Assembly: GCA_005887825.1 (NCBI GenBank)
Contig: VBQC01000006.1
Span: 1 to 46,288, forward strand
Source of the DNA: Verrucomicrobiota bacterium
Lineage (GTDB): Bacteria > Verrucomicrobiota > Verrucomicrobiia > Chthoniobacterales > UBA10450
Direction of reading: 5' to 3'
Length of the DNA: 46,288 nucleotides
The position numbers and the translations under genes are program-made. Shown one piece after another: positions 1-46,288 of the stretch. The notes beneath the pieces were generated by a model. That model searched no databases and was not told the DNA's origin. It worked only from the letters and a program-made list of their open reading frames with translations. Numbering within the stretch: the first letter of the stretch is position 1; every line of letters starts with the position of its first letter.

Positions 1-2
1 TG

Positions 3-2381
3 GCGATCGCGCCTTCGAACGCGAAACGCGTTTACGCTTTTGTCGAATCGCCTCAGAGCGCGCTGTTCGTTTCCGATGACGGCGGCATGACGTGGGAGAA
101 GCGTGACAAAAGCCAATGGATGGTATGGCGTCCGTTCTATTTCGCGAATTTGATCGTCGATCCAAAAAATCCAGACCGAGTGTTCAAGACCGATGGCGCA
201 CTGATTGTGAGCGAGGACGCGGGTAAAAGCTTTGCGACGGTGGGGGGCTTTCAAGGAACGCACGGCGACGCGCATGATGTGTGGATCGATCCAACCAACA
301 CGCAAGTCGTGTTCGTGGGAGACGACGGCGGGATGTGGTACTCCTATAACAGCGGCAGCAAATGGTGGAAAGGTGAGAACCTGCCGGTGTCGCAGTTTTA
401 TCATGTTAGCCTCGACGATAACGATCCGTACCGTGTTTACGGCGGTTTGCAGGACAATAGTTCGTGGGTGGGCGAATCGCAGTACCCCGGTGGCGTTACC
501 AACGCGCAGTGGGAAAACATGTACGGCGGCGATGGTTTCTGGATGTTTCCTGATCCCGCTGATCCCGATTACATTTACGCCGAATATCAAGGCGGCGAGG
601 TCGCGCGCGTGAACCGGCGCACGCACGAAGCTCGCAACATCAAGCCCAGGCCGAACTACCAGGAAAAGCTCCGGTTTAACTGGAATACCCCGATCGCGCT
701 CTCGCCGAACGAAAAGGGGACGATTTATATCGGCGCGCAATTTCTCTTCCGCTCACGCGATCACGGCCAGACTTGGGAACGCATCTCGCCCGATCTGACC
801 ACCAACGATCCGCAAAAGCAGAAGCAAGAGCAATCGGGCGGCGTCACGGTGGACAATTCGTCTGCGGAAATGCACACCACGATTTATTCGATCAGCGAAT
901 CGCCTAAAGACAAATCGCTGATCTGGGTCGGCACGGACGATGGCAACCTCCAGCTCACCCGCGACGGCGGCAAGACGTGGAGCAATGTCATCGGCAACGT
1001 TCCCGGTTTGCCGAAAAATTCATGGGTGAATTGGGTGCAGGCCAGCAACTTCAACGCCGGTAGCGCCTACGCGGCGTTCGACCGCCACACCTTTGGCGAT
1101 ATGACGCCGTATGTTTTCAAAACGACCGATTATGGAAAAACGTGGACGCCGCTCGTGAGCGCACAGGACATCAAAGGCGTTCGTGGATACGCTCACGTGA
1201 TCAAGGAAGATGTGGTCAAACCAGACCTCCTTTTTCTCGGCACCGAGTTTGGACTTTGGGTCTCGATCGATGGGGGAAAAGACTGGGCGCAATTCAAAGG
1301 CAACCATTTTCCGGCTGTTGCCGTTCGAGATCTGGCCGTCCAACCGCGCGAAAACGATCTCGCCCTCGCAACGCATGGTCGCGGCATCTGGATCATCGAC
1401 GATATCACGCCCCTGCGCGCTCTCACGCCGGACCTTTTGGCGCAGGAAGTCGCTTTCGTTTCAGCGCGACCTGTGCAGCAACGGATCGAAGGAAGCGGAG
1501 GATGGGCTAATGGCGACGCGGTTTTTGTTGGCGATAATCCACCTGACGCTGCCGTGATCAACTATTACCAGCGCGGGCGTCACCTGTTTGGAAAGCTAAA
1601 ACTGGAAGTTTTGGATTCCTCCGGTCGCGTTATCGACGAATTGCCAGCCAGCAAACGACCCGGTCTGAATCGTGTGACGTGGACTATGCGCGAGAAGCCG
1701 CCGCGCGTGCCACCCGCTGCGCAGATTGCTTTCGCAGGAACGCGCGGCCCGCGGCTTGTGCCAGGTGTGTACACCGTGCGGTTGACAAAGGCTGGCAAAG
1801 TCTCAGAAACGAAGTTGACGGTCGGTTTGGATCGCCGGGCGAAATTCAGCGCGGCGGATCGCAAGGCACAGTTCGGTGCTGCGATGAAGGTCCATGCCTT
1901 GTTTGGCGAAGAAAGTTCGCTGATGGATCGAATTATCTCCTTGCGCAAGGCGTTGGCCCAGAGCGGTGCGGCGTTGCCAGAAGGCGATTCGCTTCGCAAG
2001 AACGTCTCGGACTTCGACGGGAAAGTTGACGCGGTGCGCAAAAAAATCGCTGCTACTACTGAAGGAGGAGCGATTACCGGCGAAGAGCGGTTGCGAGAGC
2101 ATACCGACCAGCTTTATGGAGCGATTCTGAGCTATGAAGGAAAACCAGGCGGTTACCAGACGGCCTATATCGATTCGCTGAAGCGCGAACTGGCTGATGT
2201 GACAAAAGAATTCGAACAATTGCTCGCACAGGACCTGCCGTCGTTAAACGAATCGCTCAAAGCCAAAGGCCAGCAGCCGATCCCGCCGCCCACAACCAAA
2301 GTTGCTGTCGATGGAGAGGCGCTTAGTTCGGGCGGGCCGGGTGTTAACAACCTGCCCCCCGACTTCCGCCTGCTCCGCTAG
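3..2381 (+). CDS. BNR/sortilin-like beta-propeller protein (5' truncated by window edge)
   Basis: The frame is open to the first bases of the window, so the true start lies outside and about 793 residues are visible. Asp-box (BNR) motifs of the form S-x-D-x-G-x-T-W recur: SDDGGMTW at the very start, SRDHGQTW, TRDGGKTW, TTDYGKTW and SIDGGKDW. These are typical of VPS10/sortilin-type and glycosidase-like seven-to-ten-bladed propellers. The last ~250 residues leave the propeller: a beta-sandwich-like segment (PGVYTVRLTKAGK) is followed by a charged helical tail. Family members are usually secreted, but the signal peptide would be upstream of the window. The substrate is unknown; 'glycosyl hydrolase' labels in this family are generally unproven. 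The next gene is on the opposite strand 15 bases after the stop. Confidence 0.85.
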   Translation, partial: AIAPSNAKRVYAFVESPQSALFVSDDGGMTWEKRDKSQWMVWRPFYFANLIVDPKNPDRVFKTDGALIVSEDAGKSFATVGGFQGTHGDAHDVWIDPTNTQVVFVGDDGGMWYSYNSGSKWWKGENLPVSQFYHVSLDDNDPYRVYGGLQDNSSWVGESQYPGGVTNAQWENMYGGDGFWMFPDPADPDYIYAEYQGGEVARVNRRTHEARNIKPRPNYQEKLRFNWNTPIALSPNEKGTIYIGAQFLFRSRDHGQTWERISPDLTTNDPQKQKQEQSGGVTVDNSSAEMHTTIYSISESPKDKSLIWVGTDDGNLQLTRDGGKTWSNVIGNVPGLPKNSWVNWVQASNFNAGSAYAAFDRHTFGDMTPYVFKTTDYGKTWTPLVSAQDIKGVRGYAHVIKEDVVKPDLLFLGTEFGLWVSIDGGKDWAQFKGNHFPAVAVRDLAVQPRENDLALATHGRGIWIIDDITPLRALTPDLLAQEVAFVSARPVQQRIEGSGGWANGDAVFVGDNPPDAAVINYYQRGRHLFGKLKLEVLDSSGRVIDELPASKRPGLNRVTWTMREKPPRVPPAAQIAFAGTRGPRLVPGVYTVRLTKAGKVSETKLTVGLDRRAKFSAADRKAQFGAAMKVHALFGEESSLMDRIISLRKALAQSGAALPEGDSLRKNVSDFDGKVDAVRKKIAATTEGGAITGEERLREHTDQLYGAILSYEGKPGGYQTAYIDSLKRELADVTKEFEQLLAQDLPSLNESLKAKGQQPIPPPTTKVAVDGEALSSGGPGVNNLPPDFRLLR

Positions 2382-2396
2382 CTCGGCGATCGGGGT

Positions 2397-2693
2397 TCAG
2401 TGACCGATTACGCGCAGTGAAGGCTCATTGATCAAAACGCCCGGGGTCGTACGGCGCCCTGTCTGGTCGATTTCACGACGATCAATAATTCGAACCGGCG
2501 AGACCGTCTTGGTGCCGATCGGCTCCAGTTTAACACGTTGTGGGATAAGCGAACCAGTGACGAAAATCGTCCGCTCTTCAACTTTTTGCTTCCGCTCGGA
2601 GGTTTGGTTGACCGTGGGATCGGCGAGCACTGTTACGGCAAGCATGCTGGCCACGATGAGAGTTATAGCGCTCGAAAATGTCAGGGTCTTCAC
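2397..2693 (-). CDS. Small secreted protein resembling the start of a TonB-receptor plug
   Basis: The protein has 98 residues, a GTG start and a clear signal peptide (MKTLTFSSAITLIVASMLA, then VTVLA before DPTVNQ). The mature part contains ERTIFVTGSLIPQRV followed by VRIIDRREIDQTG. This closely matches the start of the plug of the neighbouring TonB-dependent receptor (ERVIVTGSNIPTAEE and VDTYNRDSINKSG), but there is no further plug and no barrel. It ends cleanly with a stop after SLRVIGH. It lies downstream of the receptor on the same strand with a gap of about 130 bases. It could be a stand-alone domain acting on the receptor or TonB, or the remnant of a lost receptor. The intact frame and intact signal peptide argue mildly for function. 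The similarity is seen directly; the role is not known. Confidence 0.6.
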   Translation of the reverse strand: MKTLTFSSAITLIVASMLAVTVLADPTVNQTSERKQKVEERTIFVTGSLIPQRVKLEPIGTKTVSPVRIIDRREIDQTGRRTTPGVLINEPSLRVIGH

Positions 2694-2824
2694 GAATGAA
2701 GCTACACCAGCGAGGCCGTTGTGTGCAAATTATCGAAACGATGAAAATGGACCGTTTCTGCAAAAAGCAAGGGACCCAGAGGCTCTTGCCACTGCGTCTT
2801 CACCGACTAGACTGAAATCAAGCG

Positions 2825-5800
2825 TTAGAACTTCTTCGTGATGCGCCCGTAAACGAACCGGCCGGTAGCATCGTAGGTAAAGCCGGGATAACCGACCGCG
2901 TTTCCGCCTTCCCCGAATGCCTTAGGCGGATCCTGACCGAAAACGTCATTGCACCCAATAGTGAGGATCGTGCCTCTCAACAAATGATCCAAGACGCTAC
3001 GAGCGTAGTTGCTGGTCTGAGCCGAGGCAGTTTCCAAAGGGTTGCCGTCTTTGCCGCGAACGACCTCTTTTTCTCCCTTGGAATAGCCGGGTACCGGCCG
3101 CTCCTCAACCGGAAGAAGAGCGGTGAAATCGTAGGAAGCCTGGACGTCGACGAAAACGGTCTGGTGAACCCAGTGCTGGTGAAGGTTTGGCGTAAATTCG
3201 TGGAAGCCGTCGATGTAGCGCGCGATGGCATAGAGATCGAAGCCCTTCCACGTCCAGTCGAGGCTGGAAGTACCTTTCCATTTATACCAACCTTCATTCG
3301 AAGTGCCCGGGTCGGTGGTTCTGCCGGCCAGGTTGCCATTGTCCGGCCCGAACTCTCGGAAGATGAACCCCTGGAAGATGAATTCATCCAGGTAGGTGAC
3401 TTGCGTGAGGGAGGTGAATGTTCCCCAAGGCGTTGGTCTTTGGTACTGGAGGCCGAAGTCAAACCCGCGAGCCTCTTGATTGCCTATGTTCTGATTTCGA
3501 CTCAAGATACGTGTGATGTTTCCACCAATGTCGCGCTCCACCGCTTCGCCGGGCAACAATGTGCCTGTTAGTTCACGTTGCAGTACTTGGTCGTCCAACG
3601 GCGCAGTAACGACGCCGGTGCGCTCGATGTCCCAAAAATCAACCGAGAGGTTCAAACCAGGCACATACTTGGGCGTGTAAACAAATCCGCCGCTGAACGA
3701 ACGGGAATCCTCTGGCTGGAGCCCGGGATTGCTGCTTATAAGGGTGTTCGTCTCAGGTTCAAAGACTCCGCCCTTCTTCGGATCGTGAGAAGGCTCCAGA
3801 GTTGAGAGCGGAGACCCAAATAATTCCTCAAGGCTGGGCTCGCGAAACCCTTCGCCCCAAGTCGCACGCAGAGTCAGCTGCTCGTCGAATGGTTGCCAGC
3901 GCATGCCTACCTTCGGCACCAGGACATTGGTGTCGTTGTTCAAGAATTCTTCAAACCGGCCGCCAGCCACAAACTCCAGGGAATGGAAGCCGGGAATTGC
4001 ATTGGCCGGGCTGAAGATCGGAATGCTAGTTTCTGCGTAGAACGCATAGGCCTTTCTTCCACCCTGAGCGGTCGGAACTGGCGAATTACCGACAATATCA
4101 CCCTCGACGTTCAGCATATCCGGATTCTCCTTAAGCGATTCGCGGCGGAACTGACCACCGAAGGCCAAGCCAACGCCCCCGGCCGGTAAGTTGAAGAGCG
4201 CCGTTGTGTACATGGTGGCATCCAAGGTGGCCAACTTCGAGGTGTCTTCGTCTTTGGGATGTACCCTGGCAAACTCGACCGTGGCCTCATTAGACGGGAT
4301 CGGAGCGCGAAAATCACCGAAAGGATTAAAGGCAGGCTGGCCAGCGAGCGCTCCACCCGGTTGAAAGATCGGATCGGCCTGGTTCAAGATTCGGTTGAAT
4401 CGCGAGGCGGATACTTGCGTCCCGGTAACCGTGTTCTTGAGCTGACTGTAGCGGAACGCAGCGTCGTACCCCCAGGTTCCGTCAAAAAGCTTGTCCCCCT
4501 TAAAGCCGATCGTGCTGAGCCACGCGTCGGTTTCGTTATCGAACAAACGGTTTCCAAATTCAGCCAGACGCGCACGAGTGCCGCCCGAGATAATCTGCTG
4601 GAAAGGGTTAAAAGGATTGAATGCATCCGCCGGAAGACCGGTCTCCGCGTGGGTGGGGGTGTTGGGTGGCTCCGCGCCGGGCGCAATTGGCGACTGCGGC
4701 GGAATGGCCAATGTGGTCTGACCTAAGGTCTGGAATGAACCGGTGGCTGGAGCCGCCAGTTCGTTGTGCGTTTTCACGTTCTGATAAAACCCGTCAGCAT
4801 AAACGACCAGCTGATCGCCAAAGACCTTGTGGTCGGCACTGAGCCAAACGCCGTAGCGCTCCGACTCCGGGAAGGAGAGCGAGAACTGATTGAAGTTGAA
4901 TCCAGGGCGCAGACCGCCGGCCGCCCTGACACGCCTATCGGCCAAGTAGAGATAGGTGTTTGCCGGGGCCAATCCGTTAGTAAGATCTGGTGCAGATGCG
5001 AATTCAGTCCCACCAGGATTTAAATTCTGGCCACCAGCGGCCCCCGCCACATCGCTGCTGAGCTGAAGATTATAAGGACTATTGTTCGAGCTTAGGAACG
5101 GCGGATTAGCCGAGAAACCGCGATCGCGATTGGCGATGGAGTTGCGATGATAGTAATTCAAGACGCCGGTAATGTTGGTATCTCCCTTGCCAACACCGAA
5201 GACAGCCGATGCGTCGAATAAACCCGAGTCTTTATCGAGCGTGTTGCCGTATTCGACCCTCGATTCCGCGCCATCGTAGCGGTGCCGCATCTTGAGGTTC
5301 ACGACACCAGCCACCGCGTCCGCACCGTAAGTGGTGGAGGCGCCGTCTTTCAGAATTTCGATGCTCTCAATAGCGGCTTGAGGGATTGAATTCAAATCGA
5401 CAAACATCACGTTAACCAGGCCGGGATTGTTGCCCGTCGGATACGGAGCGACTCGGCGTCCATCGAGAAGGATGAGAGTGGCCCTGGCATCGAAACCGTG
5501 GAGCGCAACTGTCGCCGCGCCCACAGCGGTGTTGGAGCCGTTCTCGTTATTCGAGATCGGAACGACGTTCGCGTTCACGACCGGCAGGCTCAGGAGAAAT
5601 GTCTCTGTGGTGAGCTCACCTGATTTGTTGATCGAATCGCGATTATAGGTGTCCACCGGGTTCGGTCCGACTTCTTCTGCCGTCGGAATGTTCGAACCCG
5701 TTACGATGACGCGCTCGGCTTCCGCAGTGGCCGCCGGCGGGGCAGCACCCTGTGGAGGTGGCGGTGGCGGGGGATTCTGCGCAAATGCGCTCGACGCGAT

Positions 5801-5875
5801 AATGAGAGGGATTCCGACGCAGGCTGCGAGAGTCATGCGCAGGGATCCGAACGTATAAAGTCCGGTTCTGATCAT
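2825..5875 (-). CDS. TonB-dependent outer-membrane receptor
   Basis: The protein has 1016 residues. A signal peptide ends near SSAFA-QNPPP, followed by a Pro-rich spacer and a TonB-box/plug start (RVIVTGSNIP, residues ~55-65). The plug domain extends to about residue 190, with IESIEILKDGASTTYGADAVAGVVNLKMR as its typical end. A long beta-barrel follows and ends in the C-terminal aromatic signature RFVYGRITKKF, expected for BAM insertion. The length and the VTGSxIP start fit the large TonB receptors that often import oligosaccharides, peptides or siderophores, but no substrate can be assigned from sequence. No SusD-like partner or TonB/ExbBD is nearby. The start is supported by an AAGGAGA ribosome-binding site just upstream. 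The small mini-plug protein follows on the same strand. Confidence 0.93.
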   Translation of the reverse strand: MIRTGLYTFGSLRMTLAACVGIPLIIASSAFAQNPPPPPPPQGAAPPAATAEAERVIVTGSNIPTAEEVGPNPVDTYNRDSINKSGELTTETFLLSLPVVNANVVPISNNENGSNTAVGAATVALHGFDARATLILLDGRRVAPYPTGNNPGLVNVMFVDLNSIPQAAIESIEILKDGASTTYGADAVAGVVNLKMRHRYDGAESRVEYGNTLDKDSGLFDASAVFGVGKGDTNITGVLNYYHRNSIANRDRGFSANPPFLSSNNSPYNLQLSSDVAGAAGGQNLNPGGTEFASAPDLTNGLAPANTYLYLADRRVRAAGGLRPGFNFNQFSLSFPESERYGVWLSADHKVFGDQLVVYADGFYQNVKTHNELAAPATGSFQTLGQTTLAIPPQSPIAPGAEPPNTPTHAETGLPADAFNPFNPFQQIISGGTRARLAEFGNRLFDNETDAWLSTIGFKGDKLFDGTWGYDAAFRYSQLKNTVTGTQVSASRFNRILNQADPIFQPGGALAGQPAFNPFGDFRAPIPSNEATVEFARVHPKDEDTSKLATLDATMYTTALFNLPAGGVGLAFGGQFRRESLKENPDMLNVEGDIVGNSPVPTAQGGRKAYAFYAETSIPIFSPANAIPGFHSLEFVAGGRFEEFLNNDTNVLVPKVGMRWQPFDEQLTLRATWGEGFREPSLEELFGSPLSTLEPSHDPKKGGVFEPETNTLISSNPGLQPEDSRSFSGGFVYTPKYVPGLNLSVDFWDIERTGVVTAPLDDQVLQRELTGTLLPGEAVERDIGGNITRILSRNQNIGNQEARGFDFGLQYQRPTPWGTFTSLTQVTYLDEFIFQGFIFREFGPDNGNLAGRTTDPGTSNEGWYKWKGTSSLDWTWKGFDLYAIARYIDGFHEFTPNLHQHWVHQTVFVDVQASYDFTALLPVEERPVPGYSKGEKEVVRGKDGNPLETASAQTSNYARSVLDHLLRGTILTIGCNDVFGQDPPKAFGEGGNAVGYPGFTYDATGRFVYGRITKKF

Positions 5876-5879
5876 AGTT

Positions 5880-5886
5880 TCTCCTT
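5880..5886 (-). promoter_or_regulatory. Ribosome-binding site of the TonB receptor
   Basis: On the minus strand AAGGAGA lies a few bases before the ATG at 5875. It is one of the few strong Shine-Dalgarno sequences in the window and fixes the start. The A/T-rich stretch at about 5930-5970 further upstream probably holds the promoter, but I see no confident -35/-10 pair. Confidence 0.6.
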
Positions 5887-6039
5887 TGGTTAGGTTAGCC
5901 TTACGACACGGGATTAAGAAAAGTTTCAGAAGCTTGCAAGACTATTTTTCACTTTTTTGAAAATATTTTTGAACAGCCGCGCCATTCGTCACTCCGGCGG
6001 CTTGAGCTGAGTTCTCGCGCCTGGTGTCTCGGGATACGA

Positions 6040-6223
6040 GAAACGAAGGGCGGAAACGCTGCGACGATCAAGGACATCGCCGAGAACGAAGAAGTCAGCG
6101 GTTCAGACATGGAAGAACGCTGATGGTTCACTTGAGGCCAAGACGCTCAAGATCGGTCCGGTGAAAGAGAAAAAATCGGAAGAAGCAAGAAGCCCAGGAC
6201 TTCATCTAGTCCTCGATTTCTGA
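6040..6223 (+). pseudogene. Decayed copy of the small secreted protein encoded at 9636-10100
   Basis: Frame 1 reads KGGNAATIKDIAENEEVSGS and then stops. After a one-base shift near 6106-6110 the reading continues as WKNADGSLEAKTLKIGP, then a Lys/Glu-rich tail. The intact gene reads KSGKAATMKDITENEE and then SGSYWKNADGTLEAKTVKL, so the two match on both sides of the frameshift. The 5' half, including any signal peptide, is not recognisable. This explains part of the 392-base gap 5876-6267, which otherwise holds only the upstream region of the TonB receptor. It is most likely a paralogue that lost function rather than a sequencing error, because the front half is missing too. Confidence 0.75.
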
Positions 6224-6267
6224 TGGCAGAGCACGCGCGCCTAACGAGTTGAATCGTTCAACCAGAT

Positions 6268-9135
6268 TCAGCGTGGAGGACGGAAGCCGAATTCAGCCTG
6301 CAATTCTCCCCAGAGCCAATCCACAAACCAGTCCTTCTGGATCGATCCATTTTCGGCGGCGGCCAGCGCTTCCGCTTTCTCCACTTTGCCGTTTAAGCAA
6401 TAAAGGTAAGTGAGCAGGAACAAGTTATTGATATTGGCGAAGGCGCGATCTCTCTCGCCTTCCAACAGTTGAATAGCGCCAGGCAAGTCCCGCCGGGCGA
6501 GCGCTCCCGCGACCAAATCCGGCAGGGCTGCGACAGGTAAGCTGGGCGAATTAACCGCCAGCTTTTGCGCAAGAGCGAGGCGGAATTCATCACTGTTCTG
6601 GACCGCGAGGACAGGCGTTCGCAGCTGCGTGTGGCGCAGGTAGAGGTCAAGCTCGGCCAACCAATTGCTCCCGGAGATTTCCGAAAGGTATCGCGTTTCG
6701 CGGACGAGAAAGAGAAGCTCGAGTGATTTCTTCCATTCGTTAGGCCAAATCTCTTTGATCAGCGAGGACGAAAGAAAACGGTGAAACGCGGCAGACCTTT
6801 CGAGATACGTATAACCAAATTGGTGTACGGCGTTCAGATCGGGATGCACGTCGGTCAGGCGTTTCGGATAAAGATCGCTCAGCGGTTCGACGCCCTGCGT
6901 GATCCGATCGATTTCCTCGCCATCCATGAGAAATAAGGCGGACATCTGCGCGGGAACCTCGATGCCGATCCGGCCCAAGTCTAAGCGAGTCCCCGCATCG
7001 CTCCAGAGTGCGCGCGCCGCTTCTTCGTTAGGCTTATGCAGCGGTCCTTTCATTCCGGTCATGATCCATTCCAAATCGCAGGTCGCCCAGACGGAGGCGT
7101 TCGGGAAGACGTTGTGGAAGCCACGGAGGATTGCTTTCGTCTCGTCCGTTGTTAGTTGGTAAATCGGAAGCCAAAAGGTCGCGATCCCGCCGTCCTTTAA
7201 GCGGTCGTTCAAGAGCGAGAAAAATTGTTGAGTATACAGATTAACCGTTCCCGCTACTTTCAACGGCGGTGGTTCACCGGTGATAATGTCGTAGCTCTCG
7301 GGACTGGCTTGCAGGAAGAAGCGGCCATCTTGCACAAAGGTTGTCACCCGAGGATCGCGTAATGGATTGGAGTAACCAGGGCCGGAATAGGAACTGGCGA
7401 GATCGAAGACTTCTTTTGAGATATCCACGACGTCCAGATGCTTGAGATGCGGATCGCGAGTGAATGCATCGGCGGTGACGCCCATGCCGTAGCAGATCAG
7501 CAACGCATTTTCGGCTTCGGGACGGAGAGCCAGCGGCAAGTACGCGAACAATCGCATGTAGCGTTGGCTGCGCGGCAGCGTGCCTGACATTGAATAGGCG
7601 TTCGTGATCAGCCGGTAGTAGTAAGGTTCGCCGAAAAGATCGCGGCGCAGCAGCTGGAGTGTATCAGCGGCGCCCTCGATTCTTTTGATTAAGTGTGAAC
7701 CATCCGCTTCGTACGGGCGACGGGCATTGGCGAAATGCGTTTCGTCGCGATGATAGGGGAAGGTTGCGATGATCAGGATCAGCATCGCGGCAAGCGCAAG
7801 CAGTGCGATTCCGAGCGGCCGTCGAATAGACCACGTCGGTTTTTCGCTCGCGAGAATAGCCAGCCCAGCATAACACGCTGCGCATAAGATAAAGCTTGAT
7901 TGGAATCCGAGCCACGGCAGCAGGACAAAACAGGCGAGCAATGGACCGAGGGCTGCGCCAGTCGTGTTAAACAAAATGGTAAGACCCGCGCTGTTCATGC
8001 GGCTTGCCACTTCGCGCTGAACACAGGTCAGGATTAACGGAAAAAGAATCCCCGATAGAAATGCAACGGGAAACATCAAGGCCAGCGATAGCCGCTCGAT
8101 CTGCTGCCAGGACTCAATGTGGAAGGCGTTTGTGTTCCCTTGAAGAACTGGCACCGGAAAAAACAGATAGGAGAGAAGTGTCCCAATTGCGGCGACGAGT
8201 AAAAGAATCGGAAGCAATTTTCTCGGCGATGCGAGGCGGCGCGGAATCACGCTCGATGTGACGCTGCCGAGGCCAATTCCCACCAACACGACAGCAAGCA
8301 TGACGCAGAAAGCGGTAGATGTGGATGCCACATACAAGCGCATGAATCGGAACCAAATTACTTCGAGGCCAAGAAGAATCGCGCCCGCTCCCATGCTAAC
8401 AAAGAGCAGACTCCAGGGCGGCCGCTTGCCTAACGAGAGCCGCAATCGAAATCGCTTTGGAGTTTGCCCGGTTGTCACCGGCTTTGCACCGGAGAATAGC
8501 CACGCAATTCCAGCCGCGGCGCAACTCATGCAGCCAGCCGTCAACCCCGTGCCCAAAAGTCCGCACGTCCGGATCAGATAAGCTTCCCCTAGCAAGGCGC
8601 CGGCCACCGCGCCCAACGTGTTAAATCCGTAAAGAATACCGATGGTGCGGGCGAATTCCTGGTGGGTTAGAAGCGGATCTTCCAGCAATACGGGAAGGGT
8701 TAATCCCATGGCCGTCGTGGGAATAATCAGAATCGAAAACGACACCGAGAAACGCAGACCGTTCAGGAACTGCTGATGATTCCAGAGCGCTTGAAAAACA
8801 GGACGCATCCACTCTCCAAGCAGCGGAAGCCCAAACACGAGGGTGCAACCGAAGACCGCTATAGCCACTTCCAATCCCGCGTAAACGCGCAGCGGTCGCC
8901 ACCGCTGCAGCGTCCACGATGCGGCAATAGCACTTCCGAGCGCGAGGCCCGCCATGAAGCTGGATAGAACCAATGCAGCGGCCCAAACCGAATTGCCGAA
9001 AGCCAATCCGCTTAGCCGGAGCCAGAGAGTTTGAAAAAGAAGCGCGCTGCTACCGGAGAGAAAAAGAATGACCGAGACAATGGCGGTGCGCACGCGCCGA
9101 AACGTGCAACGCCGCACTCTGCACTGCAATCGCAA
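6268..9135 (-). CDS. Fused MFS-like membrane / spermidine-synthase-like protein
   Basis: The protein has 955 residues; an in-frame GTG at 9090 (VRTAIVSV) is an alternative start. The first ~460 residues are a string of about a dozen hydrophobic segments with MFS-like loops. Residues ~535-700 form a spermidine-synthase-like Rossmann domain: ALLICYGMGVTADAF (nucleotide loop), LDVVDISKEVF (acidic strand end) and DIITGEPPPLKVAGTVNLYT (region of the aminopropyl-transfer loop). The catalytic Asp-Asp pattern of true spermidine synthases is not evident (GEPPP instead). The C-terminal ~220 residues are helical and TPR-like (ALARRDLPGAIQLLEGE). Such fusions are widespread and functionally uncharacterised. 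It sits alone between a pseudogene and tRNA-Ala, on the minus strand. Confidence 0.85.
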   Translation of the reverse strand: MRLQCRVRRCTFRRVRTAIVSVILFLSGSSALLFQTLWLRLSGLAFGNSVWAAALVLSSFMAGLALGSAIAASWTLQRWRPLRVYAGLEVAIAVFGCTLVFGLPLLGEWMRPVFQALWNHQQFLNGLRFSVSFSILIIPTTAMGLTLPVLLEDPLLTHQEFARTIGILYGFNTLGAVAGALLGEAYLIRTCGLLGTGLTAGCMSCAAAGIAWLFSGAKPVTTGQTPKRFRLRLSLGKRPPWSLLFVSMGAGAILLGLEVIWFRFMRLYVASTSTAFCVMLAVVLVGIGLGSVTSSVIPRRLASPRKLLPILLLVAAIGTLLSYLFFPVPVLQGNTNAFHIESWQQIERLSLALMFPVAFLSGILFPLILTCVQREVASRMNSAGLTILFNTTGAALGPLLACFVLLPWLGFQSSFILCAACYAGLAILASEKPTWSIRRPLGIALLALAAMLILIIATFPYHRDETHFANARRPYEADGSHLIKRIEGAADTLQLLRRDLFGEPYYYRLITNAYSMSGTLPRSQRYMRLFAYLPLALRPEAENALLICYGMGVTADAFTRDPHLKHLDVVDISKEVFDLASSYSGPGYSNPLRDPRVTTFVQDGRFFLQASPESYDIITGEPPPLKVAGTVNLYTQQFFSLLNDRLKDGGIATFWLPIYQLTTDETKAILRGFHNVFPNASVWATCDLEWIMTGMKGPLHKPNEEAARALWSDAGTRLDLGRIGIEVPAQMSALFLMDGEEIDRITQGVEPLSDLYPKRLTDVHPDLNAVHQFGYTYLERSAAFHRFLSSSLIKEIWPNEWKKSLELLFLVRETRYLSEISGSNWLAELDLYLRHTQLRTPVLAVQNSDEFRLALAQKLAVNSPSLPVAALPDLVAGALARRDLPGAIQLLEGERDRAFANINNLFLLTYLYCLNGKVEKAEALAAAENGSIQKDWFVDWLWGELQAEFGFRPPR

Positions 9136-9220
9136 TCCTTCGTGCTACACCGCGGCGCTGCCGATTTCGTTTGCCGAATCCCAAAGAAGGGCGACTTGGA
9201 AAGCACCCCTCCTAGTCTTT

Positions 9221-9272
9221 ATGAGATCATTTGAATTTCGCCTAAGGCGAAATTTGTGGAGGTAAGGGGATT
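9221..9272. repeat. Direct repeat, copy 1, containing 16 bases of the tRNA-Ala 3' end
   Basis: This stretch matches 9364-9412 except for one mismatch and a 3-base insertion (cct). Its last 16 bases (9257-9272) equal the 3' end of the tRNA-Ala gene including the discriminator. The copy does not continue into a tRNA. The rest of the gap 9136-9396 holds no gene that I recognise. Confidence 0.8.
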
Positions 9273-9363
9273 ATCCAGAGCTGCGCTTGGCTCCGGCTCA
9301 TGAGCTTCGCTTCTAACCCATGCGCTCCGCGCCCCACCGGTCGAACGAGATTCTCATCCCCTC

Positions 9364-9412
9364 ATGAGGTCATTTGAATTTCGAAGGCGAAATTTGTGGA
9401 GGTAAGGGGATT
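9364..9412. repeat. Direct repeat, copy 2, overlapping the 3' end of tRNA-Ala
   Basis: This copy runs from downstream flank into the acceptor and T-arm of tRNA-Ala. The distance between matching positions in the two copies is 140 bases. An arrangement with a tRNA 3' end duplicated a short distance downstream resembles the att sites left by tRNA-targeting integrases, but no integrase is present and the interval is tiny. Confidence 0.8.
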
Positions 9413-9469
9413 CGAACCCCTGGCCTTCTCATTGCGAACGAGACGCTCTACCAACTGAGCTATACCCCC
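9397..9469 (-). tRNA. tRNA-Ala, anticodon CGC
   Basis: It folds by eye into a full cloverleaf of 73 bases. The acceptor stem is GGGGGTA/TACCTCC with the G3:U70 wobble pair that identifies alanine tRNAs. The D-arm contains AGCTCAGTTGGTAGAGC. The anticodon loop TTCGCAA gives CGC (codon GCG), and the T-arm is AGGGG-TTCGAAT-CCCCT. The discriminator is A. The 3' CCA is not encoded. Confidence 0.95.
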
Positions 9470-9635
9470 GTTGTTGGCGAACGAAGATTAGCACGCCTTG
9501 CCAATTTTTCATCAACTGAAAGCGCGACTTGCACTCGTCAAGTCGATGTCAGACGGTTGAAGGAAAATTGCACGTGACCCTGTCAACCGGCAAAGATCCC
9601 GAGCCTCAATTCAACCAAAAAGAACCTGGCAAATC

Positions 9636-10100
9636 ATGAGAACCGAACTTCATCTTGCCGTCATCTTTTGCATCGCAAGTCTGGCTCTTTGCATGCCGCT
9701 CAGCGCACAAACGATGCCGAGAGCAACAAGTTCGCCTTCGGTCTCCGCGAAGACGGTCGCATCTCCAGCCGCTTCGCCAGCGAAGCAGAGCACACGGCCT
9801 GTCCCATTTCACGGAATGATCTCGGCAGTGGACCAAAACGCGAAGACATTCACGATCACCGGAAAAAAGGAATCGCGCGTCTTCAAAGTTACAGACAGGA
9901 CCTCGATCTCCAAGAGTGGAAAAGCTGCGACCATGAAAGACATTACCGAGAACGAAGAAGCCAGCGGTTCGTATTGGAAGAATGCTGACGGCACACTCGA
10001 AGCTAAAACGGTTAAACTGGGGCCGATGGGCGCAGGTGCAAAGAAAGGCAAGAACCCGCCAGCCGCTTCTCCAATAACATCGGCTGAACCAAAATCGTAG
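9636..10100 (+). CDS. Small secreted protein of unknown function
   Basis: The protein has 154 residues with a signal peptide (LAVIFCIASLALCMPLSAQ, cleavage near SAQ-TMP). An Ala/Ser/Pro-rich spacer follows, then a compact beta-rich domain of about 75 residues (GMISAVDQNAKTFTI through LEAKTVKLGP), and a Lys/Pro-rich tail. The pattern of a short beta domain with 'V-x-T-x-I' strands recalls DUF5666-like or OB-like periplasmic proteins, but I cannot place it in a family. A frameshifted relative lies at 6040-6223, so this was a small local gene family. It probably acts in the periplasm. No operon partner is evident; the next gene faces it. Confidence 0.75.
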   Translation: MRTELHLAVIFCIASLALCMPLSAQTMPRATSSPSVSAKTVASPAASPAKQSTRPVPFHGMISAVDQNAKTFTITGKKESRVFKVTDRTSISKSGKAATMKDITENEEASGSYWKNADGTLEAKTVKLGPMGAGAKKGKNPPAASPITSAEPKS

Positions 10101-10230
10101 CGCGATCGACAACAAGAAGCGCCGGCGCCGTTCGCCAGCCAGGTGGATCGGCCGTTCCGCGGGCGATGTTAGGAAGAGTGCTGCTTCGGCGATTGATTTA
10201 ACGTCAAGCAGGGACTGCTCGATCCATCTC

Positions 10231-10872
10231 CTATTCTCCGCCGGCTGCTTTTAAGGCCGCACGAAGATCGATGACGAAGCGCTCGTATTCGCGTTGGCGC
10301 GATTCTTCGTCAGGCTGCCGAAGCAGAGAAGATGGGTGAACCGTGGCAAGGACCCGCGGTGCAAACTTGGACGACAACACTTTGCCGCGCTCGCGCGTAA
10401 CGCGGAAGGAGGGACCGAAGATCGCTTGCGCGGCTGTCGCGCCGAGACAGACCAACAATTTCGGTTTCACCAGGCGCAATTCCGCCTCAAGCCATGGACG
10501 GCAGGCTGCAATTTCGCGCGAATTCGGTTTCTGATGAATACGACGCTTTCCCCGAGGCTCCCATTTAAAATGCTTAACCGCGTTGGTGACGTACACTGCC
10601 TTCCGATCTATTCCCGCCTCTTCCAGCGCTTGATCCATGATTTTTCCGGCGGGTCCAACGAACGGTTTGCCCGCGACGTCTTCGTAATCGCCGGGCTGTT
10701 CGCCAACGAGCATGATCGGCGCGCTCTTTGGCCCTTCGCCAAACACAGTTTGCGTGGCCCGCTTGTAGAGATGGCACGCCGTGCAGCCCCGCGACGCTTC
10801 GCGCATTTTTACTAAGCTCGATGTGTCCGGCGGCGTCGCCGGCCGTGCGTATTCCTCAGTCTTTGCTGGCAT
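10231..10872 (-). CDS. UdgX-type uracil-DNA glycosylase (family 4-like, Fe-S)
   Basis: The protein has 213 residues. It carries the family 4/UdgX signatures GEQPGDYEDVAGKPFVGPAG (residues ~57-76) and VHPSSLLR near the C-terminus. The diagnostic R-loop KRRIHQKP (residues 109-116) is present. In mycobacterial UdgX the His of KRRIH becomes covalently linked to the AP-site after uracil removal, so H113 is predicted to do the same here. Cys30, Cys33, Cys124 and Cys142 are candidate [4Fe-4S] ligands. The expected role is uracil-DNA repair by tight or covalent AP-site binding. It is divergently arranged with the GNAT gene 47 bases away. Classical family 4 UDG lacks the KRRIH insertion, so the UdgX call is firm at motif level. 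Confidence 0.92.
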   Translation of the reverse strand: MPAKTEEYARPATPPDTSSLVKMREASRGCTACHLYKRATQTVFGEGPKSAPIMLVGEQPGDYEDVAGKPFVGPAGKIMDQALEEAGIDRKAVYVTNAVKHFKWEPRGKRRIHQKPNSREIAACRPWLEAELRLVKPKLLVCLGATAAQAIFGPSFRVTRERGKVLSSKFAPRVLATVHPSSLLRQPDEESRQREYERFVIDLRAALKAAGGE

Positions 10873-10919
10873 ATCGATTGTAAATCGAAACTCGTTGAGT
10901 GTTCGTGTTCATTATCAGA

Positions 10920-11450
10920 ATGCCGGTTCTCGAAACACCATGCTTAATTCTTTGCCCGTTCCGCGAGGAAGATATTGATCTTTTGGCAGAGCTAATGGCT
11001 AACACGGGTTTCATGCGTTTTTCGCTCGGCGTTTTTACACGGGAACAAACCCGTGCCTTTGTTGACAAAATCATTGGATGGGAGCGTCGTGGGCTTCCAT
11101 CGCAATTTGCGCTCATTCATCGCAGCGATAATCGATTGATCGGCTACTGCGGTTTTTCTCATCAACAGGTGGATGGAACAGAAGAAATCGAAATTGGATA
11201 TCGGCTTGATCCTGATTATTGGAGCCGGGGACTCGCGACCGAAGGAGCGCAAGCCGTGCGGGATCATGCGTTTCGAGATTTAAAACTGCCGCGCGTGATT
11301 TCGCTGATTCATCCTGATAATTTGCGGTCGCGCCGCGTTGCCGAGAAAAACGGAATGAAGATCGAGAAGAAAACGGTTTTTCGCGGATTCCCCACGCTTG
11401 TTTTTGCGATTAGTCGGAAGCAGCGGCTGGCGGAGGATGGCGCTGGATGA
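10920..11450 (+). CDS. GNAT-family N-acetyltransferase (RimJ/RimL type)
   Basis: The protein has 176 residues from the ATG at 10920; a GTG 21 bases upstream would add seven residues, but MPVLETPCLIL is the usual family start. The acetyl-CoA loop is YWSRGLATEGAQAV, preceded by the IEIGYRLDP strand. HPDNLRSRRVAEKNGM is the classic late motif of RimJ/RimL-like enzymes. Family members acetylate N-termini of ribosomal proteins, antibiotics or small metabolites; the substrate here is unknown. The 3' end overlaps the ParA gene on the other strand by 41 bases, tail to tail. Confidence 0.9.
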   Translation: MPVLETPCLILCPFREEDIDLLAELMANTGFMRFSLGVFTREQTRAFVDKIIGWERRGLPSQFALIHRSDNRLIGYCGFSHQQVDGTEEIEIGYRLDPDYWSRGLATEGAQAVRDHAFRDLKLPRVISLIHPDNLRSRRVAEKNGMKIEKKTVFRGFPTLVFAISRKQRLAEDGAG

Positions 11451-12198
11451 ACTCCCGTCCGAGGGCGCGATAAGCGTCGGCCGCAGCTCCATTGGGAGCG
11501 TACTCCAGGATCGATTTTCCGAAGCTCGGCGCTTCGCTCAAACGAACACTCCGCGGGATCACAGTTTCATAAACGCGTTCGCCAAAATGCTCGCGTACAT
11601 CCGCGACGACCTGCTCACTAAGGTTTGTCCGGCCGTCGAACATCGTCATGACAATGCCGCCGAGCTCGAGTCGCGCGTTGGCCCCCGAATCGCGCACTTG
11701 CTCAACCAGCCGGACAATTTTTACTAGACCTTCCAGCGCGAAATACTCGCACTGTATTGGAGTCAGGAGTTCGCCGGCGGCGGCGAGCGCGTTGCTCATC
11801 AGGATTCCCAGTGAAGGAGGGCAATCGATAAAAACGAAATCAAATGTGTCGTCCGCTTGCAACGGCTTGAGCGCTTCCGCCAGACGGGTGAGGTGATCTG
11901 GCATTCGGGCGATCTCGACCTCGGCGCCGGCCAGATCGATATCGGATGGCACGATGAACAAGCTGTCGCGTCGCGTGGGAAAGATTTTTTCGGTAACGGA
12001 GGCGCCACCGAGTAATGGCTCGTAAAGACTGATTCCCTCTGCTTCTTGCAAACCAAACGAACTCGTGGCGTTTGCTTGTGGGTCAAGATCGATGAGAAGG
12101 ATGCGATGTCCTAGTTCCGCCAGCGCTGCGCCGAGATTTACGGCAGTGGTCGTTTTGCCGACGCCGCCTTTCTGATTCGCGATTGCGACGATTTTCAT
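11410..12198 (-). CDS. parA: ParA/Soj-family chromosome-partitioning ATPase
   Basis: The protein has 262 residues starting MKIVAIANQKGGVGKTT, the deviant Walker A motif that marks ParA/MinD ATPases. LLIDLDPQANATSSFG is the A' motif and FDFVFIDCPPSLGIL is the Walker B region. A longer frame reaches 12321, but its extra 41 Arg-rich residues are repeat-derived and not family-like, so I take the ATG at 12198. ParA normally works with ParB on parS sites to segregate the chromosome; no ParB is within reach in this window. Downstream it overlaps the GNAT gene tail to tail. A short echo of the first nine codons lies upstream at 12345-12371. Confidence 0.93.
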   Translation of the reverse strand: MKIVAIANQKGGVGKTTTAVNLGAALAELGHRILLIDLDPQANATSSFGLQEAEGISLYEPLLGGASVTEKIFPTRRDSLFIVPSDIDLAGAEVEIARMPDHLTRLAEALKPLQADDTFDFVFIDCPPSLGILMSNALAAAGELLTPIQCEYFALEGLVKIVRLVEQVRDSGANARLELGGIVMTMFDGRTNLSEQVVADVREHFGERVYETVIPRSVRLSEAPSFGKSILEYAPNGAAADAYRALGREFIQRHPPPAAASD

Positions 12199-12237
12199 GT
12201 CGGGATAACGCACACGCTTCGTACCGCGCCTGCGGGA

Positions 12238-12259
12238 GCGATGGCGCCCCCGCCATCGC
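12238..12259. repeat. Short perfect hairpin in the parA leader region
   Basis: GCGATGGCG and CGCCATCGC form a 9-bp perfect stem with a 4-base loop. It resembles the GC-rich REP-like hairpins found in other gaps of the window. It lies between parA and the parA-like fragment. Confidence 0.55.
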
Positions 12260-12344
12260 GAACTTCTTTTTGTGTAGCGACGCGTCCAAAATTTCTTTCG
12301 GTGAAGTGCCGAAGGACGCACGCTAGGCGCGTGCGCTTATCTTC

Positions 12345-12371
12345 CTGATTTGCCATCGCTACAATTTCCAT
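12345..12371 (-). pseudogene. Fragment matching the first nine codons of parA
   Basis: On the minus strand it reads MEIVAMANQ and then departs into unrelated sequence; parA itself starts MKIVAIANQ. Of 27 bases 21 match, and five of the six differences are at third codon positions. This points to a diverged coding paralogue rather than chance. The fragment is 173 bases upstream of the real start. Confidence 0.5.
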
Positions 12372-12490
12372 GCTTCCGGAGCAGTCGCTCGAGGACGATG
12401 ATGTTGCCCGTCGCCCCAAACGGAAACTAAATTTTTCGGATTTTAGATTTGGAATTTCGGCGGTAGATTTTCATGTTCATGTTCTAGGCC

Positions 12491-13339
12491 GTGAAAGCTG
12501 CTTCAGTGTCAGTTGAATCTGCATCAATCCCGAAAGCCTTGGAGGCTGAAGAACCAGTCGTCTTGCGCCACCAGGACACGCGCGGGGTGGTGACGCTGAC
12601 GCTAAACCGGCCGCAAGCCTTCAATGCTTTGTCCGAGGTGGTGCTCGCGGCACTGCAGCGCGACTTGGACGTGATCGCCAAAGACGAGTCGGTGCGAGTG
12701 ATCGTCCTCGCGGCTGAGGGCAAAGCGTTCTGCGCCGGCCATGATCTGAAGGAGATGCGGAAGAAGCCGTCGCTCGATTATTACGAGCGTCTTTTTGCGC
12801 AGTGCTCGCAGATGATGCTTAGCGTGCAGCGCCTGCCAGTGCCGGTGATTGCGCGCGTTCAGGGGATCGCCACGGCGGCGGGATGTCAGCTTGTGGCAAT
12901 GTGCGACCTCGCAGTCGCGTCGCGCACGGCCAGGTTCGCTGTCAGCGGTGTAAACCTGGGTCTTTTCTGCTCTGCGCCGGGTGTGGCGCTCTCACGCAAC
13001 GTTTTGCGCAAGGCGGCATTCGAGATGCTTGTGACGGGCGAATTTATCAGCGCCGAGGAGGCGAAGGTGCGCGGCTTGATCAACCGTGTCGCCGAGCCGG
13101 AACAGCTCGATGCCGAAATCGAGAAACTCGTTGTCAGCATTATTTCCAAACCGCGCGTTGCGGTGGCGATGGGAAAAGAACTTTTCTACCGTCAAATTGA
13201 ATTGGACATCGCAGCCGCCTACGAAGCGGCCGCGCAGAGCATGGCCTGCAACATGATGAATGAAGCCGCTCTCGAAGGCGTGCAGGCATTCATCGACAAA
13301 CGTCCGCCCCGCTGGCCCCAAAATGCGAAGTCGCCCTGA
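12491..13339 (+). CDS. Enoyl-CoA hydratase/isomerase-family protein (ECHDC3-like)
   Basis: The protein has 282 residues with a crotonase fold. VVTLTLNRPQAFNALS is the start of the domain, AFCAGHDLKEM is the first oxyanion-hole segment and QGIATAAGCQLVAMCDLAVA is the second. The two glutamates that catalyse hydration in rat mitochondrial hydratase are both replaced: Gln133 in GCQLV, and Gly153 where PEI-type Glu is expected. This pattern and the overall sequence resemble animal ECHDC3. The enzyme probably binds an acyl-CoA but may not be a classical hydratase. It is followed at once by lpxD on the same strand, overlapping it if lpxD starts at 13323. Confidence 0.88.
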   Translation: MKAASVSVESASIPKALEAEEPVVLRHQDTRGVVTLTLNRPQAFNALSEVVLAALQRDLDVIAKDESVRVIVLAAEGKAFCAGHDLKEMRKKPSLDYYERLFAQCSQMMLSVQRLPVPVIARVQGIATAAGCQLVAMCDLAVASRTARFAVSGVNLGLFCSAPGVALSRNVLRKAAFEMLVTGEFISAEEAKVRGLINRVAEPEQLDAEIEKLVVSIISKPRVAVAMGKELFYRQIELDIAAAYEAAAQSMACNMMNEAALEGVQAFIDKRPPRWPQNAKSP

Positions 13340-14378
13340 TGTTTTCAACGCTTTTAACTCCTCCGTGATCTTTACCCTCCAAGAACTCGCGACGATGTCC
13401 GGGGGCGAGTTAGCGGGCGATCCGGCGCTGAAAATTACCGGTGCTGCTTCGCTCGCAGAAGCGACCGCTGGGGAAATAAGTTTTTTTGCCAATCGAAAAT
13501 ACGTCGGACTCCTTCGGAAAACGCGGGCAGCCGCCGTTTTTGTTCCGCCTGATTTCGCGGAGCCGATTGCTGCCGCTCAGATTCGCGTCTCAAATCCAAC
13601 GAAGGCCTTCGAGCAGATCGTGCTCAAACTCGCGCCGAAACCGATCACGTTCGCGCCCGGCATTCATCCAAACGCGGTTGTCGATTCAAGTGCCCAACTC
13701 GGAGAGCGCGTGTCGATCCAGCCGCACGCAGTGATCGAAGCAGGCACCAAGATTGGCGCCGACACGGTCATCGGCGCGGGGAGCTACATCGGTCATGAAA
13801 CCATAATCGGACCTGCGTGCCTGATTTATCCGCGAGTAACAATTCGCGAGCGAAGCCGCATTGGCTCGCGTGTGATCATCCACAGCGGCGCGGTTATCGG
13901 CGCGGATGGTTTTGGCTTTGAGATGGTAGATGGTCGGCAGGAGAAGATTCAGCAGCTCGGGATCGTTCAGATCGACGATGATGTCGAGATCGGCGCAAAC
14001 ACAACCGTCGATCGCGCTCGATTTGGCCGGACGTGGATTCAGCAAGGCGTGAAGATCGACAATCTCGTGCAAATCGCACACAACGTCGTGGTCGGCAAAA
14101 ATTCCATCATCGTGGCTCAGACGGGCATATCAGGCAGCACGCGTGTGGGGGAGCGCGTTATGATGGGGGGCCAGGTTGGCATCGTAGGCCATGTCGAAAT
14201 CGGCGATGGAACTGTCATCGCGGCGCAAAGCGGCATCTCGAAGAGCCTTAAGGGGGGCACCTGGTGGGCTTCGCCGGCCGTGCCGCTTGCGGAAGCAAAA
14301 CAACAGATTGCCTGGGTCCACCGGCTCGGAAAACTTTTCGCGCGAGTTAAAGAGATCGAGAAAAAGCTGGGATTGTGA
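13323..14378 (+). CDS. lpxD: UDP-3-O-acylglucosamine N-acyltransferase (LpxD)
   Basis: This is the third enzyme of lipid A synthesis, adding the N-linked hydroxyacyl chain from acyl-ACP. The N-terminal UDP-binding domain contains ATAGEISFFANRKYV. A left-handed beta-helix of hexapeptide repeats follows (residues ~110-310), with the catalytic His in QIAHNVVVGKN and the GISGSTRVG turn. A C-terminal helix (VHRLGKLFARVKEIEKKLG) closes it. The start is uncertain: ATG 13323 gives 351 residues, and GTG 13365 (VIFTLQELA) gives 337, close to the usual ~340. lpxA, lpxB and fabZ are not adjacent, so it is outside the classical lpx cluster. It implies a lipid-A-bearing outer membrane. Confidence 0.95.
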   Translation: MRSRPDVFNAFNSSVIFTLQELATMSGGELAGDPALKITGAASLAEATAGEISFFANRKYVGLLRKTRAAAVFVPPDFAEPIAAAQIRVSNPTKAFEQIVLKLAPKPITFAPGIHPNAVVDSSAQLGERVSIQPHAVIEAGTKIGADTVIGAGSYIGHETIIGPACLIYPRVTIRERSRIGSRVIIHSGAVIGADGFGFEMVDGRQEKIQQLGIVQIDDDVEIGANTTVDRARFGRTWIQQGVKIDNLVQIAHNVVVGKNSIIVAQTGISGSTRVGERVMMGGQVGIVGHVEIGDGTVIAAQSGISKSLKGGTWWASPAVPLAEAKQQIAWVHRLGKLFARVKEIEKKLGL

Positions 14379-14526
14379 GCGCTGGCCGCGCCATTCCTTC
14401 GTGTCTTCGATCGCCGTGATTCAACCATTCAACGTTTTTTTAGCGTGGCTAGGCACGGGACAAGCGCCTTTTTCATAAAACACGATCACATCGGACGCTG
14501 GTCGAATTTTCCTCGTAAGGCTGGAC

Positions 14527-14664
14527 CTACTCCGGCGCGGCGGGTTGCTTTTTCGGCTTCGACTTGGCCGGTTCCCGACGCGTTGCGCGAACTGTTGCTC
14601 TCTTGCGCTGCAGATAGGCTTTTCGTCGCTTGCGCTTGGCTCGCACCCGATGTTGTTGACCCAT
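14527..14664 (-). CDS. Tiny highly basic protein (45 aa)
   Basis: The protein runs MGQQHRVRAKRKRRKAYL and then a Lys/Arg/Ala-rich tail ending KKQPAAPE. More than a third of residues are Lys or Arg. Composition and size are like a ribosome-associated or nucleic-acid-binding peptide. I recall similar short 'QQHRVxxKRxRRxAY' proteins from Verrucomicrobiota annotations, but cannot name a family. A longer frame up to 14790 exists, but the added N-terminus is unlike the rest. It stands alone on the minus strand between lpxD and the coiled-coil gene. Confidence 0.55.
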   Translation of the reverse strand: MGQQHRVRAKRKRRKAYLQRKRATVRATRREPAKSKPKKQPAAPE

Positions 14665-14795
14665 TGGAGCGTGTTTATCGGTCGAAACATTGAGAAACGC
14701 AATTTGAATTGAAACACCAATGACGCTTAATCGTGCAATGAACCGAAATTGGAATTTGCATTTGGGCATCATTCGTTGGTACAAGGGCACTCTGT

Positions 14796-15626
14796 ATGCC
14801 GCATCGAGAAGCCGCGAGTTTCGCTGTCACGCAACAAAACGTGATTGGACTTTCCGTCCTATGCCTGGTGCTGGCGGGGATTTTGGGGCTTTTCAACAGT
14901 CACAAAGTGAAAGGGCTGCGCGCAGATGTCGTGAATGCCACGGCGGCGCGCGATGCGGCTCAACACCGGCGCACAGCTGAACCGCAACGGAGTCCAGGAA
15001 CCGGCGAAACAGCTGCAACGGGACGAGAAGACAAAGTTGCCGAAGCAGAAAACAAGGCGGCAAAGGCTGAAGAGAAAATTGCGCAATTGCAGAAGGAAAA
15101 GGCTGATTTGCAAACCAAATTGGATGCGAATCAGAACGAGATTGCTTCGTTGCAAAAGCGGGCAGAGGAACCAGAAACTGCGGCAAAACCGGCGGAGAGT
15201 CCAGCCTCTGTTGCCTCGACAGCAGATTTACAGGCGCAACTTGATGATGCCCGCCGTCAGATTGACAGCGCGGAAAAAGAAAAAGCTTTCTTATCCGAAA
15301 AACTTCAGGGCGCTCAGGAACACTCGACCCAAGCCCAGGAAGGGAAAAAACGCCGGGAATCTGGCGTCCGCAGAGCCGGTGTGCGCGGCACTGTTCTTGC
15401 AGTCAATCAGGCGTACAATTTCGTGGTTCTTAACCTCGGCGGCCGCCACGGAGTCGAACCGAACTCTGAAATGCTCGTTTTGCGGCAGGGCACTCCAATT
15501 GGAAAAATTCGCATTTCTTCAGTTGAACCCGCGACCGCTATCGGCGATATCATCACCGGCAGTTTGGCGCGCGGCGTCCAAGTGCAACCTGGAGATACCT
15601 TAATTTATGCTGGAACGAATCCCTAA
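14796..15626 (+). CDS. Membrane-anchored coiled-coil protein with a C-terminal beta domain
   Basis: The protein has 276 residues. A single membrane segment (NVIGLSVLCLVLAGILGLF, residues ~15-33) is followed by a long Ala/Glu/Lys heptad region (residues ~75-190, for example AEAENKAAKAEEKIAQLQKE). A compact C-terminal domain (RGTVLAVNQAYNFVVLNLGG through VQPGDTLIY) has repeated short strands. It presumably sits in the inner membrane with the coiled coil and domain in the periplasm. The stretch HRRTAEPQRSPGTGETAATG is out of character for the coiled coil, and another frame there (EPAKQLQRDE) looks more helical, so two compensating frameshifts are possible. It overlaps the small lipoprotein gene by 20 bases, implying co-translation. 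Function unknown. Confidence 0.75.
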   Translation: MPHREAASFAVTQQNVIGLSVLCLVLAGILGLFNSHKVKGLRADVVNATAARDAAQHRRTAEPQRSPGTGETAATGREDKVAEAENKAAKAEEKIAQLQKEKADLQTKLDANQNEIASLQKRAEEPETAAKPAESPASVASTADLQAQLDDARRQIDSAEKEKAFLSEKLQGAQEHSTQAQEGKKRRESGVRRAGVRGTVLAVNQAYNFVVLNLGGRHGVEPNSEMLVLRQGTPIGKIRISSVEPATAIGDIITGSLARGVQVQPGDTLIYAGTNP

Positions 15627-15816
15627 GCTTCGGAGAAGCATCGAATCCGCTCTGCTATGTGCATTGGCGATAATGTTCGCCTCGTGCGCAAGCCAGAAGG
15701 AGTCAGTCCGTCTGGTCAATGATCCCGACGATCATCACGAATCGATGATACCATGGAACAAACAGGAACAATGGGAGACAGGTGGGCAGTTCGCCGGAAT
15801 GACCGACAGGCGATAG
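15607..15816 (+). CDS. Small lipoprotein
   Basis: The protein has 69 residues with a signal sequence ending in a lipobox-like IMFASC, so Cys27 is the likely acylated residue. The mature part is short and polar (DPDDHHESMIPWNKQEQW). The start codon lies inside the end of the coiled-coil gene, a typical coupled arrangement, so the two proteins probably work together at the envelope. No family recognised. Confidence 0.65.
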   Translation: MLERIPKLRRSIESALLCALAIMFASCASQKESVRLVNDPDDHHESMIPWNKQEQWETGGQFAGMTDRR

Positions 15817-15887
15817 CTGAATCCGAGGATAGCGGGACAAATCCCGCCCGAGAGCCGAGGTCAACCGACCTGCGCGGCCGCAGCGGC

Positions 15888-17237
15888 TTAAATCCAGAGA
15901 CCCGCTGGAATGACGGCATTTTTCGGTATCACCACGATGCCGTCGCGGATGAAATAATTCTCCGCATCTAAGTTCTCCGCCTTTCCTTCCGGTGTGATCA
16001 CGGCTCCGTCGGCGATGCGCGCATTCTTGTCGATGATCGCACGGTCGATTATGCAATTGCGCCCAATTCCGATGGGCGGTCGTCCTGAATCTTCATGTCG
16101 ATCCTGCTCGAAATAATCCGCGCCCATCACGATGCTGTTCCGGACGGTTGCACCGCTTTGAATAATGCTGCGTATCCCAACCACGCAGCGTTCCAAGTGC
16201 GCATCGGATATGATGCATCCATCTGAAATGATCGCTTGCCGCAGCGTGGCTCCATTAATTTTGCTTCCAGGCAAAAAGCGCGGATGCGTGTAAATCGGCG
16301 CCTCGGTGTCGAAGAAACTGTACTCGGGCACCAGGTCGGTGAGATCCAGATTTGCCTCGTAAAAGGCGCGGACTGTCCCAATATCTTCCCAGTATCCCTT
16401 GAAGATAAACGCGCTTACATGCCGGTCTTTGATCGATTGTGGAATGATATGTTTCCCGAAATCGAACAGGTCGTTCTCCAAACATTCGATCAGCACCTTC
16501 CGGTTGAAGACGTAAATTCCCATCGACGCCTGGAATAATTCTTCCTCTTCATTCGAATCGATGGCGCCGAGCAACTCCCGGCTCATCTTCATCTCAAGAA
16601 GCACAGCCTCGTCGGTCGGTTTTTCGACGAAACGGGTAATCCGCCGATCGACTCCGCTTTGCATGATGCCGAACTCGGAAACTTGATGTCGATGGACCGG
16701 CTTGGTGGCCAGCGTGATGTCCGCACCCAAGCGACTGTGCTGGTGCAGCAGCGCGCGGAAATCCATGCGGTAGAGCTGGTCGCCGCTTAAAATCAGGTAA
16801 TAATCGAACGGGCGCTCGAGGAAGTAGCGCATGTTTTGCCGCACCGCGTCGGCGGTACCCTGGTACCATTGGGAACCGGTGGACGTTTGCTGAGCAGCAA
16901 GGATATCCACAAAGCTGCGCGAGAAATTGTCGAATTTGTAACTGGCTTGAATATGTCGATGTAACGACATGCTGTTGAATTGCGTGAGCACATAAATCGA
17001 GCGCAGCCCGGAATTCAGGCAATTGCTGATGGGAATATCGACAATCCGATACTTTCCCCCGAGCGGCACCGCAGGTTTGGCACGATCTTTCGTAAGTGGG
17101 AACAAACGCGTGCCGGCGCCACCACCCATAATGATTGCAAGCGTTTGCTGGATTGTGCCCGGCGGTAGCGCAGCAGTGACTCCTGTTGGAGTTTTCAGAA
17201 GTGAATCGCGCTGCGGCTGGTCTTGCATTGTTACCAA
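15888..17237 (-). CDS. glgC: Glucose-1-phosphate adenylyltransferase (ADP-glucose pyrophosphorylase)
   Basis: The protein has 449 residues. It makes ADP-glucose from ATP and glucose-1-phosphate for glycogen synthesis. GGGAGTRLFPLTKDRAKPAV is the nucleotide-binding loop, and IVDIPISNCLNSG and EFGIM are family hallmarks. DQLYRMDF carries the catalytic Asp of the SGDxLY motif, and FVEKP is the sugar-phosphate site. The C-terminal third is a left-handed beta-helix. It ends VIPKNAVIPAGLWI, as in the cyanobacterial and plant-type enzymes, which fits a 3-PGA-regulated type, though regulation cannot be read from sequence. No other glycogen gene is in the window. Confidence 0.96.
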   Translation of the reverse strand: MVTMQDQPQRDSLLKTPTGVTAALPPGTIQQTLAIIMGGGAGTRLFPLTKDRAKPAVPLGGKYRIVDIPISNCLNSGLRSIYVLTQFNSMSLHRHIQASYKFDNFSRSFVDILAAQQTSTGSQWYQGTADAVRQNMRYFLERPFDYYLILSGDQLYRMDFRALLHQHSRLGADITLATKPVHRHQVSEFGIMQSGVDRRITRFVEKPTDEAVLLEMKMSRELLGAIDSNEEEELFQASMGIYVFNRKVLIECLENDLFDFGKHIIPQSIKDRHVSAFIFKGYWEDIGTVRAFYEANLDLTDLVPEYSFFDTEAPIYTHPRFLPGSKINGATLRQAIISDGCIISDAHLERCVVGIRSIIQSGATVRNSIVMGADYFEQDRHEDSGRPPIGIGRNCIIDRAIIDKNARIADGAVITPEGKAENLDAENYFIRDGIVVIPKNAVIPAGLWI

Positions 17238-17346
17238 TCAATAACCTAGCGGCTGCCATCTGCGGCAACTTTTTTGCTCCGCTGTTTTCACTCGCCTTCT
17301 CGCCAGCCGCGGCTGATCTTGTTTTCCTTAATCTAAATATTTAACG

Positions 17347-17742
17347 ATGCAGGCTGAAATCTTCACACTTTGCGATGCTGCCACGGTCGCCGGCGGTAAG
17401 CTAAACATTCTGGGATCGTTTGACACGATCGGCGCTCACTCTTTTCCCTGTGATCATCCACTGTGCGCAGTCGCGTGTAAGCTCCGCTTCGATGTGGGCG
17501 AGGAGGGACGCCACTGGGTCGAGATGCACTTCTGCGATCCGGACATGCGGCCCGTTCTCAAGCCGATACGCCAGGATTTTGAGATTCGGATTCCCGGCAA
17601 CCAATCTCAGACGCACATTCACGTCTGGCAGCATCTCGGTTTTCACCTTGAGCGTCCTGGCGACTACTACTTCGAGCTCAAGGTTGACGGCGACACCAAA
17701 AGCCGCATCCCGTTATATGTAATCCAGGCGCAGCGGCGCTGA
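17347..17742 (+). CDS. DUF6941-like protein
   Basis: The protein has 131 residues starting MQAEIFTLCDAATVAGGKLN, followed by ILGSFDTIGAHSFP. The opening 'LCDAA...GKLNILG-FD-I' is characteristic of DUF6941, small cytoplasmic beta-rich proteins often found in Gram-negative and environmental genomes. It has no signal peptide. The end of the domain (GDYYFELKVDGDTKSRIPLYV) also fits. Function unknown. It lies between glgC (divergent) and glmS (same strand, 188 bases downstream) with no sign of coupling. Confidence 0.75.
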   Translation: MQAEIFTLCDAATVAGGKLNILGSFDTIGAHSFPCDHPLCAVACKLRFDVGEEGRHWVEMHFCDPDMRPVLKPIRQDFEIRIPGNQSQTHIHVWQHLGFHLERPGDYYFELKVDGDTKSRIPLYVIQAQRR

Positions 17743-17930
17743 GCCTCCAGCCAGCGTTGCCGCTGAAGCTGGCTGAAGTTGCCGCGCATCACGCAGATGG
17801 CTGTGAACGAATCGAGATGGAAGCTGTTTTCGTGTCCGTTGGTGTGATTTGCGAGTCGCATTTGTAAAGGACGCGTCTGTCCAAACGCGCGAATCTTGCG
17901 GCTGAGGACAGCCGCAACTACACTCCAAAC

Positions 17931-19802
17931 ATGTGCGGAATCGTTGGCTACGTTGGTCGTGCCGAAGCGGCGCCCATTTTACTCGATGGGCTGCGACGTC
18001 TTGAGTATCGAGGCTACGACTCCGCCGGCGTCGCCATTGTAACCCGAGGCCATCTCGAGACGCGGAAATGTGCGGGACGCATCGTGGCACTCGCCAGCTT
18101 AATGACAAAGCAACCGCTTTCGGGGTCTTTCGGCGTCAGTCATACACGCTGGGCCACGCACGGCAAAGTGACCGATGAAAATGCGCATCCGCACTTCGAC
18201 GCCAGCGGCAAACTCGCGCTCGTGCATAACGGTGTGATCGAAAATTATCAGGCGCTTAAGGAACAGTTGATTCAGGGTGGCGATACCAATTTTCGCTCGG
18301 AAACCGACACCGAAGTGCTCGCCCATCTGATCGGGAAACTCTACGACGAATCGTGCGCGAGTACAGTGGACGCCCCCCAGAAAAAAGCGCGGCTTTTGAC
18401 CGCCGTTCGCACCGCGCTTCAACAAGTGATCGGCACATATGGCATTGCCCTTGTCCATGCGGAAGTCCCCGATTTTATGATCGGTGCCCGGCGAGGAAGC
18501 CCGCTTGTGCTTGGCGTTGGCAAAGAAGAAAATTTTCTGGCCAGCGATGTAAGTGCAATCGTCGCTTACACCCGCGACGCTGTTTACTTAAACGACTTCG
18601 ATGTGGTCGCACTCGAGCGAGACAAATTCGAGATCAGCTCGCTGGCTGGAGAAATCGGCGACTATCGAGTCAGCAAAGTCGAATTCACGGCCGAGGACAT
18701 CAAGAAGGGCGACTTTCGACATTACATGCTCAAGGAAATCTTTGAGCAGCCAAACACAGTGCGCGATGCGATGCGCGGCCGTCTTAGCTTGGAAGAATGC
18801 ACCGCGAAACTAGGTGGCTTAAACATGACCCCCGCGCAATTGCGGGATGTCGGGCGCATCGTTCTCACCGGCTGTGGCACCGCTCTGCATGCCGGCAGGG
18901 TGGGGGAATATTTGATCGAGCGGCTGGCGAATATTCCCACCGAAGTCGAATATGCGAGCGAGTTTCGTCATCGTAATACGCCCATTACCCCCGAGACGCT
19001 GGTGTTCGCCATTAGCCAGAGCGGCGAAACTGCAGACACACTCGGCGCGCTCCGTGAAAGCCGGCGGAAAGGCTTTCGCACGCTGGGAATCTGTAACAAC
19101 GTCGCGAGTACGATCGCGCGCGAAAGTGACGGCGGCGTTTACATGCATGCCGGACCAGAGATCGGCGTCGCTGCGACAAAGTCCTTCACTTCGCAACTTG
19201 TCATTCTAACGCTTCTTGGTCTGCTTTTTGGCCGGATGCGGAATCTTTCCACCTCTGAAGGAAGCCGCATCATTGAAGCGCTCGAAGCGTTGCCCGGGCA
19301 GATCGAGGAGGTTTTGAATCTGAGCGATCAGATCAAAGCAATTGCCCGGACATATGCCGATGTGAACGGTGTTCTTTTTTTTGGGCGACAATTCAATTTT
19401 CCGATCGCACTTGAAGGCGCCCTCAAAATGAAGGAGATCACTTATCTTTTCGCCGAAGGTCATCCGAGCGCCGAGCTCAAGCACGGCGTTATCGCGTTGG
19501 TTCGCCCGGATCTTCCCTCGGTTTTTATCGTGCCCGACGATGCGGTCTTCTCGAAAAACCTCAATAACATGGAGCAGGTCAAGGCTCGTAAGGGCCCCAT
19601 CATTGCGCTCACCAGCGGGAACGGCGCGAAGCAACTCAAGAACGTTGCCAACGAAATCATCTCCGTGCCAGAAGCTCCCGATTGCGTGATGCCGATCCTG
19701 ACCGTCATTCCGCTTCAGCTTCTCGCGTATCATCTTGCCGTCGAGCTTGGCCGTGACGTTGATAAGCCGCGCAATCTCGCCAAGAGCGTGACGGTGGAGT
19801 AA
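17931..19802 (+). CDS. glmS: Glutamine-fructose-6-phosphate aminotransferase
   Basis: The protein has 623 residues, the normal length. It converts fructose-6-phosphate and glutamine to glucosamine-6-phosphate, the entry to peptidoglycan and lipid A. MCGIVGYVG carries the N-terminal Cys nucleophile (Cys2 before Met removal). HTRWATHGKVTDENAHPH and GVIENY are glutaminase-domain motifs. The two SIS domains contain GCGTALHAG, SQSGETADT and TKSFTSQ, and AEGHPSAELKHGVIAL. The C-terminus ends PRNLAKSVTVE as in almost all GlmS. There is no recognisable glmS ribozyme upstream. A hairpin after the stop may terminate it. Confidence 0.98.
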   Translation: MCGIVGYVGRAEAAPILLDGLRRLEYRGYDSAGVAIVTRGHLETRKCAGRIVALASLMTKQPLSGSFGVSHTRWATHGKVTDENAHPHFDASGKLALVHNGVIENYQALKEQLIQGGDTNFRSETDTEVLAHLIGKLYDESCASTVDAPQKKARLLTAVRTALQQVIGTYGIALVHAEVPDFMIGARRGSPLVLGVGKEENFLASDVSAIVAYTRDAVYLNDFDVVALERDKFEISSLAGEIGDYRVSKVEFTAEDIKKGDFRHYMLKEIFEQPNTVRDAMRGRLSLEECTAKLGGLNMTPAQLRDVGRIVLTGCGTALHAGRVGEYLIERLANIPTEVEYASEFRHRNTPITPETLVFAISQSGETADTLGALRESRRKGFRTLGICNNVASTIARESDGGVYMHAGPEIGVAATKSFTSQLVILTLLGLLFGRMRNLSTSEGSRIIEALEALPGQIEEVLNLSDQIKAIARTYADVNGVLFFGRQFNFPIALEGALKMKEITYLFAEGHPSAELKHGVIALVRPDLPSVFIVPDDAVFSKNLNNMEQVKARKGPIIALTSGNGAKQLKNVANEIISVPEAPDCVMPILTVIPLQLLAYHLAVELGRDVDKPRNLAKSVTVE

Positions 19803-19813
19803 AAGTTTCTCCC

Positions 19814-19835
19814 GAGACGAAAGAAGCGTCTCTTT
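19814..19835 (+). terminator. Possible rho-independent terminator of glmS
   Basis: GAGACG and CGTCTC form a 6-bp stem with a 7-base loop followed by a short T-rich run. It begins 11 bases after the glmS stop. The stem is short, so the call is tentative. Confidence 0.4.
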
Positions 19836-19909
19836 CTCCCCCTGCGGGGCTGGTTCCTTTTAACTTGCGCGATTTGCAGTAGATTGTCCGCTCAGGCATC
19901 TTTTCCCCC

Positions 19910-21610
19910 GTGCAACAGAGCGAAGATTACGTCCTCAGAATCCTGCAAGACGTGGGACTTGTGACACGGCCCCAAATTGAGAGCGCGCGCTTGCGCTTAA
20001 ACGGCGCAAACAACGTGGTCGATCTTTTAATCGACGACGGAACCGTTTCCGACATGGACGTCTCGCGCGCGCTCGCCGCGCAGGCCCACATGGATTGGAT
20101 CGACATTTCCTCGATTGTGATTCCGCCACAGATCATCAATCAGATCCGAGGCGAGGAAGCGCGCCGTTTTAAAGTGATTCCAGTCACTTTTGGTGAAACC
20201 GGACTGGTTGTGGCGATAGGCAATCCACTCGACATCGATACGATCGATAGTCTTGGTTTCCTGCTCCAGCGCGAGCTGGAACTGGTTTGTACCAGCCCGA
20301 AGAAAATCCGTGAAGCGCTGATCAAATATTATGGCACGGCCGACGAAGCCGCGGACGTCCTGCAAGAGAAGATCGGAGAAGACATCGACCTTGGCCTCGA
20401 AATTGGCGACGGCACGGCCTCGGCAGTGGATGAAGCTGACGCGCCGATTATTCGCCTGGTTTCAATGTTAATGATCGAGGCGCACCGCACAGGCGCGAGC
20501 GATATTCATCTGGAACCCCTGGATAAAAAATTCCGCGTCCGGTTTCGCATTGACGGCGTGTTACAGGAAATGCAGGCGCCACCCAAGCGCCTTCAATCAG
20601 CCATTATCAGCAGGCTCAAGATCATGACCGGTTCCATGAGCATCGCGGAGAAGCGTTTGCCGCAGGACGGCCGCATCCAGGTAAAGATCAAAAAAAAGCC
20701 GATCGATCTTCGCGTCTCGACTATTCCCACCAACCACGGCGAGAGCGTGGTCATGCGCGTGCTGGATAAGTCCAGCTTGAAGCTGGGTTTGCCGGAGCTT
20801 GGATTTTTTTCCGACGATCAGGAAATCTTCGAGCGCCTGATCAGACTCCCGGATGGCGTTCTTCTTGTCACTGGCCCGACTGGGTCGGGCAAGACGACCA
20901 CGCTTTACGCCTGTCTCAATTACATCAACAAGCCGGACCGCAAGATCATCACGGTGGAAGAGCCAATTGAATATCAGATGAACGGCATCAACCAGGTGCC
21001 AGTGAACCCGGAGATAGGCATGACCTTTCCCGCGGCCTTGCGCTCGATCCTGCGCCAGGCGCCGAACATCATTATGATCGGCGAAATTCGCGACCTTGAG
21101 ACTGCGAGCATCGCCACGAACGCCAGTCTGACCGGGCATCTCGTTTTCAGCACATTGCACACGAACGACGCTCCTTCTGCGGTCGCCCGTCTAGTCGATA
21201 TCGGTGTCCAGCCGTTTCTTGTTGCTTCCTCGGTGCGCGCGATGATGGCGCAAAGGCTTGTCCGGCGCCTGTGTAACAACTGCAAACAACCGGCGGAACT
21301 TTCCGAGACGGAATTGCGCGCTCTGCGAATTGAGCCTGGCCAGCTCCAGGAAGCGCAGGTGATGAAGCCGGTGGGATGCGAGCAATGCCGTCAAATCGGT
21401 TACAAGGGCCGAATGGGCATATTTGAAATTTTTGTGATCGACGATGAGGTGCGCCATATGATCAACAAACGCAGCTCCACTTTGATGCTGCGGCAACGCG
21501 CACGGGAACTGGGGATGCGGACACTGCGTGAGGATGGTGTGCGCAAGGTCCTGGCCGGCCTTACCTCTGCCGAAGAAGTCATTTCCATTACCATAGGCGA
21601 CGTGAACTGA
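19910..21610 (+). CDS. pilB: Type IV pilus / type II secretion assembly ATPase (PilB/GspE), copy 1
   Basis: The protein has 566 residues with a GTG start. The N-terminal GspE_N-type domain (residues ~1-150) binds the platform. The ATPase core has Walker A GPTGSGKTTT (~residue 322), Walker B IIMIGEIRDLET (~387) and the His-box LVFSTLHTNDAPSA. A zinc-binding CNNC...CEQC pair sits near residues 460-500. It powers pilus or pseudopilus assembly at the inner membrane. A second ATPase (21641), PilC (23389) and a pseudopilin (24682) follow on the same strand, so this is an assembly operon. It resembles PilB more than the retraction ATPase PilT, which lacks this N-domain and the zinc motif. Confidence 0.95.
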   Translation: MQQSEDYVLRILQDVGLVTRPQIESARLRLNGANNVVDLLIDDGTVSDMDVSRALAAQAHMDWIDISSIVIPPQIINQIRGEEARRFKVIPVTFGETGLVVAIGNPLDIDTIDSLGFLLQRELELVCTSPKKIREALIKYYGTADEAADVLQEKIGEDIDLGLEIGDGTASAVDEADAPIIRLVSMLMIEAHRTGASDIHLEPLDKKFRVRFRIDGVLQEMQAPPKRLQSAIISRLKIMTGSMSIAEKRLPQDGRIQVKIKKKPIDLRVSTIPTNHGESVVMRVLDKSSLKLGLPELGFFSDDQEIFERLIRLPDGVLLVTGPTGSGKTTTLYACLNYINKPDRKIITVEEPIEYQMNGINQVPVNPEIGMTFPAALRSILRQAPNIIMIGEIRDLETASIATNASLTGHLVFSTLHTNDAPSAVARLVDIGVQPFLVASSVRAMMAQRLVRRLCNNCKQPAELSETELRALRIEPGQLQEAQVMKPVGCEQCRQIGYKGRMGIFEIFVIDDEVRHMINKRSSTLMLRQRARELGMRTLREDGVRKVLAGLTSAEEVISITIGDVN

Positions 21611-21640
21611 TGGCTGCCGACTTAACGATTCCGCGAGTTC

Positions 21641-23326
21641 ATGAATAACAAGCAGGTTGCCGAGTTTTTCGTTGAGCAGCAGGTCTTGCAGCCGTCGCAA
21701 GTGGAAGACGTGCTAAGCGAAGCTGAGCTGAATGGAAAATCGATTGAACAGGCGATGGTCGACGGCGGCTTCGTCGATGAGGTCGGTTTTTATCAAACAA
21801 TTGCCAACGGGCTTGGCCTTGACTTTATCGACTTAACGACGCGCGAAATTGCGCCGGAAATTTTGCGTTTTATTCCGAGTGGCCTGGCACGGTTGCACGG
21901 CGCGCTTCCGATTGAAATGACCGGCAACGCATTGCGTGTCGCACTGGTTAACCCGCTCGATCACCAAGCGGCAGAGGATCTTCGCTTCGCGCTCGATAAA
22001 GACATCCAGGTAGTCGTCTCGCCGCCCGATCAAATCGAGGATCTGATCAAGCAGCACTACGGGACCGATACGACGAGTATGGAGGAAGTTCTCAAACAGC
22101 TCGGCGAAGCTGGCGAGCTCCTGCAATTGCGCGAAGGCGACGGCGAGGCTGCGGTTGAAGCGGAGGCGAACGCAACCCCGATCATTCGGTTTGTCGATCT
22201 TATTCTCTATCAGGCGATCCAGGATCGCGCGAGCGACATTCACTTCGAGCCCTTCGAAAACGAATTCAAAATCCGTTATCGCGTGGACGGCGCCCTTTAC
22301 GAAATGGCGCCGCCGCCACGTCATCTCGCCCTGCCGGTGATCTCGCGGGTGAAAGTGATGGCGAATATGAATATCGCAGAGAGACGTTTGCCCCAGGACG
22401 GCCGCATTCAAAAACATATCGCCGGTCGCAGTGTCGATCTTCGAGTTTCGACTTTGCCGACGCAATTCGGCGAGAGCCTGGTGCTGCGCGTGCTCGATCG
22501 GAGCATTGTGAATCTCGACATCGAGGCGCTCGGCATGCCGGATTATATCTACAATTATCTACTCGAGCTCATTAATCGCCCAAACGGGATCTTTATCGCG
22601 ACAGGCCCCACCGGCTCGGGTAAGACGACCACGCTTTATTCCTGCTTGCGCAAGATCAACACGATCGATTCGAAGCTGCTCACGGCGGAAGAGCCGGTCG
22701 AATACGATTTGGAAGGGATTGTGCAAGTACCGGTGAACGAGGCCATCGGTCTGACGTTTGCGCGCGTTTTGCGATCGTTTCTGCGCCAGGATCCAGATCG
22801 CATCATGGTGGGCGAGACTCGCGATCTCGAGACCGCGCAGATTGCCATTCAGGCGTCTCTGACTGGGCATCTCGTTTTCACCACTTTGCACACCAACGAC
22901 GCCCCGGGCGCGATCACGCGTTTGATCGATATGGGTGTGGAACCATTTCTGATTTCATCCACACTGGAGGCCGTTCTGGGTCAGCGTTTGCTGCGTAGCA
23001 TTTGCCGTCAATGCCGCACGCCTTATCAGCCTGGTGAGGGATTGCTCGCGGAACTGGGCATTGCGCGGCGAGACATTGGCGAAAAGCAATTTTTTTACGG
23101 CAAAGGCTGTGACGCGTGTAACAACACAGGTTACAAAGGACGAAAAGGGATTTACGAACTTTTGAAAATTACTGACCCGGTTCGTGAACTGATCAATGAG
23201 CGTGCGCCAACAGTCACCTTGAAACAAAAAGCGATTGAGCTCGGAATGGTTACGCTGCGTCAGGATGGTTTGCGCAGTATTTTCGCCGGCGATACAACAA
23301 TCGAAGAGGTTCTCAGATACACATAG
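21641..23326 (+). CDS. Type IV pilus / type II secretion assembly ATPase (PilB/GspE), copy 2
   Basis: The protein has 561 residues and is a clear paralogue of the gene just upstream, with the same domain order. An N-terminal GspE_N-type region leads to Walker A GPTGSGKTTT (~residue 322). Walker B is RIMVGETRDLET (~387), where most relatives have GEIRD; the key Glu is kept. The His-box is LVFTTLHTNDAPGA. CRQC...CDAC forms the zinc site. The gap to copy 1 is 30 bases. Two different PilB-type subunits could form mixed hexamers or serve two pseudopilins; this is inference. The pilC gene follows 62 bases later. Confidence 0.95.
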   Translation: MNNKQVAEFFVEQQVLQPSQVEDVLSEAELNGKSIEQAMVDGGFVDEVGFYQTIANGLGLDFIDLTTREIAPEILRFIPSGLARLHGALPIEMTGNALRVALVNPLDHQAAEDLRFALDKDIQVVVSPPDQIEDLIKQHYGTDTTSMEEVLKQLGEAGELLQLREGDGEAAVEAEANATPIIRFVDLILYQAIQDRASDIHFEPFENEFKIRYRVDGALYEMAPPPRHLALPVISRVKVMANMNIAERRLPQDGRIQKHIAGRSVDLRVSTLPTQFGESLVLRVLDRSIVNLDIEALGMPDYIYNYLLELINRPNGIFIATGPTGSGKTTTLYSCLRKINTIDSKLLTAEEPVEYDLEGIVQVPVNEAIGLTFARVLRSFLRQDPDRIMVGETRDLETAQIAIQASLTGHLVFTTLHTNDAPGAITRLIDMGVEPFLISSTLEAVLGQRLLRSICRQCRTPYQPGEGLLAELGIARRDIGEKQFFYGKGCDACNNTGYKGRKGIYELLKITDPVRELINERAPTVTLKQKAIELGMVTLRQDGLRSIFAGDTTIEEVLRYT

Positions 23327-23388
23327 CTGGCGGCTGTGCCAGCAAGAGACTCGACAGCGGCCCTGGGATAGCTATCATCTGGCTGTTT

Positions 23389-24678
23389 ATGCCGCAGTAT
23401 AACTACGTTGCCCTAGATGCTCGGGGACAGGAAGCGACTGGATTGGTTGAAGCCAATTCCACCAATGAAGCAATCGGCCAATTGCGGCAGGCCGGTTATT
23501 TCCCAACGAGCGTCTATGAGGAGGCCAAGAGTAGCCCTAACGGGAAAGAAGCGCGCCGCCGCGTGGCGAAAATGGCCCGCGCGACGAAACCACGCGCGAA
23601 GACCGGTATTGTTCTCTTTCAGCGCAAAAAAATTAAGCCAAAGGTGTTGATGATTTTTACGCGTCAACTGGCGACGCTGATCGATTCTGGGTTGCCATTG
23701 CTGCGAAGCTTAAATGTTCTGATGAAGCAGGAACGCGATAAGGTGCTGAAAAACACAATCAACAAGCTTGCTGACGCCGTGCAGGGCGGCAATACATTTT
23801 CCGACGCGCTGGCCCTGCATCCGCGGATCTTTAACGATCTTTACGTCAACATGGTGAAAGCCGGCGAGGTCGGCGGCGTGCTCGAGCTTGTGCTGAACCG
23901 GCTTGCGGAATTTCAGGAGAAAGCCGCGAAGATTAAGAACAAGGTTGTCGCGGCGATGGTTTACCCGCTCATCGTGATGACGATGGCCGTGGCAATCATG
24001 GGCTTCCTGCTTGTCTTCATTGTGCCGAAGTTCGAAGCGATTTTTCACGACATGCTCGGCAACAAACCGCTGCCGGCCATTACTCAATTTGTGATCGGAG
24101 CGAGTAATCTCGTTAAGAACCATGGCTTGCTTCTGCTCGGCGCGGTCGTCGCCACGGTCACGGCTTATAAATTCATCGCTCGGACGCGCGCCGGAAGATG
24201 GTGGATCGATCGTTTCAAACTGCGGATGCCGCTCTTTGGCGATTTAATCCGCAAAACCGCGGTCTCCCGTTTTTCGCGCACGCTCGGGACGCTGGTCACG
24301 AGCGGCGTTCCGATTTTACAGGCGTTAAATATCACGCGCGAGACAGCTGGCAATGCCGCCATTGCTGACGCGATCTCGAAAGTGCACGACAGCGTGAAGG
24401 AAGGCGAATCGATTGTGCAACCGCTCGAGGCCAGCCGCGCTTTTCCGCCGATGGTCGTCAGCATGATCGACGTAGGCGAAGAAACCGGTCAGTTGCCGCA
24501 AATGCTTTTGAAGATTGCCGACGTGTATGACGATGAGGTCGATAACGCGGTGGCGGCGATCACGTCGATGCTCGAGCCAATCATGATCGTGTTTCTGGCG
24601 TTTATCGTCGGCACGATCGTGCTCGCGCTCTTTACGCCGCTCATCAGCATTATCAGCGGCTTGCAACAGCAAACCTGA
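23389..24678 (+). CDS. pilC: Type IV pilus / type II secretion inner-membrane platform protein (PilC/GspF)
   Basis: The protein has 429 residues with two repeated GspF domains. The first contains FTRQLATLIDSGLPLLRSL and the second RFSRTLGTLVTSGVPILQAL, the family signature in both halves. Membrane segments lie at ~188-212, ~245-262 and ~396-420. It is the platform that couples the cytoplasmic ATPase to pilin addition. It follows the two PilB-type genes and precedes the pseudopilin gene by 3 bases. No outer-membrane secretin, PilM-Q or prepilin peptidase is in the window. Confidence 0.96.
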   Translation: MPQYNYVALDARGQEATGLVEANSTNEAIGQLRQAGYFPTSVYEEAKSSPNGKEARRRVAKMARATKPRAKTGIVLFQRKKIKPKVLMIFTRQLATLIDSGLPLLRSLNVLMKQERDKVLKNTINKLADAVQGGNTFSDALALHPRIFNDLYVNMVKAGEVGGVLELVLNRLAEFQEKAAKIKNKVVAAMVYPLIVMTMAVAIMGFLLVFIVPKFEAIFHDMLGNKPLPAITQFVIGASNLVKNHGLLLLGAVVATVTAYKFIARTRAGRWWIDRFKLRMPLFGDLIRKTAVSRFSRTLGTLVTSGVPILQALNITRETAGNAAIADAISKVHDSVKEGESIVQPLEASRAFPPMVVSMIDVGEETGQLPQMLLKIADVYDDEVDNAVAAITSMLEPIMIVFLAFIVGTIVLALFTPLISIISGLQQQT

Positions 24679-24681
24679 CGC

Positions 24682-25332
24682 GTGCGCGAAAGCTGTACAG
24701 GCGTCCGTGCCAACCGCAACTCTTTACGATCTGCAGGCGACACGCCTGCCACTACAGGCGCCTTCACTCTCATCGAGCTGCTTGTTGTAATCGCCATCAT
24801 CATCGTGCTCGCTGGACTTATTCTGAGCACAGTCGGTTACGTGCAAAAGAAAGGCGCGCGCGCCCGCGCCGAAACAGAAATCGCCGCTATGTCGGCCGCT
24901 TGCGAAAGTTACAAGGCCGACAATGGAATTTACCCACGGGATACGACGAACAATACAACCGACAACCTCGCTGCGCTCACTACTCAAACTCCACCTGATC
25001 CATTACCCACTTCTTATGATCCCAGCAATGCCGCATATTCCGCTGCGAGCTTTTATCTTTATGGTCAGCTTTCTGGAAACGTTAGCGGTGATCGCTCCAC
25101 GTATTCGCAGAAGAGCTATTTCCAATTCAAACCCAATATGCTTTCACCAGCGGGAGGAACGGGAACAGTAACCGCCATCCGGGATCCGTTCGGAAATAGC
25201 TATGGTTATTCTACAGCCAACCAGGCAAACTCATCTTACGGTTTTAATCCCACATTTGATCTGTGGAGTACTGGTGGCACGTCGAATGCGACCGATGCAG
25301 CTTACGAGAAGGCGTGGATCAAAAACTGGTAG
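24682..25332 (+). CDS. Pseudopilin / prepilin-type protein
   Basis: The protein has 216 residues with a GTG start 3 bases after pilC. The prepilin signature is GAFTLIELLVVIAIIIVLAG, with Glu at +5 if cleavage falls before Phe. The hydrophobic helix is followed by a GspG-like domain with DNGIYPRDT and a Pro/Ser/Gly-rich region (DPFGNSYGYSTANQ). It is the likely subunit moved by the upstream ATPases and platform. The leader before the cleavage site is about 27 residues, longer than usual. It is largely encoded by a short dispersed repeat (24732-24757). The true start could therefore differ, but no better one is in frame. Confidence 0.88.
   Translation: MRESCTGVRANRNSLRSAGDTPATTGAFTLIELLVVIAIIIVLAGLILSTVGYVQKKGARARAETEIAAMSAACESYKADNGIYPRDTTNNTTDNLAALTTQTPPDPLPTSYDPSNAAYSAASFYLYGQLSGNVSGDRSTYSQKSYFQFKPNMLSPAGGTGTVTAIRDPFGNSYGYSTANQANSSYGFNPTFDLWSTGGTSNATDAAYEKAWIKNW
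24732..24757 (+). repeat. Short dispersed repeat in the pseudopilin leader (family B)
   Basis: TGCAGGCGACACGCCTGCC is an internal palindrome followed by ACTACAGG. The inverted counterpart lies upstream of folK at 28017-28078, where 19 of 20 core bases match. The repeat encodes residues of the leader just before GAFTLIELL. Confidence 0.7.
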
Positions 25333-25474
25333 GGCGTGACTCCGAAACTTTTCGTGAGCAACGCCGCCGGGCGCGCCGCTAACCTGGCGCAACGTTGCAA
25401 GTTGCGTTTGCAAATCCGCAAGTTGAAAACTTGCGCTACAATTTCGGCGCTCACAGAGCGCCGCTACAGAAACC

Positions 25475-26524
25475 TCAGCCCTCGCTCGTATGCACGACAA
25501 TCTCGACACGGCGGTTCGGGCTTTGTTCTTCGATCGAGCCGTTCGGTGACGTCCGGAATTTCGCCGCGCCGTAACCACGCGTTTGGATTTGCACGGGACT
25601 AATTCTCATCGCCTCGACCAAATATTGTTTTACGCTATCAGCGCGGCGTTGGCTCAGATCGAGGTTGTACTCAGGTGAGCCGAATGAATCCGTATAGCCC
25701 TCGACCGTAAATGTTGCCCTCGGGTTGCGCTGGATGAGCGTGCCAAGCTTTTGCAATTGATCAATGGCGCTCGACTGCAATGTAGCGCTGTCATATTCGA
25801 ACAGTTGATCGTCGGGCATTCGCAATTTTGTGCCCGATCCGAGCGGACCTTTTTGCGCCAGCAACTGATCCAAATCGCTAAAGCCCGGAGCGCGCCCTTT
25901 GTTCGGCCCGGCACTGTCGGCCGGCAATTTGCTCGTGAAAGTATTCGGCCGCTTGATTGTTGTGCTGGTGGCAAGCTCGGTGCCGCTCAACGCCGGCTGT
26001 GGCCGGCCGGATACCGAGCTGTTGTTGAGCAACGATTGTTCCTGGGTCGCATTTGCATTGCTTGGAGGAGTCTGCGCAGTCGAGCGCTCGATTTCGGTAA
26101 GCACGGAATCCATGTCCGGTTGATCCACTTTCGGTTGGTTGGGCAAAACGTCGCGAACGTCGTCCGGCATCGCTGCGCTGGCCTGAATGTCCTGCAATAG
26201 CTTGTCGAACGATTTCTTTTCGTCCGGCAACTGCACATCGCTGTTGTCCGGCTCCGGCTTGGCCGCGGGATTTGTCTGATCGGCGCTGGGCTTATCCAGC
26301 TTCGATTCATCGATGCTCCTGACCTTGAACGTAGGCGTCTGCTGGTTTTGGGCGAATGCGGCTTCCACAGGTTGGAACCGCGTCCGGTAGAAATAAGCGC
26401 ACAGGGCGAGGTGCAATCCCAGGGAAACGATTAGTCCAAACCAGAGCCAACTGTGCTCTTTGCTGCCCGTGAGCAAACCTTCGGTCTCGAGGCTGTCGAA
26501 ATTGTCGAACTCGGAAACTCTCAT
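25475..26524 (-). CDS. OmpA-domain protein with a single membrane anchor
   Basis: The protein has 349 residues from the ATG at 26524; a frame reaching 26662 adds an unlikely N-terminus. A membrane segment (SWLWFGLIVSLGLHLALCAY, residues ~25-45) is followed by a long low-complexity Asn/Gln/Pro/Asp-rich linker. The C-terminal OmpA domain (residues ~245-349) includes FTVEGYTDSFGSPEYNLDLS, then QRRADSVKQYL and SPNRRVEIVV. The conserved Asp and Arg bind meso-diaminopimelate in peptidoglycan. It probably tethers the inner membrane to the cell wall. The N-terminal anchor plus linker resembles TonB-like or motor-stator architecture. It faces the pseudopilin gene tail to tail. Confidence 0.9.
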   Translation of the reverse strand: MRVSEFDNFDSLETEGLLTGSKEHSWLWFGLIVSLGLHLALCAYFYRTRFQPVEAAFAQNQQTPTFKVRSIDESKLDKPSADQTNPAAKPEPDNSDVQLPDEKKSFDKLLQDIQASAAMPDDVRDVLPNQPKVDQPDMDSVLTEIERSTAQTPPSNANATQEQSLLNNSSVSGRPQPALSGTELATSTTIKRPNTFTSKLPADSAGPNKGRAPGFSDLDQLLAQKGPLGSGTKLRMPDDQLFEYDSATLQSSAIDQLQKLGTLIQRNPRATFTVEGYTDSFGSPEYNLDLSQRRADSVKQYLVEAMRISPVQIQTRGYGAAKFRTSPNGSIEEQSPNRRVEIVVHTSEG

Positions 26525-26690
26525 CGCTTCAGGAAGATAAACGAGTAACGCGGCAAAATTGTCAAACGGGCAGGAGGCTTCCCCTGCCGCTGGAATTAGA
26601 CAACGCGCGGCCGCTTCGCGTTCGCTCAATAAAGAAGGAAATCGCAGTCTGCCGAAGGCCATCCGCCACGCGCGCCTCTCTCTTTCTTGT

Positions 26691-26730
26691 CATGTCGAGC
26701 CCCGAAAACTTTCGGGGTCGAGACATCTCT
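26691..26730. repeat. Dispersed palindromic repeat (family A), copy 1
   Basis: CATGTCGAGC, then a CCCCGAAAACTTTCGGGG hairpin, then GTCGAGACATCTCT. The same frame of motifs recurs at 30602-30708. It abuts the panB stop codon, so it may also serve as a terminator-like structure. Confidence 0.65.
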
Positions 26731-27509
26731 TATCTAGATTCGGTTCCGACACCCATCCGCGTCCGCTCGATAAATGCTCTGACTGCCCGGCGAATTTCGT
26801 CGGCGACTCGTGCCTCGGGCGAAACAAACTTCGGTGTAAACCACGGGAACAACCCAATCAAATCATGCGTGACTAAAATTTGCCCGTCGCAATGCTCGCC
26901 CGAGCCGATGCCGATGGTTGGGATGCCGATCGTGTTCGTGATTTGCCTGGCGATGTCCGCAATCACGATTTCCAGCACAACAGAAAACGCGCCGGCTCTC
27001 TCCACTGCGTGCGCATCTGCAATTAGCGTGTCGGCTTCAGATTGTGTGCGTCCTTTGACCCTATAACCGCCTTCTTCCCGCACACTTTGAGGTAGCATCC
27101 CGATATGCGCCATGAAGGGGATTCCCGCCTGCGTGATCGCTTCGATGTGCGCGACGTGGCTTGCACCGCCTTCCAACTTCACCGCTTGCGCGCCAGCAGC
27201 GACAAATTGTTTCGCCGTTTCCACTGCCTGCCTGGGCGTATCGTACGTGTGAATCGGCATATCGGCGACAAGCAAGGCCTGCTTCACGCCACGCACCACC
27301 GCGCGTGTATGATGCAGCATTTCTTCCAGCGTCACACGCGTGGTGTCCTGGTAGCCAAGCACCACCATGCCTAACGAGTCGCCCACGAGAATGATATCGA
27401 TTCCGCTTTCATCGAGCAGCCGCGCCGTTGGATAATCATAAGCTGTGAGCGCGGTGATCCGCTCGCCGCGGCGCTTCATTTCACGAAAGTCTTTCATTGC
27501 GTTTCCCAC
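26730..27509 (-). CDS. panB: 3-methyl-2-oxobutanoate hydroxymethyltransferase
   Basis: The protein has 259 residues. It adds a hydroxymethyl group from methylene-tetrahydrofolate to ketoisovalerate, giving ketopantoate for CoA synthesis. ITALTAYDYPTARLLDESGI, VGDSLGMVVLGYQDT and ADMPIHTY hold the metal and substrate residues. VKLEGG carries the catalytic region, and MAHIGMLPQS and GIPTIGIGSG complete the signature. The start overlaps the end of folK by 16 bases (an internal Met at 27497 is possible), so the two are translationally coupled. Folate and pantothenate synthesis meet here because PanB uses a folate cofactor. Confidence 0.97.
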   Translation of the reverse strand: MGNAMKDFREMKRRGERITALTAYDYPTARLLDESGIDIILVGDSLGMVVLGYQDTTRVTLEEMLHHTRAVVRGVKQALLVADMPIHTYDTPRQAVETAKQFVAAGAQAVKLEGGASHVAHIEAITQAGIPFMAHIGMLPQSVREEGGYRVKGRTQSEADTLIADAHAVERAGAFSVVLEIVIADIARQITNTIGIPTIGIGSGEHCDGQILVTHDLIGLFPWFTPKFVSPEARVADEIRRAVRAFIERTRMGVGTESR

Positions 27510-28003
27510 TCATTCGTGAGGCGAACTACGTTACATGTGTCATCAAATTGCGCGAGCAACTCCCGAACTGTTTTCCTTCCCGTTGGCAAAATTAGATCCG
27601 GCCGAATGTCGGCGAGCGGCTGAAGCACGAACTTCCTCAAATGCATCCGCGGATGCGGCAATTGCAATTCTTTCCTGTCGATTTCCGTGTCGCCAAAATA
27701 GAGGAGGTCGATGTCGATCTTGCGGGAAACGTTGCGCGGATGATCGGGCGGACGGCCGAGCGCTACCTCGATTGCCGCCAATTGTTTCCACAAATTCACC
27801 GGATCGCCTTCGTAGTCGAACTCAACGACTGCATTGAAAAATTTCTGCGCGTCCGGCTCACAATCGACCGGATCGGTTTCGTAAATCGCCGAGGAAAGAA
27901 CTGGCGGCCGCACATCTGTCAGATCAACAATTTGTTTTCGCGCCGCGCGCAAATTATCGAGGCGATCGCCAAGATTCGACCCAAGTGCAACGGCGACTCT
28001 CAT
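27494..28003 (-). CDS. folK: 2-amino-4-hydroxy-6-hydroxymethyldihydropteridine pyrophosphokinase
   Basis: The protein has 169 residues from the ATG at 28003, which is preceded by a CAGGAGG ribosome-binding site. A longer frame would start inside a repeat. MRVAVALGSNLGDRLDNL is the HPPK start. LGRPPDHPRNVSRKIDIDLL holds the ATP-binding and catalytic region, with the paired Asp in DIDLL. It activates the pterin before condensation with p-aminobenzoate in folate synthesis. dapB lies upstream on the same strand, and panB overlaps its end. Confidence 0.96.
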   Translation of the reverse strand: MRVAVALGSNLGDRLDNLRAARKQIVDLTDVRPPVLSSAIYETDPVDCEPDAQKFFNAVVEFDYEGDPVNLWKQLAAIEVALGRPPDHPRNVSRKIDIDLLYFGDTEIDRKELQLPHPRMHLRKFVLQPLADIRPDLILPTGRKTVRELLAQFDDTCNVVRLTNEWETQ

Positions 28004-28008
28004 TGCGA

Positions 28009-28015
28009 CCTCCTG
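28009..28015 (-). promoter_or_regulatory. Ribosome-binding site of folK
   Basis: CAGGAGG on the minus strand sits five bases before ATG 28003. It selects this start over the upstream in-frame ATG at 28039. Confidence 0.7.
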
Positions 28016-28016
28016 T

Positions 28017-28078
28017 CGAGGCAGGCGTGTCGCCTGCAAGCCCTGCGAGAAGCGCAGCCGGCACGGCTGCCACTACAG
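28017..28078 (-). repeat. Short dispersed repeat between dapB and folK (family B)
   Basis: AGGCAGGCGTGTCGCCTGCA is the inverted counterpart of the repeat in the pseudopilin leader (19 of 20 core bases match). It is followed by a second, weaker unit GCACGGCTGCCACTACAG on the plus strand. It fills most of the dapB-folK gap. Confidence 0.65.
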
Positions 28079-28804
28079 ACCCAGCACATCTTGCATTGAG
28101 TAGAGCCCCGGTGGTTTGCCAATGATCCAGCTGGCCGCGCACAACGCTCCTCGCGCAAACGTTTCACGGTTGCTCGCCCGATGCGTCAACTCGAGGCGTT
28201 CGCTCGGTCCGGCAAAAATTACTGTGTGATCGCCAACCACATCACCGCCACGAACCGCATGGATTCCGATTTCCGTGTCCAATCGTTCGCCCATATTTCC
28301 ATCTCGCCCATGACGCACTTTGTCGATCTTGCGCGTTTCCATCAAAATCTCTGTGAGTTTTTTTGCTGTTCCGCTGGGCGCATCCTTCTTCAGCCGGTGG
28401 TGCATCTCAACGATTTCGAGATCGAAATCGTCACTGAGCAGTTCTGCGGTTTTGCGCACGAGCCAGAAAAGTGTGTTCACGCCAACGCTGAAGTTGGGAG
28501 AATAAACAACAGGCAAAGTCTTGGCAGCCTCGTCGATTTTTTCCCGTTGCTCGGACGAATGTCCGGTCGTGCCGATAACGAGCGGGAGTTTCTTTTTCGT
28601 CGCTGCCGTGCAAATGAGGTCGGTTGCGTCGGGACGAGTGAAATCGATCGCAACATCGACATCCGTCATTTCTACCTCGAGCGCATCGCCACGCTCGCAA
28701 CGCGCCGCGATCACGAAATCAAGCTCAGATTCCGCCGCGGTGGACACAGCGCGCCCCATCTGGCCATTCGGGCCGATAAGCAAAATGCGAACCTTGGATT
28801 TCAT
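28073..28804 (-). CDS. dapB: 4-hydroxy-tetrahydrodipicolinate reductase
   Basis: The protein has 243 residues, slightly short for the family (~240-270). RILLIGPNGQMGRAVSTA is the NAD(P)-binding loop. EMHHRLKKDAPSGTAKKL is the catalytic and substrate-binding motif. The C-terminus ends SMQDVLGL as usual. It reduces the product of DapA on the way to diaminopimelate and lysine. Its ATG overlaps the dapA stop by four bases (ATGA), so the two are coupled. Confidence 0.97.
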   Translation of the reverse strand: MKSKVRILLIGPNGQMGRAVSTAAESELDFVIAARCERGDALEVEMTDVDVAIDFTRPDATDLICTAATKKKLPLVIGTTGHSSEQREKIDEAAKTLPVVYSPNFSVGVNTLFWLVRKTAELLSDDFDLEIVEMHHRLKKDAPSGTAKKLTEILMETRKIDKVRHGRDGNMGERLDTEIGIHAVRGGDVVGDHTVIFAGPSERLELTHRASNRETFARGALCAASWIIGKPPGLYSMQDVLGL

Positions 28805-29676
28805 CGCTGTTCGAATTCTGCGAGCGATTTGCGGAGACGCTCCTGATTTGCTTCACTCATTTCGCACAAGGGCAACCGGCATTCGGCCGACATCGCGCCG
28901 CGCCAGCCGAGCGCCGTCTTCACCGGCACCGGATTCGGCTCGATGAACAAATCTTTGAAAAGCGGAAACAATTTGCGGTGCAGATTTTCGGCCAATTTTA
29001 CATCTCCTGACTGGTAAGCGTGGACAAGTGCGCGAATTTCCGCCGGAAATAAATTCGAAGCCACGCTCACGACCCCAACCGCGCCGACCGACATGAACGG
29101 CAGCGTCAGTGAATCGTCGCCGCTCAAAATCGTGAACGACTCAGGCAAATGTGCGCGCAACTCACTTACCCGCTCGACGCTTCCGCTGGCCTCCTTAATT
29201 GAGACGATATTCCGGCATTCGTTCGCCAGTCGCGCCACCGTATCGGGTGCGATATCCACGCCGCAACGGCTGGGAATGTTGTAGAGCATAATGGGTAGAG
29301 ACGTGGCATCGGCAATCGCTTTGAAATGCCGGAGCAAACCTTCCTGGCTCGGCTTGTTGTAGTAAGGCGCAACGAGGAGCGCGCCATCTGCGCCCAGTTT
29401 TTCGGCTGCTTTTGTGTCGGCGACGGCGTGATGCGTCGCGTTGGAACCCGTTCCGGCGAGCACCTGACAACGTTTCTTTGCGGTCGCGACCGCAAGCCGG
29501 ATCAGTTGTTCACGTTCCTCGTGTGAAAGGGTGGGCGATTCGCCGGTCGTGCCGACCGCGACGATTCCGGTAATGCCAGCGGCGATCTGCGCTTCGATCA
29601 GTTTCTCAAATGCGGATGTATCGATCCCACCGTCACGGAATGGCGTGACCAGGGCTGTGAATGTGCCGCGAAACAT
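28801..29676 (-). CDS. dapA: 4-hydroxy-tetrahydrodipicolinate synthase
   Basis: The protein has 291 residues, the usual length. GTTGESPTLSHEE holds the substrate-binding Thr pair. YYNKPSQEG and LYNIPSRCG contain the catalytic Tyr (Tyr132), and SIKEASGS holds the Schiff-base Lys161. It condenses pyruvate with aspartate semialdehyde, the first committed step to diaminopimelate and lysine. dapF is upstream on the same strand and dapB overlaps downstream. No lysine riboswitch is recognisable upstream. Confidence 0.98.
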   Translation of the reverse strand: MFRGTFTALVTPFRDGGIDTSAFEKLIEAQIAAGITGIVAVGTTGESPTLSHEEREQLIRLAVATAKKRCQVLAGTGSNATHHAVADTKAAEKLGADGALLVAPYYNKPSQEGLLRHFKAIADATSLPIMLYNIPSRCGVDIAPDTVARLANECRNIVSIKEASGSVERVSELRAHLPESFTILSGDDSLTLPFMSVGAVGVVSVASNLFPAEIRALVHAYQSGDVKLAENLHRKLFPLFKDLFIEPNPVPVKTALGWRGAMSAECRLPLCEMSEANQERLRKSLAEFEQR

Positions 29677-29728
29677 CGGGAGACGTTAAAAACGTTACAA
29701 GGGTTACAAAGTAGTAAAGCTACGGAAA

Positions 29729-30532
29729 TCAAACTTCGACTGTTCCCTCGAAAGCGAATTCCGCCGGGCCGGTTAATGTGACATTCTTGAATTGCTCGCC
29801 GCTTCTCTCAAAATCGACCTGCAGTTCATCTCCGCCGCGCACTAGAACGCCGACAGGACCGTTGATCTTTTCACAAGCGGCAAAGATGAGCGCGCTCGCG
29901 ACCACGCCAGTGCCACACGCAAGGGTTTCATCTTCCACGCCGCGCTCGTAAGTGCGGACCGCAATCTTATTCGCTCCGCGTTTTTCAATAAAATTCACGT
30001 TTGCGCCCTTTGGTGAAAACATTTCGTGGTGACGGATGGCCGCGCCTTCTCTCTGGACATCAACATCGTCAACTTGTGAGACGGGAATAACTACATGCGG
30101 TACGCCGCTGTTGATGAAATGAATTGCCTTATCTTTAGTTGCGATGCGAAGCGGGATGTTCAGTCGCAAATCAGCCGGCTCAGTCATTTTCAGCGTTACG
30201 AGATCCCCAATAAGCCTGGCCGAAATGACGCCAGCCGGAGTTTCAAAAGAAATTTTACCTTCCGCCCCTGCAACCCTATTTGCAAAACGTGCGAAGCAAC
30301 GCGCGCCGTTGCCGCACATTTCCGCTTCTCCGCCGTCTGCATTAAAGTAGCGCATCCGAAAATCCGCGCGGTTCGCCGCTTTTTCGAGCAACAAAATCCC
30401 ATCGGCGCCGATTCCCCGGTGACGATCGCAAAGGTGTGCGATTTGGCTGCGATTCAGATGAATGTCGCCCGCGCGATTGTCCATCAGGACAAAATCGTTT
30501 CCCGCGCCGTTCATTTTTGTGAAACGCAGCAT
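29729..30532 (-). CDS. dapF: Diaminopimelate epimerase
   Basis: The protein has 267 residues from the ATG at 30532 (MLRFTKMNGAGNDFVLMDN, the usual family start); an ATG six codons earlier at 30550 is possible. The catalytic cysteines are Cys73 in EMCGNGARC and Cys206 in LACGTGV. It converts LL- to meso-diaminopimelate for peptidoglycan and lysine. It is the first gene of the minus-strand run dapF-dapA-dapB-folK-panB, with 52 bases to dapA. Confidence 0.97.
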   Translation of the reverse strand: MLRFTKMNGAGNDFVLMDNRAGDIHLNRSQIAHLCDRHRGIGADGILLLEKAANRADFRMRYFNADGGEAEMCGNGARCFARFANRVAGAEGKISFETPAGVISARLIGDLVTLKMTEPADLRLNIPLRIATKDKAIHFINSGVPHVVIPVSQVDDVDVQREGAAIRHHEMFSPKGANVNFIEKRGANKIAVRTYERGVEDETLACGTGVVASALIFAACEKINGPVGVLVRGGDELQVDFERSGEQFKNVTLTGPAEFAFEGTVEV

Positions 30533-30601
30533 CCGTTTTTCGTCTAGCATAGTCTATCACGAAAGCCAACTGGCGCTGCAGTGGCCGCTCCTTTCGGTTG
30601 C

Positions 30602-30708
30602 CATGTCGAGCGGAGTCGAGACATCTCTCATTGTTATCGGATTAGAGTGAGAGATTCCTCGACCCATTCGACTTCGCTCAGGGCAAGACTTTCGCTCGGA
30701 ATGACAAA
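30602..30708. repeat. Dispersed palindromic repeat (family A), copy 2
   Basis: CATGTCGAGCGGAGTCGAGACATCTCT is followed by an inverted arm GAGAGATTCCTCGAC and by TTCGCTCGGAATGACA. It shares its opening motif with 26691-26730. It fills most of the 244-base gap between dapF and the secreted hydrolase gene; no gene is visible there. Confidence 0.65.
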
Positions 30709-30794
30709 GCTGCGCGCGTTGCGGCGAGCGCAGCTACATTTAAGAAACTCAGTGGCCATTGCCAGATTGCGTTTTGACGTTTACTTATTCCGTC

Positions 30795-31550
30795 GTGAAG
30801 AGACGGGCTACTTGGGTTTCTCTCGTGATTCTTGGGTTCACGATGCGGGCATCTTTCGCCGAAGATTACAACGGCCTGATCCTCGAGCAGATCAAACAAA
30901 TGCCGCAGGGCGGCCATTATTCTGTTTCGCGCTTCGCCAAGATCCGCCTGCAATCGTCGGCCCACTTCGAGTCCGGCAAATTTTTCATTCTGCCTTCGGC
31001 GGCCTCGCCAAGTTTCTGCTCGGGCGCAACCTATCTCGTGTTCATCAGGGCGATAGAGGCTTTGCGCGCTCGCGGTGAGCTGCACTTTGATTATGCCACG
31101 TTGGAACAACTGATCATCCGAGATCAACGCGATGGGGAAGGGATTTGGGGACGGTGGAACGCGAATGGGCCGGGCACGGCGCGCCTTTTTCACGAGCTGG
31201 GCCTTGGACTAAACTTCGACGACTTTGATCAGGCAAAGCCGGGCGATTTCATGAAAATTTTCTGGTCGCGGCAGGTGGGCAAAAGCGAGCACGGCCATTC
31301 CACCATTTTTCTTGGCATGGAGAATCGGTTAGGCGTGCAATGTGTCCGCTACTGGTCGAGCAATATTCCGTCCGGGTACGGCGAGAAGAGCGTCCCGAGA
31401 AGTAAGATTGCCTACGCCATCTTTTCGCGTCTTCAAACGCCTGCCAACCTGGTGCGAATCAATAGTGCACCTTTCACTGACACGTACTTGGCGTCTCTTC
31501 TCCGAGCTCGCTCCAGCATCACTGAAGCCGGCACAAAGTGCGGTCTGTAA
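30795..31550 (+). CDS. Secreted putative cysteine hydrolase (papain-like/NlpC-P60-like)
   Basis: From the GTG at 30795 the protein has 251 residues with a signal peptide (VSLVILGFTMRASFA, then EDY). A TTG 36 bases upstream gives a less convincing N-terminus. A Cys in SPSFCSGATYLVF (Cys75), a His in SEHGHSTIFLG (His166/His168) and a polar WSSN (Asn190) follow the Cys-His-Asn order of papain-like amidases. KPGDFMKIFW before the His is typical of the NlpC/P60 and CHAP 'PGDL' strand. I infer a periplasmic or extracellular amidase or peptidase, possibly acting on the cell wall. No named family recognised. Confidence 0.7.
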   Translation: MKRRATWVSLVILGFTMRASFAEDYNGLILEQIKQMPQGGHYSVSRFAKIRLQSSAHFESGKFFILPSAASPSFCSGATYLVFIRAIEALRARGELHFDYATLEQLIIRDQRDGEGIWGRWNANGPGTARLFHELGLGLNFDDFDQAKPGDFMKIFWSRQVGKSEHGHSTIFLGMENRLGVQCVRYWSSNIPSGYGEKSVPRSKIAYAIFSRLQTPANLVRINSAPFTDTYLASLLRARSSITEAGTKCGL

Positions 31551-31733
31551 TCTCTTGCTGATCGGAAGACGCCTCAGCGTTAGAACGCCGGGTCTTTTTC
31601 AATAGTTGGCAGCCAGCAGACCGTAACGGCGACGCCAGTATGGCAGGTCTGGTCACAGGCTCGCCACGGCGGTAGTGCTGTATTTCGCGGCGAAACTTGC
31701 TTTGCGACTCTTCGCGTAAGACGCTTTGACATT

Positions 31734-32393
31734 ATGCGGGAGCGCGAAGAGACGCTGACGATTAACGAGATTTATCACTCGATCCAAGGCGAAAGCACCT
31801 GGGTGGGGCGACCGTGCGTTTTTGTGCGGCTGACTTTCTGCAATCTGCGCTGCAATTATTGTGACACAGAGTACGCCTTTTACGAAGGGAAGAAACAGAC
31901 TCTGAAGCAGATCGCAGATGCGGCGGAGGCTTTTCATTGTCCGCTCGTCGAGATCACAGGCGGCGAGCCGCTCCTACAGAAAAATGTGCTGCCTTTGATG
32001 TCGATTTTATGCGATGCCGGATACACGGTCTTACTCGAAACAAGCGGTGCGCACGATATTTCGAAAGTCGATCCGCGCGTCCACCGGATCATGGATTTGA
32101 AAACACCGGGAAGCGGCGAAGTCGATAAAAACCTTTGGTTGAACATCGACCATCTCACCTTGCGCGACGAGGTGAAGTTTGTGATGGGATCACGCGAAGA
32201 TTACGAATGGTCACGCGATAAAGTGCGGCGGTATAATCTGCTTTCACGTTGTCATGCCGTGCTTTTCTCGCCGATTTTTGGGAGGATTGATCCCCGCGAA
32301 ATCGTCGACTGGATTTTGGCGGATAAACTCGACGTTCGATTTCAACTCCAGATGCACAAGTTCATCTGGAGCCCGACACAGCGAGGAGTCTGA
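31734..32393 (+). CDS. queE: 7-carboxy-7-deazaguanine synthase
   Basis: The protein has 219 residues. It is a radical-SAM enzyme that makes the 7-deazaguanine core of queuosine. FCNLRCNYCDTEY carries the C-x3-C-x2-C cluster (Cys36, Cys40, Cys43). YHSIQGESTWVGRPCVF is the usual QueE start and EITGGEPLLQ is the SAM-binding GGEP motif. queD follows three bases after its stop, so the two are one operon. QueC and QueF, the next enzymes, are not in the window. No preQ1 riboswitch is visible upstream. Confidence 0.96.
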   Translation: MREREETLTINEIYHSIQGESTWVGRPCVFVRLTFCNLRCNYCDTEYAFYEGKKQTLKQIADAAEAFHCPLVEITGGEPLLQKNVLPLMSILCDAGYTVLLETSGAHDISKVDPRVHRIMDLKTPGSGEVDKNLWLNIDHLTLRDEVKFVMGSREDYEWSRDKVRRYNLLSRCHAVLFSPIFGRIDPREIVDWILADKLDVRFQLQMHKFIWSPTQRGV

Positions 32394-32396
32394 GTT

Positions 32397-32759
32397 ATGC
32401 GAGCTCGATTAACAAAGGACTTCACTTTTGAAGCGGCGCAGACTCTGCCGAATGCGCCGGAGGGCCATAAATGCAGAGGGGTGCATGGACACAGTTTCAA
32501 GGTGGAAGTCTCTGTCGAGGGCAGTGTCGATCCAAAAACAGGATGGGTCTATGATCATGCAAATATCAGCGACGCGATGAAGCCGCTTCTGAAAATGTTG
32601 GACCACGCTTACCTCAACGATATCGAAGGTTTGGAGAATCCAACGATTGAAAAAATCGCAGAATGGCTCTGGAAGAAATTGGAATCTCAATGTCCCGGGC
32701 TCTGCGAAATCGTGGTGCACGAAACGCCAACGGCCCGGTGCGTTTATCGCAGCGAGTAA
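32397..32759 (+). CDS. queD: 6-carboxy-5,6,7,8-tetrahydropterin synthase (QueD) with a changed zinc ligand
   Basis: The protein has 120 residues, same length and layout as E. coli QueD. It makes carboxytetrahydropterin, the substrate of QueE, from dihydroneopterin triphosphate. GHKCRGVHGHSF holds the catalytic Cys26 and zinc ligands His30 and His32. LDHAYLNDIEGLENPT and HETPTARCVY match the rest of the active site. The first zinc ligand, His in the FEAAH motif of E. coli QueD, is Gln15 here (FEAAQTLP). Coupling to queE supports the assignment; whether activity is normal is open. Confidence 0.93.
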   Translation: MRARLTKDFTFEAAQTLPNAPEGHKCRGVHGHSFKVEVSVEGSVDPKTGWVYDHANISDAMKPLLKMLDHAYLNDIEGLENPTIEKIAEWLWKKLESQCPGLCEIVVHETPTARCVYRSE

Positions 32760-32799
32760 AAGCTGGCGATCGCGGCGCCATTAGAGCGCCCCGCTACAG

Positions 32800-33678
32800 T
32801 TAATGTTTGGGCGCAGGGACGGTGCCGGTCTCGATTGCTTCCTTGTGCTGTGCGATTATGCGGTTGGCCGTCTCCTCCACCATTTGCTCTAGCAGCAGTC
32901 GCACATGCGTGTTCGGCCGGTAATCTGCTGCAGCGATGTGTTTGACGCGATCGGCGTGGGCTGAGAGTTGGTAACATTTCCGAAACCCAACCCGCTGCGG
33001 ATCATCAGGATTGTAAACGGCGATCGATTGCCCGCCGTTCTTCTTCATCACCGTAAAGCAGGGGACATCAGTCGGCCCATCGCCGACGTAGATCATGTTT
33101 GGAAATGGAATTGGGCGAATGTACGCGTCCATGTGGTCGTTGACGTCCTGCGACATGTCGAGCAGGCCTTTGTTAATCCGAAATAAGAACTGCGTTTTCT
33201 GCGTATGACTGATGACGCGTTTGGGAAAACTGATCCGGCCTTCTTCGTCCTCTGCAAATTCGCAACCAAAAATGGCGCGCACATAAGGCTGTAAACGACT
33301 TCCATCGAGCAGCACCTTTAGTCCGGACGAGATAATATAATGTTCCACCATGATGCCGTGGGCGATCTGCTCCTCCGTGAGAAGATTATTTCGAAATTCT
33401 TCGAACATTTCCGGCAGGCCTTCGTAAAAACTTAATTTGCTACCAAGCTTTCTTAGCTCTGCATTGGTCGGCCGATCCACGCCGAAGGTGTCGAGCATCA
33501 CCTTCATATAAGCGAGCTCGTTGTCATACCCCTGTTCCCGCATGAGCTCAGCGCAACGCCGCCAGAAACTCTCGCCATTAATGCCAAAAGCAGGAAAGAT
33601 CACGTCGTCCTGCATGTAACTCGGGCTAAGCGTCTGATCGTAATCGTAAACCATGGCAACGGTGTTTTGTGGCGTCAT
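32800..33678 (-). CDS. HAD-superfamily phosphatase-like hydrolase
   Basis: The protein has 292 residues. MVYDYDQTLS is HAD motif I, with nucleophile Asp12 and acid Asp14. HYIISSGLK is motif II. YVGDGPTDVPCF is motif III with the metal-binding Asp pair. A cap of about 100 residues sits between motifs I and II. The substrate is unknown; the layout resembles PSP-like haloacid-dehalogenase phosphatases. It converges with queD and is followed upstream by the amidotransferase on the same strand. Confidence 0.88.
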   Translation of the reverse strand: MTPQNTVAMVYDYDQTLSPSYMQDDVIFPAFGINGESFWRRCAELMREQGYDNELAYMKVMLDTFGVDRPTNAELRKLGSKLSFYEGLPEMFEEFRNNLLTEEQIAHGIMVEHYIISSGLKVLLDGSRLQPYVRAIFGCEFAEDEEGRISFPKRVISHTQKTQFLFRINKGLLDMSQDVNDHMDAYIRPIPFPNMIYVGDGPTDVPCFTVMKKNGGQSIAVYNPDDPQRVGFRKCYQLSAHADRVKHIAAADYRPNTHVRLLLEQMVEETANRIIAQHKEAIETGTVPAPKH

Positions 33679-33760
33679 GGGAAGACCGGAAATGGTTAAA
33701 TAGTTACATCCTTACAATGGCACGCGTTCAACCGCTGCAATGCTTTAACCGCTTACCAAT

Positions 33761-34390
33761 TTAACGATTATTTAACCGCGCAAAGAAATCCGCGAACAAT
33801 GCGTCGTAAATTTTGCCACGCTCGGGATGATATTGCACCGCAACCGCGAATGGATAATTCCGCAGACGCATTTGCTCGATGACATCGTCGGTAGCGCACC
33901 ACGCTTCGACTGTGAAACCGTCCGCGACTCGATCGACCGCCTGATGGTGCGAACTGTTTACTTTCTCGAATCGATGATTCGCGGTCGTGTCGTAACGCAA
34001 CTGCTGAATATCATAGTCTTTTTGGTCGGGGAGCTTGTGATCTGGAATATCGAGCTTAAGCGTGCCGCCAAGCGCGACATTCAAAACCTGGATGCCTCTG
34101 CAAATGCCGAGGATCGGCAGACCGCGCGCGAGCGACTTTGAAATCGCCTCGAACTCCCAGTGGTCTCGCAAAGGATCCGCATCCTTATCGATCAAGGTTG
34201 GATCGACAATTTCCTGGCGCAGAAATTCCGGCGCGATATCCGAGCCGCCTGTCAGCAGCAATCCGTCCATCTGGTCCATCGGAACGTCGCCGGTGCGCGC
34301 ATCGAAAACATGAGCGTCAGGATCCTTCGCAAAAAATGGTCGAAACCATTTTTTATCTTTCGGGCGGATCCAGGTGGCGAGATTAGCCAT
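33761..34390 (-). CDS. Class I glutamine amidotransferase / C26 gamma-glutamyl hydrolase
   Basis: The protein has 209 residues. LPILGICRGIQVLNVALGG carries the nucleophile Cys97. VAVQYHPERG carries His188 and Glu190, completing the triad. GLLLTGGSDIAPEFL is the oxyanion and substrate loop of PuuD-like hydrolases. Family members hydrolyse gamma-glutamyl-GABA or similar gamma-glutamyl bonds. The protein is shorter than E. coli PuuD (254 aa). It lies between the HAD gene and the DUF885 gene, on the same strand as both. Confidence 0.87.
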   Translation of the reverse strand: MANLATWIRPKDKKWFRPFFAKDPDAHVFDARTGDVPMDQMDGLLLTGGSDIAPEFLRQEIVDPTLIDKDADPLRDHWEFEAISKSLARGLPILGICRGIQVLNVALGGTLKLDIPDHKLPDQKDYDIQQLRYDTTANHRFEKVNSSHHQAVDRVADGFTVEAWCATDDVIEQMRLRNYPFAVAVQYHPERGKIYDALFADFFARLNNR

Positions 34391-34458
34391 TAAGGACTGT
34401 AAGATGTAGCGGCGGCTGTGTCAGCCGCCTATTTCAATCGGCGCTTCATAGAAACGCC

Positions 34459-36189
34459 CTACAATCCCATTAATTCACGTACGTATTTCACTGGTGGGCT
34501 GCCGTAGGAAATCACCTGATCGTTGTATTTTTTCTGATCAAACGATGCGCCTGCTTTCTTTTTGGCGAGATCGCGCAGATCGAGATGTTCGCTCACGCCG
34601 ACGAAATAAGTGGAAAGCTGTGTGGAGGTGAGCCGTGCGCGTTTCCATTTCGCTACGGCTTCACCCTCTTGTTGGAAAGCTTCTTTCGTCATCAAATCCA
34701 TCGCTTCCTGCTCGCTCATGTTCCCGGCGTGAATGCTTTGATCCAGAATCGCGTTGGCGATGGCACGCAACCGCATTTTCAACTGCTGCATCTTGACCTC
34801 GGGACCGCCGTAACCCTGTTCTGCCATCATCTGTTCGCAGTAAACCGCCCAGCCTTCGACGAATGTGCCGCTCTGAAAGATCGCGCGAACCAGTGTGGGC
34901 GCGCGGAATTCGTTGGCGTGAGCCAGTTGCAAGTAATGTCCCGGCATCGCCTCATGCACGGTGAGATCGCGCACCATGTAATTGTTGTATTCCCGGAAGA
35001 ACGATTCTTTGCGTTCCTTTGACCAGTCGTTAGGCGTCGGCGCCACAGCGAAGAATGTTTTAGCATTTTTCTCGAGAGGACCGGAGGCATCGCAATAGGC
35101 AATAGCCTGACCTCGCTTGAATTCCGGCATTACGATCACGTCCAATGGCGTATCCGGAACGGTCACCAGATTGTGCGATCTCACGAAGTCAGTCGCTTCA
35201 CCGACAATTTTTTGGGCGTAACTGACGATCGTGTTATCGTCGGGGTGTTGCTCCGCCAATTTATTTAAAACCGCGGCCGTGATCTTTTTCTTATCGGCAA
35301 GCGCGGGCTGGTCAGCCTTCGGAAAATATTTTTTGTAAAGTGGCAGTGCCGTTTCGTAGATGGCTGTCTGCGTCTGTTGCAAATCCGCTTGTGCGCGCTT
35401 CATGATTTCTTCCATCGACAGGTCGGAGGCGAGCGCGAAGCGCAGTTTCTTTCGAAACTTCTCGACGCCGAGGCGAAAATCGCCGTCGGAGCGCGGCAAG
35501 AGATCTTTCTCCAGCCATTTTTTGTAATCCTCTAGTGCCGCTGCGGTTTTTTCCTGCAAGGGCGCGAGTTCCTTTTTCATCTGCGGCGCGCGATCAAGGA
35601 GGGGAGCAAGTCCTTCGCGAACAAGATTGATCGCGCCCTGTGTTTGTTCAATTGCCGTTTCTGTATGGACGCGCGGCGGATGCTGCAAATTCGCCTTCGC
35701 CTGGGCGATCACACGCGGAATTCCCTCCATGCGTTGGCGCAAATTCGGAATCCGTTTTTCTGGCGACGCGAAATCTCGCGCGACCAAAACATAAAGACTG
35801 TTCGCCAGGCTCTGATTGTAAATGAGCGGATTCCAATCAGGCTGTTTTAACTCTTCAGCCTGGAAGATCTTGTAATCGATGTTCTCCTTCAGAATGCGGA
35901 AATCGACGTTGTTCGCACCGGTGACTTGCGATCCGTCGAGGGCGTTTAGCTTTTCGCGAAACTCTTTTTGCGTAGCTAATTCTTTCGCCCGCGCTTCAGG
36001 CGAATAATCCGTTAGCCGCCCATCAAACCGATGGTCGCCAAGTTCGGTCGCCTCCTCTGGATTGTTCTCCAGCTCCAGTTCGATGTAATCGTGCGCAATC
36101 TTCTGAAATTCGTCGTCTTTCGGATTCGCTCGGGCGGTGGATATCGAAAGTGATATAGACAATGCGACTACTAGGATGATTGTTTTCAT
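34459..36189 (-). CDS. DUF885-family secreted metallohydrolase
   Basis: The protein has 576 residues with a signal peptide (IILVVALSISLSISTARA, then NPKDD). The family signature TVHEAMPGHYLQLAHANE (His at ~413) has the H-E-x-x-x-G-H arrangement proposed to bind zinc. FVEGWAVYCEQMM supplies the downstream Glu. Many DUF885 members are uncharacterised, and some are suggested peptidases. It lies 14 bases after the end of the POT transporter frame, with a small lipoprotein before that. This suggests peptides as substrate, by context only. Confidence 0.9.
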   Translation of the reverse strand: MKTIILVVALSISLSISTARANPKDDEFQKIAHDYIELELENNPEEATELGDHRFDGRLTDYSPEARAKELATQKEFREKLNALDGSQVTGANNVDFRILKENIDYKIFQAEELKQPDWNPLIYNQSLANSLYVLVARDFASPEKRIPNLRQRMEGIPRVIAQAKANLQHPPRVHTETAIEQTQGAINLVREGLAPLLDRAPQMKKELAPLQEKTAAALEDYKKWLEKDLLPRSDGDFRLGVEKFRKKLRFALASDLSMEEIMKRAQADLQQTQTAIYETALPLYKKYFPKADQPALADKKKITAAVLNKLAEQHPDDNTIVSYAQKIVGEATDFVRSHNLVTVPDTPLDVIVMPEFKRGQAIAYCDASGPLEKNAKTFFAVAPTPNDWSKERKESFFREYNNYMVRDLTVHEAMPGHYLQLAHANEFRAPTLVRAIFQSGTFVEGWAVYCEQMMAEQGYGGPEVKMQQLKMRLRAIANAILDQSIHAGNMSEQEAMDLMTKEAFQQEGEAVAKWKRARLTSTQLSTYFVGVSEHLDLRDLAKKKAGASFDQKKYNDQVISYGSPPVKYVRELMGL

Positions 36190-36203
36190 TTTGAATCTGA
36201 TCG

Positions 36204-36665
36204 CTACGCTTCCGGCTGGACCGCAAACCCCATCGCAGGTTCAGCGTCGCCGGCAACTTGAGTCTGGTCCTGCAAATAAGTTCGGCCCTTGTAAAACGGC
36301 GTGACGATTGCGAACAAAATCGCCGTTCCCAGCATCACCCAAACGAAGAACATGAAGTAGCTCGTTCCTTGCAACTTCACGCTGCCGTCAGGATTTTGGA
36401 TGAAGAAATTAACGGCTGCGGTGAATTGGTTGCCGAGCGAAACGGCGAGTAAATACGTGCACATGACAAGCGATTTAAGTTTTACTGGCCCTTGGGTATA
36501 GGAAAACTCGAGATGAGTCGGCGAAACCAGAGTCTCGCCCGCGGTCAAAATCACGAACGCCCAAATTTGCCACACAATGCTCGGGCGCGCGCCGCCGTCG
36601 ATTCGTGTTTGGATCATGGCGACTAAAAAGAATGACGCAGCAGTGACAAATAACCCGGCGCCCAT
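36204..36665 (-). CDS. POT-family peptide transporter, 3' part (after a frameshift)
   Basis: The protein has 153 residues beginning MGAGLFVTAASFFLVAMI. It contains the last membrane helices of a POT (proton-dependent oligopeptide) transporter, including the conserved WQIWAFVILTAGETLVSPTHLEF before helix 10 to 12. It continues the protein encoded by 36475-37665 in a different frame. It has no start of its own that would make sense as a separate gene. It ends 14 bases before the DUF885 start. Confidence 0.8.
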   Translation of the reverse strand: MGAGLFVTAASFFLVAMIQTRIDGGARPSIVWQIWAFVILTAGETLVSPTHLEFSYTQGPVKLKSLVMCTYLLAVSLGNQFTAAVNFFIQNPDGSVKLQGTSYFMFFVWVMLGTAILFAIVTPFYKGRTYLQDQTQVAGDAEPAMGFAVQPEA

Positions 36666-37665
36666 CTTTCGCAGTGAGCCAGTAAGAAAAGAGTGGCAGC
36701 ATGATCAAAATGAAAATCGGATTGACCGTTTGGATCTGCGACGACAGCCACTCAATACCGAAAAGATGTCGATCCATCGACTCGGCTTGAAGAATCCAGG
36801 AAGAAAAATTCTGCTGCCACAAGGCCCAGAAAATCGCGACAAACGGGACCGGAATTAGGATGTTGAGCAGGATTTTGCCGGTCTCTTTGTTGAAAATTTC
36901 GCGCGCATACGTACGCAGGCCCACCGGTGGGATGTGAACGAACTTTTTGCGGCCGGCCCAAAAGAAAATCGTCGCGATCACCATGAAGATACCGGGCAAG
37001 CCGAATGCGATGTCCGGACTGTGAAGGCGCGGACTTTCGAGAAAGCTCACGATCGACGGCGAAAGTTTGGCGAAAAGGCCATCCGGCGCGGCTTTGTAAG
37101 GTTCCAGCAACCAGGGAATCAAAAGCGTCGAGAGCGCCGAGCCGGCGTTGATCGAAAAATAAAACCAGTTAAAGACGCGAGTCAGCAGATGCCTGTTCGT
37201 CTCGCCGAACTGATCGCCGACATTGGTTGAGACACAGGGCTTAATGCCGCCCGCGCCCATTGCGATCATGAGCAGACCGATGGCGAGCAAGTAGCGCGGC
37301 TCAATCGCGTGCGCCACCGGCGAGCCCATCAAAGCCAGAGTGAAGTGACCGCCGCAGTAAACGATCGACAACCACAAGACGACTCGGAATTTTCCGAAGA
37401 CGGCGTCGGCGAGGATCGCGCCGAAGATTGGCAGAAAATAAAGGGCCGAAACGAAAGTGTGATACCATGCTTCGGCGTTCGCGGGTTGCATCACGCTCAA
37501 GTGGCCCATTTTGTCCAATAGGTACTTGGTCATGAAGATCGTCAGAATGGAATTCATCCCGTAGTAGGAAAAGCGCTCCGCCGCTTCGTTCCCGATGATG
37601 TAGGGAACACCGGGTGGCATCGTGCTGATTTTCGGCGGCGTCGTTGCGTATTTGTGTTTGGCCAT
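36475..37665 (-). CDS. POT-family peptide transporter, 5' part (frameshifted near 36670)
   Basis: GVPYIIGNEAAERFSYYGMN contains the E-x-x-E-R proton-coupling motif of POT/PTR transporters. GAGGIKPCVSTNVGDQF and TRVFNWFYFSINAGSALS are further family signatures. Ten or so helices are normal up to FILIMLPLFSYWL, after which the frame runs into an Arg-rich tail with no membrane segments. The correct continuation is in another frame from 36665. Relatives usually have 10-15 more residues between LFSYW and the next helix, so a small deletion may be involved rather than a single-base change. It is preceded by a small lipoprotein gene and followed by DUF885. Confidence 0.85.
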   Translation of the reverse strand: MAKHKYATTPPKISTMPPGVPYIIGNEAAERFSYYGMNSILTIFMTKYLLDKMGHLSVMQPANAEAWYHTFVSALYFLPIFGAILADAVFGKFRVVLWLSIVYCGGHFTLALMGSPVAHAIEPRYLLAIGLLMIAMGAGGIKPCVSTNVGDQFGETNRHLLTRVFNWFYFSINAGSALSTLLIPWLLEPYKAAPDGLFAKLSPSIVSFLESPRLHSPDIAFGLPGIFMVIATIFFWAGRKKFVHIPPVGLRTYAREIFNKETGKILLNILIPVPFVAIFWALWQQNFSSWILQAESMDRHLFGIEWLSSQIQTVNPIFILIMLPLFSYWLTAKDGRRVICHCCVILFSRHDPNTNRRRRAPEHCVANLGVRDFDRGRDSGFADSSRVFLYPRASKT

Positions 37666-37679
37666 AACGTTGGCTTTGA

Positions 37680-37901
37680 TTAAGGACGTGTCTTCGCAGG
37701 GAAAAATTCGGCTGGCGTCGGCGAGGAAGAAGATTTTTCAGAATCCATCTCGCTCGCTTGGGACCAAGCCTTTGCTGGATCGATTTGTTCCCTCTGGACT
37801 TCCGGCAATTCGCCAAGCGAATGTTTTTCGCATGAACAAATGGCCATCACTGCAGTGGCGCTGAGAACAGACACGGCCTTCGCAACGAAAACTCGCACCA
37901 T
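37680..37901 (-). CDS. Small lipoprotein upstream of the POT transporter
   Basis: The protein has 73 residues with a signal sequence MVRVFVAKAVSVLSATAVMA and a lipobox-like ICSC (Cys22 or Cys24 acylated). The mature part is short and polar (EKHSLGELPEVQREQIDPAK). A longer frame to 38123 runs back through repeat sequence and is unlikely. It lies 14 bases before the transporter start. Together with the transporter and DUF885 it forms a likely operon. Confidence 0.55.
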   Translation of the reverse strand: MVRVFVAKAVSVLSATAVMAICSCEKHSLGELPEVQREQIDPAKAWSQASEMDSEKSSSSPTPAEFFPAKTRP

Positions 37902-37955
37902 GCGTGGGACAGTAACCGTCCTCCAGCCTCGCGTGCAAGGATGAAAGCTGAAGGA

Positions 37956-38119
37956 CCACAGGCATCTTGCCTGTGGGGGCCGGCGGGCTTCCAACCTGCC
38001 GAAAATTTGCAGGGCAACCTCGCCGCCGAAACTCAAGGCTTGGGAAGTGAAGCGCTTTTTGTGATAAACCTGACGCGTCCAGGCGAGACGCCCGGATACC
38101 CCACAGCAAGATGCCTGTG
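37956..38119. repeat. Inverted pair of short palindromes upstream of ftsK
   Basis: CCACAGGCATCTTGCCTGTGGG at 37956-37977 and its near reverse complement CCACAGCAAGATGCCTGTG at 38101-38119 flank about 120 bases. No gene is visible between them. The right copy lies just before the possible ftsK start codons. Confidence 0.65.
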
Positions 38120-38168
38120 CCACACAACGTGATTGAAAGACGCCGCCGCAGGATTACTATCACACGCG

Positions 38169-40598
38169 GTGGCTCGCACGGACAGACACAACGCTTGGAA
38201 CGAAGTCTTCGCGCTCGTTCTCCTTTTCGTCGGCACATTGCTCTTTTTTGCGTTGATCTCCTACACGCCCAAAGATGTGCCGTCGTGGATCTGGTTTAGC
38301 CATATTTCGCCAGCGAATCACCCCGCGCAAAATTTTATCGGACCGGTTGGCGCGATCCTTGCAGGAATTTGCTATCAATTGATCGGCGCGGCCGCGTACC
38401 TTTTGGCGGCGATTCTACTCGGATTTGGCGCCGCGAAACTTTTTCACCCGAGCTTGCGCGTGGCGCGGCGATTGGCGTGGATCGTTCTCTTCATCGGGTC
38501 GGGCGCTTGTTTACTGCATCTGCAACCGTACCATTTGCGCGGCTGGCATGCGGCCTTCAACATTCAAGGTCCGGGCGGTTGGATCGGATATGCCTTCGCC
38601 GATGAGCACCACGGTTTACTCCGCAATTCTCTTGGCCCGTTCGGTTCGCTTATCCTCCTGATCGGAATTTATGCGACGACCTTGATTCTAGTGACTGGAC
38701 TGCGTCCGATTTATCTTGTTCGCGAGACGGTTGCCGCGACGAGACGTGGGAGTGTAAGGCTGCAGGAATGGCGATTGAGCCGCAGATTCCGAAAAGCCGA
38801 TCTCAAAGAAAAACTGGAAATCAGTGAGAAGCAGCTCGCGAAGCAGCGGCGAATATACGAGAAGGAGCTGAAGAAAAAGGGCATGTTCGTGCCTGGACAA
38901 GCTGGCCCGATTGTTTCGCCGGACGAACTCGTAAATCGGCCAAAGCCGAAGGTCGTCGATACAACCGCACTTCCGAACGAGCAGGCAACTGGTCGTCGAA
39001 AACCGTCTCTCGCCGAATTGCGCGCCGGCGAAGAGAAACCAAAGGCCGCGCCGGGCCTGACAAGCCGGGCCTGGAAATCGGAAAATTATGCGCTGCCCGG
39101 AATGGACTTGCTGGACGAGCATAATCTGGAGGGACGTGCAGCCGCGGATCCGTCGGAATTGGAGCATGTCCAGCAAGTTCTGATTGACACGCTGGCGCAG
39201 TTTGGCATTGCGGTAGCGCCGGGTGACATCACGAAAGGCCCTACCATTACGCGCTACGAAGTCTATCCGGCAAAAGGCGTCCGCGTGGACAAGATCGTGA
39301 GTCTGGAGCGAGACCTTGCGCGAGCGACCCGCGCCGAGCGCATTAATATTCTCGCGCCGATTCCCGGGAAAGACACTGTGGGCATCGAGCTCGCGAACAG
39401 TCGAAAAGTGACGGTGAAATTGCGCGAGCTTTTGCAATCACCCGGCTGGGAGGAGGCAAAGGAGCATGCAAAAATTCCGCTCGCTCTCGGTAAAGACGTT
39501 TACGGCAAAACGATCATTGCCGATTTGGCACAAATGCCGCATCTGCTCGTAGCGGGAACTACCGGGAGCGGTAAGAGCGTCTGTATCAACGCGCTTGTTG
39601 CCAGCATGCTCTTCCGGTTTACTCCGGAAGAACTGCGCTTCATCATAATCGATCCGAAAGTAGTGGAGATGCAGTCTTATAATTCTCTGCCGCATCTCGT
39701 CTTCCCGATCGTGACGGATCCAAAAAAAGTGCTGCTTGCCCTGCGTTGGTTGATTGACGAGATGGAACGCCGTTACAAAATTTTTGCCCGCGTCGGCGTG
39801 CGTAACATTGTCGGTTTCAACGCCCGTCCGGTCAAAAAGAAGGATGCTGTAGCCGGGATCGATGATGCCGGCGGGGAAGCGGCTTCAAGCGGGCCGGGAT
39901 CACCGATGCCGGCTACAAAGAACGAGCTTCAAATTCCCGACAAAATTCCCTACATCGTGGTCATCATCGACGAGTTGGCCGATTTGATGCAGACCGCACC
40001 AGCTGACGTGGAAACTGCAATCGCGCGCATTACACAAATGGCTCGAGCAGCCGGGATTCATCTGATCGTCGCGACGCAAACGCCGCGTGCTGATGTCGTC
40101 ACCGGCGTGATCAAAGCAAATATCCCCTGCCGGATTGCGTTTCAAGTAGCGAGTAAGATCGACAGTCGAGTGATTCTTGATGAAAATGGCGCCGATCGTT
40201 TGCTCGGGCAGGGCGACATGCTCTACCTCCCCCCGAGCACTTCACGTCTAATTCGTGCACAAGGCGTGCTCGTGACCGACGATGAAATTCATCGCCTTGT
40301 TGAATTTGTTTCTGCCCAAAGCCCGCCCGATTTCGACGCGGCGATGCATGAGAAGCTTCAATCCGTCGCGGCGCCGGAGGAAGAAGTAACCGGCGAAGAT
40401 GAGGAGCTGGTCGAAAAATGCATCGAGATCATTCGGCAGGAAAAGCGTGCTTCTACATCGTTGCTTCAGCGACGGCTACGACTCGGTTACACACGTGCCG
40501 CGCGCATCGTTGATATTCTGGAGCAGCGCGGTATTTTGGGTCCCGGCGAAGGCGCCAAACCGCGGGAGATCCTGGTCGATCTCGATGCCGCCGTTTAG
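38169..40598 (+). CDS. ftsK: DNA translocase FtsK/SpoIIIE
   Basis: From the GTG at 38169 it has 809 residues; a TTG at 38133 would add 12. Four or five N-terminal membrane segments (LVLLFVGTLLFFALISYT onward) anchor it at the division septum. A short charged linker leads to the motor: GTTGSGKSVCINALV (Walker A, ~residue 463), RFIIIDPKVVEM, and YIVVIIDELADLMQT (Walker B). The C-terminal gamma winged helix (SLLQRRLRLGYTRAARIVDIL) reads KOPS-like DNA signs. It pumps chromosome DNA during division and activates dimer resolution. rodZ follows 15 bases later. Confidence 0.97.
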   Translation: MARTDRHNAWNEVFALVLLFVGTLLFFALISYTPKDVPSWIWFSHISPANHPAQNFIGPVGAILAGICYQLIGAAAYLLAAILLGFGAAKLFHPSLRVARRLAWIVLFIGSGACLLHLQPYHLRGWHAAFNIQGPGGWIGYAFADEHHGLLRNSLGPFGSLILLIGIYATTLILVTGLRPIYLVRETVAATRRGSVRLQEWRLSRRFRKADLKEKLEISEKQLAKQRRIYEKELKKKGMFVPGQAGPIVSPDELVNRPKPKVVDTTALPNEQATGRRKPSLAELRAGEEKPKAAPGLTSRAWKSENYALPGMDLLDEHNLEGRAAADPSELEHVQQVLIDTLAQFGIAVAPGDITKGPTITRYEVYPAKGVRVDKIVSLERDLARATRAERINILAPIPGKDTVGIELANSRKVTVKLRELLQSPGWEEAKEHAKIPLALGKDVYGKTIIADLAQMPHLLVAGTTGSGKSVCINALVASMLFRFTPEELRFIIIDPKVVEMQSYNSLPHLVFPIVTDPKKVLLALRWLIDEMERRYKIFARVGVRNIVGFNARPVKKKDAVAGIDDAGGEAASSGPGSPMPATKNELQIPDKIPYIVVIIDELADLMQTAPADVETAIARITQMARAAGIHLIVATQTPRADVVTGVIKANIPCRIAFQVASKIDSRVILDENGADRLLGQGDMLYLPPSTSRLIRAQGVLVTDDEIHRLVEFVSAQSPPDFDAAMHEKLQSVAAPEEEVTGEDEELVEKCIEIIRQEKRASTSLLQRRLRLGYTRAARIVDILEQRGILGPGEGAKPREILVDLDAAV

Positions 40599-40613
40599 CC
40601 GGCATTTCGTGCG

Positions 40614-41549
40614 ATGACAATTGAGGGTCTTGGTAAAAAATTTCAGGAGGCGCGGCGCGCGAGGAATCTTACACTCGACGAAGCAGCCCGGATGACGAAG
40701 ATTCGTCCGGCCCGGCTGGCGGAAATTGAGGCGGATGATTTTTCTCAATTTCCCAGCCTGGCGTACGCAAAAGGTTTCCTGCTCATTTACGGAAAATTTC
40801 TAGACGTAGATGTTACGCCGTATCTTGACGCATTTGAAGATTCCGAGCGCGTTACGGTCGATGGCTACTCGTACCTTCAGGACAATCCTCCTCCCAAGCC
40901 AGTCAGCGCGCCGGTGGTGCGCCATTCCAGTCGGGAGCGCATCTCACCGATGCCGCTCATCTTTGGCATCCTCGTATTGGTTATCGGCTTTGGGGTAATG
41001 AAATTAATTCTCAATTTGCAGCGGCTTGCTCCAAGACGAGCGGAGCCTACCGCCCAAATCTCGCCGGCCGCCGGATCCACGCCGGGCCCCACGACTCCGC
41101 CACCAACAGCGACCGCCGAAACACCGGCACGCAATGTTGCGTCCGCTCCTACGACTCCACCATCGGTTTCGCCCGTGCCGACGATCGCGCCAACGGCGAC
41201 AGCCGCTTCGGCTGCTCGCGCAACATCAGCCGAGCCGGAAGTGCGCAAAGCCAAGCCTGTGGGTCCAGGGGATCTTGCAAAGGCCCAAGGGGAAACGAAT
41301 CCATCGCCGGCGGAATCAAGCGCGCCAAATCGCGTCGCTATTCGTCCACTTAAAAGAACCTACATCAAGGTTACCGTAAATGATGAAAGCCAGAATCCTG
41401 CGTTGGAGCGCTGGATCTCCCCGGGTGACGGCACGGTGGAATTCCGCGGTAAACATGTCTCGATTCGCGTTCTCGATCGTGACGCCGTTGAGATCAAGAA
41501 AAATGGTAAGGAGCTCGAAGAGGACGATGAGGACGTAACGGTTGATTAA
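40614..41549 (+). CDS. rodZ: RodZ-like helix-turn-helix membrane protein
   Basis: The protein has 311 residues. An N-terminal HTH_25 domain (GLGKKFQEARRARNLTLDEA, residues ~4-75) is followed by one membrane segment (MPLIFGILVLVIGFGVMKLI, ~113-132). A long Pro/Thr/Ala linker leads to a beta-rich C-terminal domain (TYIKVTVNDESQNPALERW) resembling DUF4115. This order is that of RodZ, which links MreB to the wall machinery in rod-shaped cells. It follows ftsK closely, likely in one operon. A palindrome separates it from rimO. Confidence 0.88.
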   Translation: MTIEGLGKKFQEARRARNLTLDEAARMTKIRPARLAEIEADDFSQFPSLAYAKGFLLIYGKFLDVDVTPYLDAFEDSERVTVDGYSYLQDNPPPKPVSAPVVRHSSRERISPMPLIFGILVLVIGFGVMKLILNLQRLAPRRAEPTAQISPAAGSTPGPTTPPPTATAETPARNVASAPTTPPSVSPVPTIAPTATAASAARATSAEPEVRKAKPVGPGDLAKAQGETNPSPAESSAPNRVAIRPLKRTYIKVTVNDESQNPALERWISPGDGTVEFRGKHVSIRVLDRDAVEIKKNGKELEEDDEDVTVD

Positions 41550-41564
41550 ATATAGAAAACGCCC

Positions 41565-41631
41565 AACATCCAACGCCGAACAGCGAACGTCGAAGGTTCA
41601 GCATTCGATGTTCGATGTTGGATGTTTTTTT
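41565..41631. repeat. Palindromic repeat after rodZ, possible terminator (family of the rimO insert)
   Basis: AACATCCAAC (41565-41574) pairs with GTTGGATGTT (41617-41626), with further GAAC/GTTC pairs inside, and a T-run follows. The motif words are the same as in the element inside rimO at 42038-42121. It may act as a terminator for rodZ. Confidence 0.7.
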
Positions 41632-41640
41632 ACCTAGGAC

Positions 41641-43122
41641 ATGAAGATAAGGAGAAAAGCGATCGGTTCTCTCGGTAAACCGAAGGTTGGCATGATCAGC
41701 CTTGGCTGTGCCAAGAACCTGGTCGATGCGGAGATCATGCTCGGCAGTGTTCTGAAGCTTGGAATGAAAGTTACCTCGCGCGCAGAGGATGCCGATGTCC
41801 TGGTAGTAAACACATGTGCGTTCATCGATTCAGCCAAGGAAGAATCGATCGAAGCGATTCTGGAGGCGCATGATCAGCGCATTTTGAACAGGCGACCGAA
41901 TCAAAAACTGATCGTAAGCGGCTGCTTATCGCAAAGGTTCGGGAGCCAGGTGCGCGAAGCGCTGCCCGAAGTGGACGCATTTATTGGCTTGGATCAAGTC
42001 AGTGAGCTGGGGGCGATTATCGAAACGATTTTGAAAAAACATCCAACATCGAACATCCAACTTCCAACATCCAATTCCGAGAGTTCGACGTTCGATGTTC
42101 GGCGTCCGATGTTCGATGTTTCTGCCGCTCCTGCGACCAACCATGTCGATCTTAACTTCATTACTCCGCGTCCAACTTACATCCCCGATTACGACACGCC
42201 GCGGTTCCGGCTTACGCCAGCGCACTCGGCTTATGTAAAGATTGCCGAAGGCTGCAATCATCCGTGCAGTTTTTGCGTGATTCCGCAAATGCGAGGAAAA
42301 CATCGCAGCCGGGCTCCCCAGTCAGTGCTCGCAGAAATTCGGGGACTCGTCAGTGAAGGTGTGCGCGAGATCAATTTGATCAGCCAGGATACAACGTATT
42401 ACGGAATGGATTTGTGGTGGAAGAAAGCGGGACCGCGCCAACCGGTTGATTCGACGCAGGGACCGACTCTTGCTGCGTTGCTTCGCGAGATTCAAAAGAT
42501 CGAAGGCGAATTTTGGGTGCGCCTGCTTTATACTCACCCGGCGCATTGGAGTGATGAATTGATTGAGACGATTGCGGAATGCGACAAGGTTGCGCGCTAC
42601 ATCGATATTCCTCTGCAGCACATCGACGACTCGATGTTGGGACGCATGCGACGAGAAACCACGCGCACGCACATCGAGACTTTGATCGACAAATTGCGCT
42701 CCGGAATTCCTCGGGTTGCCTTGCGCACGACTTTCATCGTCGGATTTCCTGGCGAAACGGAGGGGGAATTCGAGACTCTGCTCGACTTTATTAGGCGCGT
42801 TCGATTCGAACGCCTCGGGATATTCAAATATTCACCGGAAGAGGGCTCGCGCGCGGCCAAAATGCCGAACCAAATTGCCGCGAAGATCAAAAATGCGCGC
42901 TACCGGATGGCGATGTCGATCCAGCAACAGATCGCGTATGAAGTTGCCCGCGAAAGAGTTGGAAGCGAACTCAAATTATTGGTCGATCAGCCGCATATCG
43001 CCCGGAGCGAAGACGACGCCCCGGATGTCGATGCGCGCGTCGTCTTGTCCAGGGCGGCGCCCGTGGGTGAATTCGTTTGGCGCAGGATTACTGGAAGCCG
43101 CGGATACGATCTTCTAGCCTAA
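41641..43122 (+). CDS. rimO: Ribosomal protein S12 methylthiotransferase (RimO) with an internal repeat-coded insert
   Basis: The protein has 493 residues, longer than the usual ~430-450. It is a radical-SAM enzyme that methylthiolates an Asp of S12. The N-terminal UPF0004 domain has Cys23, Cys59 and Cys95 for the second cluster. GCNHPCSFCVIPQMRGKHRS carries the SAM cluster (Cys205, Cys209, Cys212). GMDLWW is close to the RimO-type loop. A C-terminal TRAM domain ends the protein. Residues ~134-160 (HPTSNIQLPTSN, then FDVRRPMFDV) are encoded by a palindromic repeat inserted between the two domains. The reading frame is kept. The repeat also occurs just before the gene. Confidence 0.95.
   Translation: MKIRRKAIGSLGKPKVGMISLGCAKNLVDAEIMLGSVLKLGMKVTSRAEDADVLVVNTCAFIDSAKEESIEAILEAHDQRILNRRPNQKLIVSGCLSQRFGSQVREALPEVDAFIGLDQVSELGAIIETILKKHPTSNIQLPTSNSESSTFDVRRPMFDVSAAPATNHVDLNFITPRPTYIPDYDTPRFRLTPAHSAYVKIAEGCNHPCSFCVIPQMRGKHRSRAPQSVLAEIRGLVSEGVREINLISQDTTYYGMDLWWKKAGPRQPVDSTQGPTLAALLREIQKIEGEFWVRLLYTHPAHWSDELIETIAECDKVARYIDIPLQHIDDSMLGRMRRETTRTHIETLIDKLRSGIPRVALRTTFIVGFPGETEGEFETLLDFIRRVRFERLGIFKYSPEEGSRAAKMPNQIAAKIKNARYRMAMSIQQQIAYEVARERVGSELKLLVDQPHIARSEDDAPDVDARVVLSRAAPVGEFVWRRITGSRGYDLLA
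42038..42121. repeat. Palindromic repeat inside the rimO coding region
   Basis: AACATCGAACATC (42045-42057) and its perfect reverse complement GATGTTCGATGTT (42108-42120) form a 13-bp inverted repeat around an A/C-rich then G/T-rich core. The same words occur in the palindrome between rodZ and rimO. About 27 codons of rimO lie in it, without a stop. Confidence 0.85.
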
Positions 43123-43222
43123 GGTTCCGGTGGTGAAAAAGCAAACTTTTTGGACTGAAAATTCACTTAGCAGGTGACAGCTGCCCGTTTTCCGAGCAAA
43201 TTTGTTGATACTTATTTTGCCG

Positions 43223-43777
43223 ATGACTGATCCAAACGAACCAAAGAAAGAAACCGTTCGCATTGAGTTGCCGCCTCAGCCTGCAGCGAAACCACCCGAT
43301 CCAAATACGAAATCGCGCGAAACTGTACGAATCCAGGTGCCACTTCGTCAGTCATCAGACAAGCCCCCTGTCGGTGCTCCGGCGGAGCCGCCGCCTATTT
43401 CAAAACCTGCCGCTCCGAATGTGACATCTCCCCAATTTTTTGAGCCGCCACCACCACCCTCGCCAGCTTCCCCGCCGAAGCCGCCAGCCGTTTCGACGCC
43501 CGTACTCACTCCAGTTACTCCCGCGCCAGGTTCGCCCTCTTCAGGACCGAGAAAAGAGACAGCACGCATTCCGCTCATGCCAGACCCGCGTTCGAAGCCG
43601 CTCCCCACGGTTCAGATGAAGAAGACTCAACCGCTTATTGCCATGCCACTCGCTGCCCCGCAGAGCGCGGCGATTGCAGTGGCGCCAGCAGAGAAAAGTG
43701 CAAGTCCGCTGGGCTGGGTGCTGCTCGGTGTGTCCGTCGTCATTTTGATTATTCAGATTTGGACGTACGTTTCCTAA
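43223..43777 (+). CDS. Proline-rich protein with repeated [KR]ET[VA]RI motif and C-terminal membrane segment
   Basis: From the ATG at 43223 it has 184 residues; a TTG 21 bases upstream is less likely. KKETVRIELPP, SRETVRIQVPL and RKETARIPLMP repeat a basic-Glu-Thr-x-Arg-Ile motif, with LPTVQMKKTQPL as a possible fourth variant. Between them are Pro-rich spacers. One C-terminal membrane helix (PLGWVLLGVSVVILIIQIW, ~160-180) leaves almost nothing beyond it. It is probably tail-anchored with the repeats in the cytoplasm. Function unknown. The thioredoxin gene starts five bases after its stop, so the two are likely co-transcribed. Confidence 0.7.
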   Translation: MTDPNEPKKETVRIELPPQPAAKPPDPNTKSRETVRIQVPLRQSSDKPPVGAPAEPPPISKPAAPNVTSPQFFEPPPPPSPASPPKPPAVSTPVLTPVTPAPGSPSSGPRKETARIPLMPDPRSKPLPTVQMKKTQPLIAMPLAAPQSAAIAVAPAEKSASPLGWVLLGVSVVILIIQIWTYVS

Positions 43778-43782
43778 AACCA

Positions 43783-44112
43783 ATGGATAACTCCGCCACA
43801 ATCAACCTCGATGAATCCAATTTTGACCGCGAAGTCACCCAAAGCGACAAGCCTGTAATTGTCGATTTTTGGGCAGAATGGTGCGGTCCCTGCAAAATGA
43901 TCGCGCCGTTGCTGGATGAGGTTGCACGCGAGAAAGCGGGCGCGGTCAAGGTTGGGAAAGTTAACGTAGATGAAAATCAGAGCCTTTCGTTCAAGTACAA
44001 CATTCGCGCTATTCCAGCCCTCCTTTTCTTCAAAAACGGGCAGCTGCGGGATCAAGTCACCGGCGTCACGAGCAAGAAAGATCTGCTGAACCGAATCGAG
44101 GCACTGGGGTAG
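43783..44112 (+). CDS. trxA: Thioredoxin
   Basis: The protein has 109 residues from ATG 43783 (MDNSATINLDESNF); a TTG upstream would overlap the preceding gene. VDFWAEWCGPCKMIAPLLDE carries the WCGPC active site (Cys34, Cys37), and IRAIPALLFFKNGQ the cis-Pro loop. It reduces disulfides in cytoplasmic proteins. It is standard length for TrxA. It directly follows the proline-rich membrane protein. Confidence 0.95.
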   Translation: MDNSATINLDESNFDREVTQSDKPVIVDFWAEWCGPCKMIAPLLDEVAREKAGAVKVGKVNVDENQSLSFKYNIRAIPALLFFKNGQLRDQVTGVTSKKDLLNRIEALG

Positions 44113-44140
44113 GAATATTTTCGCGTTGCGGAGATTTCTA

Positions 44141-44206
44141 AGTGGCGAGTGACGTAGTGAAAAGTCACTGGCCTCTCTGTTCCTAAGCACTCGTCACTTG
44201 TCACTG
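44141..44206. repeat. Dispersed repeat of AGTGAC-type words before tRNA-Arg
   Basis: GGCGAGTGACGTAGTGAAAA and CACTCGTCACTTGTCACTGG form an imperfect inverted repeat. It is a different family from the others in the window. Confidence 0.5.
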
Positions 44207-44225
44207 GGCACTTCGCAGGGCGGTT

Positions 44226-44299
44226 TGCGCCCGGCGGGGGTCGAACCCACAACCTCTGGCTCCGGAGGCCAACGCTCTATCCAGTTGAGCTACGGGCGC
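44226..44299 (-). tRNA. tRNA-Arg, anticodon CCG
   Basis: It folds by eye into a 74-base cloverleaf. The acceptor stem is GCGCCCG/CGGGCGC, the D-arm AGCTCAACTGGATAGAGC, and the anticodon loop CTCCGGA gives CCG (codon CGG). The T-arm contains GTGGG-TTCGACC-CCCGC. The discriminator is A, and the 3' CCA is not encoded. Confidence 0.94.
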
Positions 44300-44319
44300 G
44301 GACGAGAACAGGAATTAGC

Positions 44320-44430
44320 CACAGATTGGGCAGATTTTCACGGATAATTTATGCATGTCCTCGTGCTGGTAATCGTGCTCATGCTCGAATTATCGGCGAT
44401 GATTAGGAGCACGAATTCAAGTTGCAAAAT
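44320..44430. repeat. Tandem remnants of two more dispersed repeats upstream of rplS
   Basis: CCACAGATTGGGCAGATTTTCACGGAT is followed by words such as CGTGCTGGTAATCGTGCTC and an inverted GAGCACGA. A relative of the first, in opposite orientation, lies at 44912-44938 after rplS. Apart from tRNA-Arg and these repeats, the gap 44113-44483 holds no gene. Confidence 0.5.
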
Positions 44431-44483
44431 CGATGCCTCCGGATGAGAGTGTGCGCCCGCAGCGCACGGCGCGGTATGAGCTT

Positions 44484-44825
44484 ATGAATCAGGTCATCGA
44501 TGCCATCGAGAAAGAGCAACAAAAAGCCGACACCAACACATTCAAGGTGGGCGACAGCGTCCGTGTCCATACGCGAGTTGTGGAAGGAGACAAGGAACGC
44601 ATCCAGATATTTACTGGAGTTGTGATTGGACGCAAAGGCCGTGGACTAAACGAAACATTTACCGTGCGCCGCATCTCGTACGGCGAAGGCGTGGAGAGGG
44701 TTTTTCCATTGCACTCACCGCGCATCGCAAAAATTGAAGTGGAGCAAGAAGGGCGCGCTCGCCGCGCCAGATTGAATTATCTTCGTACTCGCAAAGGCAA
44801 AGAAGCGAGCGCCGTCAGAGAGTAG
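44484..44825 (+). CDS. rplS: 50S ribosomal protein L19
   Basis: From the ATG at 44484 ([14 protein letters not shown]) it has 113 residues, normal for L19; an ATG at 44433 would add 17. [20 protein letters not shown] and [20 protein letters not shown] are the family core. [17 protein letters not shown] and the basic end [12 protein letters not shown] also match. It sits at the 30S-50S interface. The usual partners rpsP, rimM and trmD are not adjacent. Confidence 0.97.
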
Positions 44826-44942
44826 GTGTAGTGGCAGCTGTCTTCAGCCGCAAACCTCAAAGACTGCGCATCAGGACACGCGCCTCTACAATTTTCGCAA
44901 TTCATTTTTTCATCTGCGGAAATTTGTGTAATCTGCAGACGC

Positions 44943-45641
44943 ATGTATCGGCGCTGTGGTTTTCGCTACGAGAAAAAACTCCGCGCTAATGGCGTGGTTC
45001 GTGTAGCCGGGATTGATGAAGCGGGCCGCGGCGCTCTGGCTGGTCCGGTCGTCGCCGCCGCTGTAGTGCTCCCGGAAAAATTTCGTCACTGCCGCTTAAA
45101 CGATTCCAAACAGCTCGCGCCGGAATTGCGCGAGGAGATCTATGTGGAGCTTACCAGTAATTCGCAAATCAAATGGACCATTGGCGTCGTCGATTCAATT
45201 GAGATCGACCGGATTAACATTCTGCGGGCGAGCCATAACGCAATGCGCTTTGCAGTCAGAGCACTGATCGAACAGCCTGATCATGTTTTAATCGACGGTC
45301 TGCCGGTTATCCCGTTTCCGTTTCCGCAGACGGCAATCATCGATGGTGATTGCATCAGCATGAGCATCGCCGCCGCCAGCGTGATCGCCAAGGTCACGCG
45401 CGATAGAATGATGCGTGACTTTTGCGCGCGGTTCCCACAATATTCTTTCAGCCAGCATAAAGGTTACGGCACCGAACTGCATCTCTTGAAGCTCCATGAA
45501 TTCGGCCCTTGCTCGATCCATCGCCGATCTTTCGAACCGGTGGCGCAACCGCTTCTCGCTCTCGAAGAACTCGTCAAAATCGGTGCATCTCCGGCGCGGC
45601 GCGCACGGCGAGAAATTGGCGTGTCGCTTCCTGCGGCGTAA
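44943..45641 (+). CDS. rnhB: Ribonuclease HII
   Basis: The protein has 232 residues. GIDEAGRGALAGPVVAAAVV carries Asp25 and Glu26. VLIDGLP and IIDGDCISMSIAAASVIAKV carry the remaining acidic residues of the DEDD site. QYSFSQHKGYGTELHL is the family's HKGY motif. It cuts RNA-DNA hybrids and removes misincorporated ribonucleotides. The end overlaps the yraN gene, in the common rnhB-yraN order. Confidence 0.96.
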   Translation: MYRRCGFRYEKKLRANGVVRVAGIDEAGRGALAGPVVAAAVVLPEKFRHCRLNDSKQLAPELREEIYVELTSNSQIKWTIGVVDSIEIDRINILRASHNAMRFAVRALIEQPDHVLIDGLPVIPFPFPQTAIIDGDCISMSIAAASVIAKVTRDRMMRDFCARFPQYSFSQHKGYGTELHLLKLHEFGPCSIHRRSFEPVAQPLLALEELVKIGASPARRARREIGVSLPAA

Positions 45642-45960
45642 CGGGTACAAGATTCTTTACCGTAATTTCAAGGGCCGCAGCGGCGGCGAAATCGACATTG
45701 TTTGCCGGGATGACGACACGCTTGTGTTCGTCGAAGTAAAGACGCGCACGCGGGAAGACTTCGGTCGGCCTGTTGCAGCCGTCGATCGACAAAAACAAAA
45801 ACGCGTTTCGCGCGGCGGACTGGCTTGGCTGCGAATGCTCGATAATCCCGACATTCTTTTCCGATTCGATGTCGTGGAAGTCGTCGTTGCGGATGACGCG
45901 AAACCACGCCTTGAGTTAATCAAAAACGCATTCCCGCTCTCGAAGCCGTATCTCTACTGA
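45583..45960 (+). CDS. YraN/UPF0102 nuclease-fold protein
   Basis: From the GTG at 45583 it has 125 residues; an ATG at 45496 would give 154 but overlap rnhB by 146 bases in another frame. LRRGAHGEKLACRFLRRNGY is the family start. SGGEIDIVCRDDDTLVFVEV, then KTR, is the Asp...Glu-x-Lys core of restriction-endonuclease-like folds. The function in vivo is not established. It overlaps the rnhB end by 59 bases. Confidence 0.9.
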   Translation: MHLRRGAHGEKLACRFLRRNGYKILYRNFKGRSGGEIDIVCRDDDTLVFVEVKTRTREDFGRPVAAVDRQKQKRVSRGGLAWLRMLDNPDILFRFDVVEVVVADDAKPRLELIKNAFPLSKPYLY

Positions 45961-45973
45961 TCTGTATTGTGTA

Positions 45974-46188
45974 GCGCCAAAGGCGCAGGATTCATCGCGA
46001 AGCCTGGGGCAACGCCCCAGGATTCGTGGAAGCCCACACGCCAGCGCTGAAAGCGCGATTCAGTTTCAGTTCGTTCTATTTATCGCAATCAGCCGCTGGC
46101 TGAATCGCGCCTTCAGCGCTCGTTGACGAGGGATGATGGGATCCCTGGGGGCGGTCCCCAAGCTGGCATGAAAGAGCGCCTTTGGCGC
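45974..46188. repeat. Large nested palindrome at the window end
   Basis: Three pairs of arms are nested. The outermost is GCGCCAAAGGCGC (45974-45986) with GCGCCTTTGGCGC (46176-46188). The middle is 46003-46021 with about 46141-46161, imperfect. The inner is 46043-46063 with 46100-46120, 20 of 21 bases complementary. The loop is about 36 bases. No gene is visible in 45961-46288. Confidence 0.7.
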
Positions 46189-46288
46189 AATCCAAATACG
46201 GTCTCCGAAGTGTCCCACGCACGGGACAAGCGCTGGAATCTACTTGCAATCCAAGTTCCGACGCCTGGATAATGCGCAAACTTTTGTG

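Follow-up and report, generated by a model that had tools for sequence, protein, structure and literature searches.

A 98-codon reading frame that resembles the front end of a TonB-dependent receptor, and is located beside an intact receptor gene, raises the question of whether it is a leftover of a dead transporter or a gene in its own right, and, if a gene, what a receptor front end without a barrel could do. Bacteria often have many TonB receptors sharing a limited supply of TonB, and to our knowledge the governance of this sharing among receptors is largely open. The window examined here is the whole 46288 bp stretch of DNA in which the frame, referred to below as the mini-plug, was found.

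The mini-plug gene and its surroundings

The features of the locus are listed below, where A2 is an alignment of 50 mini-plug members from the window's own bacterial family.

2397 to 2693, minus strand: mini-plug coding sequence, 98 amino acids (aa), with a GTG start at 2693 and the stop codon at 2397-2399; supported by the 50 relatives in A2 and by dN/dS
2825 to 5875, minus strand: partner TonB-dependent receptor, 1016 aa, intact, with Plug (PF07715) and barrel (PF00593) domains
2622 to 2693, minus strand: signal-peptide-like N-terminus, residues 1-24, recognised by eye; Met1, Lys2 and Ala24 are conserved in A2, and this part evolves faster than the mature part (dN/dS)
2550 to 2573, minus strand: Ton-box-like segment RTIFVTGS, residues 41-48, which aligns with ERVIVTGS of the receptor and is conserved in A2
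2511 to 2540, minus strand: segment QRVKLEPIGT, residues 52-61, containing a mini-plug-specific insertion of ~6 residues that is absent from receptors
2409 to 2501, minus strand: plug-start segment SPVRIIDRREIDQTGRRTTPGVLINEPSLRV, residues 65-95, homologous by profile comparison to the first part of TonB-receptor plugs
2701 to 2728, minus strand: promoter-like element TTGCAC-N16-TGTAGC, 7 bases before the GTG, conserved in relatives and with a group score above all 300 shuffles

The frame is uninterrupted, as a preliminary description of this DNA had stated, and the minus strand and the GTG start can be added to that description, which gave no strand. It sits downstream of the complete receptor gene, on the same strand and with 131 bp between them, and the convergent neighbour on its other side encodes a sortilin/BNR-repeat protein (87-2381). 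Upstream of the receptor, the minus strand encodes a 955 aa protein (6268-9135) that has a spermidine-synthase domain and matches MFS weakly, and in genus g25 (L108-L110) a protein resembling it is located between the receptor and the mini-plug. The host genome assembly (G000) consists of 3.06 Mb in 367 contigs and is 90% complete. Five Plug-domain matches and eight TonB_C matches were found in it, the latter outnumbering the former in an assembly that is incomplete. The named relatives among public contigs were 'Verrucomicrobia bacterium' MAGs and one 'uncultured Candidatus Udaeobacter sp.'.

The product consists of a signal-like part, MKTLTFSSAITLIVASMLAVTVLA, and a mature part of 74 residues (residues 25-98), DPTVNQTSERKQKVEERTIFVTGSLIPQRVKLEPIGTKTVSPVRIIDRREIDQTGRRTTPGVLINEPSLRVIGH. 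By eye, the N-terminus, MKTLTFSSAITLIVASMLAVTVLA followed by D, resembles a signal peptide, and Ala24 is nearly invariant across the 50 relatives. The mini-plug is accordingly described here as a predicted exported small protein, probably periplasmic. The plug-start motif reported earlier (VTGSLIP and RIIDRREIDQTG) is present and aligns with ERVIVTGSNIP...NRDSINKSG of the receptor at 2825-5875, and the reported absence of a barrel holds, with the ORF stopping at residue 98, 51 residues past the Ton-box-like TIFVTG. In the Ton-box-like segment T46 and G47 are nearly invariant and S48 is invariant; Q52 and T61, which adjoin the Ton box, are nearly invariant (A2, n=50), and all of these rank among the most conserved residues of the alignment.

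In the window subfamily and its closest relatives, a TTGC-type box is followed after 15-19 bases by a TGTAAT- or TATTTT-like box ending 5-10 bases before the start codon. The third subfamily has TTGACC, a spacer of 15-17 bases and a TANNTT-like box whose end lies 5-8 bases from the start codon. The mean group score of this promoter-like element was higher than that of 300 of 300 dinucleotide shuffles in two subfamilies, a contrast that shared ancestry inflates. In the second subfamily (g2), a promoter scan positioned directly on the start codon did not outscore shuffles, and a different conserved block was found further upstream. The short distance from the element to the start codon would imply that the mini-plug transcript is leaderless.

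Conservation, selection and ancestry

Homologues were sought in related genomes, and a search with the single sequence gave matches in 24 of 58 of these. A 20-member profile gave matches in 48 of the order's 213 genomes. These 48 represent 11 genera, none outside the family of the window, and the count includes a few matches to the receptors themselves. Within the genus, 12 of 35 genomes were without any match, and many of these genomes are incomplete. The 50 members of A2 are 91-112 aa long, and all have a signal-like N-terminus and terminate close to the motif P-[SAG]-[LIV]-x-[VI], a few residues away at most. Relatives of the same size, the search for which had been proposed as a check on the preliminary description, therefore exist.

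The median dN/dS of the mature part was 0.28 in the window subfamily, 0.22 in the wider set, 0.29 in the second subfamily and 0.10 in the third, as calculated with a purpose-written Nei-Gojobori script from pairwise values that are not independent and that include some dS near saturation. Medians of ~0.1-0.3 indicate purifying selection, and the near-neutral ratio by which a dead receptor was to be recognised was not seen. Differences within the window subfamily at codon positions 1:2:3 numbered 294:171:601, an excess at third positions that is as expected for a coding frame. The ORF is a real functional gene, more than a chance opening, with purifying selection on its mature part. A frameshifted mini-plug was also found in one genome (L118:3-331), indicating that single copies can decay.

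When the mature mini-plugs were compared with the plug starts of the partner receptors using hhalign, the alignment covered 64 columns, beginning at the Ton box and reaching P-x-x-x-V, with a probability of 95.6 and an E value of 4.7e-9, which is that of a single comparison and not a database E-value. A phylum-wide search with the mini-plug profile brought up the N-termini of long TonB receptors, and 22 of the 28 ORFs examined matched known receptors of the set. On these profile comparisons, the mini-plug is homologous to the Ton box and the first ~50 plug residues of the receptors.

A tree of the 50 mini-plugs and 21 receptor plug starts, based on few columns and containing long branches, separates mini-plugs from receptors with support of 98/94, making it unlikely that the window receptor is a recent parent of its mini-plug. 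The tree indicates an early divergence of the mini-plugs from the receptor plugs, since when they have evolved as a separate family, and a single origin of the mini-plugs is compatible with it, not proven by it. That the mini-plug is a recent copy of the front end of its neighbour was rejected on this same tree of few columns and long branches.

A Pfam scan found no match for the window protein, and 6 of the 50 members matched Plug weakly (best E value 0.0035), short of the PF07715 gathering threshold. Scans of all 50 members against Pfam and NCBIfam gave only weak matches to Plug or TonB-receptor families and chance matches, and no Pfam or NCBIfam family describes the mini-plug. The mini-plug of this soil bacterium belongs to a real, undescribed protein family and is not debris of a dead transporter.

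A structural match to plug domains, also proposed earlier as a check, did not emerge. A profile search of the PDB gave sub-significant plug matches alone (CntO and FoxA, E values 0.35-0.44). AlphaFold models built with an alignment reached a pLDDT of 64 for the window protein and 54 for the third, more plug-like subfamily, which is too low to claim a fold, and a Foldseek search of the mini-plug model against the PDB found no plug. The predicted secondary structure suggests a hairpin with strand and helix elements after it. The low-confidence window model has a strand pair (39-44 and 51-56) around the Ton box and the insertion, and helices at 72-77 and 83-87. The mature 74 residues cover about the first half of a plug, and neither a complete plug domain nor its fold was found; a half-plug without a barrel may simply fold poorly.

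Receptor association, cousin families and possible roles

The genetic context was compared across all 50 mini-plug loci. A TonB receptor is located upstream, in the same orientation, in 36 of them, and in 26 of these the gap is shorter than 1 kb (105 to 992 bp); five other loci are cut by contig ends. As the host genome has five Plug-domain matches in 3 Mb, this adjacency is far above chance. A stand-alone, putatively secreted mini-plug beside a TonB receptor, as originally proposed, is supported by homology at the profile level and by synteny. No receptor was found in the upstream stretch examined in nine loci, eight of which are third-subfamily loci from genus g25, the other being L054. These eight g25 mini-plugs adjoin housekeeping-like genes and not receptors, so a strictly receptor-bound role is not general, and together with L054 they suggest that the role is not tied to a neighbouring receptor everywhere. 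In one locus (L101:7937-9216), the receptor is reduced to 3' remnants and the adjacent mini-plug is intact. In another (L039:5570-8571), the partner receptor upstream of an intact mini-plug appears to be divided between two overlapping ORFs, by a frameshift or an assembly error.

Profile matches also point to wider kin. In a second family of the same class (f17, possibly Opitutaceae), full mini-plugs in which a Cys-rich, metallothionein-like stretch, CKDGCKCEAGQCKC, precedes the hairpin were found in 6 of 150 genomes (L209-L214; e.g. L156:7101-7433, minus strand). Lipoproteins of 60-110 aa with an EYVxVTGSxIPxKVKKG hairpin, and sometimes an SPVxxI stretch, were found in 18 of 120 f17 genomes (L184-L208), and just 4 of 25 such loci have a receptor-like ORF within 1.5 kb. 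The hairpin lipoproteins at L158 and L163 are each located between two TonB receptor genes. The window's family includes a second secreted family, of 73-91 aa proteins, in which two Cys residues flank the same loop (CYxxTxxSxIPxPC; L037:4587-4859, L038:10359-10631, L039:9237-9509, L042:9121-9393, L164:2530-2799 and L160:6990-7208). A mini-plug adjoins it in four loci, and a gene judged by eye to resemble uvrA does so in two; L164 comes from another place in the window genome. The Cys-rich, lipoprotein and Cys-pair cousins appear to have the Ton-box-like hairpin in common, not the later part of the plug.

The calculations show coding status, purifying selection, homology, synteny and a promoter-like element, and from the sequences we infer export, TonB binding and a regulatory effect. 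The role that we tentatively favour is one in which the mini-plug acts in trans on the TonB system via its Ton-box segment, throttling or buffering receptor engagement. The exported protein would present in the periplasm a free-standing Ton box and about the first half of a plug, with the family-specific insertion between them. Its Ton-box segment would give the C-terminal domain of TonB a barrel-free strand on which to dock, and the mini-plug would thereby compete with, buffer or regulate the engagement of receptors by TonB, its upstream-encoded partner first. RTIFVTGS (residues 41-48) agrees with the Ton-box-like consensus of TonB ligands near the mature N-terminus, and the conserved VTGS segment and the existence of hairpin-only cousins favour a TonB-directed role.

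Among the other explanations, a relic of a dead or duplicated receptor that is open by chance, including the decayed receptor suggested in the preliminary description, is highly improbable. Such a relic would resemble a receptor front end and adjoin a receptor, as the mini-plug does, but it would not be expected to have 50 same-length relatives, a mature-part dN/dS well below 1, a third-position bias, a promoter-like element and a place in the tree apart from the receptors. Neutral evolution without a conserved length, as in receptor pseudogenes, was not observed, and as a general explanation the relic is refuted by conserved length and selection, although single decayed copies occur. More substantial, if still doubtful, is the possibility that a plug fragment was repurposed for a TonB-independent role, such as that of an adaptor in the periplasm or a peptide that handles metals. 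The likeness to a Ton box could then reflect inherited sequence put to a new use, and the Cys-rich segment of the full-length f17 mini-plugs, the lipoprotein nature of other relatives and the housekeeping-like neighbours of the g25 subfamily are consistent with this. However, few parts of the protein are as well conserved as the Ton-box segment, and the receptor adjacency in 36 of 50 loci, far above chance for a genome with ~5 such receptors, also argues against this reading.

The mini-plug could instead serve as a guard or spare half-plug. Bound to the periplasmic face or lumen of its partner's barrel, it would close the opening that arises when TonB draws out the weak half-plug of the receptor itself, and so reduce leakage or reset the plug. 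In BtuB, force spectroscopy found that half of the plug, the ~50 residues that come next to the Ton box on its C-terminal side, unfolds when TonB pulls (PMC5413942). The mini-plug, spanning the Ton box to a PGV-like end, is close to this weak subdomain, making either competition for TonB or temporary gap filling plausible, and in most loci its gene adjoins that of a receptor. Nevertheless, a guard is unlikely, as the f17 lipoprotein cousins keep the Ton-box hairpin without the terminal plug helix and some mini-plugs have no nearby receptor, both of which fit a Ton-box function better than gap filling, and the insertion is absent from receptor plugs. A regulatory or signalling peptide of the receptor locus, such as a periplasmic ligand or sensor anti-activator whose plug-like hairpin competes for a partner other than TonB, is quite improbable. 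A promoter-like element of its own and a constant position behind the receptor would suit such a peptide, as would the sigma-factor-like and kinase-like ORFs (by eye) that adjoin paralogous receptors in the same genome, but next to the mini-plug neither a sensor nor a sigma gene was seen.

Comparison with known systems

A literature search, with subscription papers and preprints outside its scope, found no description of a stand-alone half-plug. If action in trans on TonB is the true role, a conserved separate protein with a Ton box and the TonB-pulled part of a plug would provide a direct handle on TonB sharing, and small proteins without a Pfam match beside TonB receptors in other phyla would merit a second look. 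It is possible, if rather speculative, that this genome-encoded secreted half-plug is a natural Ton-box decoy or governor acting in trans, and that the class has variants elsewhere that are anchored as lipoproteins and may bind metal.

Relative to the PF07715 plug, the mini-plug has the same Ton-box-like segment and then the first plug part in the same order, ending at P-[GS]-[VIL]-x-[VI], but it represents only about the first half and has no barrel, its own signal peptide and a specific insertion (within QRVKLxPIGT). It also differs from TonB-dependent receptors in lacking the C-terminal outer-membrane beta-barrel. Free Ton-box pentapeptides were used in older inhibitor work against TonB function. 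The mini-plug presumably ends somewhat earlier than the weak subdomain of BtuB. Otherwise it covers much the same stretch as the weak plug subdomain of BtuB and FhuA, the ~50 residues following the Ton box, which is a covalent part of the receptor there and a separate protein in the mini-plug (PMC5413942). The BtuB study also used a free Ton-box pentapeptide as an added reagent in an in vivo assay (PMC5413942). Both pentapeptide and mini-plug have a Ton box without a barrel, a behaviour that for the mini-plug we infer, but the pentapeptide is synthetic and has no plug part, whereas the mini-plug is encoded in the genome and, as predicted, secreted.
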